The position numbers were made by a program, and so were the translations under genes. A stretch of DNA of 64,000 bases from Epilithonimonas zeae (GTDB lineage: Bacteria; Bacteroidota; Bacteroidia; Flavobacteriales; Weeksellaceae), in NCBI RefSeq assembly GCF_023278365.1, contig NZ_CP075338.1, positions 434,001 through 498,000 of the forward strand, written 5' to 3'. Each line of letters begins with the position of its first letter. The stretch's first letter is position 1. The notes beneath the pieces were generated by a model. It did not search any database. It was not told the origin of the DNA and worked only from the letters and a program-made list of their open reading frames with translations. Positions 1 to 64,000 of this stretch are shown here, piece after piece.

Positions 1-304
1 GTTTTAGATTATCTGTAAAAGCGCGGAAAACTTCATCAATTTGAATGGCTAATTCTCGTGTAGGAACCAATATTAAAACCTGAACGTTTCTGTCTTTTTT
101 AACTTCGGTATTTTGTAGTTTTTCTAAAATAGGCATTACGAAACAAGCTGTTTTTCCCGAACCTGTTTGTGCTATTCCCATCAAGTCTTTACCTTGTAAT
201 ATCACAGGAACTGCTTGTTCTTGGATTGGAAAAGGTTTCAGATAACCCAATTTTTTAACAGACCGAATAATATTGCTTGATAATCCTAACGCTTCGAATG
301 ACAT
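1..304 (-). CDS. DEAD-box RNA helicase, N-terminal part (cut by window edge)
   Basis: ATP-dependent RNA helicase of the DEAD-box family, acting in RNA remodelling or ribosome assembly in the cytoplasm. Reading the minus strand from the ATG at 304 gives 101 residues. These contain the Q motif region (FPIQEQAVP), Walker A motif I (AQTGSGKT) and motif Ia (PTRELA) in the normal order and spacing near the N terminus. The DEAD box and helicase C domain lie beyond base 1. The ATG is the only sensible start because the protein begins, as usual for this family, about 20 residues before the Q motif. Confidence 0.93.
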   Translation of the reverse strand, partial: MSFEALGLSSNIIRSVKKLGYLKPFPIQEQAVPVILQGKDLMGIAQTGSGKTACFVMPILEKLQNTEVKKDRNVQVLILVPTRELAIQIDEVFRAFTDNLK

Positions 305-413
305 AAAACTAATTTGCGGCAAAGATAAGTTATTGAATCTGGTTTCTATTATTTGTTGGGAATCAAAAGATTAAATGGCTTATTTCTTGTAATGATTTTT
401 CAAAATTTAAATT

Positions 414-539
414 ATGAAATCAAGATTGTTAAGAATGGCTTTGACTTGGCTGGCTCCGATTGTAATTGGATACGTTGTCAAAAAAATAGAAGAGAAAGTG
501 TCTAATAAGAATCAGCCAAAAGAGATTCCGACTAACTAA
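414..539 (+). CDS. Small hydrophobic protein, 41 aa
   Basis: A short ORF starting MKSRLLRMALTWLAPIVIGY, with one predicted membrane segment (residues 8-22) followed by a charged tail KKIEEKVSNKNQ. It lies alone between the divergent helicase and the next gene, and a good intrinsic terminator begins 7 bases after its stop. That arrangement, plus the coherent hydrophobic-then-charged layout, suggests a real small membrane protein. I do not recognise a function. Confidence 0.55.
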   Translation: MKSRLLRMALTWLAPIVIGYVVKKIEEKVSNKNQPKEIPTN

Positions 540-545
540 AAAATC

Positions 546-577
546 ATCCATCAATTTACTGATGGATTTTTTTATTT
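546..577 (+). terminator. Intrinsic terminator after the 41-aa ORF
   Basis: Perfect 8-bp stem ATCCATCA/TGATGGAT with a 6-base loop, followed by a run of seven T and further T-rich sequence. Confidence 0.8.
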
Positions 578-658
578 TTCATAGTCATAATCATATAAAA
601 TTGATTTGTTTATTTGTTTTTGGCTTAAGTTTTGAATTTAATTCACAAATATTATACT

Positions 659-823
659 ATGAAAAAATATATTAACTTTATTCCGCTGTTTTTATTAGCG
701 GGAATGTTGACAAGCTGCGAAGCAGTCGAAACTATCTTCAAAGCCGGTATGTGGTGGGGAATTATTTTAGTTGTAGGTGTTATCGGCTTAGTAATGTGGT
801 TGTTATCTAGGGGTAAAAACTAA
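659..823 (+). CDS. Small lipoprotein/membrane protein, 54 aa
   Basis: The start at 659 (MKKYINFIPLFLLAGMLTSC) gives a lipoprotein signal peptide with lipobox LTSC. A short linker (EAVETIFKAG) and one strong membrane helix (WWGIILVVGVIGLVMWLL) follow, then the tail SRGKN. An upstream in-frame extension to 632 would bury the signal peptide and is unlikely. Small proteins of this layout are common in Flavobacteriia. Some carry enzyme names (e.g. cytidylyltransferase) in annotations, which a 54-residue one-helix protein cannot support. Function unknown. Confidence 0.65.
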   Translation: MKKYINFIPLFLLAGMLTSCEAVETIFKAGMWWGIILVVGVIGLVMWLLSRGKN

Positions 824-826
824 AAA

Positions 827-850
827 AAAGCGGGAAATATTTCCCGCTTT
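827..850. terminator. Bidirectional intrinsic terminator
   Basis: A 24-base perfect palindrome whose half is AAAGCGGGAAAT lies between two convergent genes, with A/T tracts on both sides. It can serve the 54-aa gene on + and the rhodanese gene on -. Confidence 0.85.
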
Positions 851-868
851 ATATTTTTTTGTATAGTC

Positions 869-1156
869 TTAAAGATTCTCTAAAGTCGCACTTAGGTCGT
901 TGTAACCACCACCATTGTAGACATTGTCAAAACCTTGAGATTTGTAAAATTCAGTTGCTTTTCCAGATCTGTTTCCAGATCTGCAGAAGAAAATTACGTT
1001 GCCATCTAAAGCTCTGATTTCATCGATATGCGCTTCGATGTCTCCCAAAGGAATATTATTTGCTTCTGCGATATTTCCATCAACTTCCAGTTCCAAAGGT
1101 TCACGAACATCAATCAAGTGATAATTTCCAGCTTTCAATACGTCTTCTATTGCCAT
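869..1156 (-). CDS. Rhodanese-like domain protein
   Basis: Single-domain rhodanese of 95 residues. The catalytic cysteine sits in the active-site loop CRSGNRS (about residues 58-64) and the family motif LIDVREPLE is near residue 14. Such stand-alone rhodaneses carry persulfide sulfur or reduce small thiols in the cytoplasm; the actual substrate cannot be read from the sequence. It is a single gene, convergent with the upstream small ORF. The ATG at 1156 is a few residues before the first beta strand, as expected. Confidence 0.92.
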   Translation of the reverse strand: MAIEDVLKAGNYHLIDVREPLELEVDGNIAEANNIPLGDIEAHIDEIRALDGNVIFFCRSGNRSGKATEFYKSQGFDNVYNGGGYNDLSATLENL

Positions 1157-1279
1157 AATATTTTATTTTTTTACGTTTTAATACTAACAAAAATACAAAT
1201 TTTAGATATTAGTTTTAATATAAAATAAGTTCTTTTTTATGTTGCAAAATCAATTTTATGATTGATGATTTTAAAACAT

Positions 1280-1287
1280 TAATTTTG
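1280..1287 (+). promoter_or_regulatory. -7 promoter element of queG
   Basis: TAATTTTG fits the Bacteroidota TAnnTTTG -7 element exactly. It ends 10 bases before the queG ATG, which implies a very short or absent 5' leader. I do not see a clear -33 TTTG. Confidence 0.5.
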
Positions 1288-1297
1288 CAATTTCCAA

Positions 1298-2221
1298 ATG
1301 AACAACAAAGAGAGATACAGCAATCTGATAAAATCCAAAGCTTTAGCTTTCGGGTTTCAGTCTTGTGGTATTTCCAAAGCTGATTTTCTGGAAGAAGAAG
1401 CACCGCATTTGGAACAATGGTTGAAGAACAATTTCCACGGTGAGATGAGATATATGGAGAATTATTTCGATAAACGTCTAGATCCGAGATTGTTGGTAGA
1501 AGGTTCCAAATCTGTGATTTCTCTGAGTTACAATTATTTCCCTGAAGAAGTTCAAACCAATAAAGACTTTAAGTTAGCCAAGTATGCTTACGGCGAAGAT
1601 TATCACGATGTTATCAAAGATAAATTGAAGCTAATGATTGCTGAACTTCAGGAAGAAATAGGAGAGTTCTCTTTTCGCGTTTTTGTAGATTCTGCACCGG
1701 TTTTGGAGAAAGCCTGGGCAAAGAAATCTGGAATTGGCTGGGTTGGGAAAAACTCAAACCTTATTACCAAAAAAAATGGTTCGTTTTATTTTTTGGCAGA
1801 AATCATTTGTGATTTGGAATTGATTCAGGATTATGAGGTAACAGACCATTGTGGGAGTTGTACCAAATGCATCGACGCTTGCCCAACACAAGCAATAGTT
1901 TCTGATAAAATCATCGATGGAAGCAAATGTATTTCTTACGCAACCATTGAATTAAAGGACCAAATTCCGGATTTTTTTAAAGATAAAATGGAAGATTGGA
2001 TGTTCGGTTGCGACATTTGTCAGGATGTTTGTCCGTGGAATAGATTTTCAGCTCCTACATTAGAGGAGAAATTTAAACCGAATTCTGAGATCAAAAACTT
2101 TACAAAACAAGACTGGAAGGACATCACCCAAGAAGTTTTCTCCATGGTTTTCAGAAAGTCGGCAGTAAAAAGAACCAAATTTGCAGGTCTTAAACGTAAT
2201 CTGGATTTCCTTTCGGAGTAA
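1298..2221 (+). CDS. queG: Epoxyqueuosine reductase QueG
   Basis: Cobalamin-dependent reductase that converts epoxyqueuosine to queuosine in tRNA, the last step of queuosine synthesis. The 307-residue protein has the normal length for the short form. It contains a ferredoxin-type cluster site [12 protein letters not shown] near residue 185 and a second [11 protein letters not shown] near residue 238, together ligating two 4Fe-4S clusters, plus the DUF1730-like N-terminal region ([20 protein letters not shown]). The ATG lies just after a near-consensus -7 box. No other queuosine genes are in the window. Confidence 0.96.
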
Positions 2222-2441
2222 GATTATCGTTTTTTCTGCGATCTTTTTGGGGCAACTTTTACTCTGGTTTTTAGTCTTTTGTTGGATTGGCGTTTTTTCG
2301 GCATATTTCTGTGTTATTTCTGTATTAAATTTGAAGAAAAATTTTAATAAAACCAAGATTTATTAAAAAAAATTAACATTTTGATTTTGTGTCATAAATT
2401 TTGTTAACTTTATAGTTCGACGCTCTGGCAAAAACCATACA

Positions 2442-3122
2442 ATGAAAAAAATGTTATTTCTAATTCTTAAAATAATCGGCTTCTTGATTGGAGTCGTTTT
2501 TTTATATATTATATTGAGTTTGTTACTCCCGATGATTCCCGTGAAAACTGAGGAAACAAGCGATCCAAAAATAGTTGAAGCTTATATTTTGACAAATGGC
2601 GTTCATACGGATTTGGTTGTTCCTGTCAAATCAAAATATATAGATTGGAGCCAGAAATTACCTATCGAAAATACCAAAGGAAGAGATGCTGATCAAAATT
2701 TTATTGCGTTCGGTTGGGGTGATAAAGGTTTTTATCTCGATACGCCAACTTGGGCAGATCTCAAATTTTCTACCGCTTTCAAAGCGGCGTTTTGGCTCAG
2801 CGAATCAGCAATGCATTGCACATATTATAAAAAAATGACTGTTGCCGCTGATTGTAAAAAAATCATATTGACTGAAAAGCAATATCAGGATTTAATCAAA
2901 TTCATAGATGATAAGTTTGATAAAGATTCAGAAGGGAAATATATTCTGATAAAAACCAATGCGGTTTACGGGAACAATGATGCTTTTTATGATGCAAAAG
3001 GCAGCTACAACTTCACCTACACCTGCAACACCTGGGCAAATGACGGACTAAAAGCTGCCGGGCAAAAAGCTGCATTCTGGACACCTACAGATTTTGGGAT
3101 TTTCAGACATTATAAAGATTAG
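2442..3122 (+). CDS. DUF2459 / TIGR02117-type membrane-anchored protein
   Basis: 226 residues with one N-terminal membrane helix (about residues 5-30). A conserved extracytoplasmic domain with motifs NGVHTDLVVP, FGWGDKGFY and CNTWANDGLKAAG follows. This pattern matches the DUF2459 (TIGR02117) family, sometimes annotated as urease-associated; biochemical role unknown. The invariant Cys/His/Asn pattern (GVHTDL, TCNTW) would fit an NlpC/P60-like hydrolase fold, but that is inference. The next gene starts 4 bases after the stop, so the two are probably co-transcribed. Confidence 0.8.
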   Translation: MKKMLFLILKIIGFLIGVVFLYIILSLLLPMIPVKTEETSDPKIVEAYILTNGVHTDLVVPVKSKYIDWSQKLPIENTKGRDADQNFIAFGWGDKGFYLDTPTWADLKFSTAFKAAFWLSESAMHCTYYKKMTVAADCKKIILTEKQYQDLIKFIDDKFDKDSEGKYILIKTNAVYGNNDAFYDAKGSYNFTYTCNTWANDGLKAAGQKAAFWTPTDFGIFRHYKD

Positions 3123-3125
3123 AAA

Positions 3126-3782
3126 ATGAAAAAAATCTTTTATGTTCCGGGACTATTAAGTGCAGTTGTCATTCCAATTTTATTTTGGTTTTATGGAAAT
3201 CGAAAATATGAGGAAGTTAATATCGGAGTTATTGATATTGGTCTGCCTGCGAAAGTTCATTCAACAAGTTCAAAGGAAGACAAAGACCGAATTTATCAAA
3301 ATTCTTTTGAACCTTTGAGAAATTGGGACTACAAAAAGATTATTGTAAAACCAAATACTGCAAGACATAATTCGAATTATTACATTTCTGAAATAAAAAA
3401 ACTACAACAAAGTAATCAAAAAGAAACAGGAGTTGAATTTGTTATCGATAATGAAAATTCTTATGATGATTTTATTTCTCTTTTGAATGATTGCCATATC
3501 TCAAAGCAAGAAATTTATGGTGTAGATATGGATAAAACTGGACATTTTTTTGTTTTAGTAAATTACAAAGACCCAACCAAAATTGACAGAGGCTATGATA
3601 TGGTTTATGGAAATGATAATCTATATTATAGTTATGTAGAAAGTCATTATTATAAAGGTTTTCAAAAATTCTCATATCAGATATCTCAACTTCCAAAAGA
3701 AACGTTCTATATAATTTTCGGATTTTTGATTTTCTTAAATATTTCAATGTTTAGTATCAAAGAATCTTTCCAAAATCATTAA
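3126..3782 (+). CDS. Membrane protein of unknown function, 218 aa
   Basis: One hydrophobic segment at the N terminus (about residues 8-22) and one near the C terminus (about residues 192-208) flank a hydrophilic region of about 165 residues. No motif I recognise. The start is 4 bases after the DUF2459 stop, giving a two-gene unit; the alanyl-tRNA synthetase gene follows 41 bases downstream. The two-helix layout with a large loop suggests an envelope protein. Confidence 0.6.
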   Translation: MKKIFYVPGLLSAVVIPILFWFYGNRKYEEVNIGVIDIGLPAKVHSTSSKEDKDRIYQNSFEPLRNWDYKKIIVKPNTARHNSNYYISEIKKLQQSNQKETGVEFVIDNENSYDDFISLLNDCHISKQEIYGVDMDKTGHFFVLVNYKDPTKIDRGYDMVYGNDNLYYSYVESHYYKGFQKFSYQISQLPKETFYIIFGFLIFLNISMFSIKESFQNH

Positions 3783-3823
3783 ATTTGCCAACCACAAAAA
3801 GCTTCAATTAAGCAAACTAAATT

Positions 3824-6427
3824 ATGACTTCACAAGAAATAAGACAGCAATTTTTAGATTTTTTCAAAAGCAATGAACATTTGATCGTTCCTTCTGCGCC
3901 AATTGTCCTGAAAGATGATCCAACACTGATGTTTTCCAACTCTGGAATGACACAGTTCAAGGACTACTTTTTAGGTTATAAAGAACCGAAATCATCCAGA
4001 ATTGCCGATACGCAAAAATGTCTTAGAGTTTCGGGAAAGCATAATGATTTGGATGATGTAGGTCGTGATACCTATCATCATACTATGTTTGAAATGTTGG
4101 GAAATTGGTCTTTTGGTGATTATTTCAAAAAAGAAGCGATTACCTGGGCTTGGGAATTATTGACAGAAGTTTACAAAATTCCGAAAGATAACCTTTACGT
4201 AACCATTTTTGAAGGTGACGAAAAAGAGAGTCTTGAAAGAGATACAGAAGCTTACGATTTGTGGAAGCAATTCATTTCCGAAGACCGAATCATCAATGGA
4301 AATAAAAAGGATAATTTCTGGGAAATGGGTGCGAGCGGACCTTGCGGTCCTTGTTCAGAAATCCATGTGGATTTGAGAAGTGAAGAAGAAAAAGCGAAAG
4401 TTTCAGGATTGGAATTAGTTAATAACGATCATCCGCAAGTTGTTGAGATCTGGAATCTGGTATTTATGCAATTCAATAGAAAAGCAGACGGTTCTCTGGA
4501 AAATCTTCCGGCAAAACATATCGATACAGGAATGGGATTCGAGCGTCTTTGTATGGCACTTCAACAGAAAGAATCCAATTATGACACCGATGTTTTCACA
4601 CCTTTGATTGCTAAGGTTGAGGAACTTTCCGGTAAAAAGTATACAGGAATTTTAACCGACGAAAAAGATATTGCCATCCGTGTGGTTGTAGATCATATCC
4701 GTGCAGTTTCGTTTGCGATTGCAGACGGACAGCTGCCTTCCAATGGTGGTGCAGGTTATGTGATCAGAAGAATTCTGAGAAGAGGAATTTCTTATGCATA
4801 TCGATTCTTAGATAGAAAAGAACCTTTTCTTTATCAGTTGGTTGCTGTTCTTCAGGAACAAATGGGCAAATTCTTCCCAGAATTGCAAAAACAAGGAACT
4901 TTGGTTACTGAAGTGATTAAAAGTGAAGAGGAATCTTTCTTAAGAACTATCGAAACAGGTTTAATCAGAGTTGATAAATTAATTCAGCAGACGATTTCTG
5001 AAGGTAAAAAAGTATTGCCGACAGAAGAAGTTTTTGAATTGTATGATACATACGGTTTTCCCGATGATTTAACAAGAATTATTGCGGAAGAAAAAGGATT
5101 AACCATCGATGAAGCTGGATTTGAACAGGCTTTAAATCAACAAAAGCAGCGTTCTAAAGCAGATTCGGCTCAGAAAGTTTATGATTGGGTAACGTTAGAA
5201 GAAAAACCAGAAAACTTTGTAGGTTATGATCAATTAGAATCGGAAACTTACATCACAAGATACAGAAAAGTAGAAAATAAAGACGGCGAATTTTACCAGA
5301 TTGTTTTAAGCGAATCGCCTTTCTATCCGGAAGGTGGAGGACAAGTCGGCGATAAGGGAACGCTTGAAAATGCAACCGAAAGCTTTGAAGTTTTGGAAAC
5401 TAAAAAAGAAAACGGATTGATTATTTCTTTGATCAACGCGCTTCCAAAAGATGCTGGCGCAGTTTTCTATGCCAAAGTGAATGTGGCTGACAGAAAAAAT
5501 TCTCAGGCCAATCACTCTGTGACGCACTTGTTACACGAGGCTTTGAGAGAAGTTCTAGGAACTCACGTTGAACAGAAAGGCTCTTATGTTGGTCCGGATT
5601 ATTTGAGATTCGATTTTTCTCATTTTTCTAAAATGTCTGAAGAAGAATTGGCTTTGGTAGAATCAAAAGTGAATGCTAAAATCAAGGAAAATTTGGCTTT
5701 ACAGGAATTCAGAAATATTCCGATTCAGGAGGCTTTGGATAGAGGTGCAATGGCGTTGTTTGGTGAGAAATATGGTGATAATGTCAGAATGATTCAATTT
5801 GGAAGTTCTAAAGAACTTTGTGGCGGAACGCACGTTAAATCTACAAGTGAAATTGGCCATTTTAAAATCGTTTCAGAAAGTTCTGCTGCGGCTGGAATCA
5901 GAAGGATTGAGGCTATTTCCGGTGAGAAATCAGAAGAATATTTCAAGAATTTGGAAACTCAGTTTACAGAGATTTCTCAATTGTTGAAATCAAAAGATTT
6001 GGCAAAATCAATTGAGAAATTGCTGGAGGAAAATTTTGCTTTGAAGTCTGAAATCGAATCTTTCAAAAAAGAAAAAGCGAAAGGTGAAATCCAAAATTGG
6101 AAAAACGATTTCGAAGATAAAAACGGAAAAAAATTATTGGTTAAGAAAACTTCTCTGGATGCAGGTTCTATAAAAGATATCGTGTTCCAATTGAAAAAAG
6201 AAATTTCAAATTCTGTGACGGTTATCATTTCTGATGCCGGCGAAAAACCAATGATTACAGTTGGTGTTTCTGCAGATTTGGAAGCTAATTATCACGCTGG
6301 AAATATCGTAAAGGAATTAGCCAAAGAAATCCAAGGCGGTGGCGGCGGTAATCCAGGCTTTGCTACTGCTGGTGGAAAAAATCTTGACGGAATTGAAAAT
6401 GCTTATCAGAAAGCTTTAGAAATATAA
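3824..6427 (+). CDS. alaS: Alanyl-tRNA synthetase
   Basis: Charges tRNA-Ala with alanine. The 867 residues have the standard architecture: N-terminal class II catalytic core ([40 protein letters not shown]), helical tRNA-recognition region, editing domain with zinc/editing motifs HSVTHLLH and CGGTH, and a C-terminal C-Ala domain ending in the glycine-rich [14 protein letters not shown]. Length and motif order are normal and no residue appears lost. A strong terminator follows. Confidence 0.98.
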
Positions 6428-6447
6428 ATTTCTAATCATATCATTAG

Positions 6448-6477
6448 AAAACGCCCAAATCTGGGCGTTTTTTTATT
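6448..6477 (+). terminator. Intrinsic terminator of alaS
   Basis: Stem AAACGCCCA/TGGGCGTTT with a short loop and a run of T, 20 bases after the alaS stop. Confidence 0.88.
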
Positions 6478-6506
6478 GAATTGTATTTTGGAACTTAGAA
6501 TTGTAC

Positions 6507-6583
6507 GCAGCCCGGCTTGAACGGAGCTCTTTTTCTTTTTGATAAAAAAGAAAAAAGCGGGAGTGGAAGACGGATTAAGCTGC
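6507..6583. repeat. Interspersed palindromic element, copy 1
   Basis: An imperfect palindrome: GCAGC at the left end pairs with GCTGC at the right end, and the centre is a T-rich arm (TTTTTCTTTTT) followed by its complement (AAAAAAGAAAAAA). A related central hairpin occurs at 54761-54789. It fits the short interspersed palindromic repeats seen between genes in Chryseobacterium-like genomes. It lies between convergent genes, so it may also act in transcript termination. Confidence 0.5.
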
Positions 6584-6593
6584 CCAAATTATT

Positions 6594-7076
6594 TTATTGA
6601 TTAAAGTTCTTAGGCGAATAGAAATACAAAAACTTCTTTTTTGCCATTTCGAAATCACTCCATTTGTCGCAATCGATTTGATAAGCGACTACGCCGGAAG
6701 TTGGGAGATTTACGATCTCGTCGGTGAGGGAATTGGCGAAATTTGATATTCCGTTGTTATGTGAAAATAAGGCAACAGAATTGATAGAGTCGTCTAAACT
6801 GTAAATCAAATTTTCAAAATTGGCCTCACGAGGATTATATAGAGTTTTCTCTGTTGAGTAAGGTTTTCCGAAAACCTCCGAAAATAATTCGCACGTATGC
6901 AACGCCCGTTTTGCAGGACTGGAAATGAAAGTATCTATTTCTACGGATTTATCTTTGAGCAAACGAGCCATTTTTGGAGCGTTTGTTTTTCCAAGCTCAG
7001 TCAAGGGACGGTCAAAATCATCCATATCTTCCGGCCAATCGCTCTTGGAATGCCTAACAAGTAAAAGTGTTTTCAT
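6594..7076 (-). CDS. SixA-like histidine phosphatase
   Basis: 160-residue member of the histidine phosphatase superfamily. It has the phosphohistidine motif VRHSKSDW at residue 7, the second arginine in SSPAKRALHT, and a later histidine in FSHNNGI. Length and the opening KTLLLVRHSKSDW match the SixA-type branch, which dephosphorylates phospho-histidine or phosphate-ester substrates in the cytoplasm. The substrate is not predictable here. No operon partner. Confidence 0.88.
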   Translation of the reverse strand: MKTLLLVRHSKSDWPEDMDDFDRPLTELGKTNAPKMARLLKDKSVEIDTFISSPAKRALHTCELFSEVFGKPYSTEKTLYNPREANFENLIYSLDDSINSVALFSHNNGISNFANSLTDEIVNLPTSGVVAYQIDCDKWSDFEMAKKKFLYFYSPKNFNQ

Positions 7077-7149
7077 TCAAAAAGGGTTTAATCAAATAAA
7101 ATTAGTAAAAAAAATGATGGTAAAATGATTTGCGGAAATTATTTATATG

Positions 7150-9444
7150 CTATTTGTCAGGTGTGCTCATAGAAAAGGGTGCGTCAGAATCCTGAATTCC
7201 TCTTTCTGTATTGGGTTTTGAACTCATGTCAAATTTTAATTTTGCACCTTTCAGCAGTTCAAAATGATCAATCCAGTTTTTAGAATAATTTTTTCCATTG
7301 AATGTTAATTGATTAATGTAAATGTTATTTTCCGAATTTTTAGGCGCTTCAATTTGAATGGTCTTATTATTTTCCAAATTGATTTTAATTGATTTGAAAA
7401 GTGGTGCACCCAGAACATATTGTGTACTCGCTGGTGTAACCGGATAGAATCCTAAAGCCGAAAAAACATACCAGGCGGAAGTTTGCCCATTGTCTTCATC
7501 TCCGCAATAGCCATCTGGCGTTGGCTTATATAATTTGTCCATCGCCTGTCTTACCCAATATTGTGTTTGCCAAGGTTGACCGACGTAATTATACAAATAA
7601 AGCATATGCTGGATAGGTTGATTCCCGTGTGCATATTGTCCCATTCCTACGATTTGCATTTCGCGCATCTCATGGATGACTTCTTTATAATAACTGGTAT
7701 TAAATGTCGGTGGCATCACAAAAACCGAATCCAGCATTTTAGCGAATTGTTGTTTTCCGCCCATTAATTCCTTCAATCCATTTATGTCCTGAAAAACGCT
7801 CCAGGTGTAATGCCAGCTGTTGCCTTCCGTAAAAGCATTTCCCCATTCGAAAGGATCAAAGTTTTCCTGAAATTCGCCATTTTTCTTTTTACCTCTCATC
7901 AGATTGTATTTCGGATCGAAAAGCTTTTTGTAATTCATTGCTCTTGATTTGAAGGGCTTCAGTTCTTCTTCCGATTTATTCAAAGCTTTCCCGAATTCGT
8001 ATATCGCATAATCATCATAAGCATATTCCAAAGTTCTGGCTGCACTTTCATTGATTCCAGCGTCCGTCGGAACATAACCTATAGAATTGTAATCAGCTAC
8101 ACCTTTTCTGCCGACTGCGCTCAGTGGACCTTCGTTATTAGCGCCGTGTTTCAGGGCTTGCCAAAGAACTTCAGCATCATAACCTCTAAGACCTTTTAGA
8201 TAAGCTTCAGAAACAACCGAAGCAGAATTGTTACCAATCATAATATCCGCAAATCCCGGGCTGCTCCATTCCGGTAAAAAACCGCCTTCCTGATACGCTG
8301 AAATCAAACCTTTTTGCATTTCAACATTGATAGATGGATAAACCAGATTCAGAAGAGGGTAGAGTGCCCGGAAAGTGTCCCAAAAGCCAGTCCCACCAAA
8401 CAAATATCCGGGCATTATTTTTTCATTGTAAGGACTGTAATGCTGGATGTTTCCGTTTCTGTCTTTCTCATAAAGTTTCTGAGGAAATAGTACGCTTCTG
8501 TAAAGGCAACTGTAGAATGTTCTTGCCTGATCGATGGTTGCACCTTTGATTTGGATTTTATTCAAAGTCTGATTCCAGATTTCTTTGGCTTCGGATTTTA
8601 CCTGGTCAAAAGATTTACCTTTGGATTCTTCCAGATTAATTTCTGCTTGTTCCGGACTGATAAACGATGATGCGACTCGGATTGTGATTTGTTCTCCTTT
8701 TTTAAGGTGAGGAAATTTGACCAAACTTCCCACGTGATCAGCTTTGATTTCAAGAATCGATTTTTGGATTTCGGTTCCGCTCCAGACATTTTGGGAAACA
8801 AAATCTCTGTCAAACTGAATCACAAAGTAATTTTTGAAATTCTCCATTTTTCCTCTCGCATATCTTGTCGAATACCCGATGATTTTTCTTTCGGATGGAA
8901 TAACCTTCACATAAGAACCTCGGTCAAAAGCATCCAATAAAATCTGAGCCTGATTGGTTTCCGGGAAAGTGAAACGCATCATTGCTGAACGTTCTGTCGG
9001 TGCAATTTCTGTCCAGACATCATAATCTGCAAGATAAACTTTGTAATAATAAGGATTGGCAATTTCTGTTTTGTGAGAAAACCAACTTGCTCTTTTTTCC
9101 TGATCTATTTCAGGATTACCAACGATTGGTAAAATGGAGAATTGTCCATAATCATTCATCCAAGGCGATGGCTGATGCGTCTGCTTAAACCCCTGAATTT
9201 TATTCGAATTGTAAGTGTATTGCCAGCCATTTCCATTTTTTCCGGTTTGCGGCGTCCAATAATTCATTCCCCAAGGTAATCCAATAATTGGATAAGTATT
9301 ACCATTTGATAATTCGTATGAGGATTGAGTTCCCATCAATGGATTAACGTAATCTACAGGATTTGTAACCCAATCATTGATTTCCTGAGATTTGAATCCT
9401 AAAGAAAGAAAACTGCAAAAAAGAAATAGCTTGATTTTGGACAT
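7150..9444 (-). CDS. GH92 family alpha-mannosidase, secreted
   Basis: 764 residues with a signal peptide (MSKIKLFLFCSFLSLGFKSQ). The GH92 layout follows: N-terminal beta-sandwich with YVNPLMGTQ and GLPWGMNYWTPQ, and a C-terminal (alpha/alpha)6 barrel with FWDTFRALYPL, GNSWHYTW and GYCGDEDNGQTSAWYVFSALGFYPV. GH92 enzymes are calcium-dependent exo-alpha-mannosidases that trim N-glycan-type mannose, acting in the periplasm or at the surface. It stands alone without a SusC/SusD pair, so it is not part of a polysaccharide utilisation locus visible here. Confidence 0.95.
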   Translation of the reverse strand: MSKIKLFLFCSFLSLGFKSQEINDWVTNPVDYVNPLMGTQSSYELSNGNTYPIIGLPWGMNYWTPQTGKNGNGWQYTYNSNKIQGFKQTHQPSPWMNDYGQFSILPIVGNPEIDQEKRASWFSHKTEIANPYYYKVYLADYDVWTEIAPTERSAMMRFTFPETNQAQILLDAFDRGSYVKVIPSERKIIGYSTRYARGKMENFKNYFVIQFDRDFVSQNVWSGTEIQKSILEIKADHVGSLVKFPHLKKGEQITIRVASSFISPEQAEINLEESKGKSFDQVKSEAKEIWNQTLNKIQIKGATIDQARTFYSCLYRSVLFPQKLYEKDRNGNIQHYSPYNEKIMPGYLFGGTGFWDTFRALYPLLNLVYPSINVEMQKGLISAYQEGGFLPEWSSPGFADIMIGNNSASVVSEAYLKGLRGYDAEVLWQALKHGANNEGPLSAVGRKGVADYNSIGYVPTDAGINESAARTLEYAYDDYAIYEFGKALNKSEEELKPFKSRAMNYKKLFDPKYNLMRGKKKNGEFQENFDPFEWGNAFTEGNSWHYTWSVFQDINGLKELMGGKQQFAKMLDSVFVMPPTFNTSYYKEVIHEMREMQIVGMGQYAHGNQPIQHMLYLYNYVGQPWQTQYWVRQAMDKLYKPTPDGYCGDEDNGQTSAWYVFSALGFYPVTPASTQYVLGAPLFKSIKINLENNKTIQIEAPKNSENNIYINQLTFNGKNYSKNWIDHFELLKGAKLKFDMSSKPNTERGIQDSDAPFSMSTPDK

Positions 9445-9546
9445 TCGAGATTTATTTATCTCAAAAATAATAAATAATTGTTGTGAACTTTAAAATAAAA
9501 AAGCAACATTAGAATTGTTGCCATTATTTTAATACTCAAAAATATT

Positions 9547-10707
9547 TTAAGATTTGATATTGTCGCCGTAAGGTTCTTTGAAAAGATGATTAGGCTTCAG
9601 ATAAACCAAATTATTTTGGAAATCCAGAATGATATTGAATCTTTTCAAAACCTCGCCACCTAAGAAATTGGTTGCATAACCAGCAGGTTGGCTGTTACTG
9701 TTGATTTGTGCCGGAATATTTTCAAGAATGTACTTTCCAAAAATCAATTTATCGGCGGAAACAACACTTACGGGGATCTCTTGATTTTGCGAGTTATACA
9801 TCACAGATTTTTTGATGAGTGGTAATTTATCAACAGGAACACCTGTTTTGTTCATCAGTTTATTGTCCAGCATTACAGATTTCTGATATCCGGTATCGAA
9901 AAGAAACCTGCTTTTGTATCTCTTGTTATCTACTTCTATATCGACATTGATACAAAAATGTTCCTTCATAATTTCCATCTCAAACTTTTCATAATCTTTG
10001 GGAATTTTTGGACTTTTTGTATGAACAGTCATTAGGTTGGTGTCATAATCTATCTCAACTATTTTTCCGTCAAAGATATCCCAGCCATACATTCCACCAC
10101 AACAATCTCCAGTTGTTTCCAAAGGGTAAACCTGTTGATGATTCCATTCTAAATCTGATATTTTGAAATGATTATCACTAATATCTTTCATAGTGATTTT
10201 CTTTCCTTCAGGATTCAGGAATTGTTTGATTGCAGTTTTCTTAAGATAAAATCCAGTTGCTCCAGTATCAAAAAGAAGTTTCACACTATCTTTTTTATTA
10301 AGTATGGCTTCGGTTTGGATATTGTTGTCAACCGATAATACAAAAGGAATTGTAGTTTTTTTTGAAGGTTTTTCGTTAGAAAAATTTTTGGCTTCTAGGC
10401 TTTTGAATCGCGTATAACAAGAATCTTTGTCATTCAGTAAGACAATGAAATCAAATTCCTGTTTTGGTTTCAGGTTTATTTCCAAAGAATCAATATCTGT
10501 TACGATTTTGATGTTTCTTGATTTTGTGTTCTTGCCGCTTATGTAAGTATCTGGTTTTGCTTCTGAAACAAGATTCCATTCGGTAACCAATTCTTTATTT
10601 TCAACTATTTTGACCTGTTTCGTATTTGATTTTACAATGGGTAGTTTATTTTGAGAAAAACCTAAAGTAAAACTAAAAAACGAAATCAGGATAAAATGAG
10701 TTCTCAT
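9547..10707 (-). CDS. Secreted retropepsin-like aspartyl protease (tandem domains)
   Basis: 386 residues with a signal peptide (MRTHFILISFFSFTLGFSQ). Two pepsin-type active-site motifs are visible: LLFDTGATGFYL near residue 148 and FLFDTGYQKSVML near residue 270. The C-terminal signature FLGGEVLKRFNIILDF precedes YLKP. This is the Bacteroidota two-lobe Asp_protease_2 arrangement, probably periplasmic or surface-located. It is transcribed away from the TetR gene; the 127-base gap holds a palindrome that may let TetR control both. Confidence 0.85.
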   Translation of the reverse strand: MRTHFILISFFSFTLGFSQNKLPIVKSNTKQVKIVENKELVTEWNLVSEAKPDTYISGKNTKSRNIKIVTDIDSLEINLKPKQEFDFIVLLNDKDSCYTRFKSLEAKNFSNEKPSKKTTIPFVLSVDNNIQTEAILNKKDSVKLLFDTGATGFYLKKTAIKQFLNPEGKKITMKDISDNHFKISDLEWNHQQVYPLETTGDCCGGMYGWDIFDGKIVEIDYDTNLMTVHTKSPKIPKDYEKFEMEIMKEHFCINVDIEVDNKRYKSRFLFDTGYQKSVMLDNKLMNKTGVPVDKLPLIKKSVMYNSQNQEIPVSVVSADKLIFGKYILENIPAQINSNSQPAGYATNFLGGEVLKRFNIILDFQNNLVYLKPNHLFKEPYGDNIKS

Positions 10708-10782
10708 GGTTATTAGTTGTAATAGTTTTTTAAAGAATTTGAAATTGAGCTAAAGCTTAAAATCGCACAAATATAATCAAAG

Positions 10783-10796
10783 TCACCAAATGGTGA
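10783..10796. promoter_or_regulatory. Palindromic operator candidate for TetR
   Basis: TCACCA-AA-TGGTGA is a perfect 6-bp inverted repeat in the gap between the divergent protease and TetR genes, about 40 bases before the preferred tetR start. TetR proteins usually bind palindromes next to their own gene, so this is a natural candidate. The upstream alternative ATG (10790) lies inside the palindrome, which argues for the later start. Confidence 0.5.
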
Positions 10797-10834
10797 TAAT
10801 AAAAATTGTTAATATTGCAAAGATTTTAAAATCG

Positions 10835-11467
10835 ATGATGGAAGAGAATACAAAACCGCGGGTAAAAAGTAAAGAAAAAAGTAAACAACAGTTTATGGAT
10901 GCTGTTGGAACTATTTTAAAAACAAAAGGTTATAAATATCTTAAGGTTAATGAAATTGCTGCAACAGCAGGGCTTGACAAAAAATTAATTTATAATTATT
11001 TCGGTGGAACGGAACAGCTTTTAGATGAGTATATCAAAACACAGGACTTTTGGAGCAATGTAAAGGAAGAAGATTCGGCAGTAGAAATTACTGATGGCGG
11101 AAAAGAATTTGCAAAACAGATGATGTCCGAACAATTCGATTTTGTTTCTGCTAATAAAGAGTTGAAAAAGATTTTGCTTTGGCGCTTGTCTGAAGAACGA
11201 ACATCACTTAGAAAATTGACAGAGGGACAGGAGGAAAATGGGGAAATCTTATTTAAACATATAACAGATCCATATTTCGAGGATAAAAGTGAAGATTTTC
11301 GTGCCGTAATGGCCATTTTGGTATCAGGTGCTTATTACTTAAATTTATACTCAGAAATGAACGGCAGCATTTTTTGCGGGATAGACTTGAAAACTGAAGA
11401 TGGACGGGAGAAAATTAAAAAAGCTTTTAGTTTTCTGATTGATGAAACTTATGAAACCTTAAAATAA
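10835..11467 (+). CDS. TetR family transcriptional regulator
   Basis: About 210 residues with an N-terminal TetR helix-turn-helix (IAATAGLDKKLIYNYFGGTEQLL) and a helical ligand-binding C-terminal region. I place the start at 10835 (MMEENTKPRVKSKEKSKQ). An in-frame ATG at 10790 would add 15 residues that do not resemble a TetR N terminus and would overlap the palindrome at 10783-10796. Ligand unknown; likely targets are itself and the divergent protease gene. Confidence 0.88.
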   Translation: MMEENTKPRVKSKEKSKQQFMDAVGTILKTKGYKYLKVNEIAATAGLDKKLIYNYFGGTEQLLDEYIKTQDFWSNVKEEDSAVEITDGGKEFAKQMMSEQFDFVSANKELKKILLWRLSEERTSLRKLTEGQEENGEILFKHITDPYFEDKSEDFRAVMAILVSGAYYLNLYSEMNGSIFCGIDLKTEDGREKIKKAFSFLIDETYETLK

Positions 11468-11497
11468 AAAACCAACAATTCTAAAATTGTGCTATAA

Positions 11498-12382
11498 CAA
11501 TAGATTCGCTACAAATTAACAGAGGGTTTTCTTAGCCATAAAAGATACCGGAAATAAAAAGAGGAGACCTTTTTGGGTCTCCTTTTCCGTATATCTAAAA
11601 GCCTATTGCTGGGTAGGTTGCTCCCCAGCAGAGCCTACTTCCTCTTGGGCTTTGAGACTAAATTAGTATTTTTTTGTCTTATGTAATTTAAATACGTATA
11701 ATTTCTGGGCAATATTTCTTCATTTGAGTCCCAAAATTTAGCAGTAACATCAGGCTGAATAGGGATAAGATGTTCTAAAGACTGTAATTTTTCCCAAGGC
11801 GTTTTTCCATTCAAAGAAGAGTATGGTTTTTTCTTATTGTAAAACTCCTGCCATTCAATAGCTAAAGTATTTAAATTAAGATCTGGATCAGATAAATCCA
11901 CTAGTGACCAGAATTCGGATTTGTCAGTCTGTTGGGTTCTTTCTACTTTACCATTTAAATGAGGGGATCTGGGCTTTATAGGTCTGTATTTGATAAAATG
12001 TTCATGCAGCTCATATTGGAAGGAGTAATTAAAAAATTCCGTACCCCAATCGGTTTGAATATGCTGTATAGGAAAATAGAATGTATCCAAAATTTCACCT
12101 AAAAAATGTATCGTACTTTCTGCTTTTTTATTAGGGTAAACTCTAATAACTTTCATTCTTGTGCAGTCATCAATAGCTGTAAATTGATAAGCCTTACTCC
12201 TGATTTTAGTAACATCCAGCTGAACTCTATCCCCTGGAACTTCTTTGCTGTATCTTTTGTAATCAGATTTTTTACGTCTTTTTACTACAGGATTAACTTT
12301 ATTTGCTGTTGCTGTTTATTCATGGATAAAATTTTTAAACTTTACACCATAAATTTAAGTCATTTTTGTAGCGGATCTATTG
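11498..12382 (-). mobile_element. Internally deleted IS481-like insertion sequence with both ends
   Basis: The ends carry an 18-bp inverted repeat with one mismatch: left 11498-11515 CAATAGATTCGCTACAAA, right 12365-12382, whose reverse complement is CAATAGATCCGCTACAAA. Between them is a transposase remnant on the minus strand. Near the left end is a strong hairpin (AGGAGACC/GGTCTCCT, 11560-11583) followed by T, plus a second (TGCTGGG/CCCAGCA, about 11606-11628); both lie downstream of the transposase stop. At 885 bases it is shorter than a full element of this family because the transposase N-terminal half is missing. I found no clear target-site duplication. Confidence 0.7.
11635..12323 (-). 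pseudogene. IS481-type transposase, internally deleted
   Basis: The C-terminal integrase core (DDE) survives: QLDVTK (first Asp), IQTDWGTEFF (second Asp), HLNGKVERTQ (catalytic Glu) and YSSLNGKTPWEKL. The in-frame core begins only at about 12315, after a stop codon. Just upstream, at 12323, an ATG starts MNKQQQQ, which looks like the true N terminus but is out of frame with the core. The simplest reading is a deletion of a few hundred bases that removed the DNA-binding N-terminal half and fused the start to the core out of frame. The product would be non-functional. Confidence 0.85.
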
Positions 12383-12420
12383 ATACTTTACAATTAAACA
12401 TTCTCATATTAACACAAGTA

Positions 12421-12446
12421 ATCCTGATAAAATAGTTTATCAGGAT
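12421..12446. terminator. Perfect hairpin between IS remnant and lipoprotein gene
   Basis: ATCCTGATAAA/TTTATCAGGAT, an 11-bp perfect stem with a 4-base loop, 17 bases beyond the stop of the minus-strand lipoprotein gene. T-rich sequence lies on the + side only, so termination of the minus transcript is less certain. Confidence 0.55.
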
Positions 12447-12462
12447 TATTTATTTATAAAAA

Positions 12463-13527
12463 TTATTCTTTTGTCAAAACCTGCCAATCCTTATTTAGAA
12501 AACGTTTACTTTTTATATAATAAACTCCATTTTCTTGTTTGAGATAAAAATCGTTAATATCGTTTTCATCACATTTTCCAGTGGCCTTTAGAACTCCATT
12601 TTCTTCGGTAAGATAATAATCACCTTCACACCAATAATCCTGAGTTTGATCTGCACCAATACTTAAAACAGCAGATTCGTTTGATTTTAATGAAATCGAG
12701 TATAAAAGATCAATTTCTTTTTGATTATAATTACTGATAGCTTTGGTTGTTATTTGATATTCACCTTTCCAATCTTGGGTTTTGTTTTTTTCAACTGATG
12801 ATTCTGTCGTTTTTTTTCCTGATTTAATATCAGACATTAAAATTTTTGCATAGGAAATAGCTCCAGAATCATTTTTTCTGATTTTAAGAATCATATTATC
12901 ATTGCCATCCCAAAAAACGTTATCGGTTAAATAATTTTCTGACCAAATGGTAATAAAATGTATTAGCTTCTTATTCTTAATATCATAAAGTGAAACTTGA
13001 GAAGAAAGCCCATCTGCATTTTTAAAATTGAGTGCGTAATTTTTGCTTTTAGAAAAAAATGGGGTAGAGCTAATAGTTGTGTATTGATAATTTTGATTAC
13101 TCAAAAGCAATGTTTTTTCACCTTCGTAAAGATTCAAATTGATAATATGACTATCAATCACATCAGAAAAGCCTGAATAAGAATAATTAACAAAAGTATC
13201 AGAATCTTTATCCTCAGAAGGAACAAATTTTACAGTTCCATAAGCTGTTTGTAATACGTTGTTCTTAAAAACATACTGTTTTGAATCCAAACTGTTTTGA
13301 TAGGCTAGAGAATCTTTTGTATATTCTTCTTTAGAAATTAGTTTTAAATAGTTATCAAATTCATATTGCTCTTTGCCGACAAATGATTCTGTTTTTTCGA
13401 GATCAATTATTTTCTCTTTATTGTAATCAAAATTATAGTCCTTAATTGTTGTATTATGCAGATTATCAGATTCTTTTTTACAAGATAAGATGCAAAATAT
13501 CAAAAGTAGTGCAATCAGATTTTTCAT
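12463..13527 (-). CDS. Lipoprotein, candidate immunity protein of the peptidoglycan effector
   Basis: 354 residues beginning MKNLIALLLIFCILSCKKE, a lipoprotein signal with lipobox ILSC, so anchored in the envelope. No family I recognise. The last ~110 residues form a small cysteine-containing beta-rich domain (WCEGDYYL, ATGKCDEND, DFYLKQENGVYYIKS) that recalls periplasmic lysozyme-inhibitor folds, though that is inference. It follows the peptidoglycan-hydrolase effector gene by 10 bases on the same strand. A periplasmic lipoprotein is the right kind and location of protein to protect the producer from that effector. Confidence 0.65.
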   Translation of the reverse strand: MKNLIALLLIFCILSCKKESDNLHNTTIKDYNFDYNKEKIIDLEKTESFVGKEQYEFDNYLKLISKEEYTKDSLAYQNSLDSKQYVFKNNVLQTAYGTVKFVPSEDKDSDTFVNYSYSGFSDVIDSHIINLNLYEGEKTLLLSNQNYQYTTISSTPFFSKSKNYALNFKNADGLSSQVSLYDIKNKKLIHFITIWSENYLTDNVFWDGNDNMILKIRKNDSGAISYAKILMSDIKSGKKTTESSVEKNKTQDWKGEYQITTKAISNYNQKEIDLLYSISLKSNESAVLSIGADQTQDYWCEGDYYLTEENGVLKATGKCDENDINDFYLKQENGVYYIKSKRFLNKDWQVLTKE

Positions 13528-13537
13528 AGATAATTAT

Positions 13538-15988
13538 TTATATTGCTAAATCAAAAGTTATATATTTTGTTTTTCCATTCACTCTTGTAGCTCTGGTATT
13601 GATTTTTTTATTTCCCGAAGGTTTGTAGCCAACGTGTACCCAATCTGGTTCATTTTTGCTGCCATATTCCCAGATTATCTGGTGGTAAGTTAGATTATCT
13701 TTTACATATTTGAAGATCTGTTTATTAGTAATACCATTGGTGCCTTGGATATCTAATGCTTGGCCAAAACGATGTTGCGATGTGCTGGAACCTCCTACTT
13801 TTTTATTGACAGCCTCACTCCTGAAAACGCTTGTAAGTTTAACATTGCCATTGAACTTGTCATAAATTTTATCATAAATATTGATACCAAGTTGTTTTAG
13901 ATTTTCTTTTTCTGCAGCACTTGGTGTATTGTCTAAACCATTTTTCTTAGCTGTATCACTCTTTATCGCTTGTGCTAAACTTAGATGGACACTTAACATT
14001 CCTTCTTTGGGAGTTTCTGGTGTTTTTGCAGCAGGAGCAGCCTTAGCGGCTGAACATTTGAATTCTTTTGGTTTGTTGTTTTTTCCTTCTTTGACACTAT
14101 TGTGATAACGTTCTAATATTTCGGATCTTTGAATTTTTTTATCATTTTTATGTTCTCCAGTACTTTTTGTATCCACACTTGCATTTTGTCTGTACTCTTC
14201 TGTACCGCTCTCATATAAAACAAAATCATCAGCTTTTCCGACACCTTTGGGTGCAAAAACATGTAAATAAATATCTTCTGGACTTTTTATTTTACTTTTA
14301 CTGTCTTCAAAATATTTTTTAACATAATCTAATTGATTGACCTCGCCCATTTTTGCTAATTTCAACTTCAATTCGTGTAGTTTATCAAAACCAGTTCCGG
14401 ATTTGAATTCTCCTATTGCCTGCAAAGCCGCTTGTGTAAACTGAATTAAACCTACAGCTCTGGAACTTTTGGAAATTATTTTCCCATTTTTATCTTTTTT
14501 GTACAACCAAAAATCATCTTTAGTAATTGAGTTTACATCCTGTAAAGACTTACCCATAATTTGATGAGCTTTAAAAGATCCTGCAGTTTCAACATTCATT
14601 ACGGCCATTAGACCATTTGCCATCTGCATTTTTCTGTCTTCTCCCCAAAGCTCCAGGCATATTTGTACTACTTTTTTCCTGAATTCGCAGCTAACTGCTC
14701 CTCCCCAAACCAGATCTTTATATTGTTCTTGGCAGATACATTTACCTTTGGTGTCCTGTTTATTGTCTTTATCAACAACAGCTGGACTCTTCAATTTTTC
14801 AACCTCCATCAGACCATCAGAATCCACTCCGAATTTTTTAGATTCTCCGGAAATTTCTAAAGGAATTACTTCGATAAAATAATTTTGTTTTTCGTTATCA
14901 GAATCTCCCCAAACTCCGGACATTCCTTTTGAGAAAACATCATTGGTTAGAGTGAATCCACTTGTAACAATAGAATCGTAATCTACACGGATTTTTGCAC
15001 TCCTGTAAACCTCGTCGTGTGAAGAGATTGAATCGTATTCCCACACAACATATTGGATGTGTTTACCTTTTAGATTCTGGGAATCAACTCTTACACGGAT
15101 TTTGTCACCAATCTTAACCTTAGAGAGTTTTTTTTCATTAGCATCTACAAAATAAGCATCAACGATTTTTCCTTTTTTATCAGGTTGTTTTTGTGTTTTA
15201 CTTGCAGATGTTGCCGGAAACTTGGGTGTGTTTTCTTTTGGCTTAGGCTTATAATCAGGATTGGCAACATTAACGTTGACTTGACTTGCCTTTTCTCCTT
15301 TTCCGAGATGGGTTGCTGTAACATAATATTCGTGATTGGCACCTTCGTCCTGATCACCTTTCATCAGATATTTATTAGCAATTTGTCGCATTATCTTTTC
15401 ATCGGCACTCAAGGAAATTTTAGTTTCAGCAATTCCTTTTTCGTTAACAATAGCTTTATAAGCTTTAGGGATTTTATTGTTTTTATTTATTTCAGGATTG
15501 TGACCTTCGCCTGGAGCATCATCTTCCCAAAGCTGAAATTCTATCTCTTGTCCGAATAAGCCTGTGCAAAAAGCCTGAGCAACCAATGTATCTCTGTAAT
15601 TAGCCTTATTTACATCTTTTTTTCCACGGTTAAACAGAACCACTTTATCTATTTGTCCTATTTTACTGGCTGTTGGTTTTACTTCCAGTTTACCATATAA
15701 TGTTTTGGTTGATTGTGTGCTTGGCGGAAGAGCTTGTTTAACTTCGAAAATTCGGATTTCAAATAGGTCACCAGCTACAGGTTCAAAAAAAGTATAGTCA
15801 ACTTTGTTTCCTGTTTTTGGAATTCCGTTTTTAGTAATATCAATCCAGTTGCCGTTTTTTTGCTTTTTGAAAAGATACCATTCGTATTTGCTACTCGGAT
15901 TGAAAAAGGGTAGTGAGCTGAAAATACTGATCTCGTAGAAATTAGTTTCTCCGACTTTTGGATTTTGATTACCGATAATTGCTGCCAT
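13538..15988 (-). CDS. T6SS effector: lysozyme-like plus M15 peptidase
   Basis: 816 residues without a signal peptide. N-terminal beta-rich domains (roughly 1-400) include a segment YVVWEYDSISS typical of Bacteroidota T6SS effector scaffolds. A lysozyme/transglycosylase-like region near residues 440-540 has MAVMNVETAGSF (candidate catalytic Glu) and RAVGLIQFTQAAL. A C-terminal M15 D-Ala-D-Ala carboxypeptidase-type domain has TSVFRSEAVN, the zinc motif SQHRFGQALDI and DWVHVGYK. It would therefore cut both glycan and peptide parts of murein. Upstream on the same strand are a DUF4280 PAAR-like gene (3-base gap) and a LysM-like gene; a lipoprotein follows. Periplasmic antibacterial action is inferred. 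Confidence 0.82.
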   Translation of the reverse strand: MAAIIGNQNPKVGETNFYEISIFSSLPFFNPSSKYEWYLFKKQKNGNWIDITKNGIPKTGNKVDYTFFEPVAGDLFEIRIFEVKQALPPSTQSTKTLYGKLEVKPTASKIGQIDKVVLFNRGKKDVNKANYRDTLVAQAFCTGLFGQEIEFQLWEDDAPGEGHNPEINKNNKIPKAYKAIVNEKGIAETKISLSADEKIMRQIANKYLMKGDQDEGANHEYYVTATHLGKGEKASQVNVNVANPDYKPKPKENTPKFPATSASKTQKQPDKKGKIVDAYFVDANEKKLSKVKIGDKIRVRVDSQNLKGKHIQYVVWEYDSISSHDEVYRSAKIRVDYDSIVTSGFTLTNDVFSKGMSGVWGDSDNEKQNYFIEVIPLEISGESKKFGVDSDGLMEVEKLKSPAVVDKDNKQDTKGKCICQEQYKDLVWGGAVSCEFRKKVVQICLELWGEDRKMQMANGLMAVMNVETAGSFKAHQIMGKSLQDVNSITKDDFWLYKKDKNGKIISKSSRAVGLIQFTQAALQAIGEFKSGTGFDKLHELKLKLAKMGEVNQLDYVKKYFEDSKSKIKSPEDIYLHVFAPKGVGKADDFVLYESGTEEYRQNASVDTKSTGEHKNDKKIQRSEILERYHNSVKEGKNNKPKEFKCSAAKAAPAAKTPETPKEGMLSVHLSLAQAIKSDTAKKNGLDNTPSAAEKENLKQLGINIYDKIYDKFNGNVKLTSVFRSEAVNKKVGGSSTSQHRFGQALDIQGTNGITNKQIFKYVKDNLTYHQIIWEYGSKNEPDWVHVGYKPSGNKKINTRATRVNGKTKYITFDLAI

Positions 15989-15991
15989 AGA

Positions 15992-16681
15992 TTATTTGTA
16001 ATAAAGTTGATCCGACTGGTTGATCTCATCTTTGAACTCTTCAAAATCCATCATTGGATTGTAAGTCTGTTGTTCTGCAGAATCTGCATTATTCACATTG
16101 CTTTTTCCTGCTTCGGATTGTTGACCAGGTTTCATAACAGTAATTTTTCCACCAACAGCACAAAGTAATTCTGAAAGTTCTGTAACGCACTTTTTATCCA
16201 GAATTTTCACCTTATCATACGTTTTGGTCCATTTTCCGGAAGGTGCAAAAGCACAAGGATTTCCATTTTTTATGCTGCAAGTTCCAAAAGGCATAGCTGC
16301 AGGATTGAAGGTAAGATCATCTTCTGTAACAGCCAGATAATCGGTTTGTCCTTGTTCATCATTCCAATAATGCTTCTGCTGGCTTGTAACTTTGAACTGA
16401 GGGAATTTTGCGCCTTTGTCGCAGCAGGCTAATCCTTTTTGCACTACGAAATATTTACCGTCGTGGTCACTGGAATTGCTTTCAGATTGTTTTTCATCTT
16501 CTTTTTGCTCCTCCTTTTCATCGGTAGTTTCAGAATCTCCATCTGCTTGGTCTTCTTCATCCATTGTATCTCGCCCCTCATCTACTTCAAAAAATTCATC
16601 ATCATTTAAAAGATTAGATTCATCTAAATCTGAATTTAGATTCTTATTGATAATATCATTAAAATCAGAAGTCTTATCCAT
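15992..16681 (-). CDS. DUF4280 PAAR-like protein with acidic N-terminal extension
   Basis: 229 residues. The C-terminal ~150 residues match the DUF4280 (PAAR-like) family: YFVVQKGLACCDKGAKFP, AAMPFGTCSIKNGNPCAFAP and LLCAVGGKITVMKPGQQ. Such proteins are thought to cap the VgrG spike and recruit effectors. The first ~75 residues are extremely rich in Asp/Glu/Ser, predicted disordered and absent from the paralogue at 28046-28513. The start overlaps the stop of the LysM-like gene by 8 bases and the effector gene begins 3 bases downstream, so the three are tightly coupled. Confidence 0.85.
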   Translation of the reverse strand: MDKTSDFNDIINKNLNSDLDESNLLNDDEFFEVDEGRDTMDEEDQADGDSETTDEKEEQKEDEKQSESNSSDHDGKYFVVQKGLACCDKGAKFPQFKVTSQQKHYWNDEQGQTDYLAVTEDDLTFNPAAMPFGTCSIKNGNPCAFAPSGKWTKTYDKVKILDKKCVTELSELLCAVGGKITVMKPGQQSEAGKSNVNNADSAEQQTYNPMMDFEEFKDEINQSDQLYYK

Positions 16682-17708
16682 TTTGGGTCAGCTTTAAGGT
16701 TTGTTTCCTGAAAATCTCTTGGTCCTTCCTGAATGTTACCGAAGCTTCTGCCTCCAGCATTCTCTTAGTTTTTTTATCAGTTCTGTAAAGTAAGTCTATT
16801 TCGCCATCAGCTAATTCTTCGTTTTGATTATCAAATGATTGCCCTCGCAATATTTCCTGGAGGCTGAACATATCCTTTATAGTTCCGTTCAGTTTTGTCT
16901 CTACAATTTCAGTGCCTTCGTGATTGTAGTTGGCAGACATTGAGCATTTTAAAAAGATTGAGTTTGGTAAAAAGTAAAATTGTTCTGTCCAATTATAAGT
17001 TTTATGAAACCATTCCATTTTTGGAAACAGGAGTTGGTATAATAAGGATGATGTGAAAAGTTTTAAGGCATAATCTTTCTTTTTCAAATTCTCAGAAAAT
17101 CTCTTGAGATAAGTTTTGTAAACATCGCCAATAAAAAAATCTTCAAGATCTTGTCGTTTTCCTTCAAATTTCTGTTGGAGAGTTTCAAATTCAAAGAAGC
17201 CTGATATTCTACCTTGTACAGGAATAGTAAAAGAAATAGGAGAGATGCTTTCCATACAGGCTAAAGCAATTGAACTCATTTTATCATCCGGGGTAGAATC
17301 ATTTTTTAGAAAATCATATGTCCGGATATCAGCAATCTCAAATGGAAAATTGTTGTCTTTTTTATCTCTAAATTTAACATCAACCTTATATTCTATTTCT
17401 AAGTTATTCTGGATTATTCCCGAAAAGGATTCTTTTACTAAATAAGTATCAGCATAAAAATCTCTGGTAATGCTGGATGGCGGTAACTCTCTTTCGAGTT
17501 CTGTTTTAAGTTGTGATGGACTTTTATATTGTTTTGGAATAATAATTTGCCTTACACCAGCAAGATTATTAAACCAAAGTCGATTCATTTTATCACAATG
17601 GCTGTTATGAAAATCTTTCAATTCATCACTGGTCATCCCAATTTTTCCCCCGATTTTTTCTAAGGTATCTCCAGATTGTATGTCATAAAGCAAAATGTTG
17701 TCATCCAT
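16674..17708 (-). CDS. LysM-like T6SS accessory protein (adaptor/chaperone candidate)
   Basis: I start at 17708 (MDDNILLYDIQSGDTLEKIG) because this places a LysM-like motif at the N terminus; an upstream in-frame start would add 10 atypical residues. LysM-like residues 5-50 are followed by about 290 residues of unknown fold. The protein at 27037-28005 has the same layout and similar C-terminal patterns, and each sits first in a cassette with PAAR-like, effector and lipoprotein genes. By position it may load the effector onto the PAAR-like/VgrG tip, as DUF4123 or DUF2169 proteins do elsewhere, but no sequence link to those is seen. Confidence 0.65.
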   Translation of the reverse strand: MDDNILLYDIQSGDTLEKIGGKIGMTSDELKDFHNSHCDKMNRLWFNNLAGVRQIIIPKQYKSPSQLKTELERELPPSSITRDFYADTYLVKESFSGIIQNNLEIEYKVDVKFRDKKDNNFPFEIADIRTYDFLKNDSTPDDKMSSIALACMESISPISFTIPVQGRISGFFEFETLQQKFEGKRQDLEDFFIGDVYKTYLKRFSENLKKKDYALKLFTSSLLYQLLFPKMEWFHKTYNWTEQFYFLPNSIFLKCSMSANYNHEGTEIVETKLNGTIKDMFSLQEILRGQSFDNQNEELADGEIDLLYRTDKKTKRMLEAEASVTFRKDQEIFRKQTLKLTQNG

Positions 17709-17796
17709 AACTTTAGATTTTGCAAAACAGATTTTCAATTTAAATTTAGCTAATCATATTCCATTATTTCTGCTTCTTCAATTTATTTCAAAAATT

Positions 17797-17809
17797 GTAG
17801 TAATTCTAC
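17797..17809. promoter_or_regulatory. T6SS operator candidate, site A
   Basis: GTAGTAATTCTAC, identical (as reverse complement) to sites B (26941) and C (40286). It sits 89 bases before the LysM-like gene start and about 300 bases before clpV, in the 400-base AT-rich divergent gap (17709-18109). The rest of that gap shows no gene. Confidence 0.7.
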
Positions 17810-18109
17810 GATTACAAATTTTAAGCAAAGCAGATAATTTCCCTTTATCTATAGTAATCTATAAGAATCTGCGTCGAAAATTAATTGAATGATAATTAAT
17901 TGATTGAATTGTTATTAGTTAATTAAAATAATCTTATGTTTTACATACATGTCATTAATATTGAATTAATCTTATAAAATTTAACATTATGGCATCATTT
18001 TTACTGCGAATTAACAAATGAAGATTTTGTTTCTTGAAGATAGGAACAAAATATTTATTTGCGTTTATAAGCCTTGCAATAATTATTAAAATACAAAATA
18101 TAAATCCTT

Positions 18110-20593
18110 ATGAGTGTATTAGTAACTAACGAGACGATTAAAGAAGTTTTTCATATTGCCGAATCTGTAGCAAGAGAAAATTACAATAGTAAATATGGAG
18201 CTTCACATCTATTACAAGCGCTTTTGCACAATAATTTTGGATTAAAAGATTTCCTTTTAAATATCGACAAAGATCCGGGCTACATCTACGAGTGGGCAGA
18301 AGTCCGTATAGAAGAACTTCCGAAAACGGCTCATCTTCCTGATGATATTTCTAAGGATGAAAAAGTTAATATCATCCTCGAGGAAGCAGATGATATTAGA
18401 TTGAAATTAGGTTTAGACGAAATTTCACCGCTTTGTTTGCTGGCTGCAATCTCAAAACCGAATGTAGCTTACAATGTTCAGGAACTTAAGTCTTTTCCAC
18501 TCCGCGAACACGAGATTCTCAATTTTTTCCGAGGCGAGGACAAAAAAGTCAGTATTCAGGAAAATCATTTGACTGGAAATTCTACCCCAAATAAAAATTC
18601 GTTTCCGGCTATCAATGCTTATTGTATCGACAAAACACAACAAGCTAATCAAGGAAAATTAGATAATATTATCGGTCGTGATAAAGAACTCAGAATGTTA
18701 ATCGAAATTCTTTGTCGCCGCACAAAACCGAATGTCATAATTGTAGGAGAACCTGGCGTTGGAAAAACAGCTTTGCTGGAAGGCTTTGCAATCGAAATTA
18801 ATAATGGGAATGTTCCGGAAATGTTGAAGGAAGCAACTTTGCTGGAATTGGACACAGGATCATTATTAGCCGGAACTTCTTACAAAGGCGAAATAGAAGA
18901 TCGTCTAAAAAAAGTCATTAATGAATGTAAGAATATCAACAAAGCGATTCTGTTTATTGATGAAATTCATTCTCTGTTGGATAGCAAAGGAAGTGCAGGA
19001 AATGTTGCTAATCTCTTGAAACCTGAATTAGCGAGAGGCGAAATCACCGTAATTGGAGCAACAACTCAAGAGGAATATCGAAAAATCATAGAACCTGAAA
19101 GAGCCTTTGACAGAAGATTCGAAGTTTTGAATGTGGAAGAACCGGATGATGTGACTTGTGTAAAAATGATTGATGTTCTTCTGGATGGTTATAAAAATCA
19201 TCATAAAGTAGAAGTTGACAGAAGTGCTTTGGCTGATTGTGTAAGTCTTGCAAAGCGTTATTCTAAAGGAAAAAAACTTCCCGATTCTGCAATCGATTTG
19301 TTGGACAGAACAATGGCTTCCATCAAAATGCTGGACGAATTATCTGAAACCGAATTACAATCCTGGAAAGAAAACTACGACAAAATCATTGCTGAAAGTG
19401 ATGAGACAGATCCACTTTTAATTGATGAATTAATCTGGAATTACAATCTTCTTCAAAATAAACTGAGCCCGATTCTCTGGGGTTCACTTTCAGAACAACA
19501 TACTTTGGAAACATCGATGGATATTGTTCAGATTAAAAATATCATTAATTCAACATTCGAAGAATTAATACAATTAGCCACAATTAAAAGAGAAAAAGTA
19601 GGAAAGCTGGAATTGGCCGCTGTAATGGCTGCAAAAACTGGAATACCGATTGGAAAAATCCAAGCCAAAGAAAAGGAAAAGCTCCTGAATATGGAGGAAA
19701 TGCTCATCAAAAGAGTAGTAGGACAAGATCACGCTTTGAAAATTCTTGCTGATGCCATTGTAGAAAACCGAAGCGGACTTAATAAACCTGGACAACCAAT
19801 CGGATCGTTTTTCTTATTAGGTCCAACCGGAACAGGAAAAACTGAATTAGCTAAATCTATCGCCGAATTACTTTTCAATGATGAAGCTGCAATGATTCGT
19901 TTTGATATGTCAGAATTTAAAGAAGAACATTCTGCAGCATTATTGTACGGTGCACCTCCGGGTTATGTCGGCTATGAAGAAGGAGGAATGCTGGTCAATA
20001 AAATAAGACAAAATCCTTATTCAGTTGTTCTTTTTGATGAGATAGAAAAAGCGCACACTTCTGTTTTTGATGTTTTTCTTCAGATTATGGACGAAGGAAA
20101 AATTCACGATAAACTAGGAAAAGAAGGAGATTTTAGTAACTCATTAGTTTTATTTACTTCTAATATCGGAAGTGAACAGATTGTAGAATATTTCGAAAAA
20201 AATGAAATTCCGAGTTCTAAGAATCTCATGAAAATAATGATGGATTCCGGAAGATTCAGACCTGAATTTTTGGCCAGAATTACGGAGATTATTCCATTTG
20301 CGCCAATTAATGAAAATATGGCCGAGAAGATTTTCAGTATTCAGTTGAAGTCTTTGAGAAAAGCCTTAACCCGATTGGGAATTGATTTTAATATTAATGA
20401 TGAAGCTATTAAAAATCTTGCTTTGAATGGATTCAGCAGCAAATATGGTGCGCGTCAAATCTCTGGTGTAATCAGAGCGCAATTGGCAAGACCAATTTCT
20501 AAAAAAATTGTAAGAGAAGAAGTCAAAGCAGGAGAAACCATCAATGTAAGTTGGAACCAGGAGAAGGAAGGTCTGGATTGGGTAATTTCATGA
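18110..20593 (+). CDS. tssH: TssH (ClpV-type AAA+ ATPase)
   Basis: Disassembles the contracted T6SS sheath so that TssB/TssC can be reused. 827 residues: an N-terminal Clp_N-like double repeat (1-140), a first AAA+ domain with Walker A GEPGVGKT near residue 214 and Walker B ILFIDEIH, a middle coiled region, and a second AAA+ domain with GPTGTGKT near residue 571 and VVLFDEIE, ending in a ClpB D2-small-type domain. First gene of the + operon tssH-SLT-tssE-tssF-tssG-tssN-tssK; its location in that operon separates it from housekeeping ClpB. Confidence 0.93.
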   Translation: MSVLVTNETIKEVFHIAESVARENYNSKYGASHLLQALLHNNFGLKDFLLNIDKDPGYIYEWAEVRIEELPKTAHLPDDISKDEKVNIILEEADDIRLKLGLDEISPLCLLAAISKPNVAYNVQELKSFPLREHEILNFFRGEDKKVSIQENHLTGNSTPNKNSFPAINAYCIDKTQQANQGKLDNIIGRDKELRMLIEILCRRTKPNVIIVGEPGVGKTALLEGFAIEINNGNVPEMLKEATLLELDTGSLLAGTSYKGEIEDRLKKVINECKNINKAILFIDEIHSLLDSKGSAGNVANLLKPELARGEITVIGATTQEEYRKIIEPERAFDRRFEVLNVEEPDDVTCVKMIDVLLDGYKNHHKVEVDRSALADCVSLAKRYSKGKKLPDSAIDLLDRTMASIKMLDELSETELQSWKENYDKIIAESDETDPLLIDELIWNYNLLQNKLSPILWGSLSEQHTLETSMDIVQIKNIINSTFEELIQLATIKREKVGKLELAAVMAAKTGIPIGKIQAKEKEKLLNMEEMLIKRVVGQDHALKILADAIVENRSGLNKPGQPIGSFFLLGPTGTGKTELAKSIAELLFNDEAAMIRFDMSEFKEEHSAALLYGAPPGYVGYEEGGMLVNKIRQNPYSVVLFDEIEKAHTSVFDVFLQIMDEGKIHDKLGKEGDFSNSLVLFTSNIGSEQIVEYFEKNEIPSSKNLMKIMMDSGRFRPEFLARITEIIPFAPINENMAEKIFSIQLKSLRKALTRLGIDFNINDEAIKNLALNGFSSKYGARQISGVIRAQLARPISKKIVREEVKAGETINVSWNQEKEGLDWVIS

Positions 20594-20616
20594 AATAATC
20601 ATTCAAAATATTAAGA

Positions 20617-21453
20617 ATGAAATATTTAGTTTTATTTTTTGTCATCATAAATTCAACATATTCCGCACAGGGTTTAACGGCCTCTGATACATCGGAACAG
20701 AGTGTAAGAAGGTATCAGAATGTGATCAAAAACAACAAGCAATTGGTAGATTACATAGAATATACTTTTGTTAAAAAAGGTATTCCGAGACATCTGAAAA
20801 ACCTTGCTGTTATAGAATCCGGATTGGATCATACGCAAGTTTCCCACGCTGGGGCAAAAGGATTGTGGCAGTTTATGTCCGCTCACGCCAATGATTATGG
20901 TTTGACGGATGACAACAGAACCGATATGTACAAAAGCACCAAAACTGCTGCGATTTCTTTACAAAATCTTTACAGAAAATATGGAAATTGGGTAACAGTT
21001 GTGGCGGCTTACAATTGTGGCGAAGGTAATATCCAAAAGGCTATAAATAAAGCTGGTTCCAGAGCTTATACGGATTTTGCGGTTTATCTTCCGTTGGAAA
21101 CTCAAAATCACGTCAAAAAATATCTCAACGCAGGTTATGCAACAGGAGAATTGGAACAGATTCTAAACGATTACAGAAACTTCGCCACAAGCAAAAAAGC
21201 ATTAGCACCTTTTAATTCTAAGTACTCGAATTCTCAAGCCAATTTAGCTGAAACTAAATTAAATGGCGCTTTTGATATTGATGAAATTGCTGAATGGCTG
21301 GATATCAACAAAGAAGAAATTTTAGCTTGGAATCCCAAATTAGAAAAAGAATTGAATGAAAAAGGAGAAAGCAATTTTTATTTACCAAAAGATCTGATGG
21401 TTAATTTCTTGATGAATAAAAATGAAATTCTGAAGAATTCTTTGAACAATTAA
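20617..21453 (+). CDS. Lytic transglycosylase (SLT domain) within the T6SS operon
   Basis: 278 residues with a signal peptide. The SLT domain has catalytic Glu in NLAVIESGLDHTQVSHAGAKG (residue about 67, shown in part), then GLWQFM and VVAAYNCGEGNI, the MltD-type motif set. The C-terminal ~80 residues resemble a LysM-type binding repeat (FDIDEIAEWLDINKEEILAWNP). The position between tssH and tssE with 20-base gaps suggests local murein opening for assembly of the trans-envelope apparatus. It could instead be a housekeeping enzyme recruited into the operon. Confidence 0.9.
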   Translation: MKYLVLFFVIINSTYSAQGLTASDTSEQSVRRYQNVIKNNKQLVDYIEYTFVKKGIPRHLKNLAVIESGLDHTQVSHAGAKGLWQFMSAHANDYGLTDDNRTDMYKSTKTAAISLQNLYRKYGNWVTVVAAYNCGEGNIQKAINKAGSRAYTDFAVYLPLETQNHVKKYLNAGYATGELEQILNDYRNFATSKKALAPFNSKYSNSQANLAETKLNGAFDIDEIAEWLDINKEEILAWNPKLEKELNEKGESNFYLPKDLMVNFLMNKNEILKNSLNN

Positions 21454-21470
21454 TTTTAAAAACTAAACCA

Positions 21471-21911
21471 ATGGAAAGCCAGAATTACAAAATTCCCTTT
21501 AATCCATCGAGTATGATGATCAGCAATGGTCAAATCGAAACTTGTGATATCGCAGAAAGTATCGCTCAAAATATTATGCTCTTAATCATCACTAAAAAAG
21601 GGGAGAACAGATACGATGAAAACTACGGAAACGACGTTTGGAATGTGGAATTCGATAATGGCGTAACGCCTGCAATGTGGGAAAATCTCTTTGTAACCAG
21701 TTTGCAAAGACAAATTGCAGAATATGAACCAAGAATCGTAAATGCGGTTGTTCAGGCGCACATCAATTATGTTGAACACAGTTATGAAACACGAGGTTTC
21801 AGCGAAGTGAAGAAGAAGGTAAAGGTAGGTATTAATGCGAAAATGGAAGCTACAGGCGAGCGTTTCAATTTTTCTACCGAATTGTTTCTAAGTCCAATGT
21901 CCATCGATTAA
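21471..21911 (+). CDS. tssE: TssE-like baseplate protein (gp25 family)
   Basis: 146 residues of the phage gp25/TssE family. Typical features are the N-terminal NIMLLIITKKGENRYDENYG with conserved Glu/Arg and the YEPRIVNAVVQAHI helix. It joins sheath to baseplate in the cytoplasm. Upstream of tssF with an 11-base gap, as in other T6SSiii operons. Confidence 0.88.
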   Translation: MESQNYKIPFNPSSMMISNGQIETCDIAESIAQNIMLLIITKKGENRYDENYGNDVWNVEFDNGVTPAMWENLFVTSLQRQIAEYEPRIVNAVVQAHINYVEHSYETRGFSEVKKKVKVGINAKMEATGERFNFSTELFLSPMSID

Positions 21912-21922
21912 AATATAGAAGT

Positions 21923-23800
21923 ATGAGTTTTGACCAACAACAGACTTTTTCTAAAGAAGTCATAAAAGCGAGAATGCTTCAGAATGCTACTAAACTTTGG
22001 GGTTTAAAAAGCATACAATCTTTGGATCCGTTTGTGAAACTGCTTATTGACGCATTCAGTACAGAGGTTTTTAAAGCCAATAACGAAATCCAAAGTATTA
22101 ATGGAAGGATTTTGGAACGTTTGGCAAAGTTGCTGACACCAACCAACTACACGCATCCAACGCCATCTCACGCCATCGCTTTCTGTATGCCCGAAGAAGA
22201 CACGGAAATCCTGATGGAACATTCCGAATTCTTTTTCAAAAAACATCTGAATTCTTTCCGTAAAACCCAGTCTGATAAACAAGTAGAAATTTCTTTTACG
22301 CCTGTTGATAATATAGATTTGGTAAAGGCTCAAAATATCCTTATGGTTGCCGGAAATACGATTTATCATATCGATGAACAGCTCAATAAAATTCCAATTA
22401 AGAGAATTTCGCAGGATGTTTCGGATTATCGAAATATAATGATTGGAATAGATCTTAGTCGTTATGAATCCGAAGTTTTTCCTGAAAAATTTAATCTTTA
22501 TTGTTCTAATCCAACTTATGAAAAGGTAGATTTCATTTACAGACTTTTGCCGCATATCAAGGTTTTTCATAATAATATTCCTTTGCAGGTTTCTTCGGGA
22601 ATTAATTATAATAAAACAATTGAAGAAGAAGGATACGAAGGGATTTTCGAGGAACAATCGATTCGACATAAGATTAAAGAAGATGTCAAAAATCTTTATA
22701 ATCACAAATTTATTGAGATCAGCGGTCTTTATCAATCACTTTTGAAAAGAATAACGCCAGGCTTGCCAGAGAATATCGAAGATGGGAGTTCGGTTCTAGA
22801 TCCATTCAGAAATAAAAAAATTCTTTGGTTGAAAATGGAATTTCCACCGCAATTCACTTCGGAGATTCTTGAGAATTTTTCATTCATTATGAATGCTTTT
22901 CCAGTCTATAATCGTGGTTGGAAAAAGACGGAATATAATCTGGATATTATGGGAAATAATATCCCAATGGAAACCAGCGAGGAAGAATTTTTCCTGTATG
23001 TGGAAGAAGTTGTGGATGGTCTCGGGAAAAGATATTCAGAGATTCCATTCACTCCGAATGACGAAATTGAAAAAGGTCTTTTCACTGTTAGAAAAGGCGG
23101 AATGGAACGTTTTACCAGCCGAAATGCAACAGATCTGATGTCTCATGTGATGGAGTTGCTGAGAGATGAGGTTGCGGCTTTTGCCATTGTCAACAGAGAT
23201 AAGGTGAAAGATGTTTTAAGTGAAATTTCTGATAAGATGAAAGGACTGATGAAAAAAGTTGATCAGGCCAATAAAGAACTGAAGGAAGATGTGAATTACG
23301 TCATCATCGAACCTTTGGAAAATTCTTCTCATACTTATGCTTCGTTTTGGGTTTCTCACGCTTCGTTAGCTAACAGTATTCGTCCCGGAACAGATCTTAA
23401 TTCTCAGAAAAAATTTCAGGTTATTACGTTAATTACCGAAACAACGGGCGGAGCAGAAGAAAAAAAGCAGTCAGATACGATTCTGGCTTACAAATATGCA
23501 CTGACAACTCGAGATAAAATCATTTCCGCAGAAGATGTGAAAAATTACTGCAAAATGATGCTAAACAACGAACTGAAAAATGTTACAGTTAAGCGCGGAA
23601 CAATGATCAGTGATAAACCAAGAGAAGGTTTGATCAGAACTGTAGATGTGGAAATCACGCCTTTGAATTACTCTTTTTACGGAAGGAAATATTGGGATAA
23701 TCTGGCGAATGTTCTTAAAAATAATATCAAAGCAAAAGCAATAGATGGCGTAGAATATCGAGTGATGATCGTGGAAGAAGCAATGCATTTGGAAATTTAA
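21923..23800 (+). CDS. tssF: TssF baseplate protein
   Basis: 625 residues with the TssF/VasA N terminus: ATKLWGLKSIQSLDPFVKLL, INGRILERLAKLLTP, then HPTPSHAIAFC. It forms the baseplate wedge with TssG and TssE around VgrG. The length is typical and the neighbours tssE (11-base gap) and tssG (9-base gap) confirm the assignment. Confidence 0.92.
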   Translation: MSFDQQQTFSKEVIKARMLQNATKLWGLKSIQSLDPFVKLLIDAFSTEVFKANNEIQSINGRILERLAKLLTPTNYTHPTPSHAIAFCMPEEDTEILMEHSEFFFKKHLNSFRKTQSDKQVEISFTPVDNIDLVKAQNILMVAGNTIYHIDEQLNKIPIKRISQDVSDYRNIMIGIDLSRYESEVFPEKFNLYCSNPTYEKVDFIYRLLPHIKVFHNNIPLQVSSGINYNKTIEEEGYEGIFEEQSIRHKIKEDVKNLYNHKFIEISGLYQSLLKRITPGLPENIEDGSSVLDPFRNKKILWLKMEFPPQFTSEILENFSFIMNAFPVYNRGWKKTEYNLDIMGNNIPMETSEEEFFLYVEEVVDGLGKRYSEIPFTPNDEIEKGLFTVRKGGMERFTSRNATDLMSHVMELLRDEVAAFAIVNRDKVKDVLSEISDKMKGLMKKVDQANKELKEDVNYVIIEPLENSSHTYASFWVSHASLANSIRPGTDLNSQKKFQVITLITETTGGAEEKKQSDTILAYKYALTTRDKIISAEDVKNYCKMMLNNELKNVTVKRGTMISDKPREGLIRTVDVEITPLNYSFYGRKYWDNLANVLKNNIKAKAIDGVEYRVMIVEEAMHLEI

Positions 23801-23809
23801 AACTAACTA

Positions 23810-24757
23810 ATGATGAACGAAACTCAACATATTTCTGAACTGAAGTACAATAAGCTTGGCACAGATTTTAAAATAGAATCAGTCGCTGCCAACTTGCTAA
23901 AGTATTACAACAACAGTTCAAGTATTTTTATCAGAAGAATCGGGATCAATGACCGTCCTTACCTCAAGGATATCAAGAATATCTATTCCACCTATTATGG
24001 TCTGGATAATGAGACAATCATTATGGAAACTTACCGTGAGAGTATCTACGATTATCTTCCGGAAGGTTTGTTTCATCCTCCATCTTTGGGAGGTGCTTCT
24101 AACAGAGGTGTTGAAAGTGTTGTGAAGGAGATAAGAAGGCAGAAAGAAGTAGAGGACAATGCAAGAAATTTTTTTCAGCCTTTTGAGCAGGAATTTTTCT
24201 ATACAGAAGTTTCTGCGCTTCTGAAGGAAACCGAATTTGATATTGCGGATAAATCGGATACGTTGATTCAGACATTTACAGAGCTGTGGCCGCTTTTGAA
24301 GAAAGTAGACTTGGAAACTGCTAAAGTTTTCTTTTACATCCTTCCTTTTTTACACGAGGTTAGAGGAAATAAACGCTGGATCGAAAGATTTCTAACCGCT
24401 TTTTTGAATGTGAAAGTGGCGATTGATTTTGTTCCAAATGTTATCAATAATAACGAAGATGAATTAGGAATTTCATCTCTAGGAAATGCGAAATTAGGAA
24501 TTACGTTGATTCCGAACGGAAAACATATGGATGGGGAAAGAAACTGGCAGATCACTGTTGGCTCCATTCCGTATGATCAGATTCATAAGTATGTCCCTGG
24601 AACCCCTTTTCGAGAGTTATTGCAAAATATCTATGACTATTTTGTTCCGATTAATGTAAAAATTGAAGAAAAATTTATCACTGAAAAAAGAGACGATTCA
24701 TTTATTATAAATGCAATGGAAAACACCAATCGATTGGGATTTTCAACGTATATTTAA
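23810..24757 (+). CDS. tssG: TssG baseplate protein
   Basis: 315 residues. Similarity to TssG is weak by eye; the assignment rests on position directly after tssF, on length (about 300), on IFIRRIGINDRPYLKDIKNI in the N-terminal third, and on the C-terminal LGNAKLGITLIP and YVPGTPFRELLQNIYDYF, which resemble the conserved TssG tail. Cytoplasmic baseplate wedge component partnering TssF. Confidence 0.85.
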   Translation: MMNETQHISELKYNKLGTDFKIESVAANLLKYYNNSSSIFIRRIGINDRPYLKDIKNIYSTYYGLDNETIIMETYRESIYDYLPEGLFHPPSLGGASNRGVESVVKEIRRQKEVEDNARNFFQPFEQEFFYTEVSALLKETEFDIADKSDTLIQTFTELWPLLKKVDLETAKVFFYILPFLHEVRGNKRWIERFLTAFLNVKVAIDFVPNVINNNEDELGISSLGNAKLGITLIPNGKHMDGERNWQITVGSIPYDQIHKYVPGTPFRELLQNIYDYFVPINVKIEEKFITEKRDDSFIINAMENTNRLGFSTYI

Positions 24758-24790
24758 TAAATTTAAAATTATAAAAAACAAAATACAAAT

Positions 24791-25708
24791 ATGGAAGTAG
24801 GATCTGTTAAAGAGATTTTTTTAAGGTATCTTCTGATGCCAATTATTGCAGGGATTATGGTTTTTATTCTTGCAATGATTCGCAAAAGTCAACCTGCCAT
24901 CAAGATCAAACACATTATTTTTTATGTTTTGATTGCGGGATTATTTCTCTCTTTACCTGGTTTTTTGGGGTTTTCTGGGAATCTATTTAATCCCTATTGG
25001 TATCTTTTTTCGCAAGTGATTTATCTGGGATTAGGAATTTTTCACGTCAACTTATTGCATCATTATTTTAGAAAACATATCGATAAACTTTGGAAAAGTA
25101 TTCTTTTTGAAAGTATTTTAAGTATTACCTGTATTCTGTTTGGTGGTTATCTTTTTACATTGATTTTCAAATGGATGAGTAAAGATCTTGGTAATGAATA
25201 TATGGCTGCCACAAGCCTTTTGATTTTCATTGTTCCGCTGGTTTTCTATTACTGTTATGTTCAGTTTGTCAGTATTCCTTTTGATATTTACAAAACCTGG
25301 AGATTCGATCCGGATCAGAAACCTCATAACTTTCAAGGTGTGGATTTTGATAAATTAATGGTTCTTAATGTTGAGTTAAGCAAAAACTCAGAAGATCAGC
25401 AAAGATTCATTGTGAAAGCTAAAACTCTTCCTACGGGAATCACTTTTGGAGATTGGTTTTATCGTGTGGTTGATGATTATAATTACAAAAATCCAACAAC
25501 GACTATCAAATTGATGGATGGAAATGATGAGCCTTTCTACTGGATTTTTTACATCAAAAAATCATTTTTCAGCTTCAGAAAGTATATAGATTTTGAACAA
25601 GATATTTTAACTAATAAGATTACCGAAAACCAAACGATTATCTGCAAAAGAGTCATCAGACATCAGGAAGAAGGTAATATCGCAAACCAAATAACGACAA
25701 CATTATGA
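24791..25708 (+). CDS. tssN: TssN, T6SSiii-specific membrane protein
   Basis: 305 residues with about five membrane helices in the first 170 residues, then a cytoplasmic domain of about 130 residues containing WRFDPDQKPHNFQG. T6SSiii lacks TssJ, TssL and TssM; TssN is one of the phylum-specific replacements and links the inner-membrane complex to the baseplate. Its stop overlaps the tssK start (ATGA), so the two are translationally coupled. Confidence 0.88.
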   Translation: MEVGSVKEIFLRYLLMPIIAGIMVFILAMIRKSQPAIKIKHIIFYVLIAGLFLSLPGFLGFSGNLFNPYWYLFSQVIYLGLGIFHVNLLHHYFRKHIDKLWKSILFESILSITCILFGGYLFTLIFKWMSKDLGNEYMAATSLLIFIVPLVFYYCYVQFVSIPFDIYKTWRFDPDQKPHNFQGVDFDKLMVLNVELSKNSEDQQRFIVKAKTLPTGITFGDWFYRVVDDYNYKNPTTTIKLMDGNDEPFYWIFYIKKSFFSFRKYIDFEQDILTNKITENQTIICKRVIRHQEEGNIANQITTTL

Positions 25709-26850
25709 TACAGCCAATTAAACATTATGCCGTAAACTGGGTAGACGGAATGAAGATTTCTAAAGATCATCTTGTACAGCAGGAGGATTTTATCATCGAT
25801 TCTATCAGGGATTCTAATTCACTCCAGGTCAATTCCTACAATTTTGGATTGCTTCCGATCTCTGAGAAATTTGGAGACAAAACCATCTACGAACTTCAAA
25901 GCACAGCAACCAATGATGCACAGCTGATTATCAAAAAATGTACGGCTGTAACGCTTGCCGGTTACAGGATTGAGTTGTTCGATTACAAAGTTAATATCCG
26001 TAATCTGGCAAAAAATATGTCTCAGGAACAGGATGATGTGGACGGCGAATATTATATTCTGGCTTCGGTTAATCCTTTTGACCACGTCTCTTTTGGAGAT
26101 ATTGATGCAGAGGAAATTCCGCCAAGACATCCTTTCACAAAACCTAATTACAGGATAGAACTGGTAGATGTCTCGATTCTTAACAGCAGTTATTCCGGAG
26201 GTAATTATCTCGTGCTTGGAAAGGTTGCTATGAAATCCGGAATGGCTCAGATTGATGCGCATTTTATTCCGCCTTGCAGCTCGATAGAAAGCCATCCGAA
26301 GTTGATAGAATATTACAACAGTTATTCTAATTCTTTGAGTAATCTTCGCCAATATGCTTTCAAAATTATCCAGAAAACAGCACATAAAAATCAGAATGTA
26401 ACGCTGGCGGAGAATGTAAAAATGCTTTGCAAAACGATTATTGCAAATATTGGAGAGAATTATTTCCAATTCAAAAATATTGTGACAGAGCAACCTCCGA
26501 TTTTCTTGATCAATATTTTCTCAAAATTGGCGCTTCAGCTTTATAATGATACGCAGATGATTGTACAGTCTGAGTTGGAGGAAATGCTGAATTACAGCTT
26601 GGAATGGAGCGAAATTACACCACATTCTTTATTGAATCAACTGACAGTTTCAGCGGAAATCAACTACGATCATCATAATACCGGCGAATATTTTTACAAT
26701 ATCAATCAGATGTTGAAAAGTCTGGAGTCGATTTTTGGAAAACTAAGCGAGCTGGATTACATTGGTCAGAGAAAAGAAAATATCATTGTAAACGAACAGG
26801 AAGTGAAAACTAATGACGACCCGAAAAAAGGTTGGAGCGTAATCAACTAA
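25705..26850 (+). CDS. tssK: TssK baseplate-membrane connector
   Basis: 381 residues with the TssK N-terminal signature YAVNWVDGMKISKDHLVQQE followed by the shell-domain pattern. TssK trimers attach the baseplate to the membrane complex; coupling to tssN by a 4-base overlap fits. Last gene of the operon, followed by a terminator at 26889. Confidence 0.9.
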   Translation: MIQPIKHYAVNWVDGMKISKDHLVQQEDFIIDSIRDSNSLQVNSYNFGLLPISEKFGDKTIYELQSTATNDAQLIIKKCTAVTLAGYRIELFDYKVNIRNLAKNMSQEQDDVDGEYYILASVNPFDHVSFGDIDAEEIPPRHPFTKPNYRIELVDVSILNSSYSGGNYLVLGKVAMKSGMAQIDAHFIPPCSSIESHPKLIEYYNSYSNSLSNLRQYAFKIIQKTAHKNQNVTLAENVKMLCKTIIANIGENYFQFKNIVTEQPPIFLINIFSKLALQLYNDTQMIVQSELEEMLNYSLEWSEITPHSLLNQLTVSAEINYDHHNTGEYFYNINQMLKSLESIFGKLSELDYIGQRKENIIVNEQEVKTNDDPKKGWSVIN

Positions 26851-26888
26851 TTGATTTTACTTCGATAATTTAATTTGAAAGTTTACCT

Positions 26889-26916
26889 ATCCCAAGGACA
26901 AATCTTTGGGATTTTT
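26889..26916 (+). terminator. Terminator of the tssH-tssK operon
   Basis: Stem ATCCCAA/TTGGGAT with a short loop, then TTTTTAAT, 39 bases after the tssK stop. Confidence 0.8.
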
Positions 26917-26940
26917 AATAAAAGATAGAAATCCTGAATC

Positions 26941-26953
26941 GTAGAATTACTAC
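26941..26953. promoter_or_regulatory. T6SS operator candidate, site B
   Basis: GTAGAATTACTAC, identical to sites A and C, 84 bases before the start of the second LysM-like gene. The extended match with site A includes an AATC just before and an A-rich stretch after the core. Confidence 0.7.
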
Positions 26954-27036
26954 ACTTTTCAAAATAATGAGAAGGAACGGTCATCAATCAAAATATGTTT
27001 TCTAATTTTAATAGCCGCAAGAGATTGTGTTAAGGA

Positions 27037-28005
27037 ATGGTTTCAGAAGATAGTTATATCAAATTAAAAATCAATGGATTATTAGATTTGGGTGCTTTGT
27101 CAAAAGAATACCAGATTTCCAAAAAAGAGATTATCAATTTTCATAATCAATATTGCGGGATAGGAGAGATTTTACCTTTACACCTGCCGAAATATGTTCC
27201 TTTTCTTTATTTTCCAAGAAAGAATTTTGAGGACAGAAATTTGGAGTTTGTTAAGACCAATGATTTGCAATATCCAGTTGATATAAGTCAAAAAAAATAT
27301 GGTGTTGCCATCAAATATCTTCATAATAATACTAAGATTCATTTCGAGGTTGATGTTAAAAAAGATGGTCTTTTGGTTGAAATGAATAAAGGAAAAAATT
27401 ATATCAATAATGCCGAAGTTGACAACATCATAGAAAAGTTATTTGAAAAGGCAGAGCAAGCTATTTATCCTTTAAAAATAACAGTTGACAAGACAGGAAG
27501 CTTTTCCAAAATTGAAAATGAAGCGGAAATACAAGAAAGATGGGAAAAAGATTATTTCCCAAAACTGAAGGAATATTATGTGGGAGAAACAGCAGAGGAA
27601 ATTCTGAAGAAGATGGATTTAACCTTTAGGAATTTGAAGTCGAAACAGACTTATTTTTCTCAAAGTATTTTTTTTAAACTTTTTTTTCTTCCAGTTTATC
27701 AATCGTATTTCAATTATAGTAAAGATGGAAGTTTTTATTTTTATTTTGCTAATATACAGAGTAATATAGCGTTTAATGTAAAATATACTTTAGATAAAAA
27801 ATATACTCGAGGAAATAAGATCGCTTTACGGATTGTAGGCAATGAAGGAGACCATGAATGGGTTAAAAAAGAACAAAAAGGAAGTGTCAATTGGTTGTAT
27901 AAATTCCATAAAGATACACACGATTTATTCTCTATAACAGGTTCTGTTTCCACTTTTGACAAAGGAAAAGAACTAAAGACTGAAGTACAGATATTTGAAA
28001 TTTAA
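27037..28005 (+). CDS. LysM-like T6SS accessory protein, second copy
   Basis: 322 residues, paralogue of the 16674-17708 protein by layout. An N-terminal LysM-like stretch (LGALSKEYQISKKEIINFHN, where the other has a DELKDFHNSHCD helix) is followed by IYPLKITVDKTGSFSKIENE and a C-terminal beta-rich region. The LysM motif has decayed: the canonical SGDTL is gone. It heads a cassette of PAAR-like protein, large effector and lipoprotein. Role unknown; effector adaptor is the best guess from context. Confidence 0.6.
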   Translation: MVSEDSYIKLKINGLLDLGALSKEYQISKKEIINFHNQYCGIGEILPLHLPKYVPFLYFPRKNFEDRNLEFVKTNDLQYPVDISQKKYGVAIKYLHNNTKIHFEVDVKKDGLLVEMNKGKNYINNAEVDNIIEKLFEKAEQAIYPLKITVDKTGSFSKIENEAEIQERWEKDYFPKLKEYYVGETAEEILKKMDLTFRNLKSKQTYFSQSIFFKLFFLPVYQSYFNYSKDGSFYFYFANIQSNIAFNVKYTLDKKYTRGNKIALRIVGNEGDHEWVKKEQKGSVNWLYKFHKDTHDLFSITGSVSTFDKGKELKTEVQIFEI

Positions 28006-28045
28006 TATTCTGAATTAATCAGAATAAGTACCAAAAAACAATATT

Positions 28046-28513
28046 ATGAGTGAGAAACATCTGGTTTGCCAAGGCGCACTTTGCCGCTGCAATTTCGGGA
28101 CAGCTCCTGATAAATTGAAAGTCTTAACTCAGAGCAAACGTTACATCAATGATAAAGGTGGTGGTCAAAAACTGATGGCTACCAACAAAGATATCAACAA
28201 AACTTTCGAGAAAAATATGTTCGGAAACTGTTCCAAACTCAATAATAATCCTTGTCAGGTTACTGTAACACAATGGAGTGGCTTTTATGAAAAAATAACC
28301 CTCGAGGAAAATAGCGGCAAAGCATTATTGGAAAGCAGCAAAGCGACTTGTCCAATCGGAAGTACAGATTGTATCACGATTATCAACCACGGACAAACTG
28401 CCGAAGTTTCCCAGCAGAATGTGAAAAATGCGGATAAAGAAGTATTGATGGAGTTGTTTCCCTTTATCAGTGTCGGAAAATATATTAGGAAAACAGATCA
28501 GTTAGAACTATAA
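28046..28513 (+). CDS. DUF4280 PAAR-like protein
   Basis: 155 residues with the DUF4280 pattern: HLVCQGALCRCNFGTAPDKL, KNMFGNCSKLNNNPCQVT and TCPIGSTDCITIINHGQTAE. Conserved cysteines suggest metal binding at a spike tip, as in PAAR proteins. It lies 11 bases before the 1019-residue effector gene, which it probably carries on the VgrG spike. It lacks the acidic N-terminal extension of its paralogue at 15992-16681. Confidence 0.87.
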   Translation: MSEKHLVCQGALCRCNFGTAPDKLKVLTQSKRYINDKGGGQKLMATNKDINKTFEKNMFGNCSKLNNNPCQVTVTQWSGFYEKITLEENSGKALLESSKATCPIGSTDCITIINHGQTAEVSQQNVKNADKEVLMELFPFISVGKYIRKTDQLEL

Positions 28514-28524
28514 AATCAGTAAAA

Positions 28525-31500
28525 ATGGAACAAAAGACTTTAACTGCAATTGTTTTAAAACCTGAGAATGCTGATTTTAATGAGCAGTATCGCGCACTCA
28601 CAACTCAGGAAGGCCAGGGATTTACTATCGGGATCAAAGAATATATTGATGGCAAAAAAGGGATTGATGATAAAATCGCAAATCTTGAGAATGAAAAGCG
28701 AAATATAGACATTGAGTTGCAGAATGAAGAAAAAAGGCTTTTTGAACAAGCGCAACAGAGATTCAATGAAGGAGGTAAATGGACCGAAGCTGAAACCCAT
28801 AACGGTAAACAAGTAAGTCACGCTCAAGTAAGTTTAGACGAAAATGTAAGACTTGCGAGAAACAGAGCAGAAAGGCTTAAAAAAGCAAAAGACGATCAAC
28901 TGAAGGCTGCTAAAGAGGAATTAAAAAACTTTGATAAAGATTATGCTTCAGTTGTCTGGGCGTGGAATCTAGCCCATAAAAGAAGCGACAAACCCAATGG
29001 CAGAAATGAAATAATCCAAACCGGAACTAAGGAAGTTAGTTTGGTTTTAGGACAACATTTGTATGGTGGCGGTTTTGCTTGGATTGAGCCGTTTTTTGAC
29101 GGGGCACAACCAACAGGAAGTACTAAAAATGGTTTGTTCATTCATACAGCAGGTGCTTCTATGCAAATCATTACGGCTGAGTGGTACGGTTTTGATAAAG
29201 ATCAGAATCCTGTGAAGATTGATAAGCCAGTTGCGCCGGGATCTCAAGTCCAATTACATATTTATACCAAAAGTATGTATGGTCATAACATTAGAGTTGA
29301 ACTGAAATCTAATGGCAAAACACTCAAAGCCAATACATATGGAACTTCAGTTGTTATTAATCCTGATAAAAAAGACGAAGATCCCAAGACTGAATACGGG
29401 ATTACAGATTCTAAAGATTTATTTTTAACCGAGGTAGAAATCCACGACTATTCTGATCCGAAAAGCGTGCAGCCACCATCCGGAACGCAGACTGGAACTA
29501 TGGTAGGCTCTGATGGTAACGATCCTCCTATTCCTAATGTTCAGAAAGCATTAGTAAATTTATATATCGATCCGGCTTGGTGCGCTGGTCAAACACAAAT
29601 CCTCATTAAGCCTACCATTCATTTCAGCAATCAAAAACAAGATTTGGATGTTGGTTTGTTGGTTAATTGTAGAGCTGCGGTAGATGTTAAAATTCCTGAT
29701 ATGGGTAACATGCCTGTATTTGTAGATAAAATTGAGACAAATATTGAATCATTTCATCCTTGTGGATATAGCAAATTTGAAATTAATGATGGATCACGTA
29801 CTGTTGATTTATTGGGAGAAAAATCTCTGCCTCCATTAAATCTTTTTGAATTAGTTGCCGGACCAGAAAGTAATACACAAGATATCACTATTGATCTTGA
29901 TACAGATACTACAGAATGCTCATTTGATGGTACTGAAAATGACCACGAAAAACATGCATTATCCCTAATTGAATATCCTGAAAAAGAAGTTGAAAAGGAT
30001 GCTAAAAAAGAGGAGGAAAAAAGCAGTACTTCCAGAGATCATAAGGTTAAAGTTCAAATTGGAGATAAGACCAATGTAAGCCATGAGCAGCTTGTAGCCT
30101 TTAGTGGAAAATTGGAAAAGTACACTGCAGACGGCAATGATAAACAACTAAAGTTTAAAGCCCGTTATATTTATAATTATGCGCCTATTAATCTGATGGG
30201 TGTTGCTGTACATCCCATTTTCAGATATTTCTGGTTAGGAAACGGAGTTCCTACGAACACTTATATGGTAAAAACAAATACTTGCCGTTACCAACAGAAT
30301 GTGGCTGTCAAAACTTACCCCGATGTTGCGTGGAGTTTAAAATTATCTTACACCAATACGACTATTGAAAAGGAGCTCTGGGGAAACCAAAGATATGCTA
30401 ATACAAGCGCTGCTAGATTTCAGAGACAACCTCAGAAATGGATTGCTGCAGGAGATGGTAAAAACATTGGGATTTCTTTGGGTGCAAAATGGGACAAAGA
30501 CAATCAGTTTGATGCCACAGCAGATATCACAAAGCAAATCAAAGCCTTAATTGATAAATTTGGTGTTATTGGCAGATTTGTAAATTCTGTTTTTTTAGGA
30601 CAGGAAAATAGCGCCAACAGTAATCAAAGGCAGCCAAGTGCAGAAGATCGGGCGGCATTGGAGAGTGTTGCCCAACAAAGGGAAGCGAGAGAGAACCGCG
30701 AGCTGGCTAGGACTAGAGATTTTCTCAACGACGCAAGAACACGTTACAGAAACGCTGATAACGATGCTGATAGACGTAGAGCTCAGAAAGACATCGATAA
30801 TCTGCAACGTAGGATGGATCGTCAATCTCAGACATTTAATCGCAAATTAACACGATCTGTTGCTTCTATTAGCGTGCAATGGCCACAGATAGAAGCTCAG
30901 TTTGAGTGGAGTCTGGAAAATATAGACCAGGTTGGTCCTTATCATAATCAAGTTGGTGTTATTTTACAAGGCGTTTTGGAATTGACGCCATTAATTGGAC
31001 TTACTGCAACTTTGGATTTTCTTGCATTGGCTCAACGTGCGCATCCTGTGGCTTTAGCAGTTATAGCCGCTGCAGATATCACAATGGCTCTCATTGGAGA
31101 TGGTAGTAAGATTACTTGTGATCTGAGTGCTACTGGAAATTTTGGTGGAAAATTGCAGGGTTTTCTTAATACAAAAACAGGCGAGAATAGTTTCAATAGA
31201 AACGATCGGAACGCTAATGATAAGCAAGTAGCGGAACTGAAATGTGATCTGGAATTCAAATTGCAAATCTCTATCAAAATTAAAATCGAAAAGAAAAGAT
31301 TATTTGTAAAGGTGACGCTAACAGGCGATGTTGGAGCAGAAGCAACTGCAAAATGGGAAGGTAAAGCCCCTATTGATGCGGATGATTTTGGCTGGTATCT
31401 TGCTCCGGAATTAACTTTTGAAGGATTAGAAGTAAAAGCTTATGCTAATTTTGAAGGGCAAATTGGAGACAAAGATGACACTTGGGGATCAGCAAAATCC

Positions 31501-31584
31501 ACCAATGAATTTACCTGGCAAGCAATTGATGCCTGGAAAGAACCAAAAAAATGGGGAAAATTCTATTTTTCCAAAAAGGATTAA
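28525..31584 (+). CDS. Large T6SS effector candidate, 1019 aa, toxin domain unrecognised
   Basis: No signal peptide. Layout: coiled coil (about 45-130); a beta-rich scaffold with ITAEWYGFDKDQNP and PGSQVQLHIYTKSMYGHNI, like the scaffold in the 13538-15988 effector; the cysteine-containing segment IDPAWCAGQTQILIKP; an Asp/Glu/Lys-rich linker near 480-510; a charged coiled coil near 710-770; a hydrophobic stretch near 812-860 (VLELTPLIGLTATLDFLALA and VALAVIAAADITMALIG); then a beta-rich C terminus ending KKWGKFYFSKKD. The hydrophobic stretch in an otherwise soluble protein suggests membrane insertion, hence a possible pore-forming toxin. Context (PAAR-like gene before, lipoprotein after) supports the effector call. 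Confidence 0.7.
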   Translation: MEQKTLTAIVLKPENADFNEQYRALTTQEGQGFTIGIKEYIDGKKGIDDKIANLENEKRNIDIELQNEEKRLFEQAQQRFNEGGKWTEAETHNGKQVSHAQVSLDENVRLARNRAERLKKAKDDQLKAAKEELKNFDKDYASVVWAWNLAHKRSDKPNGRNEIIQTGTKEVSLVLGQHLYGGGFAWIEPFFDGAQPTGSTKNGLFIHTAGASMQIITAEWYGFDKDQNPVKIDKPVAPGSQVQLHIYTKSMYGHNIRVELKSNGKTLKANTYGTSVVINPDKKDEDPKTEYGITDSKDLFLTEVEIHDYSDPKSVQPPSGTQTGTMVGSDGNDPPIPNVQKALVNLYIDPAWCAGQTQILIKPTIHFSNQKQDLDVGLLVNCRAAVDVKIPDMGNMPVFVDKIETNIESFHPCGYSKFEINDGSRTVDLLGEKSLPPLNLFELVAGPESNTQDITIDLDTDTTECSFDGTENDHEKHALSLIEYPEKEVEKDAKKEEEKSSTSRDHKVKVQIGDKTNVSHEQLVAFSGKLEKYTADGNDKQLKFKARYIYNYAPINLMGVAVHPIFRYFWLGNGVPTNTYMVKTNTCRYQQNVAVKTYPDVAWSLKLSYTNTTIEKELWGNQRYANTSAARFQRQPQKWIAAGDGKNIGISLGAKWDKDNQFDATADITKQIKALIDKFGVIGRFVNSVFLGQENSANSNQRQPSAEDRAALESVAQQREARENRELARTRDFLNDARTRYRNADNDADRRRAQKDIDNLQRRMDRQSQTFNRKLTRSVASISVQWPQIEAQFEWSLENIDQVGPYHNQVGVILQGVLELTPLIGLTATLDFLALAQRAHPVALAVIAAADITMALIGDGSKITCDLSATGNFGGKLQGFLNTKTGENSFNRNDRNANDKQVAELKCDLEFKLQISIKIKIEKKRLFVKVTLTGDVGAEATAKWEGKAPIDADDFGWYLAPELTFEGLEVKAYANFEGQIGDKDDTWGSAKSTNEFTWQAIDAWKEPKKWGKFYFSKKD

Positions 31585-31595
31585 AAATATAAAAA

Positions 31596-32597
31596 ATGAT
31601 TAAGTATTTCATTGTAATAATCAGCTTAATAAGTCTGCAAAGTTGTGGTCAAAACAAAGAAACTATGGATGCAAAAGCAACAGAAAAATTAGGAAATTTA
31701 TATAAAGATGTTAAATTTCGAGAACAGGAAATCAATTACCATGCGGACATTTTTATTGGCGGCTGTAATTATGAGGTTTTGATTAATGATCTTCCTGTAG
31801 ATTCTTATTACGGACCAGGAAACGGCGCTATGAATACCAGCATTCCAATCAATACAGCCATTATGAATAAAGGCGAACAAACCTGGAAGATCAGGGTTTA
31901 TCCGGTGCACGACAGTAAAGAAATCAATGGTGTTGCTACAATGGTTCCCAGACCTGCAATACAGGATGGTGCAAGAGTTGAAATCAAAATCGAAGGTTTT
32001 AAGTTTTCTGACAATGGTGATATCGAAAAAAGCTTCGGGAATGTTGTCGATTTTAAAGCTCCGACTAAGAAGGATGAGAATTCTGGGAAAAATATCTTTG
32101 CGGATGAAGGCAAACCTTACGTTGAGTACTCCGGAAAATTCAAAACTGACACGCCTTATACTTTGGAAGGCTGGAAAAATGGACAGGATCTTACGAAATT
32201 AGATCAATCATCGCTTCAGCAAAAATTAATCAAAGAATATGAGAAGTTCCGTCAATGGATCAAAGATGGCAATATGGATGCGATTGCTAATGCTACTTTA
32301 AAAGAGAAAAAAGAATATGCTCAGGCTCTTTTATTTGATGAGAAAGATAATAAAGCTTTAGTCAAAAGTTTTGAAAATGGTTGGGGGCAAAAAGGTCTCA
32401 CAATGTATCCGCTGGAAAATTACAAGATGAAATTCTATGGTGATGGAAAATTAGTAACCCTCGAAAGAAAAGATCACGTGGGAGATCCGGCTTTGGCAGG
32501 CTGGTATGTGAATGAAAACGGCCAACGCAAAATGAAAACCTTTACTCTATATTTTCAAATTCCGAAAGGAAAAACAGAGTTAGAAGTCATTAGATAA
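31596..32597 (+). CDS. Lipoprotein, candidate immunity protein of the 1019-aa effector
   Basis: 333 residues beginning MIKYFIVIISLISLQSCGQ, a lipoprotein signal with lipobox LQSC. A beta-rich middle (DIFIGGCNYEVLINDLP, TWKIRVYPV) precedes a C-terminal mixed domain ending in FTLYFQIPKGKTELEVIR. I do not recognise the family. The gene lies 11 bases after the effector gene on the same strand, the usual place for an immunity gene, and an envelope location would suit protection from a periplasm- or membrane-acting toxin. Confidence 0.6.
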   Translation: MIKYFIVIISLISLQSCGQNKETMDAKATEKLGNLYKDVKFREQEINYHADIFIGGCNYEVLINDLPVDSYYGPGNGAMNTSIPINTAIMNKGEQTWKIRVYPVHDSKEINGVATMVPRPAIQDGARVEIKIEGFKFSDNGDIEKSFGNVVDFKAPTKKDENSGKNIFADEGKPYVEYSGKFKTDTPYTLEGWKNGQDLTKLDQSSLQQKLIKEYEKFRQWIKDGNMDAIANATLKEKKEYAQALLFDEKDNKALVKSFENGWGQKGLTMYPLENYKMKFYGDGKLVTLERKDHVGDPALAGWYVNENGQRKMKTFTLYFQIPKGKTELEVIR

Positions 32598-32629
32598 AAT
32601 TTAATGTCAATAAAAAATTAATTCAGGAT

Positions 32630-33235
32630 TTAATATTTTTCCAAATCGGAGAATGTTAGATCCTGAATTTTTGGTAGTGGTTTAGGTGTCGTTTTCTGTT
32701 TGAGTTTATATTTTTTGGTTGTTCCAAAATCCTGATCAAAAACAACTTTGGTTCCTTCCAGCAAGTCAATTTCGGTTTCCGTAGTTATCTCTCTTCCGTC
32801 CGAAATAACCCTCGAAATGTGGGTCAATTCAAAATTACCGTCTTTAAATCTGAAGATGTAACGGCTTTTCAATTCGTTGACGTCTGTTAGTATGACCAAT
32901 TTTCCTTTTTCAATAAAAAAATCCGGGATTCTAAAATTTCTTTGTTTTCCTGAAGTTTCAACAGGATATTGATTTTCAAAAATCTGGGTTGAAGAAACTT
33001 GTAACTTCAGATTTTTGCTATTGGGCTGTGACAAAAATATCTGCAGTCTAAAAGGTTTGATTTCTCCGGTTTTAGTCGTAGTTACAACAACCCGATCAGG
33101 TTTTTTATCGTTGTTAAGATCGCCTTTTTCTTCGCCAACTATTTCGCTGAAATTATCTTGATTCCTAATGTTTTGGGAAAATAAGTCTGTATGCGCAAAA
33201 AGTAAAAATAAAATATAGAGAAATGATTTTTTCAT
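32630..33235 (-). CDS. Exported protein with FG-GAP-like motif
   Basis: 201 residues with a signal peptide ending near LFSQ. A calcium-loop-like motif GDLNNDKKPDRVVV (about residue 38) is followed by beta strands such as RLQIFLSQPNSKNLKLQVSS and RYIFRFKDGNFELTHISR. The same pattern occurs in the C-terminal domain of the 58679-60442 protein (GDLNKDGLEDLVMVY), so both share a VCBS/FG-GAP-type domain. It is convergent with the preceding lipoprotein gene and 48 bases from the membrane protein gene; a link to the T6SS is not evident. Confidence 0.65.
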   Translation of the reverse strand: MKKSFLYILFLLFAHTDLFSQNIRNQDNFSEIVGEEKGDLNNDKKPDRVVVTTTKTGEIKPFRLQIFLSQPNSKNLKLQVSSTQIFENQYPVETSGKQRNFRIPDFFIEKGKLVILTDVNELKSRYIFRFKDGNFELTHISRVISDGREITTETEIDLLEGTKVVFDQDFGTTKKYKLKQKTTPKPLPKIQDLTFSDLEKY

Positions 33236-33282
33236 CTTTTTATAAAATTTTAGAAATGGAGTAGAGCTGATTTTAAAGATAC

Positions 33283-33621
33283 TTATTTCATCAACGGATT
33301 ATCAAGCAAAGCACCTGATATCAGGTATATAGAAAAAAACAAGCTGACAAAGTACATTATGGCAAAAAAAACAACGCATCTGGTGAGGTGAAGAATCCAT
33401 TTTGTCTTTATTTTTTGAATCAGAATATCAATCAGGAAAAACAATATAGTTGTTGGAATACTGATTATTAATCCAAATTGTTTTATGATTTTGAAGATCA
33501 CTGTCAGATTAACAGATTCCGATGAACTGCTGAAGAAGAATATAAAATACAGCGTAACAAATAAATTCGATAAAACAAATATTATCAGGAATTTAAGGGA
33601 TATTTCAGATGCACTTTTCAT
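33283..33621 (-). CDS. Small membrane protein, candidate immunity protein of the lipase-like effector
   Basis: 112 residues with three predicted membrane helices (about 11-30, 46-66 and 80-102). It starts 2 bases after the stop of the lipase-like effector gene. No family recognised. An inner-membrane protein next to a phospholipase-type effector is a plausible immunity protein, but this rests on position alone. Confidence 0.55.
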   Translation of the reverse strand: MKSASEISLKFLIIFVLSNLFVTLYFIFFFSSSSESVNLTVIFKIIKQFGLIISIPTTILFFLIDILIQKIKTKWILHLTRCVVFFAIMYFVSLFFSIYLISGALLDNPLMK

Positions 33622-33623
33622 GA

Positions 33624-35375
33624 TTAAGTTGGTTTGTAACGTGCACTTTTTGGAGAACTAAAAGCTTCTTTCAATCCATTTTCTACTTCTTTCCAAAATT
33701 GGGTGTGGCTCAAGCTGTGAGATGTTTTTGCCAAGTAAACGAGTGAGCCAGGTTTTTTGTCTAATTCTTTTATACCCTTATCCTGCTCTGCAACCAGTTC
33801 CGCATTATATTTGGTAACCAGTTCAGAGTATATTTCAAAGTTTTTTCTTAATGTAGTGACTTGGGTATCTAACTTACCAAAGACTAGAGGCTCTATTCCC
33901 CAATCTATCACTTTTGTTACTGTTGAAAAATTCTCAGGATCTATAAACTGACTGAATAATCTCATCAATAAGTCTTCCAAATTATTGGCATTTGCAGCAT
34001 CCTGAGCACCTTTTAAGAAGGTTTTAAATTTACTTTTTTTATTTCGTGAGTTGTAAATGTCTTTATCAAATATAGGAACTTGCAGTATAGACAATCCTTT
34101 CGTTTGTTTTGCAGGTGTCCAGGCTGTAGAATCTATAGTATCTGTAATTCCTCTGCTTTCTTCAAAAACATTAGCCAATAAACTCAGTAAGTAACTGTCT
34201 TTTGGGCCGCTTTTTATAGCAAACAGAATATTTAAAACTGTTAATCCTTGTGTTAAATTTAGGTTTGAAACAAATGTTGCTTTAGCATAACTTTTACTTC
34301 CACTGGCGTAATTTTTATGGACATCAACTGTCCACTGTAAAAAGTTTGTCAACAGATTGATAAACGAGGCCTTTTCTTTCTGGAGACTAGAATTATTAAT
34401 TTTTATCGAATTAATATAATTGATTATTTCATGTGTTATCATATTAATTGCCAAAGAAGCATTTGCCATTTCCTGCCACGCTTTTCTCCCTTTGTTTGCA
34501 AAATCCTGCCAGATCAAACTTTTCAGATAAGTTAATATGACATCTGTCTTAACATTTTTAAGCATTGTGATACCGCGCTCAAATTTATCTTTAGAAAAAG
34601 CTTGCAATAATCCTTCGAGATTCAATAAACTAAAATGGGCAACAAGCTGTTGTGTCAAATCGTACTCATTATGAACATTGATGATTTTACATTTTGGATG
34701 TAGTTTACCGTGATTGAGCTGATGTTTCTTCTGAAAAAAAGGAGTTGATAGATAGGTGATACTTTTTATTTTCCAATGTTCAGGAAACTCTGTGATTTTT
34801 CTGGACTTCAAAAACTCAGATTTCGCAATCATCTCTTTGTTGGTAATCAATTCTGTAAATTGATTAATGACATTGCCGCCGTGTGAATGCCCAATCAGAT
34901 GCAGACTGACTTCCTGATTTTTTTTAAATTTGTAAACGCGCGACAGCAGGTCTAATAAACGTTCTGCTGCGAGATTTCTTTCTTTAGTATCATTATCTCC
35001 GGACCAGCTAAAAAATTGCCCTTCGATATATAGGTTTTGAAACTGAGGGCCTAGCTCTTTCAGTTTTGCCCAAAAATTAGCTTTGCTTACATTATTTTTT
35101 TCGTCTTTACCTTGCCAATAATCCGTATTTGCTTCGTGTTTTTTACCTGTTATATTCACTGGATCTGTTGTCCCTGCAACGAACATCACGACATCATATA
35201 TTTTATCGTTGGTTTTTGGAGGTGATTTTGGTGAACCCCAATATAAGCCTTTCTCAGTACCTTCTTCGGTAACAGTTCTTGTTGCATTCGTAACAATGTT
35301 TTCGTTAGAATACATACTGTGCCCTTTTTCAGATACTTTAGTGTAGGTGCCTTTTACAATTCTGGTTCTGCTCAT
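33624..35375 (-). CDS. T6SS effector: alpha/beta-hydrolase (lipase-like) with shared N-terminal tag
   Basis: 583 residues. Residues 1-31 (MSRTRIVKGTYTKVSEKGH onward) match the N terminus of the protease-like effector at 36052-37521 at 26 of 31 positions. Then comes VVMFVAGTTDP (oxyanion strand) and the nucleophile elbow LHLIGHSHGGNVINQF with catalytic Ser near residue 162, as in T6SS lipase effectors. The C-terminal 350 residues are helical and unrecognised. No signal peptide. Located downstream of vgrG and followed by a small membrane protein gene. Phospholipase activity on target membranes is inferred. Confidence 0.78.
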   Translation of the reverse strand: MSRTRIVKGTYTKVSEKGHSMYSNENIVTNATRTVTEEGTEKGLYWGSPKSPPKTNDKIYDVVMFVAGTTDPVNITGKKHEANTDYWQGKDEKNNVSKANFWAKLKELGPQFQNLYIEGQFFSWSGDNDTKERNLAAERLLDLLSRVYKFKKNQEVSLHLIGHSHGGNVINQFTELITNKEMIAKSEFLKSRKITEFPEHWKIKSITYLSTPFFQKKHQLNHGKLHPKCKIINVHNEYDLTQQLVAHFSLLNLEGLLQAFSKDKFERGITMLKNVKTDVILTYLKSLIWQDFANKGRKAWQEMANASLAINMITHEIINYINSIKINNSSLQKEKASFINLLTNFLQWTVDVHKNYASGSKSYAKATFVSNLNLTQGLTVLNILFAIKSGPKDSYLLSLLANVFEESRGITDTIDSTAWTPAKQTKGLSILQVPIFDKDIYNSRNKKSKFKTFLKGAQDAANANNLEDLLMRLFSQFIDPENFSTVTKVIDWGIEPLVFGKLDTQVTTLRKNFEIYSELVTKYNAELVAEQDKGIKELDKKPGSLVYLAKTSHSLSHTQFWKEVENGLKEAFSSPKSARYKPT

Positions 35376-35426
35376 TGTTATTTGGTTTTTATTACATCAC
35401 ATTTCTGTCAATGAATCATTTAAAAC

Positions 35427-36047
35427 TTAATTATTAACATATTGCGATTCTCTTTTCGATAAAACCTTACCGGAAATACCATCCAAAATAATTGTTTCCA
35501 AAACATCAGGTTTCTTTTTCCATTGTATTTCCCAGATTGGTTTTTCTTTTTCTATTCTTCTTCTGATAGTGGTATGATAGCCTGTGCTTTGTAATACCGG
35601 ACCTTTGGAAAGTTTTATGTTTTCTGCTTTACAGAATGCCAAAACCTCTTCAAATGTAAATTTGTAAGGTTCATCATAATCTGTTTTTTTTATAAGTTTC
35701 CCATCTTTATCAAATTCATACCAGATTCCTAACGGAAATGTAGTCCAAGGCAAATTGAGTGTAATGCCTTTATTGTAAATCATATGATTGAGATGATAAA
35801 CTTTCACAATTTTATATAAAGAATCATTTGGGGTGAACTGATAAGAGATATTAGTTTGATTTCGCATAATCTGGATGTAACCGGAGTCTGTTTTTTTACT
35901 AAAGCTTTCCAATTGATTAATATTACCAAATAGACTGGTGTCCAAAGTCTCCATTTTATCATCTAAGTAAAGTGTCATAGTATTTTTTTTTTGCGAGTGA
36001 CAGGAAATTAAAATCAAGAAGTTAATAAAAAGAATCAGCTTTTTCAT
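35427..36047 (-). CDS. Lipoprotein, candidate immunity protein of the metalloprotease effector
   Basis: 206 residues beginning MKKLILFINFLILISCHSQ, lipobox LISC, then an unrecognised domain. Its C-terminal half (IRRRIEKEKPIWEIQW, ETIILDGISGKVLSKRE) resembles small PepSY-like or protease-propeptide folds, which would suit a protease inhibitor, though this is inference. It begins 4 bases after the stop of the zinc-protease-like effector gene. Confidence 0.55.
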   Translation of the reverse strand: MKKLILFINFLILISCHSQKKNTMTLYLDDKMETLDTSLFGNINQLESFSKKTDSGYIQIMRNQTNISYQFTPNDSLYKIVKVYHLNHMIYNKGITLNLPWTTFPLGIWYEFDKDGKLIKKTDYDEPYKFTFEEVLAFCKAENIKLSKGPVLQSTGYHTTIRRRIEKEKPIWEIQWKKKPDVLETIILDGISGKVLSKRESQYVNN

Positions 36048-36051
36048 AATT

Positions 36052-37521
36052 TTATTTTACGTTGTTATTAGCAATCATCCATTGCCACTTCCACAGATTG
36101 AATCGATCCTGTGGAATATGATGGGAATAATCCATTATGTTTTCTGTCTTAGCATATTCGTAAGTATATTCTGCTTTGGGGTCTGCTTCAGAATTGGTAA
36201 AACTATGAGGCAATTCGAAACTGTGTAAAAATTCGTGTGCTGCAGTTTGATCATTTTTAGTTGGAAATAGAACTACAAACTTTCCTGAACTGTAGCCATT
36301 TAATCCATTGATGTTTCCGGAAGAATCTACACTTCCACCGGGTTCAGGCAGATAGACTGCAATATAATGATTGTCATATTTCGTTTCAGCTATCTTTTTG
36401 GATTTTAATGTTTTTTTTAATTCGCTGTACACGTATTCTTGTAAACTTATAAATCCTGCAGGAGTATTGGATCTTGATGAATAATAGGCTGCAATCTGTC
36501 CGCCTACAACATATCTTCCGCTTGGTTGAAAATGGCTGTCGCCAGACACATCTACAATTTCTGTTTCTACTGTTGCTTCTATCAGTGCTTGTCTCAAATA
36601 GTTCTCAAATAATTCCTTTTGTCCGGTAGAATTTCCTTTGATTTCACTGCCAGGAATTCCGGATATATTTGTTTTTAATTCAATAATTAGGAATTTGGTT
36701 TTCTTTCTTCTCGGTTTGTGATTTGCCCAGACTTTTAATCTTCCAGCAACTTCAGAAACTTCTACACCTGCTGAATTTTTTTTAGTTGCAATCACTTCTA
36801 TAATTTGATCTGTGGAAAATTCTTCCAGACATTCTATCGTAACAAAATCTTTGAGAGTATGCTTTCCTTTTGTTTTGGTAGTGATTTCTATTGGCGAAAT
36901 GCTGAAAAGCTTATTTTCTTTAAATTTAAGTGTGTCCGGTTCTTCATCTACTTCAATATTGAGAGTCAATAAGGCTTTTGTATTTTTATAATTCGAAGCT
37001 TCTAATTTTTGTGTTCTCGTATTTTTAATTTTGGCGGGATACAAAGAAACCCAAGGACAGTAATATTTTTCCGCTGTTCCGTCTGCTTTCTTTTTCCACG
37101 GAATGCTGTAAACACCATAAACTCTTCCTAAATTGGAATATAAAGTAGGGGATTTTTGAAAACTTCCGTTGTAAGCATTAATATCAGTTACTAGAGTAGT
37201 ATGAGTAGAATCTGTATACTGTTTAGCGATGATATCTTCATAATTTTTATCTCCGAAAACCGAAGTTTCTCCAAGTCTCATCCAATCAAATCCGTAATCT
37301 TCGCCTTTCCAGCCATCCTTACTGCGAAAATGAACAACACATTTTGCTTTTATTTCGGTTGGAGGAGGATTAGCGGGAGTTCCATAAGATATGCCAAGTT
37401 TTTCTCCAACTTCTGAAATCCATTTCACGGCATTGGAGATGATACTTTCATTAGAGTACATCGTATGACCTTTCTCCGACACTTTGGTATATGTTCCTTT
37501 GACGAATCTGGTTCTGCTCAT
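36052..37521 (-). CDS. T6SS effector: zinc metalloprotease-like with shared N-terminal tag
   Basis: 489 residues with no signal peptide. The N-terminal tag MSRTRFVKGTYTKVSEKGH is shared with the lipase-like effector. Beta-rich middle domains follow (about 60-270). The C-terminal protease-like domain contains AAHEFLHSFELPHSF near residue 432, a HExxHxxxxxH-type zinc site of the metzincin kind, with a later ENIMDYSHH (Met-turn-like). The gene lies 1 base after the vgrG stop, so it is probably translated with VgrG and loaded on it. Target is unknown. Confidence 0.78.
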   Translation of the reverse strand: MSRTRFVKGTYTKVSEKGHTMYSNESIISNAVKWISEVGEKLGISYGTPANPPPTEIKAKCVVHFRSKDGWKGEDYGFDWMRLGETSVFGDKNYEDIIAKQYTDSTHTTLVTDINAYNGSFQKSPTLYSNLGRVYGVYSIPWKKKADGTAEKYYCPWVSLYPAKIKNTRTQKLEASNYKNTKALLTLNIEVDEEPDTLKFKENKLFSISPIEITTKTKGKHTLKDFVTIECLEEFSTDQIIEVIATKKNSAGVEVSEVAGRLKVWANHKPRRKKTKFLIIELKTNISGIPGSEIKGNSTGQKELFENYLRQALIEATVETEIVDVSGDSHFQPSGRYVVGGQIAAYYSSRSNTPAGFISLQEYVYSELKKTLKSKKIAETKYDNHYIAVYLPEPGGSVDSSGNINGLNGYSSGKFVVLFPTKNDQTAAHEFLHSFELPHSFTNSEADPKAEYTYEYAKTENIMDYSHHIPQDRFNLWKWQWMIANNNVK

Positions 37522-37522
37522 T

Positions 37523-39478
37523 TTAATTGGCTTTAGATTTCTCTCCGCTGTTGTTCTGAACTTCTTTTTGTGCGTGCTTGTGAATGGATTCGTTGGATTG
37601 GATATTCATAGATTTCTCACTCACTTCCGTTCTTTCCATTTTTGTTTCGCTGTGAACGTCGCCATCAATCATTTCGGTTAATTTTCCTGTGATGAACATG
37701 CTGGCGTCACCAGCAACAGATGTCAGTTTCATAGCACCGACAGTTTGAGTTGAGTTCATTCCGATACTTTGGGTGTTATTCATACCGATAGTTTCAGAAG
37801 CATTTTGTCCCACACTAGTGGTCATATTTTCTGTAACATTGATGTTCATATTCTTACAATTCAATGTCATTGTTTCCGGAGCAGTAATGTTGATGTTGCT
37901 TCCTGTAGTATCCAGATGAATTTCGTTACCACTTTTATCGGTAATGATAATACTTTCATCTTCCGTAAAAACCACTTTGTGTCCGCTTCTGGTCATAATG
38001 GATTTGACACGGTTATCAACACCACCACCAAGTCCAACACCGCCGTGGAACATTCCGCCCATTACGAAAGGTCTGTCGGGATGGTTATGGACAAAACCGA
38101 CCATTACCTGATCTCCAACTTCTGGAATAGCAACGTAGCCTCTGTTTTGAGTAATCTGATCTGTCCCACCAGCATCAGGACTCATCATTCTGATAAAGTT
38201 AGTAGTGTCGTGCAATTGCCAGTCAAATTTAACTGTGATTCTGCCTTGTCCCTGTGGATCTGTATTGCTGATAACAGTAGCAATTTGAGGTTGTGCTGTC
38301 GGAACTGTAAACTCCGGTTTTGGAAGGAATCCCGTATCGCTGGCAATGGCTTTGAAAGTGCCTTTATAATTCCCTAATGTATCGACATCGTGCGAAGCCT
38401 CAATAACCATTATTCTGGTAAAATAACTGGTTTGATTGCTGTCTGGTTTTCTCATTTCCAAATCTGCAACACAGCCTGGATATAAGAAAGGAATCGAGAT
38501 ATTTCCTGTAACGGTAAAAACTTCTACAGCTTTGCTTCCTGCCGCACTTTCTTGAGAATTAACTACATCTTTATCCGTAACCGCTTTTATTGGTGAAACC
38601 TGTAAAGATCTTGTGTTGAAAATCCCGTTTTGGGTCTGACTATAAGCATTTTTTGCCAGATCACTTTTATGTTTAATCGGCGTTTCTCCGGAAGTCAGTT
38701 TGCTGTTCTGACTGCTGTTGTAGCCGTAGAATTCGGGTTTGGTATGAACCGCTTTGAGTTCTACACGGATGTCGCTGACATTACTTCCATAGATTAATTT
38801 GAGCGGTGGATTTTGTGGTGGCAGTTTACCAAAATGTAATACTTCACCATCGTAATAGAATTGTTCCCCATAAGCTTCCGCCATTCTTGCAAGGTAATTG
38901 TAATGGGTTTCGTTATACTGAACACTGAAAGGAATTTCAGAGAAATCATTCGCATCCACACGTACATCATACTTGCTGCTTCCCAAACCTTCCTTGATTA
39001 ATTGTGAGGCAATAATACTCATATTCACTGGAGATTCTCCACCAAAGCTCTGGATTGTTGGGGCTGCATCCAGCAAAATCGTTGGACTGAAACCGCCAAG
39101 AACAATATTCGGAAGACCACCTTTTTCCTGACTGTATCCAACTCTGGTAATAACGCCTACAAAAGTCCTTTCCGGACTATCCTGGATGTCTTTGTATTTT
39201 TGGACAATTGTAATTCTTTTTCCTAAAAACTCCTGACTGGATTCCAGATTATGGTTTTCCTTATTTCCTAAAGTGTCGTGCGCCAGAATCAGTTCAAACT
39301 CGTGATGTTTAGAGCTGTTTTGTGAAAGCGTGAAATGTTTGTAATGCGAGATTACTTTCCCTTCAATCACAATAATAAGTTTGACAAGACGGTTAATTCC
39401 AAAAATCTGGCTTGATGAGATGGAATTGGCGCTATTGTCCGGTTTGAAACTTTTGGTAGGAGTATTGGAAGTAGCCAT
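37523..39478 (-). CDS. tssI: VgrG / TssI spike protein
   Basis: 651 residues forming the trimeric spike at the tip of the Hcp tube. The N-terminal gp27-like part (about 30-370) contains FVGVITRVGYSQ and FSVQYNETHYNYLARMAEAYGEQFYYDG. The gp5-like OB fold contains PQGQGRITVKFDW and PEVGDQVMVGFVHNHPDRPFVMGG. A C-terminal beta-prism follows with short repeats (SETIGMN, TQSIGMN, TQTVGA). There is no fused toxin domain; the effectors are encoded separately, the first 1 base downstream. Confidence 0.95.
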   Translation of the reverse strand: MATSNTPTKSFKPDNSANSISSSQIFGINRLVKLIIVIEGKVISHYKHFTLSQNSSKHHEFELILAHDTLGNKENHNLESSQEFLGKRITIVQKYKDIQDSPERTFVGVITRVGYSQEKGGLPNIVLGGFSPTILLDAAPTIQSFGGESPVNMSIIASQLIKEGLGSSKYDVRVDANDFSEIPFSVQYNETHYNYLARMAEAYGEQFYYDGEVLHFGKLPPQNPPLKLIYGSNVSDIRVELKAVHTKPEFYGYNSSQNSKLTSGETPIKHKSDLAKNAYSQTQNGIFNTRSLQVSPIKAVTDKDVVNSQESAAGSKAVEVFTVTGNISIPFLYPGCVADLEMRKPDSNQTSYFTRIMVIEASHDVDTLGNYKGTFKAIASDTGFLPKPEFTVPTAQPQIATVISNTDPQGQGRITVKFDWQLHDTTNFIRMMSPDAGGTDQITQNRGYVAIPEVGDQVMVGFVHNHPDRPFVMGGMFHGGVGLGGGVDNRVKSIMTRSGHKVVFTEDESIIITDKSGNEIHLDTTGSNINITAPETMTLNCKNMNINVTENMTTSVGQNASETIGMNNTQSIGMNSTQTVGAMKLTSVAGDASMFITGKLTEMIDGDVHSETKMERTEVSEKSMNIQSNESIHKHAQKEVQNNSGEKSKAN

Positions 39479-39777
39479 ATTTTGTGATTTTTTAGTATTA
39501 AATATCTATTACTTTGTTTAAACTAAACTTGGTCTATGCTTCTATGAAGGCTTTTTTTTGAATATGGAATTTAAAATCAATAATATCAAATCGATAAAAA
39601 ATTATCATTCGCAATTATTTATTGATAATTAATTCGCAACAATCTTCCTGAAATCATAGCAATAATAATGCAATTGTCATCCAAAAGATTGTTAATTAAT
39701 CAAAAATCCTGATGAGTGTGTCCGAAAAGGATGTTCATCAGGATTATTTTTTATTTTAAAGAGAAATAATCAGATGA
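39479..39777. other. Intergenic gap between tssD and vgrG
   Basis: About 300 AT-rich bases. It holds the tssD terminator near 39697-39745 and presumably the vgrG promoter. I see no ORF, and the 13-bp T6SS operator is absent here. Confidence 0.6.
39697..39745 (-). terminator. Terminator downstream of tssD (hcp)
   Basis: An 11-bp stem AATCCTGATGA/TCATCAGGATT enclosing a small inner hairpin (TCC/GGA), followed on the minus strand by TTTTTG. It would separate abundant hcp transcripts from vgrG. Confidence 0.75.
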
Positions 39778-40185
39778 TTATTTAGCACCTGGCCAAACTC
39801 CATCGTAAGCTGAGTTACCATAATCTATTTTCTCTGCACTTACTACAAAGCTGATGAACATATTATCTTCGTTCAAAGCATCATAATCTACTTCGTGCTG
39901 GATAACGTATCCGTTTTCCCACTTCAATGTCGTTAAAGTTCCTTCTTCGTGAGACTTGTTGAAAGTGACTTCACCACTAGTTGGCTTGTACTTTCCATTT
40001 AATAAACTTTCCAAAATTCCTGAATCTTCAGTTGCTTCTACAGTGATTTTGATCAATGCGTTAGAAGGATCTGACGCAACTCTACCGGAAACGTCTGTGT
40101 TTCTTGATACACCGTAATTCAGTTTAAGGATTTTTTGTTCTGCACCGCCGTTGAATTTTAATACGGCTCTTGAATTGTTTGCCAT
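39778..40185 (-). CDS. tssD: TssD (Hcp tube protein)
   Basis: 135 residues with the Bacteroidota Hcp pattern: MANNSRAVLKFNGG, KLNYGVSRNTDVSGRVASDP and GYVIQHEVDYDALNEDNMF. It forms the hexameric inner tube. It has its own promoter region, operator site C and a terminator, consistent with high separate expression. Confidence 0.93.
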   Translation of the reverse strand: MANNSRAVLKFNGGAEQKILKLNYGVSRNTDVSGRVASDPSNALIKITVEATEDSGILESLLNGKYKPTSGEVTFNKSHEEGTLTTLKWENGYVIQHEVDYDALNEDNMFISFVVSAEKIDYGNSAYDGVWPGAK

Positions 40186-40251
40186 GATTTCTAAAATTTA
40201 ATTGTTAATATATTGTATTGTGTATTAGTGTGTTCATTAACTTTTGTATAC

Positions 40252-40259
40252 CAAAGATA
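40252..40259 (-). promoter_or_regulatory. -7 promoter element of tssD
   Basis: TATCTTTG on the minus strand is a perfect TAnnTTTG element about 67 bases before the tssD start. No TTTG lies at the usual -33 spacing; instead operator site C is centred about 36 bases upstream, as expected of an activator-dependent promoter. Confidence 0.65.
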
Positions 40260-40285
40260 GAACCACCTTCCAAAAAAATCAGTAG

Positions 40286-40298
40286 TAGAATTACTACA
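40286..40298. promoter_or_regulatory. T6SS operator candidate, site C (hcp)
   Basis: GTAGAATTACTAC, identical to sites A and B, 101 bases before the tssD start and just upstream of its -7 box. Confidence 0.72.
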
Positions 40299-40342
40299 GT
40301 TTTAGAAAATATTCGAAAGGAAAAAATAATTTATTATCAATT

Positions 40343-40792
40343 TTATTGAGAAATCTGAGCGGGTAAAGTCTGATAATCAACTCCCATATCTTTTACTAAT
40401 AACTTATAGGATTGCGGATTGATAAGGTAAACAGCCATCGAGTCTTTATCAGAATCATTAATCTTCAAATCATAATTCGAAATAATCCTGATTGGAAACC
40501 GAAGAGTGTCTTTTGCGGATTTTACGATTGTGCCAGAATTGATTTTATAGACATTAACATTTTTATCTTCGATTTTAAAATTGTTAATCAACTCAATTGT
40601 GTTAGTTTTTATAACAAATAAACTTTTGTCTGAAGCTTCTTGTGGAGTTAATGTTTTTTTAGGCTGTTCATTTCTTTGATTTTCAAAAAGATCTATCGAA
40701 TAATGATCGGGTCTTTCATATTTTTTCTTGCAGGAAATTGTGAACGATAATAAAATTATCATGTAAAGAATGTAAAAGTGCGCTGTTCTCAT
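40343..40792 (-). CDS. Small lipoprotein, TssQ candidate
   Basis: I start at 40792 (MRTAHFYILYMIILLSFTISC) because this gives a clean lipoprotein signal with lipobox TISC; the ATG at 40825 would add 11 charged residues in front. The mature part is about 125 residues without a recognised motif. It lies between tssC and tssD. T6SSiii loci encode a small lipoprotein, TssQ, in the trans-envelope complex, and this is the only small lipoprotein among the structural genes, so TssQ is likely but not shown. Confidence 0.65.
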   Translation of the reverse strand: MRTAHFYILYMIILLSFTISCKKKYERPDHYSIDLFENQRNEQPKKTLTPQEASDKSLFVIKTNTIELINNFKIEDKNVNVYKINSGTIVKSAKDTLRFPIRIISNYDLKINDSDKDSMAVYLINPQSYKLLVKDMGVDYQTLPAQISQ

Positions 40793-40869
40793 CTCGGTAG
40801 ATTTTAAATGAAAAAGGGAATTCATAACTTATTGTTGCAAATTCCCTTTGTTGTTAATTTTTGTTGGGT

Positions 40870-42231
40870 TTATTCCTGTTGGTATTCAGCATCCCATTCG
40901 TTACCGTCGTCTCCTTTGTGTCCATCCAGCTTTATGACAAAACTTTTTGTTGGGAAGTAAGGTGTCATTCTGATATCCAACCAAACGCGGTCTTTATTCA
41001 CTCTGTCTTGTTCAAATCTTACAATTTTGAATTTCTCAATCAATTTGTCCGGACCTTTGATTCCGTCAAGGAAAGTTACGATTTGTCTTCTCAAATCATC
41101 TTCGTTTCTCGGGTTCCAGTTTTCAAATGCCCTTCTGTTAAGGAAATCGAGTAGAACCTTGGTTACATAATCGAAAACTCTTACAACGGAATAAGTTTGT
41201 AAACCAATGTTATCTCCTGTAAATAATGTTTTTGCGGAGAAAGCCATAATTTTTCCGTACTCATTCACCATTGGAACTAATCCCATTTTTTCAAGTTGAG
41301 AAATTTCACTTTTCTTAAGGTCAAATTTCACGGCATCCACTTCATTGATATTTCCGTGTTTTTTACCAGCGGCAACTTGTGACATCAATGTTTTATAGAT
41401 TTTTCCAGCCATAGAAGTAGAAGGCGGAAGATCCACATTTTCCTCTTCACCCACTTCCTCAGCTCTGCCTCTTCCTACAAGCCAGTTGGTCGTCATAATC
41501 ACATTACTTCTGTGAAGTTCGCCACCAGTAAGATTGGCTGAATGGAAAAGATCCACAACATCATCTGGTTTGTCAAGATTAGCAAAATCTGTTATCAACA
41601 TTACTTTGTTCTCGTTACAGATTTTCGCCCATTTTTCAACGACTTTATTAGAACCCAAATATCCTGGAATTGCTAGGATAGAGTAGTTGTCTCTCAAATC
41701 CAGGCGGTCATAATTTTGCTTGAATTCATCCGCAATAGCATCGATGAAAATCGGATTATCCAAATCTTTCATTTGCTCCAAAGATGCATTCACGATACTT
41801 ACGTTATCGACTTTGTCCAATTCTGTATTCTTGAAGAACTGAGCCATCGTTCTGTACGACGTTTCCAATTCGCGAATCGCAGCAAGACTATTTTTGAGGT
41901 TGGTTTTAAGGTTTTTTTCTGCACTCTGCGCTTTTGTTTTACAGGCTTCTGCCATTTCTTCAGCGGTAGCATTATTTTCCAAAAGTGAAATCCATAAATT
42001 CAGTTTTTGAGCTAAATCTTTTCTTTCGGTTTGTTTATTAGTATCATTTAAGAAGATTTCTTTACGTGCTTTTCTCGTCGGATTCATATTGGCAATCCCG
42101 TCTACAACGGTTTCTATAAAATTGAATCCCCCAACTTTGTTGAGATCGTTAATCGCTGAACCTCTTCTTTGATCTTGCTGTTGTTCTGCAGCCTGCTGAT
42201 TTTGCGGTGCTGCTTGTTGTCTATTGTCCAT
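40870..42231 (-). CDS. tssC: TssC sheath large subunit
   Basis: 453 residues. The Gln-rich start (QQAAPQNQQAAEQQQDQ) is followed by the TssC core: LRELETSYR-type motif AAIRELETSYRTMAQFF, YSILAIPGYLG, VMLITDFANL, then PRNEDDLRRQIVTFLDGI and LDIRMTPYFPTKSFVIKLDG. With TssB it builds the contractile sheath. 14-base gap after tssB. Confidence 0.94.
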   Translation of the reverse strand: MDNRQQAAPQNQQAAEQQQDQRRGSAINDLNKVGGFNFIETVVDGIANMNPTRKARKEIFLNDTNKQTERKDLAQKLNLWISLLENNATAEEMAEACKTKAQSAEKNLKTNLKNSLAAIRELETSYRTMAQFFKNTELDKVDNVSIVNASLEQMKDLDNPIFIDAIADEFKQNYDRLDLRDNYSILAIPGYLGSNKVVEKWAKICNENKVMLITDFANLDKPDDVVDLFHSANLTGGELHRSNVIMTTNWLVGRGRAEEVGEEENVDLPPSTSMAGKIYKTLMSQVAAGKKHGNINEVDAVKFDLKKSEISQLEKMGLVPMVNEYGKIMAFSAKTLFTGDNIGLQTYSVVRVFDYVTKVLLDFLNRRAFENWNPRNEDDLRRQIVTFLDGIKGPDKLIEKFKIVRFEQDRVNKDRVWLDIRMTPYFPTKSFVIKLDGHKGDDGNEWDAEYQQE

Positions 42232-42245
42232 AGTTTTTGTGTTTA

Positions 42246-42692
42246 TTATTTTTCAAGTTCACCTGCTACTTCTTTCAAAACTTCTATCAAAGCATTTTTG
42301 GTTTGAGGATTTTCAAGAATATTTTTTAGAATTTTATTATTCTTCAGTTGTCTCAGTATTTTATTGTACTGTTCTTGTTCGATGCTTAGAGTTTTCAGAT
42401 ATTCTGAGTTTTGAGTCAGATTTTTCGGAGTGAAATCTCCCAATTGCTGAAACCTGAATTCTTCATCTATGTAAGTTCCGTCTTCTGTCTCATGCTGAAC
42501 AGAAATAGAAGGTTGAAAGTGTTTGAAGACATCGTCTACCGATTTCAGACCTTTTACAATTTCCGGAACAAATGGTTCATCTGCTGTAAGTTGACTTACA
42601 ATCAGCGATCTGTTTTCCTGAATTTCTTGGATTGCTTCGTTGGCGTCAACTTTTACTTCGTTTCCCCCAACACCATAATTAAACATTGCCAT
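42246..42692 (-). CDS. tssB: TssB sheath small subunit
   Basis: 148 residues from the ATG at 42692 (MAMFNYGVGGNEVKVDANEA). An in-frame ATG at 42764 would add 24 Lys/Ser-rich residues and touch the tssR stop, so the shorter start is preferred. Visible TssB features are VPEIVKGLKSVDDVFKHFQP and the C-terminal helix with LKNNKILKNILENPQ. It forms the sheath with TssC. Confidence 0.9.
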   Translation of the reverse strand: MAMFNYGVGGNEVKVDANEAIQEIQENRSLIVSQLTADEPFVPEIVKGLKSVDDVFKHFQPSISVQHETEDGTYIDEEFRFQQLGDFTPKNLTQNSEYLKTLSIEQEQYNKILRQLKNNKILKNILENPQTKNALIEVLKEVAGELEK

Positions 42693-42763
42693 ATTATTTA
42701 TTTTTTGTGATTGATTTTCTGATTTTTTACTGAAATATTTTAAAATCTTATTGAATGAAAACA

Positions 42764-45139
42764 TTACAGAGATTCTACTGGTTCGATGGTTGGCATAAAG
42801 AATCTGTTAAGCCAATAAAACTTTTCTCCGTTCTGATCTATGATGATCTTTGGGTTACTTTTATTATTTAGCAATCTGTCTGCCAATGTTTTATATTGTT
42901 TGAAATAGTTTCTTACAATCTCATTGGAAACGACTTTCGGTTGTTTCCATCCACTCAGCTTATATGTAGAAAGTGTTTCTTCCGCTGAGTTATCAAATCC
43001 TGTACTGACAGCGACAGAATAAGCCATAGACTGATTTCTCAGTTTTGATTTATCAAATTTTGTATCGCCGGAGTAATACTTTTTAAGTGTTTTCAGGTAA
43101 GAGTTAATTGCTGATTCCTGACTGAAAGTAGGTGTGAAACTTTTTGTTTCCTGATAAATTTCCTGATAAAAAGCTCTTAGTTTATCGTATTCGGTTTCAG
43201 ACAAAAGAATTCCTTTTTCAACGGCCGGATAACTTTCCTTTAACTCATTGGAAAAAGTCCCTTTGGTTATAAACGGATTGTTATAAGTAATCAACTGCGT
43301 TGTAGTTTCCGTTGGGATAGGTGTTGGTGCATTAGAAAACTGATTTCTGAAATCTGGCTTCACAACCGTTTTGGAACTTCCGACAGCTGATTTGAAATAG
43401 TTAGTCAAAGAAGTATTGACTGTTTTATTATAATCAATAACCTGAGTAATTAAACTATCTAATGATTTAACAAGCAGATTACTGGAATTAATTTCGCCTT
43501 TTCTAGGATAAACAACAAAACCCTGAGCCATACTTGCTTTCGGATAATCCAAAGAATAAACGCCGCCTTCTCCCATTACAAGGTTGTAATTGTTCTTATC
43601 CATAATCATTTTTTGATCAACGATTCTGGCTTTGTCCAATTCTGCAATATTTCTGGCTGTACCTGTTAAAACATTTTCTGAGAATAATACGAAGTTGTTG
43701 TAATAATCAGAAGAGCCTGAAGCGGATTGAAAGAATAGCATTTTTGCACGTGCTTTAGTTAGGTTTCGCATAGCCTCGCTAAGTCCTCCAAAGCTGGAAG
43801 CTGTAGATCCCACAACAATAACGATATTGGTTTCGTCTGAATTATTTTTGATTAATTCTCCAGTAGTTGAAAGTGCTTCTAACAGAGGTTGTGCGCCGCT
43901 ATTACTACAATTTTGATTAGATGTTTGCAAGTCTATAAAAGAATTGATTTCCTCAAAATTATTGCTCAAAGCTGATGGTAAAATATCTTCTCCACAGTTG
44001 TTATTTTTGTAAAGAACAGCACCGTATTTGATGCTTTTAAAATATTTTAATTGGTCTAATTTCAACTGGATATCCTGAAAAACAGATTTAGCCAAAGCAG
44101 AATTCTGAATATTATCCCGGCTGATATCAACAGTGAAGACAATGTTCAGATTTTTGCTTCTGTTAGTTATTTCTTTGAATCTGTCATAATAAACAGGTTG
44201 TCCCAAAACATTATAAACAAAGTTTTTGCTGTAATCCAAAGCATTTGTGAAGAATCTTGCTTTGTTAGAATTATCAACCGTGGAAGGCGAAACCGAAACC
44301 AAATTTTCTATAGCGGTTCTGTTGATTCCGTCAGAAAGTGGAAAGTTGGTTTCTGTAAAAGATCCATCCGGATTTTGTTTATTGATAGCTAAATTATTTT
44401 CATCAGCATAATTGAAATCTGATGAAACTTTCAAAGCAGTTCTGTCGCCCCAATTGGCAATCATATTGGAACTAATCCAACCGTAAACATCTTTGGAAAT
44501 GCTATCGATTTTTAGATTTGGTGATTTTCCGATTAAGAATCTGTTATTAGCTTCGGATTGTTTGTAGATGTAAACTAATTGTCCAACGGCAATTTTTTTG
44601 CTGATAGGTTTTGTGAGATCCGGCGATGAGAAAATCAAGGCAGAATCGCCTTTCATATATTTTGAACCGTTTTTCAAAACATCAGAATTATTTGGAGAAA
44701 TAACCGCTTTTACGTTAAAACCATTATCACTTCTTTTCAAAGAATTGGTCCAAAGCAATAACTGGTCTTTCGGGATCCAACCATAAGTTTTAACTGACTT
44801 GGAAGGGATTTTTTTCATCAAAGCATCAGGATTATATTCTGCAACTTTGATCAGATTTTTAGATTCTTTTTGCTTAACAACTAATAAGGGTTCCAAGAAT
44901 TTGATTTCTTTAGGTGATTTTTCTTCACCCTTATCCATAAAAACAGTGTTGTTGGCACGATCAGAAATTACCACCCAAGGTTCAGCTTTTTTAGGAAATC
45001 CGTCATTCACTTTTACTTGATCTACGTAGCCGTAAAAATCAGAATCTGGTGTTTCCTGAGAAGGAATCCTGACTTGACATCCAATCAAAATATATACAGA
45101 ACCAAAAAGGTAGGCAGCGCTAAGGAAGTTATTTTTCAT
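42764..45139 (-). CDS. tssR: TssR, T6SSiii periplasmic lipoprotein
   Basis: 791 residues with a lipoprotein signal (SVYILIGC). SH3-like segments include VKTYGWIPKDQLLLWTNSL and DVYGWISSNMIANWGD, and a von Willebrand A-like region is near residue 335 (LNIVFTVDISRDNIQ), whose metal site is altered (DISRD). This matches TssR, the large outer-membrane-side component unique to T6SSiii. It lies between tssP and tssB, as expected for the T6SSiii envelope complex. Confidence 0.88.
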   Translation of the reverse strand: MKNNFLSAAYLFGSVYILIGCQVRIPSQETPDSDFYGYVDQVKVNDGFPKKAEPWVVISDRANNTVFMDKGEEKSPKEIKFLEPLLVVKQKESKNLIKVAEYNPDALMKKIPSKSVKTYGWIPKDQLLLWTNSLKRSDNGFNVKAVISPNNSDVLKNGSKYMKGDSALIFSSPDLTKPISKKIAVGQLVYIYKQSEANNRFLIGKSPNLKIDSISKDVYGWISSNMIANWGDRTALKVSSDFNYADENNLAINKQNPDGSFTETNFPLSDGINRTAIENLVSVSPSTVDNSNKARFFTNALDYSKNFVYNVLGQPVYYDRFKEITNRSKNLNIVFTVDISRDNIQNSALAKSVFQDIQLKLDQLKYFKSIKYGAVLYKNNNCGEDILPSALSNNFEEINSFIDLQTSNQNCSNSGAQPLLEALSTTGELIKNNSDETNIVIVVGSTASSFGGLSEAMRNLTKARAKMLFFQSASGSSDYYNNFVLFSENVLTGTARNIAELDKARIVDQKMIMDKNNYNLVMGEGGVYSLDYPKASMAQGFVVYPRKGEINSSNLLVKSLDSLITQVIDYNKTVNTSLTNYFKSAVGSSKTVVKPDFRNQFSNAPTPIPTETTTQLITYNNPFITKGTFSNELKESYPAVEKGILLSETEYDKLRAFYQEIYQETKSFTPTFSQESAINSYLKTLKKYYSGDTKFDKSKLRNQSMAYSVAVSTGFDNSAEETLSTYKLSGWKQPKVVSNEIVRNYFKQYKTLADRLLNNKSNPKIIIDQNGEKFYWLNRFFMPTIEPVESL

Positions 45140-45159
45140 AATTTATTTTTTTAGTTTAT

Positions 45160-46077
45160 TTACTTGCTTTGCTTTACTTCTACTTTGACAACGCAATTTT
45201 GATTGGTGTCCAAAGTGGTTTTCACTTCCTGTATAGAATTATTTTTATCGAACTGCAAACCCATGCAATAGTTGTAGAATGAGTTGTTTTTATCATTCAC
45301 AGTTAGTCCAATGTTATCTTTATTACATAGATAAGTACTGAGAAGATAATTGTAATGACTGTTGAAATTGTTGCCATTGGCAATTTGCTGAAGGTGATAT
45401 TTGAAATCATCATTGATTTTGCTGTAGATATCCGTCACTGTTGGCGCTGTAGCAACTTCGTCATCCAAATCTTCATAAGCCGGAAGAATTTTTATCATAT
45501 GCTGAATAGGCTCATTATCAATATCAGTATATAAAGTCACAATATAATTTCCCGGATTTTTGAAGGCGTAAGTTGCCATTTTTTCTTTAGCATCAATGTT
45601 TCCGGTTTCTCCAAATTTCCAAGTAAATATTTTAGCATCGGGAGAATCTGCACGGAAAAACACATTTTCCAATTGCATTGCCTGGGTCGGAGCATCTATT
45701 CTGGTAGCCGCTTTTGCAGTGTCTGCAGGTTTGGAATAACCTCCTGAAACCAAAACAGGAAAAGACTTGGTGTACTTGTTGTCGATAATTACAGAAACTT
45801 GATAATATCCAGGTTTTTTGAAAAAGTGAGAACCTTTGTTTTTGTCAGAATTAAATCCATCTCCAAAATCCCATTTTCTTGTTTTTCCGAAAGTGGTTTT
45901 GTCTTCAAATGTCAATGTATCGCCCACATTGAGAGATGTTGGATAAACTGCTGCAACAATATCGTCTGAGCTATGGATGACTTTTCTCTGTAACCACAAA
46001 ATAATAATGGCCGCTAAAAGCAAAAGACTTATTACTGCAATAATAATGTTCTTCCTGTTTTTTTGGATGTAATTCAT
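45160..46077 (-). CDS. tssP: TssP, PKD-domain inner-membrane protein
   Basis: 305 residues: one N-terminal membrane helix (IIIAVISLLLLAAIIILWLQ) and two periplasmic PKD-like domains, seen as WDFGDGFNSD...PGYYQVSV (about 68-105) and FTWKFGETG...NPGNYIVTLYT (about 150-190). This is the expected layout of TssP in the T6SSiii envelope complex. 12-base gap to the upstream gene. Confidence 0.82.
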   Translation of the reverse strand: MNYIQKNRKNIIIAVISLLLLAAIIILWLQRKVIHSSDDIVAAVYPTSLNVGDTLTFEDKTTFGKTRKWDFGDGFNSDKNKGSHFFKKPGYYQVSVIIDNKYTKSFPVLVSGGYSKPADTAKAATRIDAPTQAMQLENVFFRADSPDAKIFTWKFGETGNIDAKEKMATYAFKNPGNYIVTLYTDIDNEPIQHMIKILPAYEDLDDEVATAPTVTDIYSKINDDFKYHLQQIANGNNFNSHYNYLLSTYLCNKDNIGLTVNDKNNSFYNYCMGLQFDKNNSIQEVKTTLDTNQNCVVKVEVKQSK

Positions 46078-46089
46078 AATTAAAAGTTG

Positions 46090-46614
46090 TTAGTTATTTT
46101 TCATAAGTAATGCGTTATCTCTTTGCAATTTTTGATTTTTTCTTTCCTTGAAACCAATAGAACAATCTTCAAACTGTTTGGTGAAAATCTTGATGTTTTC
46201 ATTTTTTTTACCCGCGATATTTTTGTCTTCCACATACATTTTGTAGAACTGGGCAATCTGCTTGTAAGATTCTTTTCTTGGATCCGTGATATTCACAGTT
46301 TCGAAAATGTTAGCAATATCATTAATGCTATATCTGATTTCGTTTTCCAAGAGAGGATTTTGATTCTCTACAGACACTTTTTCGATTTTGTTAAAAGTGC
46401 TGTCGATAACAGGTTGCGCAATTTTTTGACGATCATCGAATTTTACTTTTTCTTCCAAGGTCTGGATTGCCAGAATATCAGAATTGTTGAAGGGCGACTC
46501 ATAACGGTACAGAATAATTACTGAAAGCAGCAAGACTGCAAAAAAGAGTAGTCCCAAAAGGTACAAGAAGTAGTATCTTTTTTCTTTGTTAGAAAGGATA
46601 ATTTTGGCTTGCAT
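46090..46614 (-). CDS. TssO-like single-pass membrane protein
   Basis: 174 residues with a short cytoplasmic N terminus, one membrane helix (YYFLYLLGLLFFAVLLLSVI) and a helical periplasmic part. Topology and position between tssO and tssP suggest a second TssO-type component of the envelope complex; sequence resemblance to its neighbour is weak. The alternative is an unnamed T6SSiii accessory protein. Confidence 0.6.
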   Translation of the reverse strand: MQAKIILSNKEKRYYFLYLLGLLFFAVLLLSVIILYRYESPFNNSDILAIQTLEEKVKFDDRQKIAQPVIDSTFNKIEKVSVENQNPLLENEIRYSINDIANIFETVNITDPRKESYKQIAQFYKMYVEDKNIAGKKNENIKIFTKQFEDCSIGFKERKNQKLQRDNALLMKNN

Positions 46615-46625
46615 AGTTTTTTAGT

Positions 46626-47159
46626 TTATTTTAATCGTCTTGCTATTTTTCCACCTGGCTCATTATTTTTGATTTGGGTATTGATTTTTTCTACTTTCCC
46701 CATACATTCATTTAGGTTTCTTATGGCATTTCTTTCTTTAGCAGTTACGTTAATGAGTTCATTTTTGAAAATGGTCATTTTTCCAATGTTTTTAGTCAGC
46801 GTAGAATATTGTTTGAAAGCTTTGCTGCTATCCGCTCCCATAATATTTTTAGTGTCCTGAAGATCTTCCAGAATTGAGTTTCTAAGGAAAATGTCATTCT
46901 GTACCCTGTCTGTATTTAGCAAAGCCATTTTATAGTAAATGGTATCCATTTTAATTTTCAGAAGTTCATTCCTGCTGAGAACATTTTTATAGTCATTCAG
47001 TTCTTTTTGAATTTGTTCTCTCTGAATTGTTGAGCTTTTGAAAAACAGAAAAACAGTTGTTAAGCTGATCGATATTAAAACAATGAATGAAAATATGAAT
47101 CGGATAATTCCGTTTCTTACATCATCTGAGTTCAGTCTTTTTTGTCCTTGTGTAGCCAT
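46626..47159 (-). CDS. tssO: TssO, T6SSiii transmembrane protein
   Basis: I start at 47159 (MATQGQKRLNSDDVRNGIIR); upstream codons lack an ATG and run toward the regulator gene. 177 residues: one membrane helix (FIFSFIVLISISLTTVFLFF) and a long periplasmic helical region with LNDYKNVLSRNELLKIKMD and AIRNLNECMG. This pattern fits TssO of Flavobacteriia. It is the first structural gene after the response-regulator gene, 5 bases downstream of its stop. Confidence 0.78.
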   Translation of the reverse strand: MATQGQKRLNSDDVRNGIIRFIFSFIVLISISLTTVFLFFKSSTIQREQIQKELNDYKNVLSRNELLKIKMDTIYYKMALLNTDRVQNDIFLRNSILEDLQDTKNIMGADSSKAFKQYSTLTKNIGKMTIFKNELINVTAKERNAIRNLNECMGKVEKINTQIKNNEPGGKIARRLK

Positions 47160-47164
47160 GATTT

Positions 47165-47836
47165 CTAAATACTTGAATTGTAATATCCGTTTTCTACACA
47201 AAATCGGGCAAGATCCAATTTGCTTTTAAGTCCCAGTTTTTCAGTCAATCTATTAATATAAGTATCAATTGTTCTTGTGCTTAAGCTTATTCGGTCGCCG
47301 ATTTCTTTATTGCTGAATCCTTCATAGCACAGCTTAATGATATGAATCTCCGTAACGTTCAGTTCGTCTTGTTGTTTTTTCTGGCGATCCATGTAGCTTT
47401 TCACAACTTCTTCCTGCGACGCCCATTCTTTTTTATACTCCTCATAATCAGAATTTTTACTCAGAATACAATTTCTAAGAATATCTTTTATAATAATGCT
47501 GTTTTTTTGACAATAGAAAGTGTTAGGAATTTCGCTAAGAGTAGCGGCCATGTCATCCTGATAAGTTGTGGAGTAAGTAAGAATTGGAACATCCTTATTG
47601 TGTTGACGAATATATTTTATCGCTTCGATTCCGCTTAGGATTGGCATAAACAAGTTGATGATGAATACATCTTCTTGCTTTCTGTAAAGCCTGTTAATTA
47701 ATTCGTTACCATTATTACAATCATTAACAATAGAAAACAAAGGGTTTTCCAAAAGCATTTTAACCAAAAACTGCTTAAAATAGAAATCGTTTTCTGCGAT
47801 TGAAAAGCGTATCGCTTTTGTAGAAGTATTGTACAT
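47165..47836 (-). CDS. Atypical LuxR/NarL-type response regulator heading the tss operon
   Basis: 223 residues. The receiver domain (1-125) keeps the fold but lacks the phosphoacceptor: IINLFMPILSG has Asn61 where Asp is expected, and the acidic pair reads E-N-D at 15-17; Lys111 is retained. The C-terminal HTH_LuxR domain (about 155-215) has the pattern LNVTEIHIIKLCYEGFSNKE and LSTRTIDTYINRL. No histidine kinase is nearby. As first gene of the minus tss operon it is the best candidate for the local T6SS regulator, presumably phosphorylation-independent. Confidence 0.85.
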   Translation of the reverse strand: MYNTSTKAIRFSIAENDFYFKQFLVKMLLENPLFSIVNDCNNGNELINRLYRKQEDVFIINLFMPILSGIEAIKYIRQHNKDVPILTYSTTYQDDMAATLSEIPNTFYCQKNSIIIKDILRNCILSKNSDYEEYKKEWASQEEVVKSYMDRQKKQQDELNVTEIHIIKLCYEGFSNKEIGDRISLSTRTIDTYINRLTEKLGLKSKLDLARFCVENGYYNSSI

Positions 47837-48408
47837 ATTGAATATTCAGGGATTTTAGTTTTTAAAAAGGAGACCAAAAAGTTCAAAATATTTAAATCAA
47901 TCGATTTAATAAAAAGCTAAATCAGAAGAATATTCTGCTGGGAGGAATTTTCCTTTTTGCAGAGCAGCAAGAGGAAATGATAAAGTGATAAAGTAAGCTA
48001 TTCGATATAATCATTAAATAATTTTTAATAGAGTTTTACCCAAATTCTAAATCCGTTAATATTATTATTTGAAATAGTATCGAAAAATTAAACATCAAAT
48101 ATGTTGCCAATAAATTGTTAATAACTCAAATATGTTATGTATTGGTTAATTGTATTGTACTATTGTTGACTAATTAATATTTAGTTAAGATTATGTAAAA
48201 TACAGATATAATGGGAGTTTTGAAGTTATTTTGCTTCCTAAGTAGTGACTTATTTTTTTCTAAATATTATGCATAATGATTTTTTTAATATTCAAAAACC
48301 AGAATAGAGTGTTTAGAGCCTGTTTAAAATATGAATTTTAGGATTTAAAAAAATAAGTTTATATAGACACAGATTTATTTTATTAATTTTATCTGATACA
48401 ATTTTTAA
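47837..48408. other. AT-rich divergent intergenic region
   Basis: 572 bases between the response regulator (minus) and the MocR gene (plus). Very AT-rich with short repeats (CAAATATGTT twice, near 48089 and 48127). It must contain both promoters, but I cannot place a convincing pair of elements. No ORF or tRNA; the 13-bp T6SS operator is absent. Confidence 0.5.
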
Positions 48409-49824
48409 ATGGCAAGAGAAATTCTTTATCAGAAAATCGCAAAAATTATAGAAGAACAGATTCTTTCCGAAACCCTTCGGATTGGAGACAAATTACCTTC
48501 GATACGTTCGATACAAAAGAATTACAACGTTGGACTGAACACTGCGAAACAAGTATTTTTGGAGTTGGAAAGCAAATCGTTGGTAGAATCCCGACCAAGA
48601 TCTGGATATTACGTAAGCAGAACTTTTCAGAGAAAAATGGCGCTTCCTTCTGTTAGTGAACCAAGGCTTGCTAAGAAAGAAAATACTCCGGAAGAGTTAA
48701 CCCGAAAGGTTTTCGACTCACTTCAAGATAAAGATATTACAAGATTTTCATTAGGAATCCCAGATCAAAATTTGTTGCCGGTTGCCAAGTTAAATAAAGG
48801 GATTGTAAGAGCAATGCGAAGTCTTCCTGAAAGCGGAACCGAAATAGAGCCTGCACAAGGAAGCATTAATCTTCGCAGAAATATTGCCAAATGGTCGTTG
48901 GTTCTAGAAGGGAAGTTGACGGAAGATGATATTGTCACAACACATGGAACAATGAGTGCCATTTATTACTGTCTGCTTGCAGTTACAAAGCCCGGTGATA
49001 CCATTGCTACAGAAAGTCCGATGTATTTTGGGATTTTACAGTTAGCAAAATCGATGGGGTTGAATGTTATTGAACTTCCGACACATCCTGTCACCGGAGT
49101 CGATTTGGATGCTCTGAAAAAAAATATTCATAAAATTAATGCTTGCTGTTTTGTAACCAATTTCAGTAATCCTTTGGGAAGCCTGATGCCGGATGAAAAT
49201 AAAAAATTGCTTGTAGAGTTGCTGACTTACCACAATATCCCTTTGATCGAAGATGATTTGTTGGGAAACCTTTTCTTTGGAAATTCTCGCCCAAAGCCTT
49301 GTAAAGTATATGATGAGGCAGGAATTGTGATGTGGTGTGGCGGAGTTTCCAAGACTTTGTCTCCCGGTTATCGTGTAGGCTGGGTTGCTCCGGGAAAATT
49401 TAAAGAAAAAATTATTTGGCAGAAATTGGTACAGACCGTTTCAATGCCTTCACTGTTTCAGGAAGTGATTGCTGATTTTATGGAGTTTGGAAGATACGAT
49501 CATCATTTGAGAGGCTTGCGACAGACTTTACATACTAATTGTCTGAAATTTCAGCGAACTATTGAAGATTATTTTCCGGAAAATACAAAAATTTCTCAGC
49601 CTCAAGGTGGTTTCTTTCTTTGGCTTGAGCTGGATGGAAAAATGGATACTTCTGAGCTTTATGAGATTGCTATGGCGCAGAAAATCAGCTTTGCGCCAGG
49701 AAGATTATTCACTCAGCACAATCAGTTTAATAATTGTATGAGGCTAAGTTTTGCATTGAATTGGAATGAAAAAGTTGAATCAGATTTAATCAAATTAGGA
49801 AATATTATTAAACAGAATTTCTAA
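48409..49824 (+). CDS. MocR/GntR-type regulator with aminotransferase domain
   Basis: 471 residues. An N-terminal GntR winged helix (KIIEEQILSETLRIGDKLPS, then VGLNTAKQVFLELESKSLVE) is fused to a fold-type-I aminotransferase domain with the PLP lysine in GGVSKTLSPGYRVGW near residue 315. MocR-type proteins control vitamin B6, amino-acid or drug-export genes using PLP as cofactor. The EamA-type exporter 83 bases downstream on the same strand is a likely partner or target. Confidence 0.92.
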   Translation: MAREILYQKIAKIIEEQILSETLRIGDKLPSIRSIQKNYNVGLNTAKQVFLELESKSLVESRPRSGYYVSRTFQRKMALPSVSEPRLAKKENTPEELTRKVFDSLQDKDITRFSLGIPDQNLLPVAKLNKGIVRAMRSLPESGTEIEPAQGSINLRRNIAKWSLVLEGKLTEDDIVTTHGTMSAIYYCLLAVTKPGDTIATESPMYFGILQLAKSMGLNVIELPTHPVTGVDLDALKKNIHKINACCFVTNFSNPLGSLMPDENKKLLVELLTYHNIPLIEDDLLGNLFFGNSRPKPCKVYDEAGIVMWCGGVSKTLSPGYRVGWVAPGKFKEKIIWQKLVQTVSMPSLFQEVIADFMEFGRYDHHLRGLRQTLHTNCLKFQRTIEDYFPENTKISQPQGGFFLWLELDGKMDTSELYEIAMAQKISFAPGRLFTQHNQFNNCMRLSFALNWNEKVESDLIKLGNIIKQNF

Positions 49825-49907
49825 AATCTGTATCCATAAAAATATTAAAAACTATGTCTGTGTTCATTCGGAAATTGTAAGGAGATTTGTTCTTATAATT
49901 TTTACTA

Positions 49908-50816
49908 ATGTCAACTTCAACCAATCTTACAACAAAACATCTGCTTTTAGCTTTACTTACTGTTTTTATCTGGGGAACCAACTTTATTGCAATCTATATT
50001 GGGCTAAAAGAATTTCCGCCATTCTTATTGTGTGCTGCAAGATTTGGATTGGCAGCCTTCCCTTGGATTTTTATTTTACCGAGACCTAAAGCGTCTTTCA
50101 AATTGATTTTAGGCTTCGGAGTTTTTAATTTTGCGATGCAATTTGGATTGATGTTTACAGGAATTCATTTAGGATTATCTCCCGGATTATCATCATTGGT
50201 CTTACAAGTCCAGGTCTTTTTCTCAATGGCTTTAGCCTATATGTTTTTCCGTGAAAAACCAAGTTTATTCAAAATAATAGGTTCTTTGATTTCATTTATA
50301 GGAATTGGTATTGTAGCATCTCATATCAATGGTTCAGCAACTTTGATCGGATTGATTCTTACATTATTTGCTGCTTTATCTTGGGCTTTTGGGAATATAT
50401 ATACTAAGAAAATCAATTCAGATTCTCCGCTTTCATTAGTCGTTTGGGGTAATCTTGTGGCATTTCCGTTTATGATGATTTTATCATTTATTTTTGAAGG
50501 ACCAACTGTGATTATAGATTCGGTACAAAATGTTTCCTGGCCAACTATTGCTGCTGTTTTCTATATCGTTTACCTTTCCACGCATTTAGGATACGGACTC
50601 TGGGGTTATTTGATTAAAACTTATTCTACTTCTGCTGTAGTTCCTTTTACTTTATTGGTGCCTGTGGTTGGTTTTATTACTTCGGCTTTAGTGTTGAATG
50701 AAGAATTGACTTCCTGGAAAATCATTGCATCATTATTTATTATGGGAGGATTGGTTTTTAATTTATTTGAAAAGAGCATTCGAAAAATCTTAAATAAAAT
50801 TACGAGAAAGGGATAA
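49908..50816 (+). CDS. EamA (DMT superfamily) transporter
   Basis: 302 residues with about ten membrane helices forming two EamA repeats. The first repeat opens LLALLTVFIWGTNFIAIYIG and the second LFAALSWAFGNIYTKKI. Proteins of this group export amino acids or related metabolites. Directly downstream of the MocR gene, suggesting an export pair, possibly EamA regulated by MocR. Confidence 0.92.
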   Translation: MSTSTNLTTKHLLLALLTVFIWGTNFIAIYIGLKEFPPFLLCAARFGLAAFPWIFILPRPKASFKLILGFGVFNFAMQFGLMFTGIHLGLSPGLSSLVLQVQVFFSMALAYMFFREKPSLFKIIGSLISFIGIGIVASHINGSATLIGLILTLFAALSWAFGNIYTKKINSDSPLSLVVWGNLVAFPFMMILSFIFEGPTVIIDSVQNVSWPTIAAVFYIVYLSTHLGYGLWGYLIKTYSTSAVVPFTLLVPVVGFITSALVLNEELTSWKIIASLFIMGGLVFNLFEKSIRKILNKITRKG

Positions 50817-50883
50817 AACTAGAAAAACTGGTTTGTAAACTAATTCTGAATCTATTCCAAAACATTGAAATTACAACGTTTCA

Positions 50884-50913
50884 TTTGCGTATAAACAGAA
50901 TTATTTATCTTTG
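50884..50913 (+). promoter_or_regulatory. Consensus promoter of the first short ORF
   Basis: TTTG at 50884-50887 and TATCTTTG at 50906-50913, 18-base spacer: a textbook Bacteroidota -33/-7 pair. The transcript should start near 50920, so the ORF at 50927 would be nearly leaderless. Confidence 0.75.
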
Positions 50914-50926
50914 CGCTAGTAAAATT

Positions 50927-51055
50927 ATGACAATACAAAGAGCACATATCAATGCAAATCTATGCGATAGCCCTTCAACAAAGGGACTATTCGGATATGA
51001 ATGGGTGATGTGGAATGAGGCAAAATGTGCTTGGTTTGAAAATTATTTACTTTAA
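50927..51055 (+). CDS. Short ORF, 42 aa, between promoter and terminator
   Basis: MTIQRAHINANLCDSPSTKG and 22 more residues, rich in Trp/Tyr/Phe (EWVMWNEAKCAWFENYLL). A consensus promoter lies just upstream and an intrinsic terminator 30 bases downstream, so a short transcript is made. It may be a peptide, a leader, or a non-coding RNA: a 7-bp complement (AGCACAT/ATGTGCT, near 50940 and 51024) could pair its ends. A weakly similar ORF follows at 51441. Confidence 0.45.
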   Translation: MTIQRAHINANLCDSPSTKGLFGYEWVMWNEAKCAWFENYLL

Positions 51056-51085
51056 AACCGTAAAAATTTAATCAAAATACAATCT

Positions 51086-51115
51086 AAACGCCTCGATAAT
51101 CGGGGCGTTTTTTGT
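51086..51115 (+). terminator. Terminator of the first short ORF
   Basis: An 11-bp stem AACGCCTCGAT/ATCGGGGCGTT with one G-T pair, followed by TTTTTGTGTTTTT. Confidence 0.85.
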
Positions 51116-51340
51116 GTTTTTAGAGTGGAAATTATTTAGAATGAAAAAAAATAACCATAAAAGTGAAAATAATTTAATTAAAGATGAACAACTAATTAGA
51201 AAATAAGACGTGATAGAAAAACCAATGAGAGACAGTCATTTAGGTAAAATAGATATCTGTAAAATATTACGGACAGGATTTCCTTGTTTTTAATTTAATG
51301 TATAATTGATTGGTAATCAGTAATTTAATTCGAAAATAAA
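51116..51340. other. Spacer with possible gene remnant
   Basis: No solid gene. One frame reads MKKNNHKSENNLIKDEQLIRK (21 codons from 51141), a stop, and then in the same frame VIEKPMRDSHLGKIDICKIL onward to about 51280; this could be a small decayed gene or chance. Confidence 0.25.
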
Positions 51341-51372
51341 TTTGCGGATTCGAAAAAATCATATTTACTTTG
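51341..51372 (+). promoter_or_regulatory. Promoter of second short ORF and tRNA array
   Basis: TTTG at 51341-51344 and TTACTTTG at 51365-51372, 20-base spacer; the -7 element differs from consensus at one position. It could drive the short ORF and, by read-through, the tRNA-like array. Confidence 0.6.
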
Positions 51373-51440
51373 CAACCGAAAATTGAAAGCAACAAGTTTT
51401 CAATCTTTAAAAAAAGATATTTTAAAACAACAAGAATATA

Positions 51441-51566
51441 ATGAAACAATTACATCACATAGCTAATCAATATTCAAGACTGCTCGGAGAAGAGCCGAAA
51501 GGATTGCTATGTATTCTTGGGAGTGAATTGGTGTATAAAAGGTGCTTATATAAATGGGTCAGCTAA
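51441..51566 (+). CDS. Short ORF, 41 aa, upstream of tRNA array
   Basis: Begins MKQLHHIANQYSRLLGEEPK and ends YKRCLYKWVS. Like the ORF at 50927 it lies between a promoter and a terminator; both contain KGL followed later by a Cys and several aromatic residues, and the DNA is loosely similar over about 60 bases. The terminator ends 2 bases before tRNA-His, so the ORF could act as a leader for the array. Coding status is unproven. Confidence 0.4.
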   Translation: MKQLHHIANQYSRLLGEEPKGLLCILGSELVYKRCLYKWVS

Positions 51567-51590
51567 TAAACTGACACGTCAAAAAAATAT

Positions 51591-51622
51591 AAAAGCGCCT
51601 CCCAAAAAGAGGCGTTTTTTTT
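51591..51622 (+). terminator. Terminator abutting the tRNA array
   Basis: Stem CGCCTC/GAGGCG with a 7-base loop and eight T (51615-51622). Transcription of the array from the upstream promoter would need read-through or control at this hairpin. Confidence 0.8.
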
Positions 51623-51624
51623 AT

Positions 51625-51696
51625 GGTTTCTTTAGCTTATTTGGTAAAGCATCGGTTTGTGGCACCGAAGAACAGGGTTCGATTCCCGAAGAAACC
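51625..51696 (+). tRNA. tRNA-His(GTG)-like, defective T stem
   Basis: G-1 opposite C73 is present, the hallmark of tRNA-His. Acceptor GTTTCTT/AAGAAAC, U8-A9, D arm GCTT/AAGC with GG in the loop, anticodon stem TCGGT/ACCGA with GTG at 51659-51661. The T arm reads CAGGG-TTCGATT-CCCG: only three G-C pairs form and one base of the 3' strand is missing. Identity elements are kept while the fold is weakened. Confidence 0.75.
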
Positions 51697-51703
51697 CAAA
51701 GTT

Positions 51704-51777
51704 AATCTCATAGCTCAAAAGGTTAGAGCATCGACCTGATACGTCGAAGGTTGAAAGTTCGATTCTTTCTGAGATTA
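51704..51777 (+). tRNA. tRNA-Ile(GAT)
   Basis: A complete cloverleaf: acceptor AATCTCA/TGAGATT, D stem GCTC/GAGC, anticodon stem TCGAC/GTCGA with GAT at 51738-51740, variable AGGTT, T stem GAAAG/CTTTC with TTCGATT loop, discriminator A. No CCA encoded. It lies outside any rRNA operon, unlike the usual Ile(GAT) gene. Confidence 0.88.
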
Positions 51778-51782
51778 CAAAA

Positions 51783-51840
51783 GATTCACGGAAAAAATTT
51801 GGCTCCGACTGTCTCTCGGAAAAGAATTTTGAAGTGAGTC
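51783..51840 (+). ncRNA. Structured spacer hairpin between tRNA-Ile and tRNA-Pro
   Basis: Nested pairings: GATTCAC/GTGAGTC (one G-T), AAAATT/AATTTT inside it, and CCGA/TCGG with loop CTGTCTC at the centre. It may be a processing hairpin or a small RNA; less regular than the two hairpins further down. Confidence 0.4.
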
Positions 51841-51846
51841 TGAAAA

Positions 51847-51918
51847 CTGGAAAGATAACGGTGGTTGTTTACCCGCCTTGGACGCGGGAGGTCATAGGTT
51901 CGAATCCTATTTTCCAGA
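51847..51918 (+). tRNA. tRNA-Pro(TGG)-like, lacks U8
   Basis: Acceptor CTGGAAA/TTTCCAG, anticodon stem CCCGC/GCGGG with TGG at 51879-51881, T stem ATAGG/CCTAT with TTCGAAT loop. Position 8 is G instead of the near-invariant U and the D stem (TAAC/GTTT) has only three pairs. Discriminator A. Confidence 0.78.
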
Positions 51919-51923
51919 CAATT

Positions 51924-51995
51924 GCTCCATTCGTCTAACGGTTAGGACGTCTGCCTTTCGAGCAGGGAACAAGGGTTCGATTCCCTTATGGAGTA
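51924..51995 (+). tRNA. tRNA-Glu(TTC)
   Basis: Acceptor GCTCCAT/ATGGAGT with a G1-U72 wobble, D loop TAACGGTTAG, anticodon TTC at 51957-51959, T stem AAGGG/CCCTT with TTCGATT loop, discriminator A. The fold is complete; only the first pair is unusual. Confidence 0.85.
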
Positions 51996-52028
51996 CAATT
52001 AATTAATGTTAATTGTTTCAAAGAGAGA

Positions 52029-52097
52029 AAGAAAAGGTTTGTCAAGAGCAGGAGTTCTTTAAACAAAACACAAATTACAATAGACAGACTTTTTCTT
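52029..52097 (+). ncRNA. Long-hairpin RNA, copy 1
   Basis: A 15-bp stem AAGAAAAGGTTTGTC/GACAGACTTTTTCTT (two G-T pairs) closes a 39-base loop. The 5' loop sequence AGCAGGAGTTCTT recurs in copy 2 (CGCAGAAGTTCTT) and the 3' side AAATTA precedes GACAG in both. A repeated structured RNA between tRNA genes; it may be distantly related to the Y-like family downstream (TGTC then CAGAGTTACTT). Confidence 0.6.
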
Positions 52098-52160
52098 AAC
52101 TCGAAATTAAAATATAATTGAGAAATCTATTATCGTTCATCGATTATCATTTATAAAACT

Positions 52161-52242
52161 GATGGTTCGCCGAAGTGGGAGAGTCGGGACAGTCTGCAAC
52201 ACCGTTGTGAAAACTGAGTGGGTTCGAATCCCATAGCCATCT
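52161..52242 (+). tRNA. tRNA-Cys(GCA)-like with enlarged variable region
   Basis: Acceptor GATGGTT/AGCCATC (one wobble), D stem CCGA/TCGG, anticodon GCA at 52196-52198 in stem ACAGT/ACCGT (one A-C mismatch), T stem GTGGG/CCCAT with TTCGAAT loop, and U73, an identity element of tRNA-Cys. The variable region is about 12 bases rather than 4-5, and position 8 is C instead of U. Doubtful as a working tRNA. Confidence 0.65.
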
Positions 52243-52268
52243 CAAATAACTAAAATGAGATTAGTTCC

Positions 52269-52343
52269 GAAGAAAAAAAAGTTTGTCGAGCGCAGAAGTT
52301 CTTACATCATACCAAAAATTAAAGACAGGCTTTGTTTTTCTTC
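52269..52343 (+). ncRNA. Long-hairpin RNA, copy 2
   Basis: A 19-bp stem: 52269-52287 pairs with 52324-52343, ending ...AGTTTGTC/GACAGGCT..., with one bulged base and two G-T pairs, closing a 36-base loop. Shares GTTTGTC, GCAG-AGTTCTT and AAATTA-A-GACAG with copy 1 while the lower stem differs, so structure rather than sequence is kept. Confidence 0.6.
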
Positions 52344-52384
52344 AAAAAAATAGTTGGATAAAATTATTTATCAACTTTCAATAT

Positions 52385-52458
52385 GTGGAGGTGGCGGAAC
52401 TGGCAGACGCACTTGATTTAGGCTCAAGAAATTGAGGGTTCGACTCCCTCTCTCCGTA
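52385..52458 (+). tRNA. tRNA-Leu(TAG)-like without long variable arm
   Basis: Acceptor GTGGAGG/TCTCCGT with three wobble pairs, TGGCGGAACTGGCAGACGC D arm typical of tRNA-Leu, anticodon stem CTTGA/TCAAG with TAG at 52419-52421, T stem GAGGG/CCCTC. The variable region is only AAATT, whereas all bacterial tRNA-Leu have a long variable arm. Either a shortened tRNA or a mimic. Confidence 0.7.
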
Positions 52459-52538
52459 CAATTTTGTTGAAATAGAAAATAATAATTAAAAATTTAAATT
52501 TAAAATTAAACAAAAACAAATTCAAAAAATGTAGAAAA

Positions 52539-53024
52539 ATGGAAACGCAACAACAAAAATGGCAGAATATGAATGGAAAAATCTTCCGAAATTCTATCAC
52601 CAATTTGGTAGAAGAAGCCATCATCCGCGAACTAGCCAACGGACACCGACTGAAAGTTTGTGTGGGTTCAGATTCCCACGTTTACGGCGATACAATCAGT
52701 TATGCAACGGCAGTCGTTGTTATTCGTGAGGGAAAAGGAGCGTTTACATTTATCAGAAAACAAAGAGAGTTTCAAACAATCAGTATCAAAGAACGAATGC
52801 TGAACGAGGTTAACAAATCTGTAGAAATCGCTTATGCAATCTGTTCTATTTTGGAAACTTATAATGTGGAAATGGAAGTTCACGCCGATATCAATACGGA
52901 TCCGGATTTCAAATCCAATATCGCTTTGAAAGATGCAATGGGCTACATTTTGGGAATGGGCTACACTTTTAAGGCAAAACCATTTGCATTCGCAAGTTCC
53001 AACTGTGCTGATATGATGGTGTAA
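52539..53024 (+). CDS. RNase H-like protein (DUF458/YkuK type)
   Basis: 161 residues with the acidic pattern of an RNase H-like fold: CVGSDSHVYGDTISYATAV (first Asp, beta hairpin), EVNKSVEIAYAI, VHADINTDPDFKSN (acidic residues) and a C-terminal ASSNCADMMV (last Asp). This fits the DUF458 family of predicted nucleases. It sits between the tRNA array and the Ro60 gene, so action on RNA, perhaps processing of the array or Y-like RNAs, is a reasonable inference. No experimental role is known to me. Confidence 0.78.
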   Translation: METQQQKWQNMNGKIFRNSITNLVEEAIIRELANGHRLKVCVGSDSHVYGDTISYATAVVVIREGKGAFTFIRKQREFQTISIKERMLNEVNKSVEIAYAICSILETYNVEMEVHADINTDPDFKSNIALKDAMGYILGMGYTFKAKPFAFASSNCADMMV

Positions 53025-53139
53025 ATAATTCAAAATATTTTTTTTCTACGCAAAAACATTGCGCACTAACGTTTTTAATTTGCATCAGAAATTAGAGAGG
53101 CGATAATCTTCCTAATGTTTAACTAAAAAAACAGTAATT

Positions 53140-54657
53140 ATGAAATTTAATTTTTTAAGAAAATCAAATAGAGTAGTAACCAACTACGAAGGTGCAAAAG
53201 CTTACACGATGACACCTGCAGAAGAATTGTACAGTGCTGTTGTTACAACAGGATTATCCAATACTTCTTATGAAAAAGGAAATGAGAGATTGACGAGAAT
53301 TCAGTCCTTAATCCAAAAAAACGACCCGGATTTCGTGGCGAAATTAGCAGTTTATGCAAGAAAAGATATGTATTTGCGTTCGATTCCGCTGGTTTTGACA
53401 ACCGAATTGGCAAAGCAGACTTCAGGTACAGACTTGGTAAGTAGAACCGTTGACGGTGTTATCCAAAGAGCGGATGAAATCACAGAATTGTTGGCATATT
53501 ACCAATTAGCAAACGAAAGAACAGATGCTAAAAAGTTGAACATGCTTTCAAAACAAATCCAGAAAGGTTTGGTAAAATCATTCAACAAATTTGATGAATA
53601 CCAATTCGCAAAATACAACAGAAAAGCGGAAGTAACTTTGAAAGATGCTTTGTTCCTGGTTCATCCAAAAGCAAAAGATGAAAATCAACAGGCTATCTTC
53701 AACAAAATTGTAAACGACTCGTTGGAAACACCTTACACTTGGGAAGTTGAACTTTCGGTTTTGGGTCAGACTAAATTTGCGGATGATGCGCAAAGAAAAT
53801 CAGCTTTCAAAAGCAAATGGGAAGAATTGATTTTCAGTAACAAATTGGGTTATATGGCGACATTAAGAAACCTTAGAAATATCTTGGAAGCCAACGTTTC
53901 TTCTGAAGCAATGTACAAAGTTTGCAATTATTTGTCGGATGAAAAAGCGGTTAGAAACTCAAAACAATTGCCATTCAGATTTTTGTCAGCGTACAGAGAA
54001 TTGAAAAACATTGATTCAAAGTACATCTCATCAATCTTGGAAGCATTGGAAGATGCAGTGATGGTGAGTGCAATAAACATCAAAGGTTTTGGTTTCGAAA
54101 CTTCGGTTGTGATTGCGGCAGACGTTTCCGGTTCTATGCAAAAACCGGTTTCTCCGAAGTCCAAAGTTTTGCTTTATGATATCGGTTTACTGATGGCGAT
54201 GATGTTACAGTCGCAATGCAAAAACGTGATTACGGGTATGTTTGGTGACATTTGGAAAAGAGTTCCGATGCCGAAAAATGGTATTCTGAGAAACGTAGAT
54301 GCTTTCTACAAAAGGGAAGGTGAAGTTGGTTATTCCACAAACGGTTATCTTGTGATTGAGGATTTAATCAGAAGAAACGAAAAAGTGGACAAAGTAATGT
54401 TGTTTACCGATACTCAATTGTGGAACAGCAATGTAACCAATGATTCTTTTGAATATTCCTGGAATCGATATAAAAAAATCAATCCAAATGCGAAATTGTA
54501 TATTTTTGATTTGGCCGGCTACGGAAAACAACCGTTGGATATCAGAAAAAATGATGTCTATCTTATCGCAGGCTGGTCCGACAAAATCTTCGATGTACTG
54601 AATGCTTTGGAAGACCGAAAATCTGCAGTAGAAATGATTAAAAAAGTAGTGCTGTAA
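53140..54657 (+). CDS. rsr: Ro60/Rsr homologue (TROVE domain)
   Basis: 505 residues. The TROVE domain (about 15-320) is a HEAT-like ring that in Ro60/Rsr binds misfolded RNA 3' ends and Y RNAs; visible motifs are FVAKLAVYARKDMYLRSIPL and GYMATLRNLRNILEANV. The C-terminal von Willebrand A domain has an intact MIDAS motif DVSGSM near residue 328 and MLFTDTQLWN. In Deinococcus Rsr tethers PNPase through a Y RNA; in Salmonella rsr sits with rtcBA and Yrl RNAs. Here no rtcB is within the window, but Y-like RNA candidates follow directly. Confidence 0.92.
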   Translation: MKFNFLRKSNRVVTNYEGAKAYTMTPAEELYSAVVTTGLSNTSYEKGNERLTRIQSLIQKNDPDFVAKLAVYARKDMYLRSIPLVLTTELAKQTSGTDLVSRTVDGVIQRADEITELLAYYQLANERTDAKKLNMLSKQIQKGLVKSFNKFDEYQFAKYNRKAEVTLKDALFLVHPKAKDENQQAIFNKIVNDSLETPYTWEVELSVLGQTKFADDAQRKSAFKSKWEELIFSNKLGYMATLRNLRNILEANVSSEAMYKVCNYLSDEKAVRNSKQLPFRFLSAYRELKNIDSKYISSILEALEDAVMVSAINIKGFGFETSVVIAADVSGSMQKPVSPKSKVLLYDIGLLMAMMLQSQCKNVITGMFGDIWKRVPMPKNGILRNVDAFYKREGEVGYSTNGYLVIEDLIRRNEKVDKVMLFTDTQLWNSNVTNDSFEYSWNRYKKINPNAKLYIFDLAGYGKQPLDIRKNDVYLIAGWSDKIFDVLNALEDRKSAVEMIKKVVL

Positions 54658-54730
54658 AAAGCACTGCTTTAATAATGATCAATTATAAGTGATAAATGAT
54701 GAATGATTTTATGCTGAATATTACTTTAGT

Positions 54731-63092: not shown

Positions 63093-63185
63093 TTGACATT
63101 TGTTTGCTTTTTTTTCAAGCTTTTGTCAATGGAAAGAGGCCTTATCTTGTAACATCTTTGCCTTATTAAAATAACAATTAAAAAT
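63093..63185 (+). promoter_or_regulatory. Promoter region of the SDR gene, copy 2 of the repeated segment
   Basis: TTTG followed after 17 bases by TATCTTGT is a plausible -33/-7 pair just upstream of the SDR start (63194). The segment includes inverted TTGACA (63093) and TGTCAA (about 63124), a possible operator for the Crp or AraC regulator nearby. Near-duplicate of 61287-61375. Confidence 0.6.
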
Positions 63186-63193
63186 AAGACAAA

Positions 63194-64000
63194 ATGAACA
63201 AAACAGTTTTTATCACAGGAACAAGCACAGGATTTGGAAAATTAACAGCAATCACTTTAGCAAAAGCAGGATACACCGTAATTGCAGGAATGCGCGGCGT
63301 GTCAGGAAAGAATGAAGCCGTAGCTAAAGAATTGGGAGCACTGCCTAATTTAGAAGTCGTTGAAATCGATGTAATCGACGATGTCTCAGTAACCAATGCT
63401 TTTGAAAAAGTACTTCAGAAATACGGTAAAATTGATGTGCTAGTCAATAACGCCGCTGTTTCAGGTTTCGGATTGTTGGAAGCTTATAGCCTGGACAGAA
63501 TCCGCCAAATGTTTGAAGTGAATTTCTATGGAGTTATCCGGACTTATCAGGCTGTATTGCCTTCTATGAGGGAGAATAAGAGCGGTCTGATTATCAACAT
63601 CACTTCCGGAGCAAGCGCTCATACCTCTCCTTTTATGATTCCCTATTTTGCATCGAAATTCGGTGTTGAAAGCATTACAGAAGGTTTGCAGGACGAATTG
63701 AAACAATTCAATATCGACAACGTTTCCATCCAGCCCGGAGTTTATCCCACAGAAATGAATACGGGCGAAAAAGCAGGAGTTAATGCCGATAAACCAGAAA
63801 TTGCGACACTTTACGATCCCGTTGCGACAGAACAATTCAATACGATTGGTGCAGCATTATTCGGTAAAATGAAAGAATTTAATATGAATCCTCAAACCAT
63901 TGCAGACGGAATTTTGGAACTAATTCAGATGAAAGAAGGTTCTCGTCCGTTACGTTTTCCGTTGGACGCTGTTGCGCAGGGAACAGATTTGGAATTCATC
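63194..64000 (+). CDS. Short-chain dehydrogenase/reductase, partial
   Basis: 269 codons are visible before the window ends. Classical SDR signatures: the nucleotide-binding TGTSTGFG near residue 8, NNAAVSGFG, and the catalytic YFASK (Tyr/Lys) with Ser in NITSGAS. NAD(P)-dependent oxidoreductase; substrate unknown. The ATG at 63194 follows the promoter segment closely. Confidence 0.92.
   Translation, partial: MNKTVFITGTSTGFGKLTAITLAKAGYTVIAGMRGVSGKNEAVAKELGALPNLEVVEIDVIDDVSVTNAFEKVLQKYGKIDVLVNNAAVSGFGLLEAYSLDRIRQMFEVNFYGVIRTYQAVLPSMRENKSGLIINITSGASAHTSPFMIPYFASKFGVESITEGLQDELKQFNIDNVSIQPGVYPTEMNTGEKAGVNADKPEIATLYDPVATEQFNTIGAALFGKMKEFNMNPQTIADGILELIQMKEGSRPLRFPLDAVAQGTDLEFI

Follow-up and report, generated by a model that had tools for sequence, protein, structure and literature searches.

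The window analysed here is a 64,000-nucleotide stretch of the Epilithonimonas zeae genome (NZ_CP075338.1, positions 434,001 to 498,000). It contains six tRNA genes, all called by ARAGORN on the + strand (51625-52459), preceded by a short leader ORF with a terminator and followed on the same strand by a PF04308 gene and by rsr (Table 1). A first-pass annotation of the sequence had placed this array next to rsr; rsr does lie downstream, but it does not adjoin the array, as the PF04308 gene intervenes. The six tRNAs and the deviations listed for their His, Pro, Cys and Leu members proved real by ARAGORN, RF00005 and inspection by eye, and the Ile and Glu members are normal, as had been described. 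RF00005 scores five of the six at 50-71 bits; it misses tRNA-Cys, which is covered only by a sub-threshold tRNA-Sec match. Position 8 is G in eight of nine array Pro sequences compared (in the ninth, L117, the call extends 7 nt further at the 5' end), and the A-C mismatch in the anticodon stem of the window's tRNA-Cys is private to the E. zeae genome among nine array Cys sequences compared. Canonical copies of all six isoacceptors, whose presence the annotation had proposed to check, are encoded at other sites of the genome, which is a single contig of 3.94 Mb: at least one for His, four for Ile, two for Pro, three for Glu, one for Cys and one for Leu(TAG), these being lower bounds as RF00005 scored 150 of 351 candidates. 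The hairpins that occupy two spacers between the tRNAs share the motif TTTGTC..GAGCGCAGAAGTTCTT..GACAGGC, and a stretch resembling them by eye persists in three congeners (L293-L295) from which the tRNAs are gone.

Table 1. Features of the array locus, in window coordinates
Feature	Position	Strand	Remarks
Promoter-like block TTTACTTTGCAACCGAAAATTGAAAGCAACA	51364..51394	+	Conserved 5' of the leader in most of 21 loci; also in array-less L293-L295
Leader ORF, 41 aa MKQLHHIANQYSRLLGEEPKGLLCILGSELVYKRCLYKWVS	51441..51566	+	17 of 20 amino acids
Antiterminator arm AAGGTGCTT	51539..51547	+	Leader codons K-R-C-L; complementary to terminator 5' arm
Intrinsic terminator AAGCGCCTC-CCAAAAA-GAGGCGTTT and T run	51593..51622	+	Stops three bases 5' of tRNA-His
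tRNA-His(GTG)	51625..51697	+	Weak T stem, 3/5 pairs; G-1:C73 retained
tRNA-Ile(GAT)	51704..51778	+	Normal; ARAGORN and RF00005
Array tRNA-Asp remnant, anticodon arm CCGACTGTCTCTCGG	51805..51819	+	Matches anticodon arm of relatives' array tRNA-Asp; by eye
tRNA-Pro(TGG)	51847..51919	+	G at position 8 instead of U8
tRNA-Glu(TTC)	51924..51996	+	Normal; ARAGORN and RF00005
Spacer hairpin, copy 1	52033..52101	+	Conserved motif, 19/21 loci
tRNA-Cys(GCA)	52161..52243	+	83 nt (canonical 74); small variable arm, region enlarged
Spacer hairpin, copy 2	52277..52343	+	Conserved motif, 19/21 loci
tRNA-Leu(TAG)	52385..52459	+	75 nt (canonical 83); lacks long variable arm
PF04308 (YkuK/DUF458) RNase H-like protein, 161 aa	52539..53024	+	112.5 bits, cut-off 25
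rsr, Ro60-like protein (TROVE and vWA), 505 aa	53140..54657	+	Pfam
Putative Y RNA-like repeats that include isolated T-arm sequences	54855..55930	+	TGtCGT...ACTTCG and T-loop motifs

The array and its PF04308 neighbor across related genomes

In the PF04308 protein, D45, E90 and D117 are invariant and a further C-terminal position is D or N. Its predicted structure (pLDDT 91.7) weakly matches RNase H1, EndoV and NurA in Foldseek (best E 0.003), and a PDB sequence search with the protein was empty; one publication (PMC3985635) assigns YkuK to the RNase H1 clade. Orthologues were detected in 177 of 320 genomes of the family, but in 4 of 23 in the window's own genus. The locus was compared in 94 Flavobacteriales genomes (81, two more, L107 and L109, and 11 further) with a PF04308 gene whose product is approximately 55% or more identical to the window's. 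A same-strand tRNA array lies directly upstream of the gene in 92 of the 94, all of the genomes compared being related and the counts not independent; the two genomes without one (L301 and L302) belong to one genus. In other families of the class (~55% identity), none of 20 PF04308 loci has an array within 8 kb, and two of them have scattered tRNAs (one and three). A mobile element was rejected as the context of the array, since two queries found no PF04308 gene on plasmids.

In 81 loci the arrays comprise 3-17 tRNAs each (median 11), and all 874 tRNAs share the strand of the PF04308 gene. They show two properties of long tRNA arrays, in that many isotypes follow one another on one strand at short spacing and, in the window's genome, are supernumerary to the housekeeping set; isotype coverage is partial in every array, with Ala and Val absent and Gly rare. 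At one locus (L113), the tRNA nearest upstream of the nuclease gene is Trp-like with anticodon TCA, a possible UGA reader.

Comparison of 240 distinct array tRNA sequences from 44 array loci indicates that the unusual shapes seen in the window are shared. Array tRNA-Leu lacks the long arm in 35 of 35 sequences (74-76 nt; canonical forms 83 and 85 nt), and array tRNA-Cys measures 83-85 nt in 21 of 21 (canonical 74 nt), a 75-nt Cys occurring in two loci of another family outside the stretches behind that count. Long arms are mostly kept by array Tyr and Ser, though not by Leu. Mean identity of an array tRNA to its canonical isoacceptor is 63%, and the best canonical match is of the same isotype for 107 of the 240; the array tRNAs are therefore not recent copies. 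Plain decay, which the first-pass annotation had also disfavored, is excluded because the altered shapes are common to many species, and the comparison of arrays between genomes that it had called for reveals recurring deviant forms with N73 mostly held, rather than random decay. In agreement with its claim that identity elements are retained, 208 of 222 array tRNAs match their canonical counterpart at N73, the identity base at the 3' terminus, a count that excludes 14 'Thr'-like and four odd-anticodon sequences. Anticodon loops deviate from canonical in many isotypes.

The 14 excluded sequences represent a peculiar 'Thr(TGT)' member, e.g. in L118-L122, which is tRNA-Gln-like with the loop AATGTAC. 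In these sequences U33 is absent or the loop altered, so normal decoding appears unlikely, and N73 is the canonical base in just 2 of 14; the member unlikely to decode is thus the same one whose acceptor end is free. It is perhaps a non-decoding decoy. Every other isotype represented by at least three sequences keeps N73 in most copies, and normal anticodon loops with U33 prevail. Of the earlier suggestion of decoy or reserve tRNAs, the reserve half fits these data, whereas decoy fits at most this one member.

A leader ORF with terminator and antiterminator

The promoter-like block TTTACTTTGCAACCGAAAATTGAAAGCAACA upstream of the leader may resemble the Bacteroidetes -7 element. A scan found the leader ORF and terminator together in 89 of 92 loci, some genomes being present twice. 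The three misses are explained by two stretches that begin within the array (L026 and L037) and by a divergent leader (L090, apparently L297's contig), and the arrangement is present in all 92 array loci overall; in L300 the script picked the wrong terminator and the hairpin was identified by eye. The leader ORF is typically 35-45 codons long in most genomes. In all 87 leaders measured, its ATG and the AGGTG motif are separated by a multiple of three nucleotides (six different distances occur), while the spacer between AGGTG and the terminator ranges freely over 49-58 nt. For leader pairs with at most 18 differing sites, pN/pS is a moderate 0.57 in the reading frame, against 0.78 and 1.20 in the other frames. 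Both observations suggest that the leader ORF is translated.

The terminator is present in 84 of 84 distinct leaders, and none of 74 distinct sequences loses any of the six core pairs of the antiterminator. The two arms of the terminator covary, as in GCGCCTC/GAGGCGC and GCACCTC/GAGGTGC, and the antiterminator pairing is conserved with other letters in L209 and L210 (AAGGAGAT with ATCTCCTT) and in L299 (GGGAGA with TCTCCC). Fold energies in the window are -17.6 kcal/mol for the antiterminator region and -13.1 kcal/mol for the terminator. As a control, codon-shuffled leaders gave a mean of -8.6 kcal/mol against the observed -12.4, and pairing was equally strong in 8% of shuffled leaders on average. 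No Rfam family, T-box included, reached its gathering threshold over 51364-51622. By sequence, terminator and antiterminator are mutually exclusive, as befits an attenuator.

The composition of the leader peptide is unusually diverse. The 78 distinct peptides contain on average 19.06 of the 20 amino acids, where random draws at the window's composition give 16.1; all 20 occur in 22 of 48 distinct 41-residue leaders, and 1.7% of 1664 real 41-residue stretches reach 19. Leaders in other genera are 16-46% identical to one another and to the window's (one pair with the window's at 40%), and contain 20 amino acids in 37 residues (L296), 19 in 39 (L298), 19 in 36 (L299), 18 in 39 (L297), 17 in 35 (L300) and 17 in 43 (L209). 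Combined over six genera, with the Chryseobacterium group entered as a consensus and L300 left out, this diversity has a p of 1.8e-6. Against this, the window's own leader is unremarkable (17/20 amino acids, p 0.37), as are those of L209 and L300 (17 amino acids each, p 0.44 and 0.19). When the columns of 48 aligned peptides were shuffled, the observed mean diversity over the first 29 residues was reached in 0 of 2000 shuffles; over the full-length peptide 7% of shuffles reach it, and coordination is not clear. Leader residues and array isotypes agree in 768 of 773 locus-isotype pairs, the 'Thr'-like member excluded, although this agreement is weak because leaders contain nearly every residue.

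In the amino-acid attenuators of trp and his operons, a leader ORF that repeats one or a few control codons precedes a terminator and a competing antiterminator. The same three elements are found here; unlike in trp and his, no run of cognate control codons occurs in the leaders, which instead contain about one of each amino acid and stand before tRNA genes that they would control. The leader would work like an attenuator, though not one of the classical single-amino-acid type. The leader can also occur apart from the array: in the three array- and nuclease-less congeners L293-L295, one with 19-20 amino acids precedes a phosphoesterase. In L292, seven tRNAs are left, the leader is frameshifted, and a HIRAN gene sits where the nuclease gene would be.

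Ro60, RNA-repair genes and phage relatives

All 27 genomes with both genes have rsr 3' of PF04308, 0.1 to 19.5 kb away and in the same orientation. Full-length rsr is missing from 15 of 42 genomes searched (14 without a match, one with a fragment), while 92 of 94 have PF04308 as the immediate neighbor of the array, and this weakens rsr as the array's key partner. Downstream of the array unit in Chryseobacterium, the same strand carries RNA-repair genes and Ro60. Between nuclease and rsr, ten proteins from three Chryseobacterium-type loci (L192, L193 and L199) include, by Pfam, a T4 Rnl2-type RNA ligase, cREC, a calcineurin-like phosphoesterase, RNase T, a beta-lactamase-fold protein and R2K ATP-grasp proteins. 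Neither an RNA ligase nor end-healing enzymes were found among the window ORFs searched with Pfam (44000-60000).

Downstream of rsr, the TGtCGT...ACTTCG and T-loop motifs are found in nearly all rsr loci (most of L026-L105), and these repeats are candidate bacterial Y RNAs, which mimic tRNAs. Several repeats occur per locus, with T-arm sequences approximately 140 nt apart. A Flavo-1 RNA (RF01705, 72.8 bits, 54737-54814, - strand) lies just 3' of rsr. In about 15 of 80 loci (e.g. L028 and L030), a pair of T-loop motifs some 70 nt apart, with no tRNA called by ARAGORN, sits about 2.4-4.9 kb 5' of rsr.

At E 1e-5, 64 phage records also contain PF04308 homologues, and Vibrio phages account for 52 of these. 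Of 26 phage loci inspected (eight GenBank phages and 18 IMG/VR loci), 24 contain tRNAs in the stretch covered and 19 have them no further than 2 kb from the PF04308 gene, and every tRNA is on the strand of that gene; the sample holds near-duplicates (L182 and L183) and the phages themselves are tRNA-rich, so that this proximity is an association, not proof. The PF04308 gene lies within the tRNA array in DSS3_MAL1 and a Leptolyngbya phage. The exceptions are megaphage types with at most two distant suppressor tRNAs (L170, L189 and L190) and L176, with none. One phage has an annotated peptidyl-tRNA hydrolase beside the PF04308 gene. Viral scans with P0002 and with the Leptolyngbya phage protein returned no relative. 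Two Vibrio phages (L166 and L171) encode a DUF2828/DUF7788 protein directly upstream of PF04308; the phage protein aligns with Ro60 at 80% hhalign probability over the vWA part only. In phiKT1024 (L173), an annotated TROVE protein is encoded about 10 kb downstream of PF04308.

Proposed control and possible role of the array

The array is probably an attenuation-controlled operon of reserve tRNAs, switched on by tRNA depletion. The redundancy of the tRNAs, their conserved deviant forms, the leader, terminator and antiterminator, and the gene order are read directly from sequence; from them we infer induction by depletion, charging and decoding by the array tRNAs, their resistance and a role for the nuclease. 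RNA polymerase would start upstream of a leader whose codons require nearly every amino acid. A ribosome reading the leader to its end would cover AGGTGCTT, allowing the terminator to form and keeping the array off. Were any common tRNA missing, e.g. through cleavage by an anticodon nuclease, the ribosome would stall early; a stall within the first two thirds of the leader would leave AGGTGCTT free to pair with the 5' arm of the terminator, and polymerase would continue through this antiterminator into the tRNAs and the PF04308 nuclease gene. In many relatives, read-through perhaps extends to the RNA-repair genes and Ro60. The nuclease could process array precursors or clear damaged tRNAs. Since identity elements are retained in the array tRNAs while their bodies and anticodon loops are altered, these tRNAs would probably replace damaged ones yet escape the damaging agent; we know of no nuclease target for this host. 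We also lean towards a more general formulation, a universal tRNA-shortage alarm in which a short peptide that demands every one of the 20 amino acids tests the ribosome, and failure at any of its codons would call up a second set of tRNAs of altered shape, a dedicated RNase H-fold nuclease that tRNA-rich phages also have, and an RNA-repair operon. The interpretation in the first-pass annotation is thus partly supported, and the near-all-amino-acid leader with its attenuator, the linked PF04308 gene and the RNA-repair genes in relatives go beyond it.

It is possible that the attenuator is real and that its signal is instead general inhibition of the ribosome by antibiotics or starvation, the array supporting stressed translation, although we hold this only tentatively. 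An all-codon attenuator would answer any slow ribosome, and parts of one report describe a tRNA array in Anabaena induced by translation-targeting antibiotics (PMC10272220). For such a signal, however, any leader composition would do and the one-of-each pattern needs another reason, while the downstream RNA-repair genes and Ro60 and the altered tRNA bodies point to tRNA damage. The nuclease itself might be the agent of depletion, destroying standard tRNAs and sparing the deviant ones in a takeover or shutdown device. Its RNase H fold, its conserved acidic residues and its association with tRNA arrays, both bacterial ones and those of several groups of phages, are compatible with this proposal, and a section of PMC10264068 considers the depletion of host tRNAs in the course of infection; we nevertheless consider it unlikely, as the family evidently has an array-independent role in the 20 array-less loci of other families and its peptidyl-tRNA hydrolase neighbor in a phage suggests tRNA upkeep.

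That the array RNAs are decoys, soaking up toxins or nucleases and taking no part in translation, would suit the one conserved member that lacks U33 and is free at N73, and so cannot decode normally, but is improbable for arrays whose remaining isotypes with more than two sequences mostly keep N73 and as a rule have U33 loops. The low identity to canonical isoacceptors, the tRNA-Asp relic in the window and the decaying L292 locus could all be expected if these were the decaying remains of a tRNA array from a phage or mobile element; with deviant lengths, gene order, strand and leader conserved over many species, we regard this account as highly improbable.

A reserve operon of this kind would share elements with several described systems. 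According to portions of PMC10272220, the trn operon on the delta plasmid of Anabaena PCC 7120 is normally silent and induced by translational stress. It is likewise a supernumerary tRNA cluster beside a housekeeping set, but as far as those portions describe it, it is controlled by the repressor TrcR, where a leader-peptide attenuator is predicted here together with linked PF04308 and RNA-repair genes. The rsr-yrlBA-rtcBA operon, as covered in part of PMC7790460, uses RtcR to sense tRNA fragments and RtcB as its ligase; it joins Ro60 and Y RNA-like elements to RNA repair upon tRNA damage, as is proposed here with candidate Y RNA-like repeats, and differs, on that partial account, from the Rnl2-type ligase (in relatives) and backup tRNAs found here. 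In phages, tRNA arrays have been proposed to evade anticodon nucleases, in the excerpts at hand of PMC10264068; these share with the present arrays redundant tRNAs, altered anticodon loops and, in several groups, a nearby PF04308 gene, whereas the arrays described here are chromosomal and preceded by a leader-peptide attenuator. Among titles and abstracts, our search found none that deals with a leader attenuator ahead of a tRNA array and none that deals with PF04308 next to such arrays; it mostly did not cover subscription papers, so a 2016 NAR survey of RNA damage or a 2021 NAR paper on Anabaena may mention tRNA arrays or YkuK.

If the proposed reading is true, these bacteria would possess a sensor for the loss of any tRNA that is coupled directly to replacement tRNAs and repair. 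It would offer a testable answer to why redundant, odd tRNAs persist in some bacteria and phages, and would place the uncharacterised PF04308/YkuK family in a functional setting. Moreover, bacterial Ro60 would be connected to tRNA damage via a switch other than RtcR.
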